This document shows positions 1-64,000 of a stretch of DNA of 64,000 nucleotides, piece by piece. The position numbers and the translations under genes were made by a program. Source of the stretch: Streptomyces sp. NBC_00513 (lineage in GTDB: Bacteria; Actinomycetota; Actinomycetes; Streptomycetales; Streptomycetaceae); NCBI RefSeq assembly GCF_041431415.1, contig NZ_CP107845.1:6696001-6760000 (forward strand), read 5' to 3'. Within the stretch, counting starts at the first letter, position 1. Every line of letters starts with the position of its first letter. The notes below the pieces were generated by a model. It was not told where the DNA came from. It did no database searches and saw only the letters and a list, made by a program, of their open reading frames with translations.

Positions 1-989
1 AGCACCGCCTGCCAGGCGGCGAGCGTCACCATGAAGGGCGTGGCCCGAGCCTGCCGGGCGGCCTCCTCGATGCCCTCCGTCAGCTCCCGGTCCAGGGTGA
101 GGTGCACCCGACCGCCGCGGTGCGAGGGGGTGGCGGGGCGCGGACGATCGCCGGCCAGGGAGAGCAGCGGAGGGGCGTCGGCGAGCCGCTCGCGCCAGTA
201 GTCGAGCGGCCGCGCCAGCGCCTCGTCGGTGAGCTCGACGCGCTGCCGCGCGGCCCAGTCGCCGTACTGGACGGGCAGCGGCTCGCGCCCGCCCCGCGGG
301 CCGCCGGCGCCGCCGGGCAGGCCGTCACGGAACGCGCGGTAGCCCGCGCACAACTCCTCCACCAGGACGGCGCGCGACCAGGCGTCGCCCACCATGTGGT
401 GGTTGACCACGACCAGCAGGGCGCGGTCCGGCGCGGAGCGGATCAGCACGGCCCGGAAGAGCCGCTCGCCCTCCAGGTCGAAGGGCCGGCGGGCCTCCCG
501 CTCGGCGAACTCCCGCTCGGCGGCGTCGATTCCGTCGGCCGCACCGGGATCGAGGTCCACCACCGTGAGTACCGGCTCCGACCCCGGACCCGAGACCGGC
601 GCCGGGTCCAGCACCCGCTGTACCGGCCGCTCGCCCGAGGGGTCGACGACGGTGCGCAGCGCCTCGTGTCGGACCACGAGGCCCTTCAGCGCCGCGTCCA
701 GCGCCGCCCGGTCCAGCGGACCGGTCAGCCGCAGCGCCACGTACTCGTTGAACACTCCTAGCCCCGGAGTGAGTTGATCGAGGAACCACAGTCGTTCCTG
801 GCCGAAGGAGAGCGGCGCGGGGACATCCGCGTCCCGCCGCGGTGTCACCGGCACGGCGACCGGCGCGGTCGGCGCGGTGGCGTTCCCCCGGGTACGTGCC
901 TCGAACCTGGCGCGCTGTTCCGGAGTGAGCCGGGCCAGGCGCTCCGCGCGTCCGGCGTCCGCCGGGGGGCGGCCTGCTGAGTCGGTCAC
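1..989 (-). CDS. NRPS, N-terminal part (condensation domain), truncated by window edge
   Basis: This is the amino-terminal 329 codons of an NRPS that continues past position 1. The GTG at 989-987 was chosen because it overlaps the stop of the upstream polyketide synthase as GTGA, which implies translational coupling. A charged linker of about 60 residues that could serve as a docking region precedes a condensation domain opening with the C1 motif PLSFGQERLWFLDQL. The active-site motif reads HHMVGDAW, so the His pair and Asp are present and the usual Gly of HHxxxDG is Ala; QYGDWA follows. Because the gene directly follows a KS-AT-KR-ACP protein, its C domain probably accepts the polyketide-extended chain and joins it to the next amino acid. 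The adenylation and carrier domains lie outside the window, so the residue added cannot be predicted. Confidence 0.9.
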   Translation of the reverse strand, partial: MTDSAGRPPADAGRAERLARLTPEQRARFEARTRGNATAPTAPVAVPVTPRRDADVPAPLSFGQERLWFLDQLTPGLGVFNEYVALRLTGPLDRAALDAALKGLVVRHEALRTVVDPSGERPVQRVLDPAPVSGPGSEPVLTVVDLDPGAADGIDAAEREFAEREARRPFDLEGERLFRAVLIRSAPDRALLVVVNHHMVGDAWSRAVLVEELCAGYRAFRDGLPGGAGGPRGGREPLPVQYGDWAARQRVELTDEALARPLDYWRERLADAPPLLSLAGDRPRPATPSHRGGRVHLTLDRELTEGIEEAARQARATPFMVTLAAWQAV

Positions 990-3900
990 TGGTTCTCCAG
1001 GTCGGCGAGAATACGGTCTTCGATGTCCACGGCGAGATCGGCCACACGGCCGCCCTCGAAGAACGCCCGGGCGGGCACGTCCACCCCGAACTCGGCACGC
1101 AACCGCGCCACGACCTGCGCGGCGAGCAGCGAATGACCGCCGAGGTCCAGGAAGTCGTCGTGGATGCCCACCCGGTCGATGCCGAGCATCTCGCCGTAGA
1201 TCTCGGCGAGGCGCTCCTCGGTCGGCGTGCCCGGCGCGGTGTAGGCGGTGGCCAGCTCCGGGCGCGGCAGCAGGGTGGTCGAGGGGCGGGCGGCGGTCGG
1301 TTCGGCGGTCAGCCGCAGCGTTCCGTCGTCCGTGACCTCCGCGCCCGCGCGGGCCACCACGCCCTGTCCGCCGGGGCCTTCGAGCAGCGCGGCGAACGCC
1401 CGCGTCCCCTGGGCGGGGGTGAGGGCGCCCGCGAGCATGCGCTCCTGGAGGGCGCGCAGGTCGGCCGGGACCTCGGCGTCGCTCGCCATGCCGACCGAGG
1501 CCCACATGTCCCAGTTCACCGTGATGACGCGACGTTCGCCGCGCGCGTCCTCGGCCTCGCCGGCCGCCGCGAGGTAGCCGTTGGCCGCCGCGTAGTCGGC
1601 CTGCCCGTAGGTGGGCACGAGGGTGGCCAGCGAGGAGCAGAGCAGCAGCGTGCCCGCCTCGCCCGGCCGCAGGGCGGCGAGCAGGTTGCGGATGCCCGCG
1701 GTCTTGGGGGCGAACACCGCGCGGGCCTCGTCGTCGTCGCGCAGTTCCACGGAACCGCCGCCGGGGACGCCGGCCGCGTGCACGACGCCGTCGATGCCGC
1801 CGAAGGTCTCGCGCACGCGGTCCAGCGCCTCGGCGAGGGAGTGCGCGTCCGCGACGTCCGCCCGCAGGCAGAGCACCTCGGTGCCCCGCGCCCGCAGGTC
1901 CCCGACGAACTCCGCGGCGGGCCCCTCGTCCTCGTCGGTGACCGGGTGCCGGCCCAACAGGGCGATACGCGCTCCGGCCGTACGGGCCAGATGGCCGGCC
2001 AGCGTGCGACCGATGCCGCCGAAGCCGCCGGTGACGACCCAGACCGCGCCGGGCGCGGACCCGGCGGACGACGCGGGGGCGACGGGCCGGGTGGGCTCGA
2101 CGGCGCGGGTGAGCAGGTCGGCGCCGCGCAGCGCGAGCAGCCGGGCCGGGGCGGCGACGACCGCCCGGAGCACGTCGAGGGCCGACTCGGCGTCGAGCCG
2201 GGCGCCCGGGGCGAGGTCCACCTGGGCGCACCGGAGGTTGGCGTACTCCTCGGGCAGCACCTGCACCGGGCCGCTGAGCAGGGCCGCCGCGGGGTCGGGG
2301 CGCTCGCCGTCGAGGACGCGGAACGCGCCGGCCGTGAGGACCCCGAGGCGCACGTCGTTGACGACGCTCGCCTCGGTCATGGCGCGGGCTAGCCGGACCA
2401 GGCCGAAGTACCCCTGCGTCCCGTCGTCGGCGGCGGGCGCGAGGCCCCAGCCGTGGACGATCGCGGTGGGGGTGCGGACCAGCCCGCGCAGGTCGGCCAG
2501 CAGTTTCGCGTACTGGCTCGGGTCGCCCGGGTCGATCTCGTACACGCCGCGGCGCACCCGACGGTACTCGGGGCCGGGCCGCACGACGGTGACGATCTGT
2601 CCCCGCGCCGTGATCAGGTCGATCACCGGCTGCGTGGCGCCCTCGGCGTCGCACAGGACCAGCCAGGTCTGGCGGCGCGCGAACGGGTCCGCCGGCACCT
2701 CGACCCCGGGGCCGAGCGGACGCCACACGATACGGGCGTGCACCGCGTCGGCCTCCGACGCCCCGGCCGGGGCGGTGGCCGGGGACGCGGCGCTCGCGGC
2801 CGGGGCGGCCGGGCCGGGCTCGATCCAGTGCGGCAGCCGCTCGAAGGGGTAGCCGGGCAGGCCCGCGAGGCGCGCGTCGGCGCCGACGGGCTCCCAGACG
2901 ACGGGGGCGCCGTGGGCCCACAGCCCGGCGAGGGAGAGGACCGCGCTCGCCGGCTCGTCGTCGGCCGAGCGGCGCCCCCGCGAGGGCAGCGGCGCCGGCG
3001 CGAGACGAGGGGCACCGGTCCGAGCCGCGGCGGCGTCCTCGGCGGGGCCCGCGCCCGCGGAGCGGACCAGGTCGGTGAGCACGCTGCCGGGGCCGTTCTC
3101 CACCAGCACCAGGTCCTCGTCCAGGGCGAGGAGCCGGCCCAGGCCGTCGTGGAACCGCACGGGGGAGAGCATCTGCCGGGCCCAGTAGGCCGGGTCGCCG
3201 GCCTGCTCCGCGGTGATCCAGTCGCCGGTGACCCCGGAGAGGAAGGGGATGCCCGGGGCGTGCAGCGGCACGGCGGCCAGCTCCTCGGCGAACCGGGCGG
3301 CGGCCGGCCCGCACGGGGCGCCGTGGAACGCCCGGTCGACGGGCAGGCGCAGCGCGCGCACGTCCCGCTCGGCGAGCGCGGCGGCGGCCCGCTCGACGGC
3401 GTCATGCGTCCCGGACAGGACGGTGGCTGCCGGGCCGTTGACGGCGGCGAGGTCCAGTCCGTGCGCGGCGGCGATCCCCGCCGCCTCCGCCTCGCCCAGG
3501 GGCAGCGCGAGCATGGCGCCCGGCGGCATCTCCTCCATCAACCGGCCCCGGGTCGCGGCCAGCGCGAGCGCGTCCGGGAGCGCGACGACCCCCGAGAGCA
3601 GCGCGGCGGTGAACTCGCCGAGGCTGTGACCGAGCAGCGCGGTCGGGCGGACACCCCAGTGCGTCCACAGCCGGGACAGGGCGTACCCGAGGGCGACCAC
3701 GGCGGGCTGCACGATCGAGGTGCGGCGCAGTTGATCCGCGTCACCGTCCCGCAGCAGCTCTGTCAGGTCGGCGCCGAGGTGCGGGCGCAGGATCCGCGCG
3801 CACTCGTCGAGCGCCTCGCGGAACACCGGGTGCGCGCGGTGCAGGCCGTCGGCGGTGCCCGGCACGAGGGCGGCCTGTCCCGGCAGCAGGAAGGCCACGG

Positions 3901-5557
3901 GCGCGTCGTCGCGCCCGGTGCGGGCGCCCACGCGGTCGCGGCGGTCGCCGCCGCGCAGGGCGGCGACGGCCCCGGCGGTGTCACGGGCGAGGACGACCCG
4001 GCGGTGCGAGAGCCGGCGCCGGCCGTCGCGCAGGGTGCGCGCGACGTCGGCGAGGGCGAGTTCGGGGTGCGCGGCGAGGTGGTCGGCGAGCCGGCCGGCG
4101 ACGCTGTCGAGCGCGGTGGAGGTGCGCGCCGACAGCGGCAGCGCGACCGGTACGTCGACCGGCGCCCCGGCCGGTGACGCCCCGGCCGGGGCGTCGGCGG
4201 TCGCGGGCGCCTGCTCCAGGATGACGTGGGCGTTGGTGCCGCCGATCCCGAAGGCGCTGACGGCGGCCCGCCGCGGACCGTCGGTGACCGGCCAGTCGGT
4301 GAGGTCGGTGGGCACGAAGAACGGACTGCCGGACAGCCCGACGCCGGGCTCCGCGGCGTCGACGTGCAGGCTGGCCGGGATCCGGCCGTGGCGCAGCGCC
4401 TGGACGGCCTTGATGAAGCCGGTGATCCCGGCCGCGGTGTCCAGGTGGCCCAGGTTCGACTTCACCGAACCGAGTCCACACCAGGCCCCGGGCGCGGCGT
4501 CCGGCCGGTCGTCGGCCGCCCGGTAGGCGGCCGTCAGGGCCTCGACCTCGATGGGGTCCCCGATGGGCGTGGCCGTGCCGTGGCCCTCGACGTACCCGAT
4601 GCTGCGCGGGGCCACGTCCGCGACGGACAGGGCCTCGCGGATCACGGCGCTCTGCCCGCTCACGCTCGGCGCCGTGTAACCGGCCTTGTCGGCGCCGTCG
4701 TTGTTCACGGCCGAACCGAGGATCACGGCGTGCACGCGGTCCCCGTCGGCCAGCGCGTCGGCCAGCCGCTTGAGGACGACGACGCCCGCGCCGTTGCCGA
4801 AGACCGTGCCGGCCGCGTTCGCGCCGTACGGCTTGCAGTGGCCGTCGGCCGACTCGATGCCGCCCTCCACCGGCAGGTAGCCGGAGCGGTGCGGCACGGT
4901 GACCGTCACGCCGCCCGCGAGCGCCATGTCGCACTCCTGGGAGAGCAGGCTCTGCACGGCGAGGTGCACCGCGACCAGCGAGGTGGAGCACGCGGTCTGC
5001 ACGCTCACCGCCGGACCGCGCAGATTGAGCTTGTACGCGGCCCGGGCCGCCAACTGGTCGGGCTGGTTGCCCTGGAACAGCAACGGCACGCCCAGCTTCT
5101 CCCGCAGATCGGTGCGGGGCAGCAGGTTGTGGATGAGGTACGTGCTCAGCAGCGAACCCGCGTACACCCCGATAGGGCCGGCGGCCCGGTCGGGGTCGCA
5201 CCCGGCGTCCTCCAGGGCGGCCCAGGCGGTCTCCAGGAAGACGCGCTGCTGGGGGTCGATGACGGAGGCTTCCAGGGCGCCGTAGCCGAACAGCGTCGAG
5301 TCGAAGCCGGCGACGTCGTCGAGGACGCCCTTCGCCGGCACGTAACGCGGGTGGGTGTACTCGGACTCGGCGACGCCGTCGGCGCGCAGCTCCTCGGCGG
5401 AGAACCGGCTGACCGCCTCGGTGCCCGCCGCCAGCAGCTCCCAGAGCGCGTCGACGGAATCGGCTTTCGGGAACCGGCCCGCCATGCCGACGACGGCGAT
5501 CCGGCCTTCGACGTCGGCCCGGTCATCGGGTTCCGGCAGAAGCTGCTGTGCGTTCAA
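986..5557 (-). CDS. Type I polyketide synthase module KS-AT-KR-ACP
   Basis: Single complete PKS module. Residue numbers count from an alternative GTG at 5590. KS about 25-450 has DPQQRVFLETAW, catalytic Cys in QTACSTS (about 200), EGHGTATPIGDPIE and KSNLGHLDTAAG. AT has GHSLG (about 655) and RAFH where malonyl-specific domains carry HAFH, so malonyl-CoA is expected. KR has GGFGGIG (about 1188) and a Ser/Tyr pair in the CSS...YGQADYAAAN region; it lacks the LDD motif of B-type ketoreductases. ACP has GGHSLL (about 1484). No DH, ER or methyltransferase is seen, so the product is a beta-hydroxy extension of the chain from the upstream NRPS, giving a statine-like unit. A TTG at 5557 has GGAG six bases upstream; the GTG at 5590 has no visible ribosome site, so I prefer TTG. 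Confidence 0.93.
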   Translation of the reverse strand: MNAQQLLPEPDDRADVEGRIAVVGMAGRFPKADSVDALWELLAAGTEAVSRFSAEELRADGVAESEYTHPRYVPAKGVLDDVAGFDSTLFGYGALEASVIDPQQRVFLETAWAALEDAGCDPDRAAGPIGVYAGSLLSTYLIHNLLPRTDLREKLGVPLLFQGNQPDQLAARAAYKLNLRGPAVSVQTACSTSLVAVHLAVQSLLSQECDMALAGGVTVTVPHRSGYLPVEGGIESADGHCKPYGANAAGTVFGNGAGVVVLKRLADALADGDRVHAVILGSAVNNDGADKAGYTAPSVSGQSAVIREALSVADVAPRSIGYVEGHGTATPIGDPIEVEALTAAYRAADDRPDAAPGAWCGLGSVKSNLGHLDTAAGITGFIKAVQALRHGRIPASLHVDAAEPGVGLSGSPFFVPTDLTDWPVTDGPRRAAVSAFGIGGTNAHVILEQAPATADAPAGASPAGAPVDVPVALPLSARTSTALDSVAGRLADHLAAHPELALADVARTLRDGRRRLSHRRVVLARDTAGAVAALRGGDRRDRVGARTGRDDAPVAFLLPGQAALVPGTADGLHRAHPVFREALDECARILRPHLGADLTELLRDGDADQLRRTSIVQPAVVALGYALSRLWTHWGVRPTALLGHSLGEFTAALLSGVVALPDALALAATRGRLMEEMPPGAMLALPLGEAEAAGIAAAHGLDLAAVNGPAATVLSGTHDAVERAAAALAERDVRALRLPVDRAFHGAPCGPAAARFAEELAAVPLHAPGIPFLSGVTGDWITAEQAGDPAYWARQMLSPVRFHDGLGRLLALDEDLVLVENGPGSVLTDLVRSAGAGPAEDAAAARTGAPRLAPAPLPSRGRRSADDEPASAVLSLAGLWAHGAPVVWEPVGADARLAGLPGYPFERLPHWIEPGPAAPAASAASPATAPAGASEADAVHARIVWRPLGPGVEVPADPFARRQTWLVLCDAEGATQPVIDLITARGQIVTVVRPGPEYRRVRRGVYEIDPGDPSQYAKLLADLRGLVRTPTAIVHGWGLAPAADDGTQGYFGLVRLARAMTEASVVNDVRLGVLTAGAFRVLDGERPDPAAALLSGPVQVLPEEYANLRCAQVDLAPGARLDAESALDVLRAVVAAPARLLALRGADLLTRAVEPTRPVAPASSAGSAPGAVWVVTGGFGGIGRTLAGHLARTAGARIALLGRHPVTDEDEGPAAEFVGDLRARGTEVLCLRADVADAHSLAEALDRVRETFGGIDGVVHAAGVPGGGSVELRDDDEARAVFAPKTAGIRNLLAALRPGEAGTLLLCSSLATLVPTYGQADYAAANGYLAAAGEAEDARGERRVITVNWDMWASVGMASDAEVPADLRALQERMLAGALTPAQGTRAFAALLEGPGGQGVVARAGAEVTDDGTLRLTAEPTAARPSTTLLPRPELATAYTAPGTPTEERLAEIYGEMLGIDRVGIHDDFLDLGGHSLLAAQVVARLRAEFGVDVPARAFFEGGRVADLAVDIEDRILADLENQ

Positions 5558-5632
5558 GATGTTCTCCGTCAGGGGTGGGTGCGGCGCCACGCCGGTGCGT
5601 GGGTTCGGTGGGACGGTCGGGATCGGCCGGTG

Positions 5633-6370
5633 TCAGACCGCCATCAGGTAGCTCTGGAACCGGGGCATGAGGAACTCCAGCGCCCGCACCTCGGCCTCGG
5701 TGAGCTCCGGGTGCCACACGTCCCAGAGCAGGACCGCGCGCTGCTGCGTGCCGCGGTTCTCCGCCTCGTGGATGAAGCTGTCGTCGAAGAGGATGACCTT
5801 GCCCTCCTCCCAGCCCCGCTCGTCGTCGCCGACCGTGATCACACAGCCGTCCGGGACGATCAGCGGGAGGTGGGCGGTGAGCAGCAGGTTGACCCCGCCC
5901 GTGTGCGGGGTGATGTGGACGCCCGGGTTGAGGATGGTGAACATGCCGTCGCGCGGCCCGTGAGGGGTCGACTCCACGGCCTTGACGGTCTCGGGACAGC
6001 GTTCGAGGACCTCGTCCCGCCAGGTGCCGTTGCGGTAGAGCTGGTAGGTGTCCCAGCCCTGCCAGCCCAGTTCCTTCGTGTACATGTCCTCGTACGGGGC
6101 GAACCGGGCCTGCTCCGAACGGAGCGCCAGGAACTCCGCCTTGATCGACTCGTACGAGGCCTCCATCCCGGCCGTCCAGGGCTGGGCCGCGGCGTCGTGC
6201 CACGGAAGGGCGCTGATGCCGGGGAAGAACAGCCGGGTCGGCTCCTGGTCCTCGTGCAGGTACTCCGGGGCCTGCTCGCCCACGAGGATGCGCAGGCACT
6301 CCTCGACGCGCTCCAGCCCTCCGGAACCGACCGCGTTGCGCAGCTCCGCCATCACGTCAGCGACGTCCAT
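5633..6370 (-). CDS. Aspartyl/asparaginyl beta-hydroxylase family oxygenase
   Basis: A 245-residue protein of the AspH family, soluble Fe(II)/2-oxoglutarate oxygenases that hydroxylate the beta carbon of Asp or Asn. The C-terminal half shows the family core: TPHTGG with the first iron-binding His, LTAHLPL, FDDSFIHEAEN with the second His, then an Arg before LLWDVWHPE that should bind 2-oxoglutarate. The family normally lacks a third acidic iron ligand, and none is obvious here. The ATG at 6370 has AGAGAGG five bases upstream. It sits between an NRPS and a PKS gene in the same run, with gaps of 56 and about 75 bases, so it most likely hydroxylates a residue of the peptide, free or carrier-bound. 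beta-Hydroxy-Asp or -Asn is a natural guess given the racemase and asparagine synthetase nearby, but no Asp-type adenylation code is visible in the window. Confidence 0.85.
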   Translation of the reverse strand: MDVADVMAELRNAVGSGGLERVEECLRILVGEQAPEYLHEDQEPTRLFFPGISALPWHDAAAQPWTAGMEASYESIKAEFLALRSEQARFAPYEDMYTKELGWQGWDTYQLYRNGTWRDEVLERCPETVKAVESTPHGPRDGMFTILNPGVHITPHTGGVNLLLTAHLPLIVPDGCVITVGDDERGWEEGKVILFDDSFIHEAENRGTQQRAVLLWDVWHPELTEAEVRALEFLMPRFQSYLMAV

Positions 6371-6426
6371 GTCAACCTCTCTCGTCTTCTGCTCTGTTGG
6401 GTACGCGTGTCACTCGGGCAGGCGTG

Positions 6427-9400
6427 TCACCTGCGGCGCGACCGCAGGGCGGCCCGGCGCCGCTCGCCGCGCGAGGCGGCCTCGTCGGAGCCGGCCGCCG
6501 CCGCGGCGCCCGCTTCCTCGCCCAGTCCGGCGACGAACCCGGCGACGGTGGGACGGGCGAACACGTCGACCAGACGGATCTCCCGGCCGAGCCGCTCGCC
6601 CAGCTCCATCTGGAGGCGGGCGGCGAGCAGCGAATCGCCGCCCGCCTCGAAGAAGTTGGTGTGCCGCCCGAAGGAGTCACCGCCGAGCACCCGCCGCCAG
6701 GCGTCGGCGACCACCTGCTCGGCGCCGGCCGACGGCGGCCCGCCGGTACCGACCGCCGTCGCCGCCGGTACGGGGAGCCGGGCGCGGTCGCGCTTGTTGG
6801 TGCGGGTACGGGGCAGCGCGTCCAGCAGCACCACGGTCTCCGGGACCACCGCGGCCGGCAGCCGCTCGGCGAGGTGGGCCCGCAGTTCGGCGGCGCTCAC
6901 CCCCTCCGCCACCACGGCGTACCCGATCAGGCGGGGCGCGCCCGCCCGGTCGTGGAGGGCCGCGGCGGCCTCCCGTACGGCCGGGTGGGACTCCAACAGC
7001 GCCTCGATCTCCTCCAGTTCCACCCGGTTGCCGCGGATCTTCACGAGGCTGCCGGTGCGGCCGGTGAAGGCGAGTTCGCCGTTCGGCAGGAAGCGGCCCA
7101 GGTCTCCGGTGCGGTACAGGGTCCCGCCGGGCCGCCACGGGTCGGGGACGTACGCCTTGGCGCTCTCCTCGGGCCTGTTGCGGTACGAGCCGGCCAGCAG
7201 GTCGCTGCGCAGGTGGATCTCGCCCACGACCCCGACCGGGCAGGGCCGGCCCCGGTGGTCCAGGACCAGCGCTTCCCGGCCCGGGATCGGCACGCCGATC
7301 GGCACCGAGTGCGGGAACGCCTCACCGGCCTTCAGCTCCCGGTGCGTGGCCAACACGCACTCGGTCGGCCCGTACAGGTTGTGCAGGGCCGGCCGGTCGG
7401 GCCGCTGCGCCCAGGCCGCGGCCAGGGACGGGGGCAGCGCCTCACCCGCGAGCAGCAGGTGCTCCAGGTCCGGCAGTCCCTCGCCGGCACGGTCCAACGC
7501 CTCGGTCAGCACGGTGAGGAAACCGGGCACCGTCTGGATCTGCGTGATCCGTTCGGCGCGCAGCCAGCCGGCCAGCGCCACCGGGTCGTGGCGGGTCCCG
7601 TCGGGCGGCACGCACAGCGTCGCACCGTGGCACAGGGCCGCGAACACCTCGGTGTAGGCGGCGTCGTAGGTGAACGGCGCCCACTGCGCGACACGGCTCC
7701 CGGGCCGCACCGAGAAGCGGGCCCCCTGCCAGTGCGCGAACTGGGCGAGCGTCGCGTGCGGCAGCACGATGCCCTTGGGGCTACCGGTCGAACCGGAGGT
7801 GTACACCAGGCACAGCGCGTCCTCACCGGTCGTCGCCGGCGCCGTCGGCCGGGGGGCCGCGGCCTTGTCGGCGGCGGGTGCCCGGGTGTCGCACCACTCC
7901 ACCGGGACGTCGCCGAACCGCACCGCCTCCCGGTCCCACAGCGCGGGGTACGCCGCCAGGGAGGCTTCGGTGGCCAGCAGCGCGACGGGGTCCGCGTCGG
8001 CGAGCACGGCGCGCAGCCGCAGCTCGGGGCCGACCCCGTCGAGGACCGCGAACGCCGCGCCGGTCTTGGCCACGCCGAGGACGGCGGCGCTCTGCGCGGG
8101 CCCGGTGGGCAGCAGCACCGACACGAAGGAGCCGGGGCCGGCGCCGCGCGCCAGCAGCCGGACCGCGATGTCGTCGCTCCAACGGTCCAGTTCCGCGTAG
8201 GTGACCTCCACTCCGGCGCACCGTACGGCCGGGGCGTCGGGACGCTCGGTCGCCACGGCCCGGAACAGCTCGTGCACCGGCACGCGGTGGGCGGCCCGGT
8301 ACGCGCCCGGTTCCGCCGCGGGGCGGGGCGAGGGGGTCTCTCCCCGGCCCAGGTCGACGTCGTCCAGGTCGGCGTCGGGGTCGTCGAGCGCCGCGTGCAG
8401 GAGGGTCTCCAGCCGGCGGACGAACCGGGCCGCCGACTCCTCGCCGAAGCGGGAGACGGCGTACTCCAGGACCCCGTCGATCCGGTCGGCGTGCTCGTCC
8501 AGGGCGAGCGTCAGGTCGTACTTCGCGGTCGCGGTCCGCACCGGTCGCAGCTCACCGGTGACGTCGCCCAGTCGGACCAGGTCGGGCGTCGCGTCCTGCC
8601 AGACCAGCGAGACCTGGGCGAGCGCCGGCCGGCCCGGGTCGCCCGCCAGGCCCAGTTCGGCGACGAGCCGGTCGAAGGGGACCAGCGGCCGGTCCAGGTC
8701 CGCGGCGAGCAGACGACCGGTGCGGGAGGCGAGTTCGGCGAAGCCCGGCGTACCGGAGAGGTCCACGCGCACCGGCAGGGTGTTGACCAGGTTGCCGACG
8801 AGACCCTCCAGTCCGGGCGCCTCGCGGTTGGCGACGGGTACGGCGACGACGACGTCGTCGGACGCCGCGTAACGGCCCAGCAGGGAGCCGAACACGCTGA
8901 GCAGCACGGTGAACGGCGTGACCCGCAGCCGGGCGGCCGTCCGGCGCAGCCGCGCGGTGACGTCCGGGGACAGTCGCACCGGCATGGTGCGACCGGCCCC
9001 GGGGGCCTCGTCGGCGAGGGCCTGCGGGTCGGTGGGCAGGGCGAGCACCCCGGGGTGGCCGGCGAGCCGTTCGCGCCAGTACGCCAGGTGCCCGGCCCGC
9101 ACGGCACGACCGGCGGGGGCGTCGGCCGCGGCGGCGTAGTCGATGAACTCGGCGCCCGGTGCCGGGAGTCGCTCGGCGTCGGTGGCGTGCACCGCGTACA
9201 GTGCGGCCAGTTCGCGCAAGGCCACGGAGACGGACCAGCCGTCCACAGCGATGTGGTGCGCGGCGCACAGCAGTTCCGTACGCCCCTGTCCCCGTACCAG
9301 GATGAGGCGCAACAGTGGTCCCGCCGCCAGGTCGAAGGGACGGGCCGCCTCCGCGGCGGCGACCGTCTCCCACGCGGCCTCGGCGTCCTCGGCTCCTTCG

Positions 9401-12400
9401 CCGGGGCCGGGGGAGCCGGGCAGATCGACGACGGCGAGCCGTACCGCGTCGGCGGGCAGCGGTACCAGGACGGGGCCCCCGTCCTCCCACCCGACACGGG
9501 CCGCCAGGACGCGGTGACGGGTCACCAGGTCGCGCAGCGCGGCCGCCAGGACATCGGCGTCGACATCGGCGTCCAGTCGGACCGCGCCCGCCAGGTTGTA
9601 GGCCGCCGAGTCGGGGGCGAGCCGTTGGGCCAGCCACAGCTGCCGCTGCTGATCGGTGAGCGGCACCGGATCGCCGGGTTCGCGCGCGGGCCCGGCGGCG
9701 GGACCGGGCACCGGCTCGGCGTCCCGACCGGCGGGCGCACCGGCGGCCGAGCGGGCCAGGGTGGCCGGCGTCGGGTCCGCGTAGAAGGCGGCCAGCGAGG
9801 GGGCCTGCCCGAACTCCGCGCGCACCAGCCCGATCAGCCGACCGGCGGCGATCGAGTTGCCGCCCGCCGCGAGGAAGTCGTCGTCGGTTCCGACCGCGTC
9901 CGGGTCGAGCCCCAGCACCGCCGCCCAGTGCCGTACGACGGAGCGCTCGACGGAGGTGACCGGGGCGGTGCGCCCGGTGCCGGACCGCAGGGTGCGCGCC
10001 GTGCGGGTCAACGCGGGCCGGTCGATCTTGCCGCTGGTGTTCAACGGCAGTTCGGCGACCTCGTCGAACACGGCCGGGACCGCCGCCGCGGGCAGCCGCT
10101 CGCGCAGATGCCGGCGCAACGCCTCGGTCGACACCCCGCCGGTCCGCGCCGGGACGACGAACGCGATCAGGCGCGGGCCCGACGCCCCCGCCCGGTCGAT
10201 GACCACGGCGACCTGCCGTACGTCCTCGTGGGCGCCCAACAGGGCTTCGACCTCGCCGAGTTCGACGCGATGCCCGAGGATCTTGACCTGCTGGTCCACC
10301 CGGCCCAGTACGACCAGGCGGCCGTCCGGCAGGTACCGGGCCAGGTCACCGGTGCGGTACACGGTGCCGCCGGTCGCGGTGACCGGGTCCGGCACGAAGA
10401 CGGTCGAGGTCAGCTCGGGTCGGTTCCAGTAGCCGTCCGTCACGCCCGCGCCGCCGATGACCAGCTCGCCGACGGCCCCGACGGGCACGGGCCGGCCGGC
10501 GGTGTCCAGGACGTGGCAGACGGTGCGGGCGACGGGACGTCCCACGGTCACCGGCTCGCCCGGCAGGACGCGCCCGGCGGTGGACCAGATCGTCGTCTCG
10601 GTGGGTCCGTACAGGTTCCACACCTCGGCGCAGCGCTCCAGGAGCCGCCCGGCCAGCACCTCGTCGAGGGCCTCGCCGCCGCTGAACGCCCGAAGGCCGC
10701 CCCGGCCCGGCCAGCCGCCGTCCAACAGACCCCGCCACAGCGACGGCGTGGCCTGCATCAGCGTGGCCCCGGACTTCTCCAACAACGTCCCCAGGGCCTC
10801 CGCGTCGCGGACCGTCTCGCGCGGCGCGACCACCACCCGGGCGCCCGCGACCAGCGGGGCGAACAGTTCCAGGACACTGATGTCGAAGGTGAGCGAGGTG
10901 ACGGCGACGAGCACGTCGTGCTCCTCGATGCCCGGCTCCCGCACCACGCTGTGCAGGAGGTTCGCCACGCAGCCGTGCGGTACCGCCACACCCTTGGGCG
11001 TCCCGGTGGACCCCGAGGTGTACATCAGGTAGGCGAGCGCGTCCGGGGCCGGACCGTCGGGGTACGGCACGTCCCCGGCGGCGGGCGCCGGGGCGTCGAG
11101 GAGCTCGCGCGGGTCGAGCCGGGGCGTTCCCTCGCCGGCGGCGTCCGAGAGGCCGGCGCCGAGCGGTTCGTCGGTGACCAACAGCCGGGCGCCGCTGTCC
11201 TTCCACACGTACGCCGCCCGCTCGTCGGGCATCGCCGCGTCGAGCGGCACCAGCACGGCGCCGGCCCGCCACAACCCGACGATCAGCGGGATCAGTTCGG
11301 CGCCGCGCCGGACCCGCAGGGCGACCCGGTCGCCCGGCCGTACCCCGCACCGGCCGGCGAGCACGGCTGCCACCCGGTCGGCGGCGCCGGCCACGTCGGC
11401 CCGGGTGAGGGTCCCGTCGACGGAGCCCACGGCGGGGGCGTCCCCGTCGCGCAGGGCGAGGGCGCGCAGCGCCTCGGGGACGGCGCCCCAGGCCGGCGCC
11501 GACGGGTCGCTCGTGTTGAAGTCCCGCACGATCCTGCGGGTCTCCTCCGCAGTCGTGACCGGCAGTTCGGCGATCGGCCGGCCCGGGTCGTCCGCGGCGG
11601 CGGCCAGCAGACACGACAGCGCGTCGGCGAACCCGGCGACGGTCTCCGGGGCGAGCAGCGCGGTGCGGTACTCCAGCGAGGCGTCCAGGTCGCCGGACGG
11701 CCGGGGCCGCAGGAACAGCGACAGGTCGTACTTGGCGGTGCCGCTGTGCGACGGCGCCGGCGCGGTCTCGACACCCGGCAGCCGCAGGGTCGTGGTGGGG
11801 CCGCTGTGGAAGGCGTACATCAGCTGGAACAGGGGCGTACGACCGGCGCCGGCCCCGGGGCCGAGATCCTCGACCACCAGGTCGAAGGGGGTGTCCCGGT
11901 GCCGGAGGTCCGCCTTGAGGGCCTGCCGGGTGCGGTGCAGCGCCTCCCGGAAGGTGGGCGTGCCGCTCAGGTCCACCCGGTGCGCCATCACGTTGAGCAG
12001 CGGGCCGATCATGCCGCCGAGCGCGGGACGGTTGCGGGTGGCCACGGGCATGCCGACGACGAGGTCGTCCTGTCCCGCGTACCGCTGGACGACGACGCAG
12101 TACGCCGTGAGGACGACGGCCGAGACACTGGTCAGCTCGGCGCGGCCGAGCGCCGAGAGTCGTGCGACCAGCTCGGCGGGGAGGGTGAACCCGTGCAGCG
12201 CTCCCGCCACCCGCGCCGTGCCCGGCTCCTCGTCGGCGGCGCCGACGCGCCGCCCGTCCGACGGCAGTCGCACCGGCTCCGGATCGCCCCCGAGCCGGTC
12301 ACGCCAGTGGTCCAGGCCGCGACCCGCGTCCGGGTCCGTGCGCTGCCAGGCCGCGTAGTCGCCGAAGTCCACGGTGGGCCGGGGGAGTTCCTCCGCGGGG

Positions 12401-12936
12401 GCATCCGGGCCGCCCGTCTCCACCACGTACCGGTCCGCCAGTTCCTCCAGGAAGACCCCGAACGCCCAGGCGTCCACCACGATGTGGTGGGCGGTGAACA
12501 ACAACAGGTGCTCCCGCTCGCCCAACCGGAAGAGGTGGGTGCGCATCAACGGCGGTCGCCCCGACAGGTCGAACGGAACGGCGGCCGCGCCGGCGACGAG
12601 CTCGTCGAGAAGCCGCTCACGGTCGTCCCGGGGGTGCCCGCTCAGATCGACACGCTCCACGGTCGGACGCGTGAGGTCCTCGAACCGCTGTACCGCCGCG
12701 CCGTCCTCGTCGGCGACGACGGCGCAGCGCATCACCTCGTGACGGGCGGCGAGTTCGGCCAGGGCGCGCTCCAGCGCGTCGGCGTCCACCGGCCCGGTCA
12801 GCCGGAACGCCGCCGTCTCGTTGTGCAGCGCGGTGCCCGGCAGTACCTGCTCGGCCCGCCAGATGGCCCGCTGGGCGTACGAGAGCGGAGCCGTACGGCG
12901 ATCCGGGCGCGCGGGCAGGGGGGCGGCGGGGCTCAT
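6427..12936 (-). CDS. NRPS, two modules C-A(Gly)-T-C-A-T
   Basis: A 2169-residue bimodular NRPS. C1 has HHIVVDAW (Ala for Gly); A1 has YTSGSTGTPKG at about 640 and NLYGPTETT; T1 has GGNSIAAG at about 1023. C2 has HHIAVDGWS; A2 has YTSGSTGSPKG at about 1713; T2 has GGDSLLAA at about 2100, followed by a basic tail. Aligning A1 by eye to GrsA gives the pocket code DILQFGLIWK, one change from the glycine code DILQLGLIWK, so Gly is likely. A2 reads roughly DATQLALLAK, which I cannot match; its A10 motif is also unusual (TNKRDR instead of NGKxDR), though the Lys is kept. There is no release or epimerisation domain. The ATG overlaps the stop of the upstream A-T gene (ATGA, 12933-12936). The chain should pass to the PKS encoded two genes downstream. 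Confidence 0.93.
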   Translation of the reverse strand: MSPAAPLPARPDRRTAPLSYAQRAIWRAEQVLPGTALHNETAAFRLTGPVDADALERALAELAARHEVMRCAVVADEDGAAVQRFEDLTRPTVERVDLSGHPRDDRERLLDELVAGAAAVPFDLSGRPPLMRTHLFRLGEREHLLLFTAHHIVVDAWAFGVFLEELADRYVVETGGPDAPAEELPRPTVDFGDYAAWQRTDPDAGRGLDHWRDRLGGDPEPVRLPSDGRRVGAADEEPGTARVAGALHGFTLPAELVARLSALGRAELTSVSAVVLTAYCVVVQRYAGQDDLVVGMPVATRNRPALGGMIGPLLNVMAHRVDLSGTPTFREALHRTRQALKADLRHRDTPFDLVVEDLGPGAGAGRTPLFQLMYAFHSGPTTTLRLPGVETAPAPSHSGTAKYDLSLFLRPRPSGDLDASLEYRTALLAPETVAGFADALSCLLAAAADDPGRPIAELPVTTAEETRRIVRDFNTSDPSAPAWGAVPEALRALALRDGDAPAVGSVDGTLTRADVAGAADRVAAVLAGRCGVRPGDRVALRVRRGAELIPLIVGLWRAGAVLVPLDAAMPDERAAYVWKDSGARLLVTDEPLGAGLSDAAGEGTPRLDPRELLDAPAPAAGDVPYPDGPAPDALAYLMYTSGSTGTPKGVAVPHGCVANLLHSVVREPGIEEHDVLVAVTSLTFDISVLELFAPLVAGARVVVAPRETVRDAEALGTLLEKSGATLMQATPSLWRGLLDGGWPGRGGLRAFSGGEALDEVLAGRLLERCAEVWNLYGPTETTIWSTAGRVLPGEPVTVGRPVARTVCHVLDTAGRPVPVGAVGELVIGGAGVTDGYWNRPELTSTVFVPDPVTATGGTVYRTGDLARYLPDGRLVVLGRVDQQVKILGHRVELGEVEALLGAHEDVRQVAVVIDRAGASGPRLIAFVVPARTGGVSTEALRRHLRERLPAAAVPAVFDEVAELPLNTSGKIDRPALTRTARTLRSGTGRTAPVTSVERSVVRHWAAVLGLDPDAVGTDDDFLAAGGNSIAAGRLIGLVRAEFGQAPSLAAFYADPTPATLARSAAGAPAGRDAEPVPGPAAGPAREPGDPVPLTDQQRQLWLAQRLAPDSAAYNLAGAVRLDADVDADVLAAALRDLVTRHRVLAARVGWEDGGPVLVPLPADAVRLAVVDLPGSPGPGEGAEDAEAAWETVAAAEAARPFDLAAGPLLRLILVRGQGRTELLCAAHHIAVDGWSVSVALRELAALYAVHATDAERLPAPGAEFIDYAAAADAPAGRAVRAGHLAYWRERLAGHPGVLALPTDPQALADEAPGAGRTMPVRLSPDVTARLRRTAARLRVTPFTVLLSVFGSLLGRYAASDDVVVAVPVANREAPGLEGLVGNLVNTLPVRVDLSGTPGFAELASRTGRLLAADLDRPLVPFDRLVAELGLAGDPGRPALAQVSLVWQDATPDLVRLGDVTGELRPVRTATAKYDLTLALDEHADRIDGVLEYAVSRFGEESAARFVRRLETLLHAALDDPDADLDDVDLGRGETPSPRPAAEPGAYRAAHRVPVHELFRAVATERPDAPAVRCAGVEVTYAELDRWSDDIAVRLLARGAGPGSFVSVLLPTGPAQSAAVLGVAKTGAAFAVLDGVGPELRLRAVLADADPVALLATEASLAAYPALWDREAVRFGDVPVEWCDTRAPAADKAAAPRPTAPATTGEDALCLVYTSGSTGSPKGIVLPHATLAQFAHWQGARFSVRPGSRVAQWAPFTYDAAYTEVFAALCHGATLCVPPDGTRHDPVALAGWLRAERITQIQTVPGFLTVLTEALDRAGEGLPDLEHLLLAGEALPPSLAAAWAQRPDRPALHNLYGPTECVLATHRELKAGEAFPHSVPIGVPIPGREALVLDHRGRPCPVGVVGEIHLRSDLLAGSYRNRPEESAKAYVPDPWRPGGTLYRTGDLGRFLPNGELAFTGRTGSLVKIRGNRVELEEIEALLESHPAVREAAAALHDRAGAPRLIGYAVVAEGVSAAELRAHLAERLPAAVVPETVVLLDALPRTRTNKRDRARLPVPAATAVGTGGPPSAGAEQVVADAWRRVLGGDSFGRHTNFFEAGGDSLLAARLQMELGERLGREIRLVDVFARPTVAGFVAGLGEEAGAAAAAGSDEAASRGERRRAALRSRRR

Positions 12937-14711
12937 CGGGTGCTCCTTGCCGCGCCGGGGTGTCCGTCGCGGCCGTCGGTGATCACGGCGGCGAGTCCGG
13001 AGACGGTGGGCCGCTTCACGAAGGCGCCGACGGGGACGTCCACGGCGAAGCGGGTGCGCAGCCGGTCCAGCAGCCGGGCGATGGCCAGCGAGTCGCCGCC
13101 GAGCAGCGTGAAGTCGTCGTCGCGGCCGATCCCGGGCAGGTGCAGCAGCTCGCTCCAGATGGCCGCGATCTCGCTCTCCAGGCCGTCCAGGGGAGCCTGT
13201 CCGGAGTCGCCCGCGTAGGCGGCGGAAGGCAGCGGGAGGGCCCGGCGGTCGGTCTTGCCGTTGAGGGTGCGGGGCACCGAGGCGAGCCGTACGTACACCG
13301 AGGGCCGGCTCCCGGGGGCCAGACCGGCGGCGGTGTGGGCCCGCAGGTCCTCGTCCGTCACCCCGTCGGCGACGACGTACGCGCAGAGCACGGCCTCGGC
13401 GCCCGGCTCCTCCACGGCGGCCGCGCAGGCGTCCCGCACCCCGGGGTGGCGACGGAGCACGTCCTCGACCTCGCCGAGCTCGATCCGCACGCCGTTGACC
13501 TTCACCTGCTGGTCCCGCCGGCCGAGCACCTCCAGGACGCCGTCCTCGCGCAGTCTGCCCAGGTCCCCGGTACGGAAGCGGTCGCCCTCGCGGAACCCGC
13601 CCGCGGAACCGTCGAGGTATCCGCCGAGCGGGAACGGGGTCCGCAGTTCCACCTCGCCGATCGCGCCCGTGACGGGCTTCCCGGCGAGCAGTACGCGGAT
13701 CTCCACGCCCGGCATGGGGCGGCCCACCGGCACGGTCTCGGCGACGGCGTCCTCGGCGGTCAGCCGGTGGAACACCTTCGTCATGGTCGTCTCGGACGGC
13801 CCGTACAGGTTGACGAGTTCCTTGGTGTCACCGAACAGCCCGCGCCACCAGGCGACGTCCGCGGCGCGCACCGGCTCGCCGGCCAGCAGCACGGCCCGCA
13901 GCCCGGGCAGCGAGCCCGCGGTGAGTCCGGCGGACCGCAGGGTGCGGAAGACGGTCGGCACACAGTGCAACACCTCGACGGCGCGCTCCTCCAACCACGC
14001 GGCGAGCGCGGCGCCGACCGGTACCCCGCCGGATCCGGCCACCTCGACGGTCCCGCCCACGCACAGCGGGAGCAGCGCGTCGCGCAGGAACGCGTCGAAG
14101 CCGGGCGAGGTGAGCAGGGAGACCCGGGTACCGGGGCCGACCCGCAGCTCCTCGGCCTCCCAGTCCAGGAAGTGGGCGACGGCGGTCAGGCTGCCCCGGA
14201 TGCCCTTGGGGCGGCCGGTGGTGCCCGAGGTGAAGTAGACGTACCCGCCGTCGGGGACGCCGAGGGCGCTCCAGTCGTCGACGCGCCACGCCCGCGCGGA
14301 CCGCGCCTCGGCGCCTACCGCCTCGGCGTCGATCCGTACGGCCTCGCCCGTGTCGCAGCCTTCGAGCGCGGCGCGCCCCGCGGCGTCGCAGACGACGTGG
14401 TCGGGTCCCAGGTCCTCCAGGATCGCCGTCCAGCGGGCGGCGGGCTGGCGCACGTCCACCGGGGCGAACGCCCTGCCGGCGGCGGCGCAGGCCAGGATGG
14501 TCGCCATGACGGCCACGGGGTCGGCGCAGGCCACCAGCACCGGGCCGCCGCGCGCAGGTCCCTCGCCGGCCGCGAGGGCGGCCCGCAGACCGGACGCGAA
14601 CTCGGCGAGTTCCCGACGGCTCCAGACGCGGTCGGGGGTGGTGACGGCCGGGGCCCGGCCGTCACCCTCCACCTGTCCGGCCCAGCGGTCCAGGATCTTC
14701 GTGTGGCTCAC
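12933..14711 (-). CDS. NRPS loading protein, adenylation-thiolation didomain
   Basis: A 592-residue A-T protein with no condensation domain, so it probably activates the first residue and starts the chain. A3 reads YFTSGTTGRPKG (about 172), A5 NLYGPSETT, A7 RTGDLGR, A10 NGKTDR; the carrier site is LLGGDSLAIAR near residue 540. The GTG at 14711 was chosen because it overlaps the racemase stop (GTGA) and has GGAGAG just upstream; the frame is open for another 130 codons upstream, but those overlap the racemase and look noncoding. The pocket code read by eye is about DARHLALMTK, from FDAFLRDAL in A4, and matches no substrate I know. The coupling to racemase and synthetase genes allows an Asp-family starter, but the code does not look like known Asp or Asn codes. 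Confidence 0.9.
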   Translation of the reverse strand: MSHTKILDRWAGQVEGDGRAPAVTTPDRVWSRRELAEFASGLRAALAAGEGPARGGPVLVACADPVAVMATILACAAAGRAFAPVDVRQPAARWTAILEDLGPDHVVCDAAGRAALEGCDTGEAVRIDAEAVGAEARSARAWRVDDWSALGVPDGGYVYFTSGTTGRPKGIRGSLTAVAHFLDWEAEELRVGPGTRVSLLTSPGFDAFLRDALLPLCVGGTVEVAGSGGVPVGAALAAWLEERAVEVLHCVPTVFRTLRSAGLTAGSLPGLRAVLLAGEPVRAADVAWWRGLFGDTKELVNLYGPSETTMTKVFHRLTAEDAVAETVPVGRPMPGVEIRVLLAGKPVTGAIGEVELRTPFPLGGYLDGSAGGFREGDRFRTGDLGRLREDGVLEVLGRRDQQVKVNGVRIELGEVEDVLRRHPGVRDACAAAVEEPGAEAVLCAYVVADGVTDEDLRAHTAAGLAPGSRPSVYVRLASVPRTLNGKTDRRALPLPSAAYAGDSGQAPLDGLESEIAAIWSELLHLPGIGRDDDFTLLGGDSLAIARLLDRLRTRFAVDVPVGAFVKRPTVSGLAAVITDGRDGHPGAARSTR

Positions 14712-15466
14712 AGCTCTCCGTTCGTGATCCGTCGCGCCACGACCGACAGCGGGTCGATGGCAGGGAATTCGTCCGCTCGGCCCGACTCCTCGATCGCCCG
14801 GGTCACCAGGTGGAGTTCGGTGCACGCGGCGACGTACGCGTTCACGCCGTAGCGCGACAGGGCGGCGCGCAGGAAGTCCACCGTCGCCGCGGGGTCGTCG
14901 CCGCGCTTGATCCGGTACACCTCCCGGTGGAGGGCCTCCTGGTCGGCCGGATCCAGCAGCACCAGCCGGTGCGCGGACTCGGCCGCGCGCGGGCCGGAGG
15001 TGAGGATGCCCGCCTGGGCGGTGCCGCGGGTGCAGAGCAGCAGGTGCGGCTCGTCCGCGCGGGCCAGTTCCTCGTGGATGATCTCGACCAGCGAGATGCA
15101 CCGCTTGGCGAGTTCGGGCGGCAGGTGGTCCAGTACGTGATGCGCGGTCACACAGGCGATGACGACGCGTTCGGCGCCGGCGCCGACCAGTGCGCGCACC
15201 GCCGTCTCCACGGCTCTCAGCAGCGTTCCCAGTTCGCCCCGGCCGATGGCCTCGGTGCGGTCGACCACGGCAGGGTCCGACCAGAGCAGGATCCGGGGCG
15301 TGTCCTGTTCGGCCTGCCCGGCGCAGGACCGGTAGACGGTCCGCAGCAGTTCCGTGGAGGCCAACGGCCCCATGCCGCCGACGACGCCGACGAGCGGATG
15401 GGAGGGGAGGCCCGGAGCGGGGGAGGGCGGACAGCCACCCCCGTCGTCGGAGGTGGAGCGGGTCAT
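14708..15466 (-). CDS. Aspartate/glutamate racemase family protein
   Basis: A 252-residue protein of the Asp/Glu racemase family, which interconverts L- and D-amino acids without a cofactor by a two-cysteine mechanism. Both cysteines are present: IACVTAHH near the middle and AACTELHL near the C terminus. The N-terminal VGGMGPLAS loop is typical of aspartate racemases. The ATG at 15466 overlaps the stop of the asparagine synthetase as ATGA and is preferred over an in-frame ATG nine bases upstream. The stop overlaps the loading NRPS start. No epimerisation domain is seen in the left-half NRPSs, so a free D-amino acid supplied by this enzyme, probably D-Asp or D-Glu, would be one way to place a D-residue. 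The substrate itself is inferred from family only. Confidence 0.87.
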   Translation of the reverse strand: MTRSTSDDGGGCPPSPAPGLPSHPLVGVVGGMGPLASTELLRTVYRSCAGQAEQDTPRILLWSDPAVVDRTEAIGRGELGTLLRAVETAVRALVGAGAERVVIACVTAHHVLDHLPPELAKRCISLVEIIHEELARADEPHLLLCTRGTAQAGILTSGPRAAESAHRLVLLDPADQEALHREVYRIKRGDDPAATVDFLRAALSRYGVNAYVAACTELHLVTRAIEESGRADEFPAIDPLSVVARRITNGEL

Positions 15467-17346
15467 CCGAGACACGGCAGATCGAACTCCTCGACGAAAA
15501 GCGCGAACGTCGCGACGAGCATCAGGTAATCGGTGTCGAGGTGCGCGTGCACCTGACGGCTCTGGTCGCGCTGGCGGCGCACGAGAGCGGCGACCGTGTC
15601 CGGGTTGAAGTACCCCTGCTTGCGGACGACCGCCGGTGACAGCAGCTCCTCGAACCAGTCGGCCTCGCCCCCGAGGAGGTGGCTGCTGGTCTGGCCGCGG
15701 AAGCCGAACTTGGGGCGCGCCAGGACCTCGTCCGGGACCCGGCCCCGGGCCACCCGGCGCAGGACGGCCTTCTCCCGGCCGTGGGCGACCAGCAGCTCGG
15801 GCGGCAGCGCGGTGGCCTGGTCGACCACGGCGCGACCCAGGAACGGGAACCGCAGCTCGACGCTGTTGGCGAGGGACATCCGGTCGCCGTGGTCACCCAG
15901 CAGGTGGTCGGCGAGCCGCAGGTGGAAGTCCAGGTAGGACCGCTGGTGCAGCGGGTGACGTCCCCTCAGCATGTCCGGCTCGACGAGGCGTTGCGTGGTG
16001 ACGGAGAACCCGTCGAAGGCGTCGGCGAGATCGTCGGCGTACAGGTCGCGGCGGAACTCGTGGGCGGGCAGCTGGTCCTGCTCGTACCCGATGTCGAGTC
16101 CCCACATCCGGTGCCGGATCTCCCGCTCCAACTCGGCGTCCAGGCCGCTGAGACGGCTTCCGCCGAGGCCCGCGGCGTCGAAACGGTATCCGGGGTAGCC
16201 GCCGAAGAGTTCGTCGGCGCCCTCGCCGGTCAGGACGGCGACCGTGCCGTCGTCCCGCACGGCCGCCGAGAGGAGCATGGAGCTGACGTTGTACGACTCG
16301 CGGACCGGTGTCTCGCTGTGCCGGACCATGGCGGTGAACCGCCGGGCCAGGTCCGTGTGTCGGATCGGCACCTCGTGGTGATCGGTGCCCAGTCGGCCGG
16401 CGACGAGCCGCTGGTGCGGGCTCTCGTCGAAGTCGTGGTCGGGGAAGACGGCGGAGTAGCTGGGCCAACGGTGCCCGGGGCGCGCGGCGGCCGCGAAGGC
16501 GCCGATGAGGCTGGAGTCCAGGCCGCCGCTCAGGTACAGGCCGACCGGGACGTCGGCCGCGAGCCGGGTGCCGACCGATTCCTCCAGCAGCGTCTCCAGG
16601 TGCCGCGCGGTTTCGTCCAGTCGCCCGTCGAGGGCGTCGGCCGGGACCGGCTCCAGATCGCCCGCCTGCGGGAAGTCCAGGTCCCAGTACCGTTCGACGC
16701 GCACGCCGGAGGAGTCGGCGACGAGCCGTTCACCGGGGCGCAGGGCGTGGATCCCCTCGAACATGGTCCGCGGGCTGACCAGGCCCGGCAGGGTCATCAC
16801 CTGGTCCAGGCCGCGCAGATCCACCTCGGGACGTACGGCGGGATGGCGCAGAATCGCCTTGATTTCCGAGCCGAAGACGAGGAGGCCGTCCACGACCGTG
16901 TAGAAGAGCGGCACGATGCCGGCATGGTCGCGCGCCAGCAACAGCCTCCCGGCGACCGCGTCGTGCAGCGCGAAGGCGAACTGCCCGTCGAGGTGGGCGG
17001 TCAGGTCGTCCCCGTACTCGCGGTACAGGTGGACCAGGACCTCGGTGTCGCACGCGGAGCGGAAACGGTGCCCGCGGGCGTGCAGCACGGAGCGCAATGC
17101 GCGGTGATTGTAGATTTCGCCATTGCAGACGGAAACGATGTTTCCGTCCTCCGAGGAATGTGGCTGATTCCCTCGTTCGAGGTCGTTCAGCGCCAATCTG
17201 CGAAAGCCGAGCGCAATTCCTTCACGGACGTGAAATCCGGAGTCATCCGGACCGCGGTGAGTCAGGCACGCGGCCATGTCGCCAACGATTTGCCCGCTGG
17301 CTGCTTTCGCCCGATCCAGGCAAAATATACCCGCGATTCCACACAC
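15463..17346 (-). CDS. asnB: Asparagine synthetase B family (glutamine-hydrolysing)
   Basis: A 627-residue class B asparagine synthetase homologue, somewhat longer than the housekeeping enzymes. The GTG at 17346 places Cys at position 2 (CGIAGIF), the glutaminase nucleophile once Met is removed; RGPDDSG and NGEIYNH complete the amidotransferase half. The C-terminal synthetase half has the pyrophosphate loop SGGLDSS at about residue 272, and TGEGADELFGGY. The intact Cys distinguishes it from beta-lactam synthetases of the same fold. It is the first gene of the minus-strand biosynthetic run and is coupled to the racemase. It may make Asn (or D-Asn) as a precursor, or amidate a carboxylate on the peptide as related cluster enzymes do. 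Context does not decide between these. Confidence 0.88.
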   Translation of the reverse strand: MCGIAGIFCLDRAKAASGQIVGDMAACLTHRGPDDSGFHVREGIALGFRRLALNDLERGNQPHSSEDGNIVSVCNGEIYNHRALRSVLHARGHRFRSACDTEVLVHLYREYGDDLTAHLDGQFAFALHDAVAGRLLLARDHAGIVPLFYTVVDGLLVFGSEIKAILRHPAVRPEVDLRGLDQVMTLPGLVSPRTMFEGIHALRPGERLVADSSGVRVERYWDLDFPQAGDLEPVPADALDGRLDETARHLETLLEESVGTRLAADVPVGLYLSGGLDSSLIGAFAAAARPGHRWPSYSAVFPDHDFDESPHQRLVAGRLGTDHHEVPIRHTDLARRFTAMVRHSETPVRESYNVSSMLLSAAVRDDGTVAVLTGEGADELFGGYPGYRFDAAGLGGSRLSGLDAELEREIRHRMWGLDIGYEQDQLPAHEFRRDLYADDLADAFDGFSVTTQRLVEPDMLRGRHPLHQRSYLDFHLRLADHLLGDHGDRMSLANSVELRFPFLGRAVVDQATALPPELLVAHGREKAVLRRVARGRVPDEVLARPKFGFRGQTSSHLLGGEADWFEELLSPAVVRKQGYFNPDTVAALVRRQRDQSRQVHAHLDTDYLMLVATFALFVEEFDLPCLG

Positions 17347-17618
17347 TTCGATAGTCCCCGTTCACACCTGCCCAGTCAACAAAACGGCAGGTCAAGCTGT
17401 TTTGCCAGATGAGCTTGGTTCATGAATGAATTTCATGAAACCTTATTCCCCGACCCGCACGCTACCAGGGGGGCACCGTCCCTCCGCAAGACCGCCAGGC
17501 ATCTTCTTCGCAAATTGTGAGAACGCACTCACTGGCTTGCCAACTCATCCGGCAATAAGCTCGGAAGACGGGCCGTCAAGCCTGTCGACATCACCTCGAA
17601 CATGAAGGACGGTGCGCC
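17347..17618. promoter_or_regulatory. Divergent promoter region between asnB and type II thioesterase, with palindromes
   Basis: This 272-base region separates two divergent operons and is clearly richer in A/T than its surroundings. At 17417-17442 there are two copies of the 8-bp palindrome TTCATGAA (17419-17426 and 17432-17439) flanked by GGT and ACC, so the whole element is close to a dyad. At 17380-17388 and 17396-17404 lies an imperfect inverted repeat (CAAAACGGC / GCTGTTTTG, one mismatch). Both are plausible operators for a regulator of the left cluster; no regulator gene is visible in that half of the window. I could not assign -10/-35 boxes with confidence. Confidence 0.5.
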
Positions 17619-18425
17619 GTGATCGGCCATCTGAACGCCCCCAGGTCCGACCGGAGCCGATGGACGCCGTGGGACTCCGCGCCGGATCCGGACGACACCG
17701 CCGGACCGGTCCGTGTCTACTGTCTGCCCCACGCGGGAGGTTCGGCCGGCTCCTACCTGCCCTGGGCGCGTGGTCAACACCAGCCCGGCCTACGGTTCGT
17801 TCCGGTGGAGCTGCCCGGCCGAGGCACCCGACTCGCCGAGGAACCGTTGCGCTCCATGGACCAGGTCGTCGACGGACTCCTCGACGTACTCGCCCACCGG
17901 CCGGCGGACGAGCGGTTCATGCTCTTCGGCCACAGCATGGGCTCGCAGATCGCCTACGAGACGGCCCGCCGGCTCGCCGCCGAGGAACTGCCCCTGCCGG
18001 TCTCCGTGATCGTCTCCGGCGGCAGGCCCCCGGGCGCACCGGCCGTGGCGACGCTCCACGACCTCAACGACGACCGACTGATGAAGGGGATCGTCGAACT
18101 CGGCGGCACACCCGCCGAAGTGCTGGAGCATCAGGACCTGGTAGACCTGCTGCTGCCGGTGATCCGCGCCGACCTGACGCTGCTCGCCGACTACACGACA
18201 CGGGTGCGCCCCACCGTCCTGCCCTGCCCCGTCGTGGCGCTGGGCGGCGCGGACGACAAACTGGCCGGACCGGAGTGGATCAGCGGCTGGCGTTCGACGA
18301 CGGCCGCCCGCTTCCGCCACCGGATCCTGCCCGGCGACCACTTCTTCCTGCACACGCACCGCGCCGAGGTGATCGCCGAACTGGCCGCCGAGGCCGCCGA
18401 CCGGGACGCCCCGGGCCACGGCTGA
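17619..18425 (+). CDS. Type II thioesterase
   Basis: A 268-residue alpha/beta-hydrolase of the external (type II) thioesterase family, which clears misacylated or stalled carrier proteins in NRPS/PKS lines. YCLPHAGGSAGSY near the N terminus is typical. The triad is visible: Ser in GHSMGS at about residue 110, Asp in GGADDKL, and His in PGDHFFLH. Start is GTG at 17619 with AAGGAC about eight bases upstream. It is transcribed divergently from the biosynthetic run and faces the second NRPS convergently, with a strong hairpin between. A very short frame ATGAAGGACGGTGCGCCGTGA (17602-17622) ends exactly on the GTG start (GTGA) and contains the ribosome site; I do not call it a gene. Confidence 0.92.
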   Translation: MIGHLNAPRSDRSRWTPWDSAPDPDDTAGPVRVYCLPHAGGSAGSYLPWARGQHQPGLRFVPVELPGRGTRLAEEPLRSMDQVVDGLLDVLAHRPADERFMLFGHSMGSQIAYETARRLAAEELPLPVSVIVSGGRPPGAPAVATLHDLNDDRLMKGIVELGGTPAEVLEHQDLVDLLLPVIRADLTLLADYTTRVRPTVLPCPVVALGGADDKLAGPEWISGWRSTTAARFRHRILPGDHFFLHTHRAEVIAELAAEAADRDAPGHG

Positions 18426-18465
18426 CCGTCGTTCACCGCGCGCAGGCGCGGTCGAGTTCCGGCCA

Positions 18466-18504
18466 CCGGCCGTCCGGGCCCGCTCCAGGGCCCCGGACGG
18501 CCGG
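18466..18504. terminator. Strong hairpin between convergent genes, likely bidirectional terminator
   Basis: Inverted repeat with arms 18466-18481 and 18488-18504, complementary over 16 bp apart from one extra C, around a six-base loop GCTCCA. It lies between the thioesterase stop (18425) and the stop of the convergent NRPS (18581). There is no T-tract on either side, as is common in high-GC actinomycetes, so termination is inferred from position and stem strength. Confidence 0.6.
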
Positions 18505-18580
18505 TCCCCGGGCCGGGGGTCCTCGCGGACCGCCGCGCACCGTTCGTGCCCCGGGGCGAACACCCCGCGTCCCGTCGTAC

Positions 18581-25966
<7,386 letters not shown>

Positions 25967-26036
25967 GTGTCTTCCTTCTTCCCCGTGTGGACCTGTGGTC
26001 CGAATCGCGACAACAACCCGTCAAGCCGGGGGATGG

Positions 26037-26531
26037 TCAGTCCCCGGCGGTCCAGCGGTACGTGGCGTCCGGCTCCTTCTCCTCGTTGCGGCTGCCGTCG
26101 TTGAAGTCCACGGCGACGAATCCGTGTCGCTCGTAGAAGGCGCGGGCGCCGGTGTTGCGTTGGAACACGTGCAGTGTCAGCTCCGCGGGGCTCGCCCCGC
26201 GGACCAGCTCCAGCAGCCGCGAACCGATGCCGCGGCGCAGGGCGTCGGGCCGCAGGTAGAGGTGGTCGAGTTCGGTCCCCTCCAGCGAGGCGAAGCCCAG
26301 CAGCTCGCCGTGCTCGTCCTCGGCGACCCACACGGTGCTGTCGGGGAGGACGACGTGCGTGATCCAGGCGAGGGTGTCCTCGTCGCTGTGCACCCGGGGG
26401 AGGTAGGGCATCGCGGCGGCGCGCGACGCCAGGAAGACCTCCGTGACGGCCTGCGCGTCCTCGGCCGTGGCGCCGCGCAGACGCACCGCGCCCCGGTCCT
26501 GTCCCTGTTCGGCGGGCTCGTTCACTGCCAT
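26037..26531 (-). CDS. GNAT family N-acetyltransferase
   Basis: A 164-residue single-domain GNAT protein. The acetyl-CoA binding segment is LDHLYLRPDALRRGIGSRLL, with the RRGIG pyrophosphate loop, followed by LHVFQRNTGARAFYERHGF, the usual beta5-alpha4 element. The ATG at 26531 has GGAGAG four bases upstream; an in-frame TTG at 26543 overlaps that ribosome site and is less likely. It lies 70 bases upstream of the terminal NRPS on the same strand and may be co-transcribed with it. Tailoring of the peptide or self-protection by acetylation are both possible; the sequence does not show the acceptor. Confidence 0.85.
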   Translation of the reverse strand: MAVNEPAEQGQDRGAVRLRGATAEDAQAVTEVFLASRAAAMPYLPRVHSDEDTLAWITHVVLPDSTVWVAEDEHGELLGFASLEGTELDHLYLRPDALRRGIGSRLLELVRGASPAELTLHVFQRNTGARAFYERHGFVAVDFNDGSRNEEKEPDATYRWTAGD

Positions 26532-26554
26532 CCGTCTCTCCAAGCTGTCGGTGC

Positions 26555-26581
26555 GGTCGTGCCCGCCGGGCGGGCACGACC
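26555..26581. terminator. Perfect 11-bp hairpin, likely terminator of the M28 peptidase gene
   Basis: Arms GGTCGTGCCCG (26555-26565) and CGGGCACGACC (26571-26581) pair perfectly around a five-base loop. It sits six bases beyond the stop of the peptidase gene and before the GNAT gene on the same strand. This separates the two transcripts and suggests that the GNAT-NRPS pair has its own promoter in the short space downstream. Confidence 0.6.
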
Positions 26582-26586
26582 CGTGG

Positions 26587-28956
26587 TCAGAACGTGTAAG
26601 TGCGGCTCGCCAGGGACAGGCCCGCCTCGTCGGCGAAGTACGCCCGGTCCCCGGGGAGCGGTCGGTCCAGGGCGGAGGCGGGCAGCCCCGCCTCCTCGGT
26701 CATGGCGAGCAGTCGCACCGGACCGTGGCCCCGTACGGTCAGGGTGAGCGTGAACCCCTCCGCCGGCGGCGCGGCGTGGACGAACCCCCACTTCCAGGGG
26801 GTCGCGGTGTACGAGCGGTTCTCCCCGCCGGGCATCTCGCCCGAACCGCCGGGGGCGCCCGCCAGGTTCGCCTTGACCACCTCGGTGGACGAGGTGTCCA
26901 CGTAGAGCGCGGTCAGGACGGAGCGGCCCCGCTCGGCGGACACGGACAGAGTCAACCGGCGCCCGTCCGCGACGCGTTCTTCGGAGACGACGCGCACCAC
27001 CGGCTCCGCGACCGCCACCGCCGGGGCGTCGCCGACGAGATGACCGCCGGGCGGCGCCGGCAGGGCCGGGATGCTGTTCTCCAGGTCCGATGTGCGTTCG
27101 CCGTCGGTGTAGTGGGCCACCCACGAGTCCGGGTCGGCGTTCTCCGACACCCAGTACGCGCGTGAGCGGTCCAGGTCCCGGGCGTACATCAGGCTCACGG
27201 GCAGCGGGTGGCCGCGGTCCGTGCCGTCGACCGCCGCGCCGACCCCCAGCAGCGTGAGCCCCGACAGGGCGAGGGCCAGACCGCCGGCGAGCCCGGCGCG
27301 CGGCCGACCCGCGAGGTGGGCCGACGGCAGCAGCAGCAACACCGCGACCAGCGCCACGAAGACCAAGGGAGCCGCCGCAGCGGCGAGTTGTACCGCCGGG
27401 AACAGCAGGACGACCAGCGGGACGATCAGGACCGCGGCCGGCACGCCCGGCAGGGCGAGGGCCACGGGACGCCAGGGCGACTCCTCGGCGAGCCGCGCGG
27501 TCAGGGCCAAGGCCGCCGCGCCCGCGAGCGCGGTCCACGTGAACAGGTAGCACGCGCCGGGCAGCGCCAGGGCGGTGGCCAGGGCGAGCGCCACCAGCCA
27601 CGCCAGCACGGCCGCCAGGGACTCCGGCTGCGTCGTACGGGTGCGGGCCCACCGCGTCCAGCCCCAGGCGACCGCCACGACGAGCGACACCAGCCCGGCG
27701 ACGAGGAGTTCCGGACGGTACGGATCCCCGTGCGTGAACCGGCCGTAGGCGGGCTTGACCAACAGGAGGGCCTGCCAGGAAGCCCAGCCGACCGCCCCCG
27801 CCGCCACCAGGACCAACGGGAACGCGGCCACCCCCACCGCAACCCTCCGCAGGCGCAGCGCTCCGCGCCGGCGGGCGTACCAGCCGGCCGCGACGGCGGC
27901 GAGGAGGGCCGCTCCCGCCAGGGGCAGCACGGCTCCGGCCGGGTAACGCACCAGTACCGGGCCCACGTTGAACCAGGTCGCGTCCGAAGCGCCGGCGACC
28001 TGCTCCAGGTCCGCGCCCGCGAGGCTCCTGGTGGCGGAGAGCGCGGTGGCTCCCAGGTCCTGGAGGCTGCCGGAGTCGACGTGCTCGATGTCGTCCTCGG
28101 TGGAGTGGTAGCGCGAACTGCCGCCGATCACGGCGAAGTTCAGACCGGTCAGGCCCGCCTCGCGAAAGTGGGTGAAGTCGGTCTCGTTGGGGAGCAACCG
28201 GTAGACCTCGTCGGCCAGGGAGGTGGTGACCGGCGGGCGGTCGCCCAACGCGCCGACCACGCCCGCGCTGCGCTCACCCGTCTGGAACATGACGGCCGGA
28301 CCCGTGGTGCCGCGCGCATCGAAGTTGATCACGACGTCCCGTCGCGGGTCGAGGGCCGGCGTGTTCCGCACGTACGCCCTCGCCCCGAGCTGCCCGATCT
28401 CCTCCGCGTCGGTGAAGAGCAGGACGACGTCGTTGCGGGTGCGCTCCCCGGCTTTGAGTACACGGGCGATCTCCAACACCGCGCCCACTCCGAGTCCGTC
28501 GTCGGACGCGCCGGGACCGGAAGACGTGGAGTCGGTGTGGGCGACGAGCAGGATCCTTCCGGTCGAGGACCGCCCGGGGACGGTCGCCGTGATGTTGTGG
28601 ACCCGCCCCGCCAGGTGGGAGGCGGAGGAGCCGGGAAGCACCTCGGTCGCCTCCTGAACCGACGGATTCAGGCCAAGTTTCCGCAACTCGCCTTCCACGT
28701 GGCCGCGCACTCGGTCCGACGCCGCCGATCCGGAGGGATGGGGGGTGGTCGCGATCTGCTCGATGTGCTCTTTCGCGCGCCCTGCGGAAAAGGAACTCGG
28801 CACCTCATCTTTGCCCGCAGGTATGGGAGTTGACTGCACCGACAATCCACAGAAGGCCGTGATCAGAGCAAGCAGCGCGACCGCCGACAGCGCAGGCATG
28901 CGCGTTCTCATTCGTGCCCCCCGGCGCTTGGCGAACCACCAGGCGGGTTCGTTCAC
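26587..28956 (-). CDS. M28 family zinc peptidase with polytopic membrane domain
   Basis: Predicted 789-residue membrane protein. A basic N terminus (AKRRGARMRTRM) precedes a hydrophobic segment that should anchor it with the catalytic domain outside. The M28 zinc ligands are visible: His in LLVAHTDS, Asp in GASDDG, the Glu pair in TDAEEIG, Asp in INFDARGT, and His in RYHSTEDD. After about residue 300 come roughly eight hydrophobic segments, then an extracytoplasmic C-terminal domain ending in YTF. This matches the Fxna-like M28 membrane peptidases common in Streptomyces. Start is uncertain: GTG at 28956 keeps a plausible N terminus but lacks a clear ribosome site, while ATG at 28911 has GGGGGG nearby. 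Divergent from the ABC pair; a role in the cluster is not evident. Confidence 0.85.
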   Translation of the reverse strand: MNEPAWWFAKRRGARMRTRMPALSAVALLALITAFCGLSVQSTPIPAGKDEVPSSFSAGRAKEHIEQIATTPHPSGSAASDRVRGHVEGELRKLGLNPSVQEATEVLPGSSASHLAGRVHNITATVPGRSSTGRILLVAHTDSTSSGPGASDDGLGVGAVLEIARVLKAGERTRNDVVLLFTDAEEIGQLGARAYVRNTPALDPRRDVVINFDARGTTGPAVMFQTGERSAGVVGALGDRPPVTTSLADEVYRLLPNETDFTHFREAGLTGLNFAVIGGSSRYHSTEDDIEHVDSGSLQDLGATALSATRSLAGADLEQVAGASDATWFNVGPVLVRYPAGAVLPLAGAALLAAVAAGWYARRRGALRLRRVAVGVAAFPLVLVAAGAVGWASWQALLLVKPAYGRFTHGDPYRPELLVAGLVSLVVAVAWGWTRWARTRTTQPESLAAVLAWLVALALATALALPGACYLFTWTALAGAAALALTARLAEESPWRPVALALPGVPAAVLIVPLVVLLFPAVQLAAAAAPLVFVALVAVLLLLPSAHLAGRPRAGLAGGLALALSGLTLLGVGAAVDGTDRGHPLPVSLMYARDLDRSRAYWVSENADPDSWVAHYTDGERTSDLENSIPALPAPPGGHLVGDAPAVAVAEPVVRVVSEERVADGRRLTLSVSAERGRSVLTALYVDTSSTEVVKANLAGAPGGSGEMPGGENRSYTATPWKWGFVHAAPPAEGFTLTLTVRGHGPVRLLAMTEEAGLPASALDRPLPGDRAYFADEAGLSLASRTYTF

Positions 28957-29092
28957 CGAAGCAACGTAACAGCACCGGGCAATCGTTGATAGATCTTGCC
29001 GGGTCCGGTCCCATGGTGTTTGGATGGGCAGCCGCAGGACGGCCATGACCAGTTGCCCCGCGATGTCAACGGCATTTGAGGGGGATCCCAGG

Positions 29093-30004
29093 GTGAACGT
29101 CCCCGCTGTCCGCATGAGCGGCGCGGTCAAGAGCTACGGATCGACCAGGGCCGTCGACGGACTGGACCTGGAGGTGCCGGCCGGGATGTTCCTCGGCCTG
29201 CTCGGTCCGAACGGAGCGGGCAAGTCCACCACCATGCGCATGCTCACCGGGCAGAGCAGGGCGGACAGCGGTACCGTCGAGGTCTTCGGGCACCGACTGC
29301 CCGAGGAGTCCCGTCGCGTCCGGTCCCTGATCGGCGTCGTGCCACAGCACGACAACCTCGACTCCGAGCTGTCGGTCCGACAGAACCTCGACGTCTTCGC
29401 CCGGCTGGGGGCCGTGCCCGCGCGCGAATGCCGTGCCCGGGTCGATCGGGCGCTGGCCGACGCACGCCTCACCGATCGGGCCGGCCACCGTGTCGACGCC
29501 CTCTCCGGCGGCATGCGCAGACGACTGCTCCTGGCCCGGGGGACCCTGCTGTCCCCCCGCCTGCTGCTGCTCGACGAACCCACCGTCGGCCTCGATCCGC
29601 AGATCCGCCAGGACCTCTGGGACGTCATCGAGGAACTGCGCGCGGGCGGCACCACCGTGGTGATGTCCACCCACTACATCGAGGAGGCCGAGCGCCTCGC
29701 CGACAGCGTGGCCGTGGTCTTCGGCGGCAAGCTCATCGCCCAGGGCGCCCCCGCGGAACTGCTGCGCGCGCACGCCGGGGCGCAGGCCGCCGAGTACCGG
29801 GGCGACGCGGCACGCCGCGCCCGCGTGGAGCGGGTCGCGACGGAGGCGGGCCTGCCCAGCCGACGTACCGGACTCTCCGTCTCCGTGCTGCGCGCCGAGA
29901 CCATGACGGCCTCGGTCCACGAACTCCTGGGCGCCCCCGACGTCCTGCGCCCCACCACGTTGGAGGACGTCTTCGTCGTCCTGACCGGGGCGCTCTTCAG
30001 CTGA
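29093..30004 (+). CDS. ABC transporter ATP-binding protein (drug/NodI-type exporter)
   Basis: ATPase of an ABC-2 type exporter. Walker A is GPNGAGKST, Q-loop VVPQHDNLD, signature LSGGMRRR, Walker B LLLLDEPTVGLDP, and H-loop STHYIEEA, all intact. The C-terminal segment ending TTLEDVFVVLTG is typical of DrrA/NodI-like proteins. The GTG at 29093 has GAGGGG (29078-29084) eight bases upstream; the frame stays open back to 29024 but those starts lack ribosome sites. The permease gene follows 47 bases downstream with its own ribosome site. It lies at the boundary between the two clusters; since the siderophore half has its own exporter under iron boxes, this pair more likely exports or protects against the hybrid peptide. 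Confidence 0.92.
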   Translation: MNVPAVRMSGAVKSYGSTRAVDGLDLEVPAGMFLGLLGPNGAGKSTTMRMLTGQSRADSGTVEVFGHRLPEESRRVRSLIGVVPQHDNLDSELSVRQNLDVFARLGAVPARECRARVDRALADARLTDRAGHRVDALSGGMRRRLLLARGTLLSPRLLLLDEPTVGLDPQIRQDLWDVIEELRAGGTTVVMSTHYIEEAERLADSVAVVFGGKLIAQGAPAELLRAHAGAQAAEYRGDAARRARVERVATEAGLPSRRTGLSVSVLRAETMTASVHELLGAPDVLRPTTLEDVFVVLTGALFS

Positions 30005-30051
30005 CTCGCCCCGCCCGCGACGGCTCCGCCGTTCCAGAAAGGACCCTTCCC

Positions 30052-30885
30052 ATGACGAGGGCAGCTCCCGCACGCCCCGCGCAGACGCGGGTACGCGCCC
30101 CGGAGGACCCGCGGAAGGCGACCCCGGTGCTCTGGCCCACCCTGCGGGCCGTCTGGCTGCGGGAACTCCTGCTCTTCCGCCGCTACTGGCCGGCCGTGAC
30201 CTTCGGTTCCCTGGTGGAGCCGCTGGTGTACATGGCCGGATTCGGTCTCGGGTTCAGCCGGTTGATCAGCACGGCGGAGGGACGGCCCTACATCCAGTTC
30301 ATCGGCACCGGCATGGTGGTCACGTCGGTCCTCTTCGCCTCGGCGTTCGCCGGGATGTTCGAGACCTTCAACCGCCGGTGCTACCAGAAGCTCTACGACG
30401 ACATGCTCAGTCGGCCGGTCGACGTCTGGGAACTGATCACGGCCGAGGCCTCCTGGATCGCCGTCAAGTCGTCGATCTACAGCTCCGCCCCGCTGCTCAT
30501 CACCCTCGCCGCGGGCCTGCCGGCGACTCCCGGACTGTTGCTGGTGCCCTTCATCGCGCTCTTCTCCGGGTTCGGCTTCGCCCTGTGCGGCATGTGGGTC
30601 TCCTGCCTGGTGCCGGCGATCGACTGGCTGCGCCTGGTGGTGTCGGGCGTCCTCACGCCGATGGTCATGGCGGCGGGGGTGTTCTTCCCGTTGGACGGCC
30701 TGCCCGGGTGGATCGGAGGCATCGCAACCGTGAATCCGATCTACCACTGTATGGAATTGGTGCGTCACTCGGCGTTCGGAACGCTGGGAATGGGCGACCT
30801 CGTTCACGCGCTCGTGCTGATCGGATTCACCGCCCTCAGTTGGTTCCTGGCATTGCGCGGGATGACGCGCCGCCTCATCGACTGA
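30052..30885 (+). CDS. ABC-2 type transporter permease
   Basis: A 277-residue integral membrane protein with about six hydrophobic segments, beginning LWPTLRAVWLRELLLFRRYWPAVTF; the stretch GLPGWIGGIATVNPIYHCMELVRH before the last segment is typical of the NodJ/DrrB permease family. The ATG at 30052 has AGAAAGGA about eight bases upstream. It pairs with the preceding ATPase to form one exporter. An open frame extends far upstream but runs antiparallel to sense inside the ATPase gene and is ignored. Confidence 0.92.
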   Translation: MTRAAPARPAQTRVRAPEDPRKATPVLWPTLRAVWLRELLLFRRYWPAVTFGSLVEPLVYMAGFGLGFSRLISTAEGRPYIQFIGTGMVVTSVLFASAFAGMFETFNRRCYQKLYDDMLSRPVDVWELITAEASWIAVKSSIYSSAPLLITLAAGLPATPGLLLVPFIALFSGFGFALCGMWVSCLVPAIDWLRLVVSGVLTPMVMAAGVFFPLDGLPGWIGGIATVNPIYHCMELVRHSAFGTLGMGDLVHALVLIGFTALSWFLALRGMTRRLID

Positions 30886-30889
30886 TTTC

Positions 30890-30926
30890 CGATACCACGA
30901 GCACATGTTTGAACATACATGTATCG
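30890..30926. promoter_or_regulatory. A/T-rich promoter region with nested palindromes upstream of the mbtH-like gene
   Basis: The 79 bases between the permease and the mbtH-like gene are strikingly A/T-rich for this genome. CGATAC (30890-30895) and GTATCG (30921-30926) are inverted repeats enclosing the palindrome ATGTTTGAACAT (30905-30916, arms ATGTT/AACAT). A TATATT follows at about 30927. This looks like an operator-promoter for the small gene downstream, which may then be transcribed separately from the exporter pair. No iron box is present here. Confidence 0.45.
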
Positions 30927-30964
30927 GTATATTCTTCCATTGATGTGACTGAAAGGGGGTCGTC

Positions 30965-31135
30965 ATGACCAACCCGTTCGACGATCCGGACCGCCTCTTC
31001 CGCGTGCTGCGCAACACCGGGGGCGAACACTCGCTCTGGCCGGACGGCATCGAGATTCCCGCGGGCTGGCAGGTCGTCCACGGCGAGGCCTCGCGCGCCG
31101 CCTGCCAGACCTGGATCGAGGACAACTGGCGCTGA
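30965..31135 (+). CDS. MbtH-like protein
   Basis: A complete 56-residue MbtH-family protein, the small chaperone that binds and activates NRPS adenylation domains. It starts MTNPFDDPDRLFRVLRN and shows the signature pieces GEHSLWPDG, IPAGWQVVHG and CQTWIEDNW, with the conserved Trp and Pro residues; the usual xExQxS segment is shortened to GGEHS. The ATG has GGGGG about five bases upstream. It is the only mbtH-like gene in the window, so adenylation domains of both assembly lines may depend on it. It sits exactly at the junction of the two clusters. Confidence 0.95.
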   Translation: MTNPFDDPDRLFRVLRNTGGEHSLWPDGIEIPAGWQVVHGEASRAACQTWIEDNWR

Positions 31136-31157
31136 GGGGACGGCCGGTGGCCGCCCC
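31136..31157. terminator. Hairpin after the mbtH-like gene
   Basis: GGGGACGGCC (31136-31145) and GGCCGCCCC (31149-31157) pair with one bulged A around a three-base loop, starting at the base after the stop codon. It lies between convergent genes (mbtH-like and acylase) and may stop transcription from either side. Confidence 0.5.
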
Positions 31158-31184
31158 CTCCCGTCCGCTGCCGGTCGCCGCGCC

Positions 31185-33347
31185 TCAGCGGGAACGGACC
31201 GCCTCCGCCGGCAGGGCCTCCGGTGCACTGGTGCGCTCGTGGACGAGGCCGGCGAAATCCGTCAGCACGGGCACGAGCTCGCCGCGCAGCCACCGGGGCA
31301 ACTGGTCACGGTGGTGTGCGTCGGCCGGAACGCCCGTGGCGCCCAGCGGGACCACCCAGAGGCTGCGGTCCCGGTCGGACAGGTCCCACACGTAACGGGC
31401 GGAAGGGCCGCGCGAGCTGAGGTCGGTGACGCCCGGGGTGCTCGAGGTCGCCAGGACGCAGTCGTGGTCGCCGCCCAGCCCCGGCCCTTCCTCCCCGGAC
31501 GGGCCCCCGAAGGTGTTCCCGAACGGGCCGCCCGACGGCAGCGCTCGGAGCGGGGCCAGCCGGTGCGACGCGCCCCATGCGAGGGGTTCCTCCCGCGCGA
31601 CCTCCTCCAGGGACGCGCGCAGAATGCCGGTCAGCGGCAGTCCGGGCAGCAGGTCCGTCGTGAGCAGGTTCTCCAGGGCGAAGGCGACCTTCGCGGTGAG
31701 CGTCAGCCAGGGCTGGAACACCGACGGGTACGGCAAAGTCGTGGCCAGCGGCCTCAGTTGCGGGGACGACGCGATCCGGCGGGTGACGGTCGACCGTAGC
31801 CGCGCGTAGTCGCCGGCGGTCCGGCTGCCCGCGTCCATGCGCAGGTCCCACGCCATCAGCCGCTCACGCAGCCGTTCGGCCCCGGCGCTCAGACCGGTCA
31901 GGCGCCCGACGGCCGCCAACAGCGGCCGGGCCGCCTCCAGCAGGGTGTCCATGTGGACGGTGGACATGGCCGGGGCCGTCCACTCCCGGGACTCGCGCAG
32001 CAGCGCCTCGATCCTTCGCGCCCGGTACGGCGGGGCGAACTCCACCCCGAGCGGGGTCGCGATCCCGCGGGCGTTGGCCATCACCGCGAGGCCCTCCGCC
32101 GCGGCGTCCTCCCGCGGCGTCGCGAGCGGCCCCCGCCACTCGTGCCCCCCGTGCCAGGCCGGCACGATCCGCAGCCCGTTGTCACGATGGCGATCGGGCA
32201 CGTACCCCGCGACCCGGTGCAGCAGCCCCCCGGCCGTGTCGGCGGCGTGGACCACGTTGACCGGTTCGATCCAGCCGTCGAGCGCCCGGTCCACGTCCTC
32301 GACGGTACGTGCCCGCATCAGGGCCGGGATGGTCGCGAAGCCCAGGTCCCCGGTGACCCTGGGTGGGTACCGCAGGCTGACCCGGCCGGGCCCGTCGGTC
32401 GGCTCGGGCTCCTGCGGATCGCCCGGGACCCGCCCGCCGATGACGATCGGGCCGCGGTCCGTCTCGATCACGTCGACCTCGACGGGAGCGCCGTCCGCGA
32501 CCTCGACGACCTCCCGGTGGTGACGGGCCGGCCGCCAACCGTCCGGCCCGAGCGCCTCGAACCCGCCGTCCCCCGAAGGCGACACGGGGCGCAGTCGTTC
32601 CCGGTAGAGGTCGTGGTAGTCGGACATCGCGTTCGTGATGGCCCAGGCCACCGAGCCGGTGTGGCCGAAGTGCGCGATGCCGGGCACGCCGGCGACGGCG
32701 AAGCCGACGACGTCGTAATCGGGGCACGACAGGTGGATCTGCTGGTAGAACCCCGGATCCTGAAGGAAGCGGTGGGGGTCTCCCGCGATGATCGGGGCGC
32801 CGGTGGCGGTCCACTCGCCCGACACCATCCAGCCGTTGGAGCCCGCCGTGCCCGGATCGTCGGTCGCGAACAGTTCGGCGGCCTCCTCGCCCAGCCGGCG
32901 GATCACCTCCTCGCGCCACAGCTTGGTGGGGAACCCCGCGAACAGGATGTGGTGGGCCAGCCAGACCCCGAGCGGGGTCCACGGCTGCCAGTGCCCCGGC
33001 GCGAGACCGACCGCGGCGAACTCGGGAGCCGCGGCCGCACCCTCGGCCAGTCCCGCGTTGACCCCGTCGACGTACGCGCCCACCCACGCGGCCGTCTCCT
33101 CGTCGAGGCCGGCGAAGCAGCGCCGCGCGGTGTCGTCGAGCCGCGCCTGACGGGCGAACCGGTCCCAGGCGACGGCGTCCGAACCGAGGAACGAGGCCGT
33201 GGTGCCCTGCGAGCGGTGCCGCTCGACCTCGATCTGCCAGGCCCGGTCACGTGCGGCGTTCTCCCCCTGCCCGTAGGCGAGTCGGAGGTGGTCGGACGCC
33301 TTCAGATGGGGAATGCCCCACGCGTCCCGGTACGTGCTGACCGTCAT
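31185..33347 (-). CDS. Penicillin acylase family (Ntn-hydrolase) protein, no signal peptide
   Basis: A 720-residue member of the penicillin/acyl-homoserine-lactone/pyoverdine acylase family, amidases made as a precursor that self-cleaves before a nucleophilic Ser. The expected junction is DDPGTAGSNGWMVSGE near residue 170, with Ser as the likely first residue of the beta chain; GDPHR follows. The N terminus begins MTVSTYRDAWGIPHLKA, with the family's GIPH motif already at residue 11, so there is no room for a secretion signal and the protein should be cytosolic, unlike most relatives. An iron-box-like palindrome lies 36 bases upstream, so it is probably induced by iron starvation with the siderophore genes. 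It may remove an acyl group from a siderophore precursor or take the imported siderophore apart. Substrate is inferred. Confidence 0.9.
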   Translation of the reverse strand: MTVSTYRDAWGIPHLKASDHLRLAYGQGENAARDRAWQIEVERHRSQGTTASFLGSDAVAWDRFARQARLDDTARRCFAGLDEETAAWVGAYVDGVNAGLAEGAAAAPEFAAVGLAPGHWQPWTPLGVWLAHHILFAGFPTKLWREEVIRRLGEEAAELFATDDPGTAGSNGWMVSGEWTATGAPIIAGDPHRFLQDPGFYQQIHLSCPDYDVVGFAVAGVPGIAHFGHTGSVAWAITNAMSDYHDLYRERLRPVSPSGDGGFEALGPDGWRPARHHREVVEVADGAPVEVDVIETDRGPIVIGGRVPGDPQEPEPTDGPGRVSLRYPPRVTGDLGFATIPALMRARTVEDVDRALDGWIEPVNVVHAADTAGGLLHRVAGYVPDRHRDNGLRIVPAWHGGHEWRGPLATPREDAAAEGLAVMANARGIATPLGVEFAPPYRARRIEALLRESREWTAPAMSTVHMDTLLEAARPLLAAVGRLTGLSAGAERLRERLMAWDLRMDAGSRTAGDYARLRSTVTRRIASSPQLRPLATTLPYPSVFQPWLTLTAKVAFALENLLTTDLLPGLPLTGILRASLEEVAREEPLAWGASHRLAPLRALPSGGPFGNTFGGPSGEEGPGLGGDHDCVLATSSTPGVTDLSSRGPSARYVWDLSDRDRSLWVVPLGATGVPADAHHRDQLPRWLRGELVPVLTDFAGLVHERTSAPEALPAEAVRSR

Positions 33348-33373
33348 TCGTCCGCGACCTTCCCACCCGACAA

Positions 33374-33404
33374 CAATCGAACTTAGGCTACCCTAAGTCG
33401 ATTG
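33374..33404 (-). promoter_or_regulatory. Iron-box-like palindrome upstream of the acylase gene
   Basis: A near-perfect dyad: CAATCGAACTTAGG on the left and CCTAAGTCGATTG on the right, with one extra A and a CTAC centre. Its core TTAGGCTACCCTAA (33383-33396) matches 13 of 14 bases of the right-hand part of the DmdR/IdeR consensus TTAGGTTAGGCTAACCTAA; the first five consensus bases are not matched. It ends 26 bases upstream of the acylase ATG. Confidence 0.65.
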
Positions 33405-33458
33405 TCCGGGGTCCGCGACCGTACGGTCGGCGGCCGCCCGCCCGTCAGCGGGGGACGG

Positions 33459-35036
33459 TCACACCCGGCCCGCCGTGGGCACGCCGTCCACGTACGTGTC
33501 GAGCACCTCGATGTCGCCGATGCGCGAGGTCTCCACCCGCGTGGGATCGTCGGCGAGCACCACGAGATCGGCCCGCTTCCCCGGCGTCAGAGTGCCCGCG
33601 CGGTCCTCCCAGCGGCAGGCGCGGGCGCCGCCGACCGTGTACGCGTACAGGGCCTCCTCGACGCTGATCGCCTCGTCCGGGCCGATCGCCCGCCCCGACA
33701 GCGAGGTCCGCTCGACCATGAACTGGACGGCCCGCAGGGGGGAACCGTCCGTCACGGGCCGGTCGGAACTGCCCACCAGGGTCACCCCGTGGTCGAGGAA
33801 CCCGCGGCCCCGGTACATCCACGGGGCCCGCTCGGGACCCATGACGGCCGCGTAGTCGTCCCCGAAGTACCGCAGGAAGTTCGGCTGGACCACCGCACTG
33901 AGACCCAGCGCGGCGAACCGCGGCAGCTGGTCCGGGCGGATCAGTCCGGCGTGTTCGATCCGGTGCCGGGCGTCCGGCCGGGGCCGCAGGGCCTGGGCCC
34001 GCTCCAGCGCGTCCAGGGCGAGGTCGGCGGCACGGTCGCCGATGGCGTGCACCGCGAGCTGCCAGCCGGCGAGGTGCCCGTCCACGATCAGCTCCGTGAT
34101 CGCCTCGGGGGAGTCCTGGAGTTCACCGATCCCGTCCGTCCCGACGTACGGGCCGGTCAGCGCGGCCGTACGGGCCATCATGCCGCCGTCGGTGTAGATC
34201 TTGAGCGCGCCGACGGACAGCCAGTCGTCCCCGAACCCGGTCCGCAGCCCGAGGTCGAGCGCGCGCGGGAAGCCGTCGTCCGCGTGGGCCGCCACGGGGC
34301 GCAGGGTGTCCCCGGCCGCCATCAACTGGACCCGCAGCGGAAGCCGGCCCCGGTCGCGCAGTGCCTGGTAGGCGCCGGCCTCGACCGGGCTGTGGCCGAG
34401 GAGCCCGCCACCGATCCCGGCCTCCGCGCAGGCGGTGATGCCCTCGCCCAGGCACTGCCAGCCGGCGCGTTCGATGGCGTCGGCCAACTCCTCCTGGGAG
34501 TAGGGCAGTCGCAGCCGTCGGGCGGCGGTCATGGCGCTCTCGGCGAGGAAGCCCCCGCCGGCCGCGTCCGAGGCGGGCAGCAGGTCCAGGACAGCGCTGT
34601 TGACCACGCAGCCGTGCCCGGAGTCGTGCAGCATGAACACCTTGCGGCCGTCAGCGACCTTGTCCAGTTCGACGGCCGTCAGATGCCGCCCCAGGGCCCG
34701 CTGGTCGTATCCGACGATGTCCACCCACGCCCCGACCGGCTTGTCCGCGACGGCCCGCGCTACCACCGCCAACACGTCCTCGACCCGCTCGCACGGCGCC
34801 ACGCTCGGCGTGGCGGCCTTCAGACCCGTCCAGGCCAGATGGACGTGGCTGTCGATGAACCCCGGCAGCACGGTGGCGCCCTGGAGGTCCACCACCTCCC
34901 GGGCGGGCAGTCCCGTCACCGCCTCGTCGAGGCCGACGATCCGGCCGCGCCAGATCCCGATGTCGTGGGCGACGGGGTGCGCCGGGTCCATGGTGACGAC
35001 GTGCGCGTTGGTCAGCCGCGTACTGAGCATGGGCAT
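33459..35036 (-). CDS. YtcJ-like metal-dependent amidohydrolase
   Basis: A 525-residue member of the amidohydrolase superfamily, YtcJ-like branch. The metal site is visible in order: DSHVH near residue 63, a Lys in GALKIYTDGG, His in AVHAIGDRA, His in HRIEHAG and Asp in GSSDRP; the C terminus closes with the usual beta-sandwich strand (GKRADLVVL). It has no secretion signal. The gene begins six bases after the stop of the siderophore ATPase, so it is likely the last gene of the iron-regulated uptake operon starting near 38091. Amide or formamide hydrolysis of the imported siderophore is an attractive guess; the family is broad and the sequence does not fix the substrate. Confidence 0.88.
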   Translation of the reverse strand: MPMLSTRLTNAHVVTMDPAHPVAHDIGIWRGRIVGLDEAVTGLPAREVVDLQGATVLPGFIDSHVHLAWTGLKAATPSVAPCERVEDVLAVVARAVADKPVGAWVDIVGYDQRALGRHLTAVELDKVADGRKVFMLHDSGHGCVVNSAVLDLLPASDAAGGGFLAESAMTAARRLRLPYSQEELADAIERAGWQCLGEGITACAEAGIGGGLLGHSPVEAGAYQALRDRGRLPLRVQLMAAGDTLRPVAAHADDGFPRALDLGLRTGFGDDWLSVGALKIYTDGGMMARTAALTGPYVGTDGIGELQDSPEAITELIVDGHLAGWQLAVHAIGDRAADLALDALERAQALRPRPDARHRIEHAGLIRPDQLPRFAALGLSAVVQPNFLRYFGDDYAAVMGPERAPWMYRGRGFLDHGVTLVGSSDRPVTDGSPLRAVQFMVERTSLSGRAIGPDEAISVEEALYAYTVGGARACRWEDRAGTLTPGKRADLVVLADDPTRVETSRIGDIEVLDTYVDGVPTAGRV

Positions 35037-35042
35037 CGGTCC

Positions 35043-35900
35043 TCAGGAAGTGGGAGCCACCGGTTCCGGCGTCAGGGGGTGGCGGGTACGGGCGGTGGGG
35101 ACCATCAGCGGGGTGCCGGTCTCCGGGTCCTCGATGATCCGGCAGGGCAGGCCGAAGACGTCCCGCACCAGTTCGGCCGTCATCACCGTCGAAGGGTCGC
35201 CCTCGGCGGCGATCGTGCCGCCGGGCCTCATGACCACCAGGTGGCTGGCGTACCGGCAGGCCTGGTTGAGGTCGTGGAGCACGGCGACGATGGTGTGGCC
35301 CTTGTGCTCGTGCAGGTCGGCGCAGAGGTTCAGCACCTCCACCTGGTGGGCGATGTCGAGGTAGGTCGTCGGTTCGTCGAGCAGCAGGATCGAGGTCTGC
35401 TGGGCGAGCACCATGGACAGCCAGACGCGTTGGCGCTGCCCGCCCGACAGGTCGTCCACCGGCCGGTCGGAGAGTTCCAGCACTCCGGTCTGGCGCATGG
35501 CCTCGACCACCGCGTCCTCGTCCTCCGGGGCCCACTGCTTGAGCATCCGCTGGTGCGGGTAGCGCCCCCGGGCCACCAGGTCGCCGACGGTGATCCCGCC
35601 CGGGGCGGTCGAGGTCTGCGGGAGCAGGCCGAGCCGGCGGGCCACCTCGCGCGAGCGGTACGAGGCGATGGCGGCCCCGTCCAGGTAGACCTCGCCCTCC
35701 GTGGGCTTGAGCATCCGGGCGAGCGCCTTCAGCAGGGTGGACTTCCCGCAGGCGTTCGGGCCGATGATCACGGTGAAGGAGTGGTCGGGGATGACCACCC
35801 CGAGGTCGGTGGCCACGGTCCGTTGCTCGTAGCGGAGGGTCAGGCCCTCGGCCCGCAGCCGGGCCGTCGGGACGGTGTCCGGAGCGCTCGTACGTGTCAT
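35043..35900 (-). CDS. Ferrisiderophore ABC transporter ATP-binding protein (FecE/FepC-like)
   Basis: A 285-residue ATPase of the iron-siderophore importer class. Walker A GPNACGKST, Q-loop LLPQTST, the family sequence ARGRYPHQ, signature LSGGQRQR, Walker B ILLLDEPTTYLD and the H-loop VLHDLNQACRYA are all intact. The ATG at 35900 overlaps the stop of the upstream permease as ATGA. It would energise uptake through the two permeases encoded upstream, with ligand delivered by a binding lipoprotein such as the one at 57757-58797. Confidence 0.96.
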   Translation of the reverse strand: MTRTSAPDTVPTARLRAEGLTLRYEQRTVATDLGVVIPDHSFTVIIGPNACGKSTLLKALARMLKPTEGEVYLDGAAIASYRSREVARRLGLLPQTSTAPGGITVGDLVARGRYPHQRMLKQWAPEDEDAVVEAMRQTGVLELSDRPVDDLSGGQRQRVWLSMVLAQQTSILLLDEPTTYLDIAHQVEVLNLCADLHEHKGHTIVAVLHDLNQACRYASHLVVMRPGGTIAAEGDPSTVMTAELVRDVFGLPCRIIEDPETGTPLMVPTARTRHPLTPEPVAPTS

Positions 35901-37012
35901 GCGCGGCTCTTTCGCGACTCGGTGACCAGCAGCCAGATGAGGTAGAGACCGCCGATGACTCCCGTGGCGGTGCCGACCGGAAGGAGGGCGTGGGTGAACA
36001 GGCGCTGTACCGCGAGGTCGCTCACGGCCAGCAGGACGGCGCCCATCAGGGCGGCCGGGACCAGGCCGGAACCCGAGGAGCGGATCAACTTGCGGGCCAA
36101 CTGGGGCGCGGCCAGCGCGATGAACACGATCGGACCGGTGACCGCCGTGGCGAAGGCGGCCAGCGAGACACTGACGATCAGCAGGGCGGTCCGGGTGCGC
36201 GCCACGTTCACCCCGAGCGCCATCGCGGTGTCGTCGCCCATCTCCACCATGGTCAGTCGGCCGCCGAGGAGGAACGCGAGCGGCAGCAGGACGGCCACGG
36301 CGATCCCGACGGCCGCCGCGTGGTCCCAGGTCCGGTTGCCGAGGGTGCCGACGAGCCAGGCCTGCGCCTCCAGCGCCTCCTGCCAACTGGCGCGGGTGAT
36401 CAGGTACGCGTTGACGGCGAGCAGCAGCGCGCTGACCCCGATGCCGATGACGACGAGACGGAACCCCTGCACGCCCCCGCGGAACACCAGCAGGTACACG
36501 GCGAGGGCCGTGCCCAGCCCGCCGATCAGGGCGCCGAACACGATCTGGGTCATGCTGCCGTGCAGGGTGACGATCACGACCAGTGCCCCGGTCGCCGAAC
36601 CGTTGGTGAAGCCGATGATGTCGGGGCTGCCCAGGGCGTTGCGGGTCAGGCTCTGCAGGATGGCGCCGCTCACCGACAGGGCGGCGCCCACGCACAGGGC
36701 GGTCACCAGGCGGGGCATGCGCAGCGTGTTGACGACGAAGTCGGCCGCTCCGGAGCCGCTGCCGGTGAGGGCCCGCAGGACCTCGGGCACGGACAGGGTG
36801 AAGTCGCCGGTCGTCAGGGTGACCAGCATGACGGCGACGAGCACGACGGCCAGCGTGCCGCCGACGAGGAGCGTACGGCCGTGGAAGCGCAGGGAGACGC
36901 CCCCTCGACGCCCGCGCACCACCCGGCCGGTGATCACCCGCGAGGGGGCGGTGGGACGGGACTTCGGGCGGACGGCCGCGGCGGGCGCCCCCGTTCCCCG
37001 GGCGGGGCTCAC
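35897..37012 (-). CDS. Ferrisiderophore ABC transporter permease (FecCD family), second
   Basis: A 371-residue polytopic permease of the FecCD/BtuC family with about nine to ten hydrophobic segments. Typical pieces are LRMPRLVTALCVGAALSVSG, LQSLTRNALGSPDIIGFTNG and GPIVFIALAAPQLARKLI. The GTG at 37012 overlaps the stop of the first permease (GTGA); a longer frame continues upstream inside that gene but is out of register with it and is not coding. It should form a heterodimer with the preceding permease. Confidence 0.95.
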   Translation of the reverse strand: MSPARGTGAPAAAVRPKSRPTAPSRVITGRVVRGRRGGVSLRFHGRTLLVGGTLAVVLVAVMLVTLTTGDFTLSVPEVLRALTGSGSGAADFVVNTLRMPRLVTALCVGAALSVSGAILQSLTRNALGSPDIIGFTNGSATGALVVIVTLHGSMTQIVFGALIGGLGTALAVYLLVFRGGVQGFRLVVIGIGVSALLLAVNAYLITRASWQEALEAQAWLVGTLGNRTWDHAAAVGIAVAVLLPLAFLLGGRLTMVEMGDDTAMALGVNVARTRTALLIVSVSLAAFATAVTGPIVFIALAAPQLARKLIRSSGSGLVPAALMGAVLLAVSDLAVQRLFTHALLPVGTATGVIGGLYLIWLLVTESRKSRA

Positions 37013-38091
37013 AGCATGACCAGCTTTCGGCGACGGCACAGGACGAGGAAGAGCGGCGCCCCGACGAACGCGGTGACGATGCCCACCTGGATCTCGCCGG
37101 GCGCGCCGACCACCCGGCCCAGGACGTCGGACCCGACGAGCAGGATCGGTGCCAGCAGCACCGAATAGGCCATCACCCAGCGCTGGTCGGGGCCGACCAG
37201 GAAGCGGGCCACGTGCGGGACCACCAGGCCGACGAACCCGATCGGGCCGGCGGCGGCGGTCGCCGCCCCGCACAACAGCATCACGGCGATCACCCCGAGG
37301 ATCCGGGTGCGGCCGACGTTCACCCCCAGGGCGCGGCCGAGTTGGTCGCCCATGGCGAGGGCGTTGAGGGAGGGGGCCAGCAGCAGGGCGAGGACCAGTC
37401 CGGCGACGACGAAGGGCAGGATCACCCACACCACGTCCATCCGCCGGCCGGCGAGCGCACCCACCGTCCAGTGGCGGAACTGATTGAAGGCGCGCGGGTT
37501 CAGCAGCAGGATCGCGGAGTTGAAGGCGTACAGCACGGCGGTGACGGAGGCACCGGCCACCACCAGCCGGTCCGGGGTGGCCAGTTTCCGTCCGGCCGAG
37601 CCGAGCAGGAAGACCACGACCGAGGCGACGGCGGCTCCCACGAAGGCGAACCAGACGTAGCCGAGGGCCGAACCGATGCCCAGGAAGGCGATGGCCACCA
37701 CCACCCCCGTCGAGGCCCCCAGGCTCACCCCGAGGAGGCCGGGGTCGGCCAGCGGGTTGCGGGTGAGGGCCTGCATCAGGGCGCCGGACAGCCCGAGGGC
37801 GACGCCCACGAGCAGTCCGAGCACGGTCCGGGGGATCCGGTAATCGTGGATGATCACGGAGGTCTGCGTGCCGTCGGGGTTCCACAGCACCCCCCATGTC
37901 GAGGTGAAGGGGATGTCGCGGGTGCCCGACCACACGCTCAGCAGGGCGATCACCACGAGCGCGGCGAGCGCGACCAGCAACCCCACGCTCCGCACGGCGG
38001 CCACGGCGGCCACCGCGGCTCCGCGTCCCCGAGGAGCCGGGAGCTCCTCGGCATCACGTCCGACCTTCGCCCGGGTCTCGACCGACAACAC
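37009..38091 (-). CDS. Ferrisiderophore ABC transporter permease (FecCD family), first
   Basis: A permease of about 360 residues, FecCD/BtuC family, with family pieces YRIPRTVLGLLVGVALGLSG, LMQALTRNPLADPGLLGV and GPIGFVGLVVPHVARFLVG. It is the first gene of the four-gene operon (two permeases, ATPase, amidohydrolase). An AGGGGAG ribosome site at 38094-38100 fits either the GTG at 38091 (tight spacing) or the next codon, TTG at 38088; both are possible. A DmdR/IdeR-type box lies 48 bases upstream, so expression should rise when iron is low. Confidence 0.94.
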   Translation of the reverse strand: MLSVETRAKVGRDAEELPAPRGRGAAVAAVAAVRSVGLLVALAALVVIALLSVWSGTRDIPFTSTWGVLWNPDGTQTSVIIHDYRIPRTVLGLLVGVALGLSGALMQALTRNPLADPGLLGVSLGASTGVVVAIAFLGIGSALGYVWFAFVGAAVASVVVFLLGSAGRKLATPDRLVVAGASVTAVLYAFNSAILLLNPRAFNQFRHWTVGALAGRRMDVVWVILPFVVAGLVLALLLAPSLNALAMGDQLGRALGVNVGRTRILGVIAVMLLCGAATAAAGPIGFVGLVVPHVARFLVGPDQRWVMAYSVLLAPILLVGSDVLGRVVGAPGEIQVGIVTAFVGAPLFLVLCRRRKLVML

Positions 38092-38138
38092 GGCTCCCCT
38101 CGGCGACCGATCGCACAATGCGACCAAGCACGTTCAAC

Positions 38139-38157
38139 TTAGGTGAGGCTAACCGAA
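38139..38157 (-). promoter_or_regulatory. Iron box of the siderophore uptake operon
   Basis: TTAGGTGAGGCTAACCGAA matches the DmdR/IdeR consensus TTAGGTTAGGCTAACCTAA at 17 of 19 positions. It is 48 bases upstream of the first permease gene, where a bound iron-loaded repressor would block transcription. Confidence 0.82.
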
Positions 38158-38239
38158 TGTTCTCGGAGGGGTCAACGCGCTTGCACGGCGGGGCAGTCCG
38201 TCCGGCGTGGGAATCGCACCCGATGGGGAGGGTCGAACA

Positions 38240-38258
38240 TTAGAGTAGCCTCACCTAA
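38240..38258 (+). promoter_or_regulatory. Iron box of the siderophore exporter operon
   Basis: TTAGAGTAGCCTCACCTAA matches the 19-base consensus at 15 positions and lies 22 bases before the exporter ATG. It is separate from the uptake-operon box about 80 bases away, so the divergent operons each have an operator. Confidence 0.75.
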
Positions 38259-38279
38259 CCCGACCTCCGGAGGTCCCGC

Positions 38280-39977
38280 ATGCTCGACGCCGGCCCACCC
38301 GGAGGTTCCGTCCTCCGGCGCGCGATCACCGCGCAGCGGCGCCGGGTCGCCGCCGCCTCGCTCCTCGGAACGACCCACCAGGCCTGCGAGGCGATGGTCC
38401 CCGTCGTCATCGGCGTCATCATCGACCGGGCCGTCGCCACCGGATCCGGAGCGGCACTCCTGCGCTGGCTGCTCGTCCTCGCCGTGCTCTTCCTCGTGTT
38501 GTCCACCTGCTACCGCACCGCGGCCCGCATCACCGACGGCTCCGGCGAACTGGCCGCGCACCGCATCCGCACCGAACTCGGCACCCGGGTCCTCGACCCG
38601 CGCGGCGGCGCCGACTCCGGCCGACTGCCCGGCGCGCTCACCGCCATGGCCACCGGCGACGCGGCCCGGGTGGGCGCCGTGGTCGCCGCCCTGCCGTACG
38701 GGATCGCCGCCGTCGCCGGACTCGCCGTCAGCGCCGTGGCCCTGCTGCGCGTATCGGTACCCCTCGGCCTGCTCATCCTGCTCGGGGTACCGCCCCTGTT
38801 GTGGCTCGGACACCTCATCAGCCGCCCCCTCGAACGGCGCAGCGAGGCCGAACAGGAACAGGCCGCGCACGCCTCGGGAGTCGCCGCCGACCTGGTCGCC
38901 GGCCTGCGCGTGCTCAAGGGCATCGGCGCCGAACCGGCGGCCGTGGACCGGTACCGCCGCACCAGCCGGGACTCCCTCGCGGCCGCACTGCGCGCCGCCC
39001 GCAGCCGGTCCTGGCACGACGGGGCGATCCTGTCCCTGACCGGCGTCTTCATCGCCGTCATCGGGCTGGTCGGAGCCCGCCTCGCCATGGACGGCTCGCT
39101 CAGCGTCGGTGAACTCGTCGCGGCCGTGGGCCTCGCGCAGTTCCTCCTCGGTCCCTTCCAACTCCTCACCTACGTCAGCGCCGAGTTCGCGCAGGGCCGC
39201 GCCTCCGCCGCCCGGATCGGCGAGGTGCTCGACTCCTCGCACGCCGTGCCCGCAGGAACCGCCACCCCGCCCGACCCGTTCACGGGGGGACTGCGGTTGC
39301 GCGGCGTCTCGTACGGGGCGCTGCGCGACATCGACCTGGACATCGCGGAGGGCAGCCTGGTCGGCGTCGTCTGCCCCGACCCGGCGGCCGCCACCGACCT
39401 GCTGCTGTGCCTCGGCCGCGAGTTCGACCCGGAGCGCGGCACGGTCGAGCTGGGCGGGATCGCCCTGTCCTCCCTCGATCCCGACGCCGTACGCCGCGCC
39501 GTCCTCGTCGCCCACCACGACGCCGACCTCTTCGAGGCCAGCCTCCTCGACAACGTCCGGGCGGGGGCCGACACCTCCGTGGCCGACCTCGGCCCGGTGC
39601 TCAACGCCTCCACCACCGACGACGTGGCCCGCGCGCTGCCCCAGGGCGTGCACACCCCGCTCAGCGAACGCGGCAGGTCGTTGTCCGGCGGCCAACGCCA
39701 ACGGGTCGCGCTGGCCCGGGCCCTGGCCGCCGACCCGCACGTCCTGGTCGTCCACGACCCGACCACCGCCGTGGACACCGTCACCGAGTCGCTGATCGCG
39801 GCCCGCCTGCGCGACCTGCGCAAGGGGCGCACCACGCTCCTCGTCACCACCAGCCCCGCGCTGCTGTCCGTCACCGACCGCGTCGTGGTCATCCGCGACG
39901 GCGCCGTCACCGCCGACGGCCGCCATCCGGAACTCGTCACCGACGACGCGTCCTACCGATCGGTGGTGCTCGTATGA
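38280..39977 (+). CDS. ABC exporter half-transporter with degenerate Walker motifs
   Basis: A 565-residue protein with an N-terminal transmembrane domain (about six segments, residues 1-310) fused to an ATPase domain. The nucleotide site is degenerate: the P-loop is CPDPAAATDLL, lacking the Gly-Lys-Ser/Thr, and Walker B is LVVHDPTTAVD, with Pro where the catalytic Glu belongs. The signature LSGGQRQR is intact. This fits one half of a heterodimeric exporter with a single active site. The ATG has a perfect GGAGG six bases upstream, and the stop overlaps the partner gene (ATGA). Position between uptake genes and the siderophore NRPS, and an iron box just upstream, suggest siderophore secretion. 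Confidence 0.92.
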   Translation: MLDAGPPGGSVLRRAITAQRRRVAAASLLGTTHQACEAMVPVVIGVIIDRAVATGSGAALLRWLLVLAVLFLVLSTCYRTAARITDGSGELAAHRIRTELGTRVLDPRGGADSGRLPGALTAMATGDAARVGAVVAALPYGIAAVAGLAVSAVALLRVSVPLGLLILLGVPPLLWLGHLISRPLERRSEAEQEQAAHASGVAADLVAGLRVLKGIGAEPAAVDRYRRTSRDSLAAALRAARSRSWHDGAILSLTGVFIAVIGLVGARLAMDGSLSVGELVAAVGLAQFLLGPFQLLTYVSAEFAQGRASAARIGEVLDSSHAVPAGTATPPDPFTGGLRLRGVSYGALRDIDLDIAEGSLVGVVCPDPAAATDLLLCLGREFDPERGTVELGGIALSSLDPDAVRRAVLVAHHDADLFEASLLDNVRAGADTSVADLGPVLNASTTDDVARALPQGVHTPLSERGRSLSGGQRQRVALARALAADPHVLVVHDPTTAVDTVTESLIAARLRDLRKGRTTLLVTTSPALLSVTDRVVVIRDGAVTADGRHPELVTDDASYRSVVLV

Positions 39978-41881
39978 GTTCCGACCGCACGCCCGAAGAG
40001 CCGACCGGGCCCGACGAGCCGTCCGGGTCGACCGACGCGCCGCCGCCGGGCGACCCGCACAACCCGGGCACGGCGAGCGCCGCCGCGCGCGCCATCCTGC
40101 CCGTGGCCACCGGCGGACAGACCCTCGCCGCCGTCGCCGAACTGCTGCGCGGACGCCGCCTCCAGGCGCTCACCGCCGCCGCCGTCCTCACCCTCGGCAC
40201 CGGCATCGGCCTGCTCACCGCCCCGATCCTCGGCCGCATGGTCGACCTGGTGGCCGCGCACCGGGGCACCGGCTCGCTGACCGTCCCCATGATCCTCCTG
40301 CTCGCGGTGGCCGTCGGCCGGGGCGCCGCCACCGCCCTCGGCAGCTCCCTCGTCGCACGGCTCGGCGAAACCGTCCTCGCCGGAGTGCGCGAACGGTTCA
40401 TCGAACGGGCCCTGAACCTCCCACTGGAACGCGTCGAACAGGCCGGCTCGGGCGACCTCACCTCACGGGTGACCGGCGACGTCACCCTCATCACCCGGGT
40501 CGTGCGCCAAGCCCTGCCCGAGTTCACCACCGCCCTCCTGACCATCGTGCTGACCCTGGCCGGACTCGCCGTGCTCGACTGGCGGTTCCCGCTCGCCGTG
40601 CTGCTCGCCGTCCCGGTCCACGTCCTGACCGTCCGCTGGTACATCCCGCGCGCGGTCCCCGTGTACGCCGCCCACCGCGTCGCCAACGGCGCCCTCCAGC
40701 ACCAGCTCCTCGACAGCGTGGGCGGCGTGCGCACGGTGCGGGCGTTCCGCCTGACCGGGCAGCACGCCCGACTGCTGGACGCGCGCTCGCGGGAGGCCGT
40801 GGACCTGGCCCTGCGCGGGATCAGGCTCGTCTCCGGCTTCTTCTCCCGGCTCAACCTCGCCGAGTTCATCGGACTCGCCGCCGTGCTGGTCACCGGCTTC
40901 CTGCTGGTCGGCAACGGCACCGTGAGCATCGGCACCGCCACCGCCGCGGCGCTCTACTTCCACGGCCTGTTCAACCCCGTCAACACGGCACTGTTCCTCA
41001 TCGACGACGCCCAGTCCGCCGGCGCGAGCCTCGCCCGGCTCGTCGGCGTCGCCTCCCTGCCGGCCGAGGAGGGACCCACGGGGGCGGCGCGACCGGCCGA
41101 CGGTTCCGTACGCGTCCGGGCGCTCGGCCATGCGTACGAGCCCGGTCACCCGGTCCTGACCGAGGTGGACCTGGAGGTCCGGGCCGGGGAACGCGTGGCG
41201 CTCGTCGGAGCCAGCGGCGCCGGCAAGACCACCCTCGCCAAGCTGATCGCCGGCGTCCACCGACCGACCTCCGGCTCGATCGAACTCGGCGGCGCCGACA
41301 CCCGCGAGCTCGGCCCGGCGGGCGTACGCGCCGCCGTGACCCTGATCAGCCAGGAGGTTCACGTCTTCGCCGGACCGCTCGCGGACGATCTGCGGCTGGC
41401 CAGGCCCGCGGCGACCGACGCGGAGATCACCGCCGCGCTGGCCCGCGTCGATGCCCTGACCTGGGTGGAGGCCCTGCCCGAGGGCGTGTCCACCGTCGTG
41501 GGGGAGGGCGGACATCGGCTGACGGTGACGCAGGCCCAACAACTGGCCCTGGCCCGGCTCGTGCTCGCCGATCCGCCCGTGGCGATCCTCGACGAGGCCA
41601 CCGCCGACGCCGGGAGCGCCGGCGCCCGCACCCTGGAAGCCGCCGCGCTGCGCGCCCTGGAGGGCCGGACCGGACTCATGGTCGCCCACCGGCTGCCGCA
41701 GGCGGCGAGCGCGGACCGCATCGTCGTCCTCGACCGGGGCCGGGTCGTGGAGAGCGGCACCCACGCGGAACTGGTCGCCGCGGGCGGCCGCTACGCCGGC
41801 CTCTGGGCGGCCTGGTCCGACAGCCGGCGCTCCGGTCCGACGGACGCCACCCTGCCCCTGCCCCGGCCCCGCGAGGCCTGA
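39974..41881 (+). CDS. ABC exporter half-transporter with canonical Walker motifs
   Basis: A 635-residue partner of the preceding protein: Pro/Ser/Asp-rich N-terminal tail of about 60 residues, six-segment transmembrane domain, then ATPase. Walker A is GASGAGKTT and Walker B VAILDEATAD, both intact, but the signature is LTVTQAQQ instead of LSGGQxQR. So this subunit supplies the working P-loop and the partner supplies the working signature. The ATG overlaps the partner's stop (ATGA), ensuring balanced synthesis. Probably exports the finished siderophore. Confidence 0.93.
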   Translation: MSSDRTPEEPTGPDEPSGSTDAPPPGDPHNPGTASAAARAILPVATGGQTLAAVAELLRGRRLQALTAAAVLTLGTGIGLLTAPILGRMVDLVAAHRGTGSLTVPMILLLAVAVGRGAATALGSSLVARLGETVLAGVRERFIERALNLPLERVEQAGSGDLTSRVTGDVTLITRVVRQALPEFTTALLTIVLTLAGLAVLDWRFPLAVLLAVPVHVLTVRWYIPRAVPVYAAHRVANGALQHQLLDSVGGVRTVRAFRLTGQHARLLDARSREAVDLALRGIRLVSGFFSRLNLAEFIGLAAVLVTGFLLVGNGTVSIGTATAAALYFHGLFNPVNTALFLIDDAQSAGASLARLVGVASLPAEEGPTGAARPADGSVRVRALGHAYEPGHPVLTEVDLEVRAGERVALVGASGAGKTTLAKLIAGVHRPTSGSIELGGADTRELGPAGVRAAVTLISQEVHVFAGPLADDLRLARPAATDAEITAALARVDALTWVEALPEGVSTVVGEGGHRLTVTQAQQLALARLVLADPPVAILDEATADAGSAGARTLEAAALRALEGRTGLMVAHRLPQAASADRIVVLDRGRVVESGTHAELVAAGGRYAGLWAAWSDSRRSGPTDATLPLPRPREA

Positions 41882-41884
41882 GCG

Positions 41885-41925
41885 CCCCGGGACGGCCCCG
41901 ATACGCAGACAAGAGCCGTCCGGGG
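41885..41925. terminator. Hairpin between convergent exporter and siderophore NRPS genes
   Basis: CCCCGGGACGGC (41885-41896) and GCCGTCCGGGG (41915-41925) pair over 11 bp with one extra G, around an 18-base loop, three bases after the exporter stop. The remaining bases up to the NRPS stop at 42067 show no gene. Confidence 0.5.
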
Positions 41926-42066
41926 CCCTGCCCGTCCTCGGGGGCTCCGGAGGGTCGGCCCCGCCGTCCGACCAGGCTCTTGGGCCGCGGCTCCGTCCCA
42001 TGGGTCTCGACGTACGTCAGGCAGGCGCCCCGGGGCTTCCCCGGGGGGCCTCGAACGGGTGGGTCG

Positions 42067-45000
42067 TCATGCGTTCCCGCTCCTTGTGGACATGACCGCG
42101 AACAGCTCCGAGAGCGGCTGCCGCGGGTCGTCGGCCACGTGCCCGATCAACACGTGGAGTTCCTCGGCGAGCCGCCGGGCCTTGGCCGGGCCGAGCAGCT
42201 CGACCGCGTGGATCAGCTCGCCGTACACCGGACCCTCGCCGCGCGGTTCGTGGAACCCGAGCGTCAGCTCCGCGGTGGTCCGGGCGACCGGAACGGCCTG
42301 GAAGGTGCCCATGCCGCCCTCCAACTCGTCCAGGTCCGCCTGCTCGTGGTGGACCACCGTCACCTGCGGTCCCCGCGCCGGCAACCCCGAGGCGCGGAGC
42401 ACCGCGTCGAACGGCACCTCCTGGTGGTCCAGCGCGCTCAGCGTCGTCTCCCGCACCCGCGACAACAGCTCCAGGAAGGTCGGGTCGCCGCCGGTGTCGG
42501 TGCGCAACACCACCGTGTTGAGGAAGCAACCGACCAGCGGGGCGAGCCGCTCGTCCGACCGGCCCGCGACCATGGTCGCGATCGGCAGGTCGGTGCCCGC
42601 GCCGTGCGCCGTCAGCAGCGCCGACAGCGCCGCGTGCAGCACCATGAACATGCTCGTGCCGCTCTCCCGGGCCAGGGCGTCCACCCGGGCGTGCAAGCCC
42701 TCGTCGAGGACGAACGGCACCTGCCCGGCCGTGTACCCCGCCCGCCCGGCGTCCGCGGGCCGCGGCCGGTCCGTCGGAAGGGCCAGGGCGCTCGGCGCCT
42801 CCCGCAGCGTCCGGCGCCAGTAGGCGAGCTGCCGCCCGCCCGCGCTGTCCGGGTCGTCGAGGTCGCCGAGCGCCTCGCGTGCCCAGAGCGCGTAGTCCGC
42901 GTACGACACCGGCAACGGCTCCCAGTCGGGCGCGACGCCGCGGAACCGGGCCGCGTACGCCGTCGTCAGGTCCCGGAACAGCGGCACCACCGACCACTCG
43001 TCCACCGCCAGGTGGTGCGAGGCCAGCAACAGGGCCTGGGCCCCGTCGGGAGCCGTGAGCAGCCGGACCCGCAGCGGCGCCCGCGAGGTCAGGTCCGCCG
43101 TCTCGCCCGCGAGTTCGGCGAGGCGGGACTCCAGGTCCGCGCACTCCTCGACGGCCAGGACCGGCGGTTCGACGGCGGGACGCAGCCGCAGCTCCCCGGC
43201 CTCCTCGCCGAAGGAGGTGCGCAGCGGGGCGTGCCGGTCCACCACGTCGGCCAGCGCGTCGGCCAGCGCCCGGGCGTCGAGCCCGCCCGGCGAGCGCAGC
43301 GCGAGCGCGCTGTCGAAAGCGGGCCGCGGTCCGTACGCCCGCCACTGCGCGCCCTGAACCGGCGCGGCGGGAAGCTCCCGCGCCCCCGCTCCGGCGCCCG
43401 CCCGCAGAGCCGGCCGGGCCGCCCGCGCGCCGGCCAGCCGCTCCGCGATGCCGCTGACCGTGAGGGCGTCGAAGACGTCCCGGATGCTCAGCTCCACCCC
43501 GAACTCGGCCCGGATCAGGCCCAGCAGGCGCATGGAGGCCATGGAATGGCCGCCCAGGGCGAAGAAGTCGTCGTGGACACCGACCTCGTCCAGCCTGAGG
43601 ATCTCGCCGAACAACCGTGCCAACCGGGTCTCGGTGGCATCGGCCGGCCGGGCGTCGCCCGTCATCCCCGACCAGTCGGGCGCGGGCAGCGCCTTGTGGT
43701 CCAGCTTCCCGTTGGGGGTGAGCGGCAGCGGCCCGTCCAACGGCACCACCAGGGCGGGCACCATGTACTCCGGGAGCAGCCCGGCCGCGTGCGCGCGCAG
43801 GGCCCGCGGATCGAGTTCCCCGCGCTCCGCCACGGCGTACCCCACCAGACGCACGATGTCCCCGTCCCGGTCGGCCACCACCGCGGCCTGCGCCACGTCG
43901 GGATGCGCGGCCAGGGCCGACTCGATCTCGCCCAGCTCGATGCGGAAGCCGCGGATCTTCACCTGCGTGTCGACCCGACCCAGGAAGTCCAGATTGCCGT
44001 CCCGCCGCCAACGGGCCCGGTCCCCGGTGCGGTACATCCGGCCGCCGGGCGCCCCGAACGGGTCGGCGACGAACCGCTCGGAGGTCAGCCCGGGCCTGCC
44101 CAGGTAGCCGCGGGCCAGACCCCGACCCGCGACGTACAGTTCGCCGGTCACCCCGGGCGGGACGGGGGAGAGGGTCGCGTCCAGCACGTAGCAGCGGGTG
44201 TTGGGGTCGGGACGACCGATCGGCACCCGCCCGCCGGGACGCCCGCCGGCCTGACGCGCCGGCCACAGCGTCGAGTTCACGGTGGCCTCGGTCAGTCCGT
44301 ACGCCGCGATGAGGTTCACCGTGGCGCCCCAGCGCTCGAACAGGTCCGGGGGCACCGTCTCGGTGCCGACCAGGATCGTCGAGCCCTCCGGCAGCTCACA
44401 GCCGGCCGGCAGCGCCGAGACCAGCGAGGGCGGCAGGATCATGTGCGTGACGCCCTGCTCCGCCAGGAACTCGGTGAGCGCGGATCCCGCCACCCGCGCC
44501 TCGTCGGGGACGAGCACCAGCCGGCCGCCGTGACACAGGGCCATCGCCAGCTCGAACACGGCCACGTCGAAGCCGATCGACGCGAACTGGAGAACCCGGC
44601 TGTCGCTGCGCAACCCCATCCGGTCCACGGCCGTGGCGACCAGGCTGGAGATGCCCTCGTGCGGGACGACCACGCCCTTGGGGCGGCCCGTCGAACCCGA
44701 TGTGTAGATCACGTACGCGGCCCCGTCCAGGGGGACGTCCGGCAGGTCCGGGGCCCCGTCGGGCAGTCCGTCGAGTTCGGCCGCCGTGCCCGGGGCGTCC
44801 AGCAGGACCACCGGGACCCCCTCGACCGCGGGGATCTTCCCCGCCACGGACTCGGTTCCGACGACCAGGACGGCACACGAGTCCTCGACCATGTAGACCA
44901 GCCGGTCGGCGGGATGGACGAGGTCGAGCGGCAGGAACGCCGCACCCAGCTTGAGGACCGCCAGCACCGTCGCGACCATGTCGATCGAGCGCGGCACGGC

Positions 45001-48000
45001 CACCCCGACCACGCTCTCGGCGCCCACCCCGCGCGCGGCGAGCAGCCGGGCGATCCGGTCGGACCGGGCGTCGAGACCCGCGTAACCCAGTGTCGTGGTC
45101 CGCTCGACCACCGCCGGGGCGTCGGGCCGCTCCGCGAGCCGCGCCGCGAACAGCGCGGGCAGGGACAGCTCGTCCACCACCCGGTCGGTGGCGTTGAACT
45201 CCTCCCGCACCAGACGCAGTTCTCCGGCGTCCATGATTTCCAGGCGGGACACCGGAAGGGCCGGGTCGACGGCCACGGCCGAGACGAGCCGGCGCAGCCG
45301 CTCGCCCAGCCGCTCCACGCCCTCGCGATCGAACAGCTCGGTGGCGAACTCCAGCCGGCAGTCGAGTCCGTCCGCCTCCGGGTCGTCGGCGCCCGTGCGC
45401 TCGGTGAAGCTGAACACGAGGTCGAACTTGGCCGAGGTGATCCGGAACGGCACGTACTCCACCGCCAACCCGGGCAGGGCCGCGTCCTCCCCGGTGCGGT
45501 GGTGGTAGCCGACCATGACCTGGAAGAGCGGATTGCGGGCGAGCGAGCGGGTCGGATTGAGCCTCTCCACCACCGCCTCGAAGGGCACGTCGGCGTGCGA
45601 GAACGCCGCCAGCGCGGTGTCGCGCACCCGCTCCACCAGCTCACCGAAGGCGGGGTCCCCGCCCAGATCCGTCCGGAGCACCAGCGTGTTGACGAAGAAG
45701 CCCACCAGGTCGTCCAGGGCCTCCTCGCCGCGCCCCGCGATGGGCGAGCCGATCGGTATGTCCGCTCCCGCGCCCATCCGGTGCAACAGCGCCGCGACGG
45801 CCGCGTGCACCACCATGAACATGCTCGCGTTGTGCTCCTTCGCGAGCCGGCGCAGCCCCCGGTGCGCCCGCGCGTCGAACGAGACGTCCAGCTCACCGCC
45901 CGTGAAGACGGGCCGGGCGGGTCGGGGCCGGTCGGCGGGCAGCTCGATCTCCTCCGGCGCCCCCTCCAGGGCGCCGCGCCAGTACTCCAGCTGCCGCGCG
46001 GCGAGGCTGCCGGGATCGGCGGCGTCGCCGAGCAGCTCCCGCTGCCACAGCGCGTAGTCCGCGTACTGCACGGGCAACGGCTCCCAGTGCGGCGCCGCCC
46101 CGCCCAGCCGGGCGGCGTAGGCGGTGGTCAGGTCGCGCAGGAAGGGCCGGTCCGACCACTCGTCGGTGGTGATGTGGTGCAGCAGCAGGACGACCACGTG
46201 GTCCTCGGCGCCGACCGTGAGGACCGTCGCGCGCAGCGGCAGTTCCCCCGCGAGGTCGAACGGGCGGCGCACCGCCGTGTCGATCAGGGCGGGCAGCTCC
46301 TCCTCGGTCGCCGGGGCGACCTCCACCACCGGCAGGGCCCCGTCCGCGGGCAGCACCCGCTGGAAGGCCAGGCCCTCCCGGGTGACGAAGACCGTGCGCA
46401 GGGCCTCGTGGCGGGCCGTGACGTCGGCCAGCGCCGCCCGCCAGGCCGCCACGTCGAGTCGGCCGCGCAGCCGCATCACGAGCGGGAAGTTGTAGGCGGC
46501 GGAGGCCGAGTCGATCTGCTGGATCACCCACAAGCGCTGCTGGGCGTGCGACAGCGGCAGTTCTGCCGGCCGCTCACCCGCCGTCAGCGCGGGCCGGCCC
46601 GCCGGCCCGCCCCCTTCGGCGCGCCCGGCCAGTTCCGCCACGGTCGGCGCCTCGAACAGGTCCCGGATCGCCAGCTCCACCGCGAGGGCGGTGCGCGCCC
46701 TGCCGACGAGCCTGGTCGCCAGCAGGGAGTGACCGCCGAGGTCGAAGAAGGAGTCGTCGATCCCGACGGCGGTCTCCGGCAGCCCGAGCACCTCCGCGAA
46801 CAGCGCCCGGAGCACCGTCTCCCGGGGGGTGCGCGGCGGCCGGCGGGTACCGGATCCGCCCAGGTCCGGTGCGGGCAGGGCCTGTACGTCGAGCTTGCCG
46901 TTCACGGTCAACGGCAGGGTTCCCACGGCCACCAGGGCGGCCGGGACCATGTAGCCGGGCAGGACGGTCTTGAGGTGCTCGCGGACCTCCGTGAGCAGCG
47001 TGTCGCCGCCCTCGGCCGCCGCCGGCTCGGGCACCACGTACCCCACCAGCCGCTTGTTCCCCGCGTGTTCCGTCACCACGACGGCCGCGTGGGCGATCAG
47101 CGGGTGCTCGGACAGGGCCGCGCCGATCTCGCCCAACTCGACCCGGTAGCCGCGGATCTTGACCTGGTCGTCGGTCCGCCCGAGGAAGTCGATCAACCCG
47201 TCGGGGCGCTGTCGCACCAGGTCACCCGTCCGGTACATGCGCGCCCCCGGCGCCCCGAACGGATCGGCGACGAACCGCTCCGCCGTCAGCGCCGGCCGGT
47301 CGTGGTAGCCGCGCGCCAGACCGGTGCCGGAGATGTACAACTCACCAGGACTGCCCGGCGGGACCGGCCGCAGCATCGCGTCCAGCACGTGCCCGCGGGT
47401 GTTGCGGATCGGCCGGCCCACGGTCGGGCCGGCGCTCTCGGCGGTGGACCCCCCGAGCGTGTTGATCGTGTACTCGGTCGGACCGTACAGGTTGTAGCCG
47501 TACGTCTCCTCCGTACGGGCCAGCCGGCCCCACACCGCGTCGGACACGGCCTCGCCACCGAGCAGGACCAGCGCGGGACGGTGTCTGCCCGTCGCCTCGT
47601 CGCGCTCCAACAGGCCCTCTTCGATGAGCAGTTGGGCGTACGTCGGGGTCACGTTCACCACGTCCACCCGGTGCCGGTCGCAGTAGTCCACCAGGGCCGC
47701 GGCGTCGCGCCGCAGCTCCTCGTCGCAGACGTGCACCTCGTGGCCCTCGACGAGCCAGAGGAGCTCCTCCCAGGACATGTCGAAGGCGAAGGAGACGGTG
47801 TGCGCGATCCGCAGCCGCCGCCCGCCCGCCGAGGCGATGGCTGGATCGAAGATCTCCACCTGGTGATTGAGCTGCATGTTCGTCAACCCCCGGTACGGGG
47901 TGACGACGCCCTTGGGACGACCGGTGGAACCGGAGGTGTAGATGACGTACGCCGGGTGCTCCAACCGGTCCGCGACCGTGTGGGCGAACGCCGGCCGTTC

Positions 48001-51000
48001 GGCGTCCGTGACCACCCCGCCCGACAGCGCGGCCAGCTCGGCGACGACCGCCGGATCGTCCAGCTCGACGGCGAGCGGACCCGCCTCCCCGCGCAAGGTC
48101 GGCGCGACGGCCACCGTGGACACCACGCACAGCGGCCCGGTGTCCTCGATCATCAGCCGCAGTCGGTCGGCGGGATGGTCGAGGTCGAGCGGCAGGTACG
48201 CGGCCCCCGTGCGCAGCACCGCGAAGAGCGCCACCACCATCTCGATCGAACGCGGCAGCGCCAGGGCGACGACCCGCTCGGGTCCGGCGCCCCGCGCCAG
48301 CAGCAGCCGGGCCAACCGGTTGATCCGCGCGTCCAGTTCCGCGTACGTGAGTTCCCGCGCGCCGAAGACCAGCGCGACCGCGTCGGGAGTACGGCCGACC
48401 TGGTCCGCCAGCATGTCGGCGACGGTCTCGTTCGGCACCGGCAGGTCACCCGTCGACGCGCGGTCCAGGGCGGCCCGTTCCGCGGGCAGCAGCAGGTCCA
48501 GCGCCGCCACCCGCTCCGCGAGGCCGTCGATCAGCCGGCCCACCACGAGCCGGAACCGCTCCAGCGTGGCCGCCGCCCGCTCGTCGTCGATCAGATCGGA
48601 GCGGTACTCCAGCTTCACGCCGACGACCGAGGCAGGATTGACGATCAGCGTCATCGGATAGTGGGTGGCGTCCACACTGTCGACACCGGTGATGCCGTGC
48701 CGTTCGGTCAGCCGACGGAAACCGTCCTCGTCCGCGAAGTTCTGCAGGACGTACAAGGTGTCGAACAGGACCCCGTGACCGCCCGCCCGCTGGAGCTCCG
48801 CCAACCCCAGGTACTCGTGGTCCATCACCGCGACCCGCTCCGAACGCACCCGGCGCAGCAACTCCAGGACGCTCTCCTCGGGCCGCAGCCGCACCCGCAG
48901 CGGCACGGTGTTCAAGAACATGCCGATCGCCGACTCGACGCCCGGCACCTCAGCCGGACGACCCGCCACCGTGGCGCCGAACACCACGTCGTCGCGACCC
49001 ACCGCCGCCGACAGCACCAGGGCCCACGCCGCGGACAGCACCGCGTTGACGGTCAACCCCTGCTCCCGGGCGCACCGGCGCAGCCGCTCGCTCAGCTCCG
49101 CGCCGAGGTCGAGGGAGCGACGGCGCGGGATCGTCGGCTCGCCGCCGCGCTCCCGCGCCACGAGCGTCGGTTCCGCGAGCCCGGACAGGGCGCGGCGCCA
49201 GGTCTCCCGCGCCGCGTCGAAGTCCTGTCCGGCGAGCCAGGCCAGGTAGTCGCGGTAGCTTCCCGGCGTCCCCATCCCGGCGGCGTCGCCCGCCGACTCG
49301 TACAGGCCGAGGAGCTCCTCCAGGAAGAGGGACTGCGACCAGCCGTCCCAGGCCACCAGGTGGTGGCCGAGCATCAGCCGGTCGGTGTCCGGGGTCAGCC
49401 GTATCAACCGGAGCCGGAACAGCGGGGGCGACGTCAGGTCGAACCGCAGCAACCGGTCCGCCTCGGAGATCTCCGCCAGCCGTGCCTCCCGCGCCGCCTC
49501 GTCGAGCCCCGTCAGGTCGGTCTCGACCAACGGCGCCGTGATCGTGTCCGGCGGGCAGACGAACTGCACGGGGCCGGGCAGACCGTCGCCGACGATGCCG
49601 GTGCGCAGCGCCGGATGGCGGGCCAGCAGCGTGGCACAGGCCGCGCGCAACCGGTCGACGTCGAGGCGACGGTCGAAGTCGAAGCAGTCCTGGGCGGTGT
49701 AGACGTCCAGCGCGGACGTGTCGTAACTGGCGTGGAAGTGGATGCCCTCCTGGAGCGGCGACAGCGGCCACACGTCGGCGACGGGCGCCGGGGCGGCCCG
49801 CTCCACCACGTCGATCTCCCCCTGGTCGAGGTCCACCAACGACAGGTCCGCCGGCCGGAGCCTGCGGGTGACGTCCGTTCCGGCGCCGGCGATCAACTCG
49901 CGCAGGGCCGCCGTCCAGGCGTCGGCGAGTTCGCACACGTCCTGCCCGGTCAGCGCCCCGCCCTCGCCCTGCGGCCAGGTCCACGTGGCACGCAGCTCGG
50001 GACCCGCCGGGGTGTCCGCGCAGACGGCGTTGACCTGGAGCGCGTAGGGCATCGCCAACCCGGCGTCGGGCCCCACGCGCAAGGCGTCCGCCTCGACGGC
50101 GGGTGCCCAGTCCCGATCCTGGTCCGCCGGCAGTCGACCGAAGTAGTTGAACAGCAACTGGGCACCCGAGAGCCGGGCGAAGACCGGGGCGAGCTGCGGA
50201 TTGAGGTAACGCAGCATGCCGTACCCGGCGCCCGCGTCCGGAGCCGAACGCACGGCCTCCCGGACCCGCCCGAGGACCTCCCGCGGATCGCCCGCCGCCG
50301 GCAGCCGCACCGGATGCAGTCCCGTGAACCAGCCGACGGTACGGGACAGGTCCAGCCCGTCCCCGAAGCCCTCGCGCCCGTGCCGCTCCAGATCCACCAG
50401 CAGGTCGCCCTCGGGCTTGCCGCCACGCCGGGCCACCGCCACCCGCAGCGCCGCGAGCAGCACCTCGGTGACATCGGCCCCGGCCGCCGCGGGCACCGCC
50501 GTCAACAGCGCCCTGGTCTCCTCGCCCGTCAACCGGACCTCGTGCTCACGCGCCGCCCCGACGGTACCGGTCCGACCCGCGCCCGGCAGCAACTCCGCCC
50601 CGGGGGCCAGCACCCCCGCCCAGTAGGGCAGTTCGGCCTGCCGTCGCGGCGAGGTCGCCTGCTCGACGACCTCCCGCGCGAACCGCCGCAGCGAGGTCGG
50701 CACGGGCTCCAGCACGGGCCGTCCGCCGCGCGCCACCGCCTCCCACGCGACGGCCAGGTCACCGAGCAGCACCCGCCAGGACACCCCGTCGACGGCCAGG
50801 TGGTGCACGACGAGCAGCAGCCGACCCGGCGTCCCCGCGCCCGCGTCGAACCAGACGGCCTGCAGGACGGTCCCCGCGTCGGGGTCCAGTCGGGACGCCG
50901 CCGCGTCGGACTCCTCGGCGACCAGAGCCCGCAGCGCGGCCCCGTCGAGACCGCGGGCGTCGACGCGGCGCGACAGGCCCGCCGCGTCCACCGCGCCGGG

Positions 51001-54000
51001 CGGCCGGATCACGGCCGACCACAGCGCCGGCAGGGCCGGCCCCAGGTCCATCCGGGACAGCACCGGGCGCAGACCGTCGTGGTGGTCCACCACGGCCTGG
51101 AGCGCGCCGGCCAGTGAGGCGAGGTCGGCCCCGGCGGGGGACCGGAGCAGCATCGACAGGTTGAAGCGGCCGATCGGACCGCCGTCCTCCCGGAGCTGGT
51201 GGACGATCGGCAGCAACGGCAGGTCGCCGACCCCGTCGGAGTCCGCGGCGGTCTCCGGAGCGTCCTGCGCGACCCCGGCGGGCGTGAGCGCCGCCGCCAG
51301 CGCGGCCGGCGTACGGTGCTCGAAGACCGCCCGGGGGGTGACGGTCAGCCCCGCCTTGCGGGCCCGCGCCGCCACCGACATGGACAGGATGCTGTCCCCG
51401 CCGAGCACGAAGAAGTCCTCGTCGCCGCCGACCTCGTCGAGGCCCAGGACCTGCGCGAACACCTCCCGCAACCGCCGCTCGCGGTCCCCCGGTGAGTCGG
51501 CCGGGACCGGTCGGGGGCCGCGCCGCACCTCGGGCGCCGGCAGCGCCGCCAGGTCGGTCTTGCCGCCCGCGGTCAACGGCAGCGCGTCGAGGACGACGAA
51601 GTGGCTCGGCACCATGGGCTCGGGGAGCGCCTCGGCCAGGGCCCGGCGGACCTCCTCGGGGTCGGGCGTCACGTCCGCGCCGGCCGGGACCAGGTAGGCC
51701 ACCAGCCGGGTGACCCCGCGCTCGTCGGCGCGGGCGACCACCACCGCCTCACCGACCGTGTTCTCGGCGCGCAGGCGTGCTTCGACTTCCCCGAGTTCCA
51801 CCCGGTTACCCCTGATCTTGACCTGGTGGTCGGTGCGCCCCAGATAGGTGAGCACACCGTCCGCGGTGGACTGGACGAGGTCCCCGGTGCGGTACATCCG
51901 CTCGCCCGGAGCGCCGAACGGATCGGCGACGAACCGCTCCGCCGTGAGGGCGGGGCGCGCGTGATAGCCGCGGGCGAGTTGGGCGCCGGCGATGTACAGC
52001 TCTCCCGCCTCACCCGCGGCCACGTGCCGCAGGTGCCGGTCGAGCAGGTACAGCCGGGTGTTCCACACCGGACGGCCGATGGGCACGGTGGCGGCCGTGC
52101 CCCCGCCGGGCAGCGGATCCGGGCCGGCCTCCCAGCCGGTGACCTGGATGACCGCCTCGGTCGGCCCGTACACGTTGAACAGCGGGACGCCGGTGCGCTC
52201 GCGCCAGCGCCGGGCCGCCGGGACCGTCAGGGCCTCGCCGCCGCTGAACGCCCGGCGCAGACCCGACCACCAGGGCCCGTCGCCGCCCGGCGGCACCTCC
52301 TCGGCCAGCAACGCCGTGTACAGCGAGGGCACCAGGTCGAGGGTCGTGACCCGTTCGGAGCGGATCAGGGAGATCAGGTACGCCGGATCGCGGTGACCGT
52401 CGGGCCGGGCGATCACGACCGTCCCCCCGGTCAGCAGCGGGACGAACACCTCCTGGAGCGACGGGTCGAACCCGGCCGCGTACTGGTGCAGCACCCGGTC
52501 GTGCGGACCGAAGCCGAACCGCTCGGCCGTCCAGGCGAGCTGCCCGGCCAGCGCGCGGTGCGTCACCACCACGCCCTTCGGCCGGCCCGTGGACCCCGAG
52601 GTGTACATCAGGTAGGCGGCCGAGTCCGGATCCGTGTCGGGGAGCGCGCGCGGACCGTGCACGGAGGCCCCGACGACGGCGCCGTCCACGTCGACCAGCA
52701 CCGTGCGCACCCCGGCCGCGGCGGGCAGCGCGTCCCGCACCTCCGCGGTGGCGACCAGGATCCGCGCGCCCGAGTCGGCCAGCATGTGCCGGACCCGCTC
52801 GGCCGGTGCCCCCGGATCGACGGGCAGGCACACGGCGCCCGCCTTGAGCACGCCGAGCCACGCGACCACCTCCCCTGCCGAACGGGGCACCGCGACCGCG
52901 ACCACTGCCTCGGGACCCGCGCCCTCGGCGGCCAGCCGGCGCGCCAACGACACGGCCAGCACGTCCAGTTCGGCGAATCCGGTGCCGTGGCCGTCGTGCC
53001 GCAGCGCCGTCGCGTCCGGCGTTCGACGGGCCTGGGCGGTGAACGCAGCGTGCACGGTGGTGTCGGGCAGCGGACGCACCGCCCCGGACAGGGCGCCCGA
53101 GGCGGCCCCGCGGCCGACACGGGCCACCGGCAGGGCCGGATCGGCGACCAACTGCGCGCACAGCGCGCGCAGTCGCCGGGTGAACAGCTCGGTGGCCCGG
53201 TCGTCCAGCCGGGAACGGTCGTGGTCGAGCTGGAGGCGCAGCCGCGCGCCCGGCAGGACGGTCAACGCGAGCGGATAGTGCACGGAGTCCCGGACGCGGG
53301 AGTCCGTGATCCGGATCCGTCCCGCGGGATCGCCGCGCTCCCCACCGTCCGGCAGGTTCTCGACCACCACCAGCGCGTCGAACAGCTCGCCCCGGCCCAC
53401 GGCCCGCCGGATCTCCGCCGGCCCGAGGTGCTGATGGTCCAGCAGCTCCGCCTGACTCTCCTGGAACCGGGCCAGCACCTCGCCCAGCGGCTGCTCCGGA
53501 CGCCAGGCCAGCCGGGCCGGCACGGTGTTGATCAGCAGGCCGACCAGGGTGTCGACCCCCGGGACCGGGGCCTGCCGACCCGAGACCGTGACCCCGACGG
53601 CCAGGTCGTACGAGCCGAGCACGTCCGCGAGGACCAGGGCGAAGGCGCCCTGCGCGACCGTGCCCAGGGTCAGCCCGAGTTCCCGGGCGCGCGCCGTCAG
53701 CGCGGCCGTTTCCCGCTCCGTGAGATCCAGGGTGACCCGGCCGTACCCGCCGGCTCCCGCCTCCACCGGCCGCACGGGCAGCCCCGCCGGTGCGTCGAAT
53801 CCGGCCAGCGCCCGGCGCCACGCGGCGCGCGCGCCTTCCCGGTCCAGGCCCGCGAGCCAGCCCGCGTAGGCCCGGTAGCCCGGATCGGGTGTCGGGCGCG
53901 GCGGCGCCTCGCCGGGCCGGTACCCGGCCAGCAGGTCGCGCAGCAGGAGGGACACCGACCAGCCGTCGACGATGATGTGGTGCAGGGTCAGGACCAGCAG

Positions 54001-57000
54001 TGACCGGTCCGCGCCGAGCCTGAGCAGGGCCGCCCGCAGCAGCGGCGGCCGTCCCGGGTCGAAGCCGGCGGCCCGTTCCGCCGCGGCCGCCTCCTCCACC
54101 GCCGCGTCCCGCCGGTCCGGGGCCAGGCCCGAGAGGTCCGCCTGGCTCCAGGGCAGTTCGACCTGCTCGCCGACGAGCTGCAGGATCCGTCCGTCGTGGC
54201 GCTGGACGAAGGCCGCGCGCAACAGCGGATGACGATCCAGCATGTGCTGGACGCTGACGCGCAGCGCGTCCGCGTCCACGTCGCCCGCGAGGTCGAGGGT
54301 GTCCTGCACGGCGTACCCGTCGGCCCCGGCGCCGTCCATCTGCGCGTGGAAGAAGAAACCTTCCTGGAGAGGCGTGGCCGGGACGATGTCCACCAGATCG
54401 GGGACGGCGGCGACGAAGTCGGCGCGCTCGGCGGCCGTCGAATCGACGAGGGAGAACGGCTCGGGCAGCGGGGCGGGCGGCCGTGCGTCGGGGGCCGCGG
54501 CGCCGGTGGCCCGCGCGAGTGCGGCCGGGGTGCGCAGCCGGAACACCTCGCGCGGGCTGACCTCGACACCGGCCTCCCGGACCCGGGTGACCAGTCGGAT
54601 CACCACGATGCTGTCGCCGCCGAGTTCGAAGAAGCTGTCGTGGACGCCCACCGAGGGCAGTCCGAGCACCTCCGCGAACAGCCCGGCGTACAGTGCCTCG
54701 GCCGGCGTGGTCGGCTCCGCGTCCCCGGTGAGTTCCGTCCAGCGCGGTGCGGGCAGCGCCCGCGTGTCGAGCTTCCCGTTGGGCGTCAGCGGCAGGGGGC
54801 CGTCCAGGCGCAGCACCGCGGACGGCACCATGTGCTCGGGCAACACCTCGGTCACCCGGGCGCGCGCGGCCCGCACGACGGCGTCCGCTGCGGGCCCTTC
54901 CGCGGCGGGCCCGTCGACCCCGAGGTCGTCCACCCGGTGCCCGTCGCCGCCCCGATCGTCAGAGCCCCCGTGCGTCCCGTGCGCCTCGTTGGCCCCGGAG
55001 TCGGTGACCAGGTAGGCGACCAGGCGCCCGGCTCCCCGGTGGTCCTTGACGGCGAGCACGGCGGCCTGCGCGATGCCCGGGCAGGCCATGAACGCGCTCT
55101 CGATCTCGCCCGGTTCGATCCGGTGCCCCCGGATCTTGAACTGACCGTCCGCCCGGCCCAGGAACTCCAGGTTCCCGTCGGCGCCCCAGCGGACCCGGTC
55201 GCCCGTGCGGTACATCCGCGTACCCGGGTCTCCGTACGGGTCCGCGACGAACCGCTCCGAGGTCAGCGCGGCCCGACCCAGGTAGCCCCGGGCCAGACCC
55301 CGGCCCGCGACGTACAGTTCGCCCTCCGTCCCCACCGGGACGGGGCGGAGCGCGGAGTCGAGCACGTACGTGCGCGTGTTGGGGTCGGGGCGGCCGATCG
55401 GCGCGGGCCCCGGACGTGACGGATCGGCCGACCACAGCGTGGAGTTGACGGTCGCCTCGGTCAGCCCGTAGGCGACGACGATGCGCACCCGCCCGGCCCA
55501 GCGGGCGATCAGCTCGCCCGGCACGGCCTCCGTGCCGACGACGAGCACCGAGCCCTCGGGCAGTTCGCACTCCGGGAGGAGCGCCGACACCAGCGACGGC
55601 GGCAGGATCATGTGGGTGGCGCCGTGCGCGCGGATGTAGTCGGTGAGGGCCGGGCCCGCGACCCGCCGCTCGGCGGGCACGAGAACGACCCGGCCGCCGA
55701 CGCACAGCGACATGACGAGGTCCCAGACGGTGACGTCGAAGCCGACCGAGGCGAACTGCACGACGCGGCTGTCCTCGTCGATGCCGATCCGCTCGGTGGC
55801 GGTGGCGATCAGGCTGCCGATGCCGTCGTGGGAGACCACCACGCCCTTGGGGCGCCCGGTGGACCCGGAGGTGTAGATGACGTACGCGGCCTGGTCCAGG
55901 ACGACCGGAACCCCGGGGTCCGAGGGATCGGCCGCCGCCCGCTCCGCGACGGTCGCCGGATCGTCGAGCACCAGCCGGCCGGCGGCGGTGTCCTCGGGCA
56001 GTCCGCCGGCGGCCTCCCGGGTGGTGACGACGGTCCGCGCGCCGGAGTCGGCGAGCATGTACGCGATCCGCTCGCGGGGGTGGTCGGCGTCCAGTGGCAG
56101 GTACGCCGCGCCGGCCTTCATCACCGCGAGCAGGGCGACCACGAGTTCGGGGGAGCGGGGAACGGCCACGGCGACGATGTCCTCGGCGCCCACGCCGCGG
56201 GCCAGGAGCAGTCGGGCCAGCCGGTTGGCGGCGGAGTTCAGCTCTCCGTAGGTCAGGGTGCGGTCCTCGTACACGAGGGCCGTGCGGTCCGGGGAGAGTC
56301 GCACCCGGCGCTCGAAGGCGGCCGGCCAGGACACCTCCTCGGTGGGGTGGGCGCTGACGGCGAGCGAGCCGAGCAAGTGATCCCGCTCGGAGCCCGCGAG
56401 CAGCTCGATGCGACCGAGGGGGAGTTCCGGCGCGTCGACAAGAGCGCCGAGCACCCTGCGCAGACGCCGGGCGTGGCCGCCGACCTCCTCGTCGTCGCTC
56501 ACGTCCGCGTCGGCGTCGAAGTGGAAGCGGACGGCGCCGCGCTGCGATTCGCCCACCGTGACGGCCAGGTCGCTGACGGGGCCCATCCACTGGGGGCGCA
56601 GGTCGCCGGGGTGCTCGCCGAAGCGCAGCCATCCCGTGCCGGGCAGCACGTTGACCGTGGGACCGACGAGTTCGGCCACGCCCTCCACGAGCCCGAGGTC
56701 CTTGGCCAACTCCTCGGCGCGGTAACGGCCGTGGGTCACGGCCTCGGTGACGCGCCGGTCGACCTCGGCCAGCAGCTCCGTGCCGGTCATGTCCGGTCGT
56801 ACGCCCAGCCGCAGCGGAACGATGTTGGAGACCATGCCGGGGACCTCCCGCGTCCCCGGGTCCACCCGGGTGGTGACGGGCAGCCCGAGGACGAGGTCCT
56901 GCGCGCCCGTGACCCGGTGGAGGTGCGCGGCCACGGCCGCGACGAGCAGTCGGGAGAGCCGTACGCCCGACCGCTCGGCGCCGGCGCGCAGGCGCGCGGT

Positions 57001-57711
57001 GTCCTGCGCCGAGTACTCGTCGGTGCAGCGCACCCGGCGGGCGATCACGGCGGGCCCGCGCCGCACGAGCCGCACGGGTTCGGGCCGGTCCGCGAGCCGC
57101 TCCAGCCAGTGGGCGCGGTCCTCCGCGAAGCTCGCGGAGGCGCGGTAGGCGGCCTCGGAGTCCGTGAGGCGGGTGAACGTCCAGTCGATCCCGCCGACCG
57201 GTCCCGCGTCGCCGTAGAGCTCGCCGGCCCGCCGCGAGAGCAGTCCCACGCTCACGCCGTCGATGACGATGTGGTGGTACAGCTGGTACCACAGGACGCG
57301 ATCGTCGGCGAGCAGGACCAGGGCGTGCCGGAAGAGAGGGCCCCGAGCGAGGTCCAACGGCCGCGCGCGGTCGGCCTCCATCCAGTCCCAGGCCGCGAAC
57401 TCCGCGTCCGGCGCGTCCCGCAGGTCGACGAGGGGAACGTGCGCCGGGAAGCGCACGGCGTGCTGACGGGGTTGCCCGTCGGCGTCCGCCGTGAACCGTA
57501 CGTGGAGGCACTCGGCCTCCTCGACCACCTGCCGCACGGCGGCGGTCAGGCGGTCGAGGTCGACCGGCCCGCGCAACTCCAGGGTGAACGTGACGTTGTA
57601 GGCCGAGCTGTCCGGCTCGATCCGCTGGGCCGGCCAGATCCCGGCCTGCCCGCCGGTGACGGGTATTGCGGAGTCGGATGCCGGGTTGTCCGGCTCGGCG
57701 GCGTCAGACAT
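42067..57711 (-). CDS. Hydroxamate siderophore NRPS, four modules: C-A-T-C-A-T-E-C-A(hOrn)-T-C-A-T-C
   Basis: A 5214-residue NRPS. C1, with HHIVIDG (about 147), resembles the first C domain of EntF. A3 motifs [11 protein letters not shown] fall at about 615, 1703, 3258 and 4337; carrier sites GGDS/GGDS/GGHS/GGHS at about 1029, 2103, 3658 and 4720. An epimerisation domain ([10 protein letters not shown], about 2303) follows module 2, so residue 2 is D. C3 has [10 protein letters not shown] (about 2780), C4 HHITTDEWS, and a last C domain (HHLAVDEWS, about 4900) ends the protein with no thioesterase. Codes by eye: A1 DVWIVGAVNK, A2 DPQDFGVIQK, A3 DMENLGLINK, A4 DVFILGAVNK. A3 is the exact N5-hydroxyornithine code known from coelichelin-type NRPSs. 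The terminal C domain probably releases by cyclisation, as proposed for erythrochelin. No iron box lies directly upstream; it should be read from the monooxygenase promoter. Confidence 0.95.
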
Positions 57712-57756
57712 CGTTCGTTCAGCCTTTCCCTGGTTCGCGCGGGACGGGGACCTGCG

Positions 57757-58797
57757 TTACTTGACGGCCTCGAGCTTCGGCACGACCTGGTCGATGGCGT
57801 ACGGGATGCTCAGGACCGTGTTGAAGGACAGCGCGGCGCCGATGTCCGGGTTGTCGTACGGAAGGAACAGGTCGCGCTTCTCCTGGTGGACCTTGGTCTT
57901 CTGGTAGAGCGGGTCCGCCTTCATCGCGGCCTCGGTCTCGGCGGTGCCCAGCCAGACCGTCCGATCGGCCTCCATGACGTCGAGGCGCTCGGAGCTGAGG
58001 TCGGCGACGTTCTCCTTGCCGAGGGCCGTCCGGTAGGCCTCGGAGGTGGTGAAGCCCATCTCGCTCAGGAAGATGACCTTGGGGTCCTTGGGGGAGAAGG
58101 CCGAGAACTTGCCGGGCTCGTAGGGCTCCCCGACCGAGACCGTCTTGCCCTTCCACTCGGGGTGCTTGTCCCGGACGGCCTTGAAGCGCGCGTCGATGCC
58201 CGCGATCAGCTTCTCGGTCTCGGCGTCCTTGCCCAGCGCCTTGCCGATCTGCTCCGTCATGACCTGCCAGGTCGCCTGGTAGTCCTCGGAGCCCTTGGGT
58301 TGGGCCACCACCTTGGCGATCTTGGACAGGGTGGCGTACTGCTCCTTCTTCATGCCCGAGTACTGGGCGATGATCAGGTCGGGCTTGAGCGCCGCGATCT
58401 TCTCCATGTTGTACTCGTCGCGTTCGCCGACGACCTGCGGGGGAGCGGAGCCCCACAGGTCCTTGGCCCAGGGCCACTTGCCGTACGGCTGCTCCTTGAA
58501 CCAGTCGACGGCGCCGACCGGCTTCACGCCGAGGGCCAGGACGGCGTCCTGGTCGGACAGGCCGAGCGTGACGACCTTCCTCGGCTGCTCGGCGATCGTC
58601 GTGCTGCCGTACTTGTGCTCCAGCGTCACGGGGAAGGCCCCGGCTGCCGATCCGGTCTCGCCGGACTTGGCGGTGTCCGCCTTGTCGGAGTCACCGCCGC
58701 CGCAGGCGGCGAGCGCGAGCGCCGCCGTCGCGGCCACGGCCACACGGGGCAGGAGGCGGGCGAACCTCGTGGACGCGGAGCGGGTACCAAGTGGCAC
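57757..58797 (-). CDS. Ferrisiderophore-binding lipoprotein (ABC transporter substrate-binding protein)
   Basis: A 346-residue periplasmic-binding-type lipoprotein of the FepB/FhuD class. The N terminus has Arg residues, a hydrophobic stretch and the lipobox LAAC, with Cys about residue 32, so it should be lipid-anchored outside the cell. VTLGLSDQDAVLALGVKPVG and the later TSEAYRTALGKENVADLSSE are typical of the fold. The GTG at 58797 has AAAGGA about seven bases upstream. It lies between the ornithine monooxygenase and the NRPS on one strand, like the binding protein of the coelichelin cluster, and would deliver the ferrisiderophore to the permeases at 35-38 kb. Confidence 0.94.
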   Translation of the reverse strand: MPLGTRSASTRFARLLPRVAVAATAALALAACGGGDSDKADTAKSGETGSAAGAFPVTLEHKYGSTTIAEQPRKVVTLGLSDQDAVLALGVKPVGAVDWFKEQPYGKWPWAKDLWGSAPPQVVGERDEYNMEKIAALKPDLIIAQYSGMKKEQYATLSKIAKVVAQPKGSEDYQATWQVMTEQIGKALGKDAETEKLIAGIDARFKAVRDKHPEWKGKTVSVGEPYEPGKFSAFSPKDPKVIFLSEMGFTTSEAYRTALGKENVADLSSERLDVMEADRTVWLGTAETEAAMKADPLYQKTKVHQEKRDLFLPYDNPDIGAALSFNTVLSIPYAIDQVVPKLEAVK

Positions 58798-58833
58798 GGG
58801 TGTTTCCTTTCACGGGACTGCGGGCGTGCGGGA

Positions 58834-58863
58834 GTGCGCGGTGCGGGCGTGCGCGGTGCGGGC
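58834..58863. repeat. Two tandem copies of a 15-bp unit
   Basis: GTGCGCGGTGCGGGC occurs at 58834-58848 and again, identically, at 58849-58863, in the 130-base spacer between the monooxygenase and binding-protein genes. A shorter relative (GGGCGTGCGGGAGTGCG) precedes it. It may be a replication-slippage product; no function is evident. Confidence 0.8.
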
Positions 58864-58880
58864 GGGTGTACGTCGCACCG

Positions 58881-58907
58881 GCCCGGCGCGCCGTGCGGGC
58901 GCCGGGC
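58881..58907 (-). other. Intercistronic hairpin between monooxygenase and binding-protein genes
   Basis: Perfect inverted repeat GCCCGGCGC (58881-58889) / GCGCCGGGC (58899-58907) with a nine-base loop, just after the monooxygenase stop. It could partly terminate transcription or protect the upstream message, setting different levels for the monooxygenase and for the binding protein and NRPS. Confidence 0.45.
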
Positions 58908-58927
58908 GGGACTGTGACGACGAGGCC

Positions 58928-60277
58928 CTAGAGCGGGGAGCCGATCTCGTCGGCGGCGCGGCGGGGTCCGCCGGCGGGCTCCGGGCCGCGGTCCACGATC
59001 GACCCCAGGATGTCCCCGACCCGGACCGCCGTGTTCGACAGCAGGGACGAGGTGATGCCGTGGGTGTGCTCGGTGCCGCCCTGGAGGTATATGCCGCAGC
59101 GCAGTTCGGGATCGGTCGTCAGGCGGTAGTCCCGCTCGACCCTGACCCGACCCTGCTCGTCCAGCAGGCAGTACCGGCCGACCTCGCCGAGGAGGGCGAG
59201 CGCGTCGGCCGAACGGTAGCCGGTGGCGTAGATCAGCACGTCGGCGTCCAGATGGGTCCGCTCGCCGGTGACCAGCGACTCGACCGTGGCGAGCACCTTG
59301 TGGGGCGTCTCGACCACGTCGGTGAGTCGGGAGACCTTGAGGAAGCGCAACCGTTCGGTGCCCAGGACCTTCTCCTGGTACTGCTGCCGGTAGAGGTCGT
59401 CGATGAGGTCGATGTCCACCACGGAGTAGTTGGTGTTGGCGTGGTACGCGATCAGCTTGCGCTTGACGTCCTCGGGTGCGGCGAAGTACTCGTCGACCGC
59501 GTCCGGGTCGAAGATCCGGTTGGCGAACCCGCTGTCGTCGGCGGGGCTGTAGCCGTACCGGGAGAAGACCGCGCAGACCTCGGCCTCGGGGAAGGTGCGG
59601 TGCAGGAAGGCCACGTTCTCGGCGGCGCTCTGGCCGGCGCCGACCACGACGAACCGGGACGGGGCGGTGTCCTTGAGCGCGTCCACCCGCGTCAGCAGGT
59701 CGGACGTGTGCCAGACGCGGTCCGTGCGCTCGACGCCTTCCGGCATCCGCGGTCGCAGTCCGGTGCCGATCACGAGGTTGCGGGCACGGTGGACCACCGG
59801 TTCCGCGCCGGAGCGCGCGATCACGTCCACGTACCGCACCGCGCCGTCGACCACGACGGGCCGTACGGCGATGACCTCGTGGCCGTACGACACCATGTCG
59901 TCGACCTTGGCCGCCGCCCACTCGAAGTAGTCGTGGAACTCCACGCGCAGCGGGAAGAGGTTCTTGTGGTTGACGAAGTCGATCAGCCGCCCCCGGCTCT
60001 GCAGGTAGCAGAGGAAGCTGAACTCGCTCGTCGGATTGCGCAGCGTCACCAGGTCCTTCAGGAAGGAGACCTGCATGGTGGCGTCGTCGATCAACATGCC
60101 GCGGTGCCAGCCGAAGCGGGGCTGCTGCTCGAAGAAGTGGGCCGTGACCGCCCCCTCCCTGCCGACGCTCGCGTTGTGCTCGCTCAGTGCGATGGCCATC
60201 GCCACATTGGACGGTCCGAAGCCGATTCCAATCAGGTCGTGGATCAATGGCGCATCGTCAGGAAGAGCTTGTGACAT
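58928..60277 (-). CDS. L-ornithine N5-monooxygenase (hydroxamate siderophore)
   Basis: A 449-residue flavin monooxygenase of the SidA/PvdA/CchB family that hydroxylates the side-chain nitrogen of L-ornithine using FAD, NADPH and oxygen. Visible motifs: FAD loop IGIGFGPSNVAMA at the N terminus, FGWHRGMLIDDATMQVSFLKDLVTLRNP (family substrate region; DDATMQVSFLKDL), NADPH loop VVVGAGQSAAENVAFL, and the C-terminal ATGYRSADAL. The ATG at 60277 has GGGAGT four bases upstream; the frame is open to 60340 but would run into the promoter. An iron box lies 89 bases upstream. It supplies N5-hydroxyornithine for the A3 domain of the NRPS and substrate for the divergent formyltransferase. Confidence 0.96.
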   Translation of the reverse strand: MSQALPDDAPLIHDLIGIGFGPSNVAMAIALSEHNASVGREGAVTAHFFEQQPRFGWHRGMLIDDATMQVSFLKDLVTLRNPTSEFSFLCYLQSRGRLIDFVNHKNLFPLRVEFHDYFEWAAAKVDDMVSYGHEVIAVRPVVVDGAVRYVDVIARSGAEPVVHRARNLVIGTGLRPRMPEGVERTDRVWHTSDLLTRVDALKDTAPSRFVVVGAGQSAAENVAFLHRTFPEAEVCAVFSRYGYSPADDSGFANRIFDPDAVDEYFAAPEDVKRKLIAYHANTNYSVVDIDLIDDLYRQQYQEKVLGTERLRFLKVSRLTDVVETPHKVLATVESLVTGERTHLDADVLIYATGYRSADALALLGEVGRYCLLDEQGRVRVERDYRLTTDPELRCGIYLQGGTEHTHGITSSLLSNTAVRVGDILGSIVDRGPEPAGGPRRAADEIGSPL

Positions 60278-60365
60278 GTCACTCCCATCGGGGGGCGGCC
60301 GCTTGCCAGGTGTGAGGGGGGAACAGCGGAAGCGAGGCATGACGACGTGCGACTGCCAGCGAAAC

Positions 60366-60384
60366 TTAGGTTAGCCTAACCTGA
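60366..60384 (-). promoter_or_regulatory. Iron box upstream of the ornithine monooxygenase
   Basis: TTAGGTTAGCCTAACCTGA matches the DmdR/IdeR consensus at 17 of 19 positions. It is the best candidate operator for the monooxygenase, binding-protein and NRPS run (60277 to 42067), for which no other box was found. Confidence 0.85.
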
Positions 60385-60470
60385 TCCTCAACCCCTGTCG
60401 ATGGGGCGAGAGGCCCCCTTCCCGGTGAATTTCGCGTTCAACCAACCCAGGATATGGGGGCGTTGCGTAG

Positions 60471-60489
60471 TTAGGTAAGCCTTGCTTTA
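60471..60489 (+). promoter_or_regulatory. Weaker iron box upstream of the formyltransferase
   Basis: TTAGGTAAGCCTTGCTTTA matches the consensus at about 13 of 19 positions; the left half is well kept, the right half poorly. It lies 36 bases before the formyltransferase ATG. The pair of boxes in this 248-base divergent region mirrors the arrangement at 38.1-38.3 kb. Confidence 0.55.
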
Positions 60490-60525
60490 CTGGAGTCAAT
60501 CCATCATTCTTCTGAGGAGGACCGC

Positions 60526-61473
60526 ATGCGGGTCGTCATGTTCGGGTACCAGACCTGGGGACATCGCACTCTGCAGGCGCTGTTGGACTCCGAGCACGAC
60601 GTGGTGCTGGTCGTCACGCACCCCAAGAGCGAGCACGCCTACGAGAAGATCTGGAGCGACTCGGTCGCCGACCTCGCGGCCGAGCACGGAGTGCCGGTCG
60701 AGATCCGCAACCGCCCGGACGACGAGGAGCTGTTCGCCCGCCTCAAGGAGGCGGATCCGGACATCATCGTCGCCAACAACTGGCGCACCTGGATCCCCCC
60801 GCGCATCTACGACCTGCCGCGCCACGGCACCCTGAACGTGCACGACTCGCTGCTCCCCAAGTACGCGGGCTTCTCCCCGCTGATCTGGGCCCTCATCAAC
60901 AACGAGTCCGAAGTGGGCGTCACCGCCCACCTGATGGACGAGGAACTCGACGCCGGGGACATCGTGGTCCAGCAGGCGGTCCCGGTCGGCCCGACCGACA
61001 CCGCGACCGACCTGTTCCACAAGACGGTCGACCTGATCGCCCCGGTCACCGTGGGCGCGCTCGACCTGATCGCCTCCGGCCGCACCGAGTTCACCAAGCA
61101 GGACCGCTCGCTCGCGAGCTTCTTCCACAAGCGCGCCGAGGAAGACGTCCGGATCGACTGGAACTGGCCCGCCGAAGACCTCGCGCGCCTGGTCCGGGCC
61201 CAGTCCGACCCCTACCCGAGCGCCTTCACCCACCACCGGGGCAAGCGCCTGGAGATCCTGGCCGCCGTGGTGTCCGAGGCCAGGTACGGGGGCACCCCCG
61301 GCCGGATCTTCTACCGCGAGGGCGACGGGGTCGTCATCGTGGCCGGCGCCGACGCGCGCACCGGCCGCAATCACGGACTCGCCGTCACCCGGGTCCGCAC
61401 CGAGGACGGCCGGGAACTGTCCGCGACGGAGTACTTCACCTCCATGGGTGGATATCTGACCAGTCGGCCCTGA
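60526..61473 (+). CDS. N5-hydroxyornithine formyltransferase (methionyl-tRNA formyltransferase-like)
   Basis: A 315-residue protein of the formyltetrahydrofolate-dependent formyltransferase family, as CchA in coelichelin biosynthesis. The catalytic region is NVHDSLLPKYAGFSP with Asn and His, followed by the Asp in DEELDAGDIVVQQ. The C-terminal domain, residues about 208-315, begins VRIDWNWPAEDLARLV. The ATG has GAGGAGG five bases upstream. With the divergent ornithine monooxygenase it would make N5-formyl-N5-hydroxyornithine, a hydroxamate iron ligand. The 107-residue C-terminal domain reappears in the regulator encoded next downstream. Confidence 0.95.
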   Translation: MRVVMFGYQTWGHRTLQALLDSEHDVVLVVTHPKSEHAYEKIWSDSVADLAAEHGVPVEIRNRPDDEELFARLKEADPDIIVANNWRTWIPPRIYDLPRHGTLNVHDSLLPKYAGFSPLIWALINNESEVGVTAHLMDEELDAGDIVVQQAVPVGPTDTATDLFHKTVDLIAPVTVGALDLIASGRTEFTKQDRSLASFFHKRAEEDVRIDWNWPAEDLARLVRAQSDPYPSAFTHHRGKRLEILAAVVSEARYGGTPGRIFYREGDGVVIVAGADARTGRNHGLAVTRVRTEDGRELSATEYFTSMGGYLTSRP

Positions 61474-61509
61474 GTGGCCGCACGCCGAGTCCCCACCGAT
61501 CGACCGGAC

Positions 61510-61536
61510 GGCGCCCCGCACCGACCACGGGGCGCC
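61510..61536 (+). terminator. Perfect 9-bp hairpin after the formyltransferase
   Basis: GGCGCCCCG (61510-61518) and CGGGGCGCC (61528-61536) pair perfectly around a nine-base loop, 36 bases after the formyltransferase stop. It probably ends that transcript, so the MarR gene 107 bases further on would have its own promoter or depend on read-through. Confidence 0.6.
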
Positions 61537-61547
61537 GACCTGACCCC

Positions 61548-61585
61548 TCGCCGCCGCGCGGATCACCGGATCCGTGGGGCGGCGA
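61548..61585. other. Inverted repeat upstream of the MarR-fusion gene
   Basis: TCGCCGCC (61548-61555) and GGCGGCGA (61578-61585) are inverted repeats; the sequence between them contains a second small dyad around GATC. It lies 58 bases upstream of the MarR-fusion start, where an autoregulatory operator could sit, but in such GC-rich DNA it may be chance or a second terminator stem. Confidence 0.3.
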
Positions 61586-61642
61586 CGTCATTCCGTCGGC
61601 GGCGCACTCGGCAACGAACGAACGGGGAATGAGGGAAAGCTG

Positions 61643-62755
61643 ATGGAGCGACAAACGACCACCGGTACGCACGGGGACCCCGTCGGGTCCCCGTTCGTCA
61701 TCATCGGAGTGGGGAACACCCAGGCGGACTGGGCGCGGGTGCTCGGCGCCCTCACCAACGCCGACCCGACCATCGCTGCTCCGCCGGCGCCGGGGGCCGC
61801 CGCACCCGGGGCCACGCAGGAGAGACCGGCACCGGAACCGAATCCGGCGCCCGTCGCCGGTGGCGCCGAACACTGCGGGAGACCGGCCGCGGTGGCGGAA
61901 CCCAAGAGCGCGACACCGCCCAGCGTCCTCGACCTGAACGCCTACCTCGTCTACGCGATCGGCAAGGCCGCCCGACGCAGACTGACGGCCAAACTGACCG
62001 AACACGGGCTGCGCCTGTGGCACCTGACCGTGTTGGCACTGCTGTCCGACCTCGGCCCGCAGTCCAAGGGCACCCTCGCGACGCGTCTCGACATGAACGC
62101 CAGCGATCTCGTCAAGATCGTGAACGACCTGAACCGCGCCGGCCACGTCGACTGCACCCGCGACACCGAGGACCGCCGCCGGGTCGTCGTGGACCTCACG
62201 GAGAACGGTCGCGCCGCGCTGAGTCGCCTCAACGCTGACATCGCGTCCGCCGACGAGGAGTTCCTGAGCCCCCTGAGCGCCCCCGAGCGCGCCCAACTCG
62301 GCTCCCTGCTCCGCCGCGTGCACCGACACTTCGACACCACCCCGTCCCACACCGTCCACGAGGAATCCGGCGGCCCCGTCGCGAACCCCGCGGCGCCCCA
62401 CCGGGCCGGCGTCCGGTCCGTCGAGGCCCTGCGCATCGACTGGAACCGGTCGGCCGAGGAGATCGGCGATCTCGTCCGGGCCCAGTCCCGTTCCTCCACG
62501 GCCGCCTACACGCACCACGGCGGGCGCCGCCTGGAGATCCTGGCCGCCACCGTCACGCCGGACCGGTACGACGGCGCGCCCGGCCGCGTGGTGCGCTCGA
62601 CCTCCGACGGTCCGGTGATCGTGGCGGGATCGGACGGGCGGTCCGCGCCGGGCCGGGGGCTGGCGCTGCGGCGGGTCCGGACCGAGGACGGTACCGAGAT
62701 GTCGGCGAGCGAGTACTTCGATCCGCAGCCGGGTGGACTGACGACCGAGAGCTGA
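61643..62755 (+). CDS. MarR-family regulator fused to a formyltransferase C-terminal-like domain
   Basis: A 370-residue protein in three parts. Residues 1-94 are a Pro/Ala-rich, probably flexible region. Residues about 95-229 are a MarR winged helix: LRLWHLTVLALLSDLG, then KGTLATRLDMNASDLVKIVNDL as the likely recognition helix, the wing CTRDTEDRRRVVVDLTENG and the dimerisation helices. After a linker, residues 264-370 align without a gap to the last 107 residues of the adjacent formyltransferase, 60 identical (RIDWN, LVRAQS, THHxGxRLEILAA, VIVAG, RVRTEDG). The part with formyltransferase catalytic residues is absent. The ATG at 61643 has GAGGGAAA four bases upstream. By position it probably regulates siderophore genes; ligand sensing by the C-terminal domain is inference. 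Confidence 0.92.
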   Translation: MERQTTTGTHGDPVGSPFVIIGVGNTQADWARVLGALTNADPTIAAPPAPGAAAPGATQERPAPEPNPAPVAGGAEHCGRPAAVAEPKSATPPSVLDLNAYLVYAIGKAARRRLTAKLTEHGLRLWHLTVLALLSDLGPQSKGTLATRLDMNASDLVKIVNDLNRAGHVDCTRDTEDRRRVVVDLTENGRAALSRLNADIASADEEFLSPLSAPERAQLGSLLRRVHRHFDTTPSHTVHEESGGPVANPAAPHRAGVRSVEALRIDWNRSAEEIGDLVRAQSRSSTAAYTHHGGRRLEILAATVTPDRYDGAPGRVVRSTSDGPVIVAGSDGRSAPGRGLALRRVRTEDGTEMSASEYFDPQPGGLTTES

Positions 62756-62896
62756 ACCGGACCGACCCGGAGACTTCTCCAGGTCCACATCTGCGTGGCT
62801 CTTGGCTGTTTGGACAAGCATATGCGGCTTGATGTACGAAACAGGATTGCACATGCAGTATGAAGGGAGGCGTGGTTCCCGGTACAGGAGGAGGCG

Positions 62897-63718
62897 GTGG
62901 CGGTGGCGGTGGACGTCCGTGACGTGCGGGGCGGTGCGGGGGACGTGGACCGCGGCGACATCGGTGCGGGCCACGCGCCTCACCGGCGCCCGGACCCGAG
63001 GATCGCGCAGTTCGTGGCCGACGCCCTCGGCGGTGCGCGCAGGGTGGTCAACGTCGGCGCGGGGGCCGGTTCGTACGAGTCGGCGGCGCGGGCCGTGACG
63101 CCCGTGGAGCCCTCGGAGTCGATGCGGGCACGGCGCGCCGCGGGCCTGCCGCGGGCGGTGGACGCGGTCGCCGAGCACCTGCCCTTCGCCGACGGGGAGT
63201 TCGACGGGGCGATGACGCTGTTCAGCGTCCACCAGTGGTCGGACGTGGGGGCGGGCCTGCGCGAGATGCGGCGGGTCACCCGGGGCCCGGTCGTGGTGCT
63301 GACCTGTGATCCGGAACGGGTGCGCGACTTCTGGTTGTACGAGTACGCGCCCGAGGTCCTCGACACGGAGGCGCACCGGTATCCCTCCATCGGAATGATG
63401 GCCGCGGCTCTGGGCGGTTGTGGGAGTGTGCGGGCGGTGCCGATTCCGTGGGACTGCACGGACGGGTTCAACGAGGCGTACTTCGGGCGTCCGGAGATGT
63501 TGTTGGATCCGGCGGCACGGCAGGCGTGTTCGGCGTGGAGCTTCGTGGACGACGGGGTCCGAGAACGCTTCACGACACGGTTGCGGGCGGATCTGGATTC
63601 GGGGGTGTGGGACGAACGGTTCGGTCATCTGCGGCGTCGGTCGTTCCACGAGGGGTCGCTCGTGCTCGTGCGCGCGACACCGGAATCGGAAGAGGAACAG
63701 TTCCATGGGGGTACCTGA
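62897..63718 (+). CDS. SAM-dependent methyltransferase (type 11 fold)
   Basis: A class I methyltransferase of about 270 residues. The SAM-binding motif I is VVNVGAGAGSYE, with EPSESMRARR as the following acidic strand and FADGEFDGAMTLFSVHQWSD as motifs II-III. The C-terminal half (WDCTDGFNEAYFGRPE) is typical of small orphan methyltransferases in Streptomyces. A GGAGGAGG ribosome site at 62887-62894 serves one of three in-frame GTG codons; 62903 has the best spacing, 62897 is the first. The 141-base spacer upstream shows no clear signal. Its link to the siderophore cluster is uncertain: it could N-methylate an ornithine residue but has no iron box. Confidence 0.85.
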   Translation: MAVAVDVRDVRGGAGDVDRGDIGAGHAPHRRPDPRIAQFVADALGGARRVVNVGAGAGSYESAARAVTPVEPSESMRARRAAGLPRAVDAVAEHLPFADGEFDGAMTLFSVHQWSDVGAGLREMRRVTRGPVVVLTCDPERVRDFWLYEYAPEVLDTEAHRYPSIGMMAAALGGCGSVRAVPIPWDCTDGFNEAYFGRPEMLLDPAARQACSAWSFVDDGVRERFTTRLRADLDSGVWDERFGHLRRRSFHEGSLVLVRATPESEEEQFHGGT

Positions 63719-64000
63719 TCGGATGGACGAGCAACTGCGCGCACTGGGCCTGGTGGAGGCGCAACGCAAGGCGGTGGCCCTGTTCGCGGAGGTCGAGGCG
63801 CGGGGTCTGGTCGTGCCCGGCGCCGGTGAACGGGAGGTCAGCGACGGCATCCGGGACCTGGCCAACGAGATGTTCGGAACCACGAAGCACTGGCACAAGC
63901 GGATCGTCCGCTCCGGCCCGCACACGATGTTCCCCTACCGGGAGAACCCGCCCGACCGGATCATCGGGGAGGACGACATCGCCTTCGCGGACTTCGGCCC
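63705..64000 (+). CDS. M24 family metallopeptidase-like protein, truncated by window edge
   Basis: The first 98 residues of a protein resembling M24 (methionine aminopeptidase/prolidase fold) enzymes. Recognisable pieces are GEREVSDGIRDLANEMFGT, HKRIVRSGPHTMFPYRENP and DDIAFADFGP, the last being the strand that carries the first metal-binding Asp in this family. The ATG at 63705 overlaps the end of the methyltransferase gene by 14 bases and has AGAGGAAC upstream; a second in-frame ATG is at 63723. The remaining metal ligands lie beyond position 64000. It is likely co-transcribed with the methyltransferase. Confidence 0.75.
   Translation, partial: MGVPDRMDEQLRALGLVEAQRKAVALFAEVEARGLVVPGAGEREVSDGIRDLANEMFGTTKHWHKRIVRSGPHTMFPYRENPPDRIIGEDDIAFADFG

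Follow-up and report, generated by a model that had tools for sequence, protein, structure and literature searches.

The locus raises the question of how a transcriptional regulator of Streptomyces sp. NBC_00513 came to end in a domain of the enzyme encoded beside it, and what that domain contributes. The window (the whole stretch of 64,000 nucleotides that was analysed) contains a forward-strand gene at 61643..62755 encoding a 370-residue protein with three recognisable parts: an N-terminal segment derived from the aspartokinase LysC beta subunit and representing the first part of an ACT fold (residues 1-47; 61643..61783), a MarR winged-helix core (residues 91-233; 61913..62341), and a formyltransferase-type C-terminal domain, or CTD (residues 257-361; 62411..62725). 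The reading frame crosses the gene without a stop codon, and the ATG at 61643 is supported as the start, since alignments with both relatives and the aspartokinase beta subunit begin at its residue. Pfam identified MarR_2 at residues 121-180 (31.4 bits, cut-off 27) and a second family, MarR, on the same protein (26.3 bits, cut-off 24.6), and the predicted structure has the MarR fold. PF02911 (Formyl_trans_C) was placed at residues 261-359 (E = 3.4e-14; 53.3 bits against a curated cut-off of 21.1), and the predicted fold of this segment matches that family. The protein does not belong to the DmdR/IdeR family, no member of which was among the Pfam and NCBIfam families listed at E <= 1. Its genome encodes the full protein in a single copy, and the next best match there is the CTD of the neighbouring formyltransferase.

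The surroundings suggest a hydroxamate siderophore cluster, since a divergent ornithine/lysine N-monooxygenase (58928..60340, reverse strand; PF13434, E = 1.8e-107), a periplasmic-binding-type protein of iron uptake (57757..58797, reverse strand; PF01497), FecCD permeases, an ABC ATPase, and an NRPS of 5214 residues (42067..57711, reverse strand) are all present. Four adenylation-motif sets were located in the NRPS by a motif scan. The cluster formyltransferase, which is the closest paralogue of the CTD source, lies at 60526..61473 on the forward strand and carries both PF00551 and PF02911. Downstream of the regulator, a gene with a methyltransferase domain (PF08241) occupies 62897-63718 on the same strand.

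The initial annotation had pointed out that the ends of the formyltransferase and regulator genes align without gaps, which was confirmed: positions 61150-61473 and 62432-62755 each comprise 107 codons and a stop codon, with 60 of 107 residues identical. The maximum reached in 10000 shuffles was 20. DNA identity between the two segments is 206/324, and BLASTP of the whole regulator against the whole formyltransferase gave 62/111 identical residues (E = 5e-36). The catalytic domain is absent from the regulator, as had also been claimed; Formyl_trans_N (PF00551) was not among the 11 Pfam families listed at E <= 1. The central proposal, that a MarR-type protein is fused to a paralogue of the enzyme's CTD, is upheld by the single-origin clade described below and by the predicted folds of the two CTD segments. 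These were compared as had been suggested and proved to be the same, so that the objection of differing folds falls away. The other objection raised in advance, that unrelated MarR proteins might commonly carry the segment as a stand-alone domain, found no example in a search that ran through relatives of the regulator. Fmt chains are among the best 50 Foldseek matches, but those alignments span 144-192 columns at an rmsd near 20 Å; a second structure aligner was relied on for the comparison.

The N-terminal segment has a different source. A family profile searched against PDB sequences matched residues 1-62 of the aspartokinase beta subunit 2dtj_A (E = 1e-7), in a search that also matched MarR and formyltransferase chains. 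A typed N-terminal consensus aligned from the first beta-subunit residues of 4go5_X (2.1e-8), 3s1t_A (4.8e-8), and 2dtj_A (5.5e-8), and the N-terminal profile matched LysC of the same genome (G000:C1:3797735-3798952, approximately 3 Mb from the regulator) at E = 3.6e-12 in a one-sequence search. Sixteen proteins were tested singly against this LysC, and 15 of them beat the best of 1000 shuffles; the exception was the window's regulator (score 36; shuffles 30.8 +- 4.8). Its aspartokinase descent is read from its relatives, because its own segment is not significant by itself. On the evidence of these alignments, residues 1 to approximately 47 descend from the LysC beta subunit. The similarity spans about 47 residues, and no ACT family was listed in the domain searches. 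Relative to LysC (2dtj, 4go5), with which it shares about the first 47 residues from the subunit start, the regulator retains no more than the beginning of the regulatory region, and the DKPGEA loop of the C. glutamicum beta subunit has become NMPTDW in the typed family consensus; Asp29 and Trp30, both new relative to LysC, occur in 90% or more of 59 family rows. In the model of the relative P0016, two strands followed by a helix span residues 6-38 at a pLDDT of roughly 70, only a portion of an ACT fold; the segment is of low confidence in the window's own model. Structural neighbours from the PDB were mostly MarR chains, and missing ACT folds there carry no evidential weight. A formyltransferase origin of this segment was rejected: hhalign gave a probability of 0.4% (E 0.16), and 12 proteins tested all fell within their shuffles, the best scores being matched in 28 and 34 of 300 shuffles.

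PF02911 is carried by 37 of 98 related proteins, a set scored only among the 7993 candidates with the most shared words, and all organisms named among them belong to Streptomyces. A MarR-core pattern scan of named genome contigs yielded 35 loci, titled Streptomyces or [Kitasatospora] papulosa, of which 8 are fused (L009-L016), 26 unfused, and one frameshifted (L042). A cluster-type formyltransferase adjoins the regulator in 31 of these loci, and for that reason the duplication that produced the CTD was probably local. A fused regulator is present at L015 without any formyltransferase; L034 and L035 retain the regulator with the formyltransferase reduced to short N-terminal remnants; and the L027 locus ends at a contig end. 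Among 61 genomes sampled from the genus, the source genome included, a formyltransferase was found in 25 (E <= 1e-60), with a MarR gene at most 1.5 kb away in four, namely that of the window and three with unfused regulators. No fused regulator was found in the 60 other sampled genomes (E <= 1e-20, 32 candidates scored per genome). Three further proteins were observed in passing. L084 (G052:C1:668000-674500) is a close relative of the regulator core, 61% identical and without a CTD, located more than 1 Mb from the formyltransferase of its own genome in contig coordinates; P0013 has a frameshifted CTD; and P0102 combines a MarR domain with PF02492 and may also be a frameshift product.

The CTD tree (74 rows, 127 columns) was rooted on two distant formyltransferases, L071 and L072, as the only outgroup. 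It included 12 of 32 enzymes from one set and 25 of 26 from the genus sample; P0033, which has a long branch, and the L058 enzyme, which reads on into a longer frame, were omitted. In this tree all 37 regulator CTDs group together in one clade (100/99) that lies within the cluster-type formyltransferase clade (98/96), and a single regulator-CTD clade was recovered in 100% of 200 sampled bootstrap trees. As far as sequence can tell, the regulator CTD was acquired once, by one duplication. Distances in the CTD follow those in the MarR core across 35 fused proteins (r = 0.89, 0/2000 permutations), as do N-terminal distances across 33 proteins (r = 0.82, 0/2000 permutations); P0033, P0005, and P0009 were left out of both correlations, and P0029 and P0041 also out of the latter. 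Of 130 family rows, some of them duplicated between protein records and loci, both extra parts are present in 44, the N-terminal segment only in 72, the CTD only in 2, and neither in 12, so that the CTD is absent from 84 and the N-terminal segment from 14. The two proteins with a CTD and no recognised N-terminus, P0029 and P0041, are possibly mis-started.

The rooted MarR tree (142 columns, distant outgroup; P0102, P0013, L027, L043, P0094, and near-identical rows omitted) has 11 changes of CTD state and 6 of the N-terminal segment. In an earlier MarR tree (P0102, P0013, and L027 omitted, L042 without a regulator row), well-supported branches force at least 4 of 13 CTD-state changes. Given one origin of the CTD, most of these changes are therefore losses. 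P0049 has no CTD and ends in a piece of the CTD tail, its sister P0032 having the whole domain (fork 100/83); such tail pieces were also seen in P0043, P0045, P0050, and L018. The domain appears dispensable, because it was gained once and lost many times. The ancestor may have carried both extra parts, a point that depends on the root set by the distant outgroup.

Residue conservation was compared after leaving out F_L042, F_L039, L047, and L058. Sixty CTD positions are conserved at 95% or more across 54 enzymes; in regulators, 23 of these are retained by at least 80% of the 38 CTDs compared, among them Arg209, Trp212, Ala233, His237, Gly239, Arg241, Pro258, and Gly259; many of the kept positions are Gly, Pro, or hydrophobic. 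The 37 not retained at that level include the interdomain linker, Trp214, Gln226, Pro229, Met307, and Tyr310, and the mean net charge of the domain moves from +2.0 in enzymes to -3.5 in regulators. Selective constraint was estimated as Nei-Gojobori dN/dS in six pairs of fused genes that share sequences (L016 was used three times). The ratio was 0.15-0.31 for the MarR core, which is very conserved across the family alignment, 0.29-0.70 for the CTD, 0.36-0.87 for the N-terminal segment, and 0.25-2.85 for the linkers; in the five pairs with the enzyme, the formyltransferase gave 0.02-0.14 for its N domain and 0.08-0.27 for its CTD. With its higher range, the regulator CTD is less constrained than either the MarR core or the source enzyme, and since it overlaps the linkers, much of it may be near-neutral. 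In the pair L012/L014, the regulator CTD (0.29) and the enzyme CTD (0.27) are nearly equal, which argues for a more specific role of the domain there.

Iron-box-like sites were scored against a DmdR/IdeR consensus. One such site lies between the monooxygenase and the formyltransferase at 60366..60384 (1 mismatch), and a second element, identified by eye and conserved in relatives, precedes the formyltransferase at 60471..60490. All 31 monooxygenase-formyltransferase gaps scored contain a site with at most 3 mismatches. Directly before the regulator, 29 gaps including that of the window were scored, long gaps being represented by their last 320 bases. At up to 6 mismatches, with 0/100 shuffles as good, a site was found in 13 of 28 relatives (L010, L011, L013, L016, L018, L019, L022-L026, L036, and L041), which suggests that the regulator is itself iron-controlled in those strains; none was found before the window's own regulator at the same threshold. 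A link between this site and loss of the CTD was discarded, the 29 gaps giving no pattern (4/8 fused vs 9/21 unfused). The gap between formyltransferase and regulator (61474-61645; fold z-score -3.5) contains a strong hairpin, whose core at 61553..61574 on the forward strand is the sole match to its pattern in the genome. Similar hairpins were seen by eye at L009, L017, L023, L029-L032, and L040, some altered on both arms. If the hairpin is a terminator, as we read it, transcription of the regulator probably starts from a promoter of its own. No operator was found; the only candidate that is conserved lies in the gap between monooxygenase and formyltransferase, a TGTCGAC-NNGNCAAANCGGACA-like element flanked by the two iron-box-like sites (for example L010, L012, L054, and L059). 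This TGTCGAC...CGGACA-like element was rejected as an operator and is not specific to the regulator, because by eye it occurs as well at loci without a MarR gene within 1.5 kb (L054, L056, L058, and L059).

The account tentatively preferred, as the best available and somewhat short of probable, is that the protein is a MarR-type local regulator of the hydroxamate siderophore locus with a once-acquired, non-catalytic, dispensable accessory CTD. Once, within Streptomyces, a MarR gene would have gained at its end the CTD of a cluster-type formyltransferase, and its start would carry about 47 residues from the aspartokinase beta subunit; as computed from the trees and distances, the parts appear to have been inherited jointly, with the CTD later deleted in many lineages. 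The MarR core would dimerise, bind DNA, and do most of the sensing, placing the siderophore genes under local control, and the regulator would work without its CTD. The CTD would fold as a module without catalytic activity, attached by a flexible linker, tuning the regulator perhaps through partner binding, oligomerisation, or stability, and not as a copied substrate site. In favour of this account stand the homology and fold of the CTD, its single clade, the joint inheritance and the losses, the constraint on the CTD, the conserved core, and the kept positions; against it stand the failure to find an operator, the overlap of CTD dN/dS with the linkers, the constraint in L012/L014, the sharing of sequences between pairs, the short alignments, and the distant outgroup. 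Not far behind it, and a serious if doubtful contender, is the idea that a single illegitimate recombination left behind both the CTD and the N-terminal fragment, which fold and do little while the MarR core does everything. The absence of these parts from 84 and 14 of the 130 rows, the CTD remnants indicating simple in-frame deletion, and a CTD dN/dS weaker than in core and enzyme all fit such leftovers. Yet all six pairs have a CTD dN/dS below 1, 37 of 98 proteins have an intact frame, with one frameshifted CTD (P0013) recognised among those without PF02911, the structure model is confident, and Asp29 and Trp30 hardly vary and are new compared with LysC.

The initial annotation had put forward, as a hypothesis, a sensor in which the borrowed CTD binds hydroxyornithine, formyl-hydroxyornithine, or the siderophore, releasing the repressor. 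This is conceivable and went unsupported, and is here considered unlikely. Fmt/ArnA-type enzymes bind donor and acceptor in the catalytic domain, which the regulator lacks; 37 of 60 enzyme-invariant CTD positions are not retained; the CTD has been lost repeatedly with the MarR core retained; and the regulator outlasts a missing or decayed formyltransferase at L015, where it is still fused, and at L034 and L035. In favour of the sensor are the derivation of the CTD from a pathway enzyme whose gene it adjoins and the existence of wHTH regulators with enzyme-derived sensor domains, such as MocR (excerpts of PMC5320631 and PMC4944035). Equally improbable, as a bolder proposal, is a two-enzyme regulator whose three-part ancestor monitored the state of hydroxyornithine formylation or bound to the formylation machinery, the tail being dropped as the chemistry or control of the siderophore changed. 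That fusions arose repeatedly and independently, or that each neighbouring formyltransferase acted as donor in gene conversion, might be suspected from the interspersion of fused and unfused regulators on the MarR tree, but the one CTD clade in all 200 sampled bootstrap trees and the tracking of core distances by CTD distances make this very improbable. An assembly or annotation artefact can be practically dismissed; no evidence supporting it was found, and the architecture recurs in 37 of 98 related proteins from many separately named strains, with no internal stop in the window's frame.

Each part has known counterparts. The winged-helix core shares sequence and predicted fold with the MarR regulators YusO (1s3j) and PcaV of S. 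coelicolor (4g9y), which, unlike this protein, have neither an aspartokinase-derived N-terminus nor a formyltransferase CTD. The CTD likewise shares sequence and predicted fold with the C-terminal domain of Fmt/ArnA (PF02911), but here it lacks the catalytic domain, many enzyme-invariant residues, and the original charge. MocR proteins, in the excerpts consulted (PMC5320631, PMC4944035), also join a winged-helix protein to an enzyme-derived, aminotransferase-like domain; theirs is a whole PLP-enzyme-like domain of broad distribution, whereas the present regulator has a single accessory domain of a neighbouring enzyme, often lost. In the NRPS siderophore cluster for megalochelin (PMC10127220), the genes for ornithine monooxygenase and formyltransferase are likewise divergent; the clusters of that paper share this pair, and according to its authors no regulator is encoded in any of those compared. 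The earlier impression that no regulator of such architecture had been described agrees with the open-licence literature, in which none was found by titles and abstract openings among the matches listed.

The donor enzyme and the recipient regulator are still adjacent, and many natural losses of the CTD offer a comparison. With close relatives that have and lack the domain (for example P0032 and P0049), it becomes testable whether an accessory enzyme domain is an added function or a rider. If the regulator controls the cluster, it would be a possible pathway-specific switch beside iron control.
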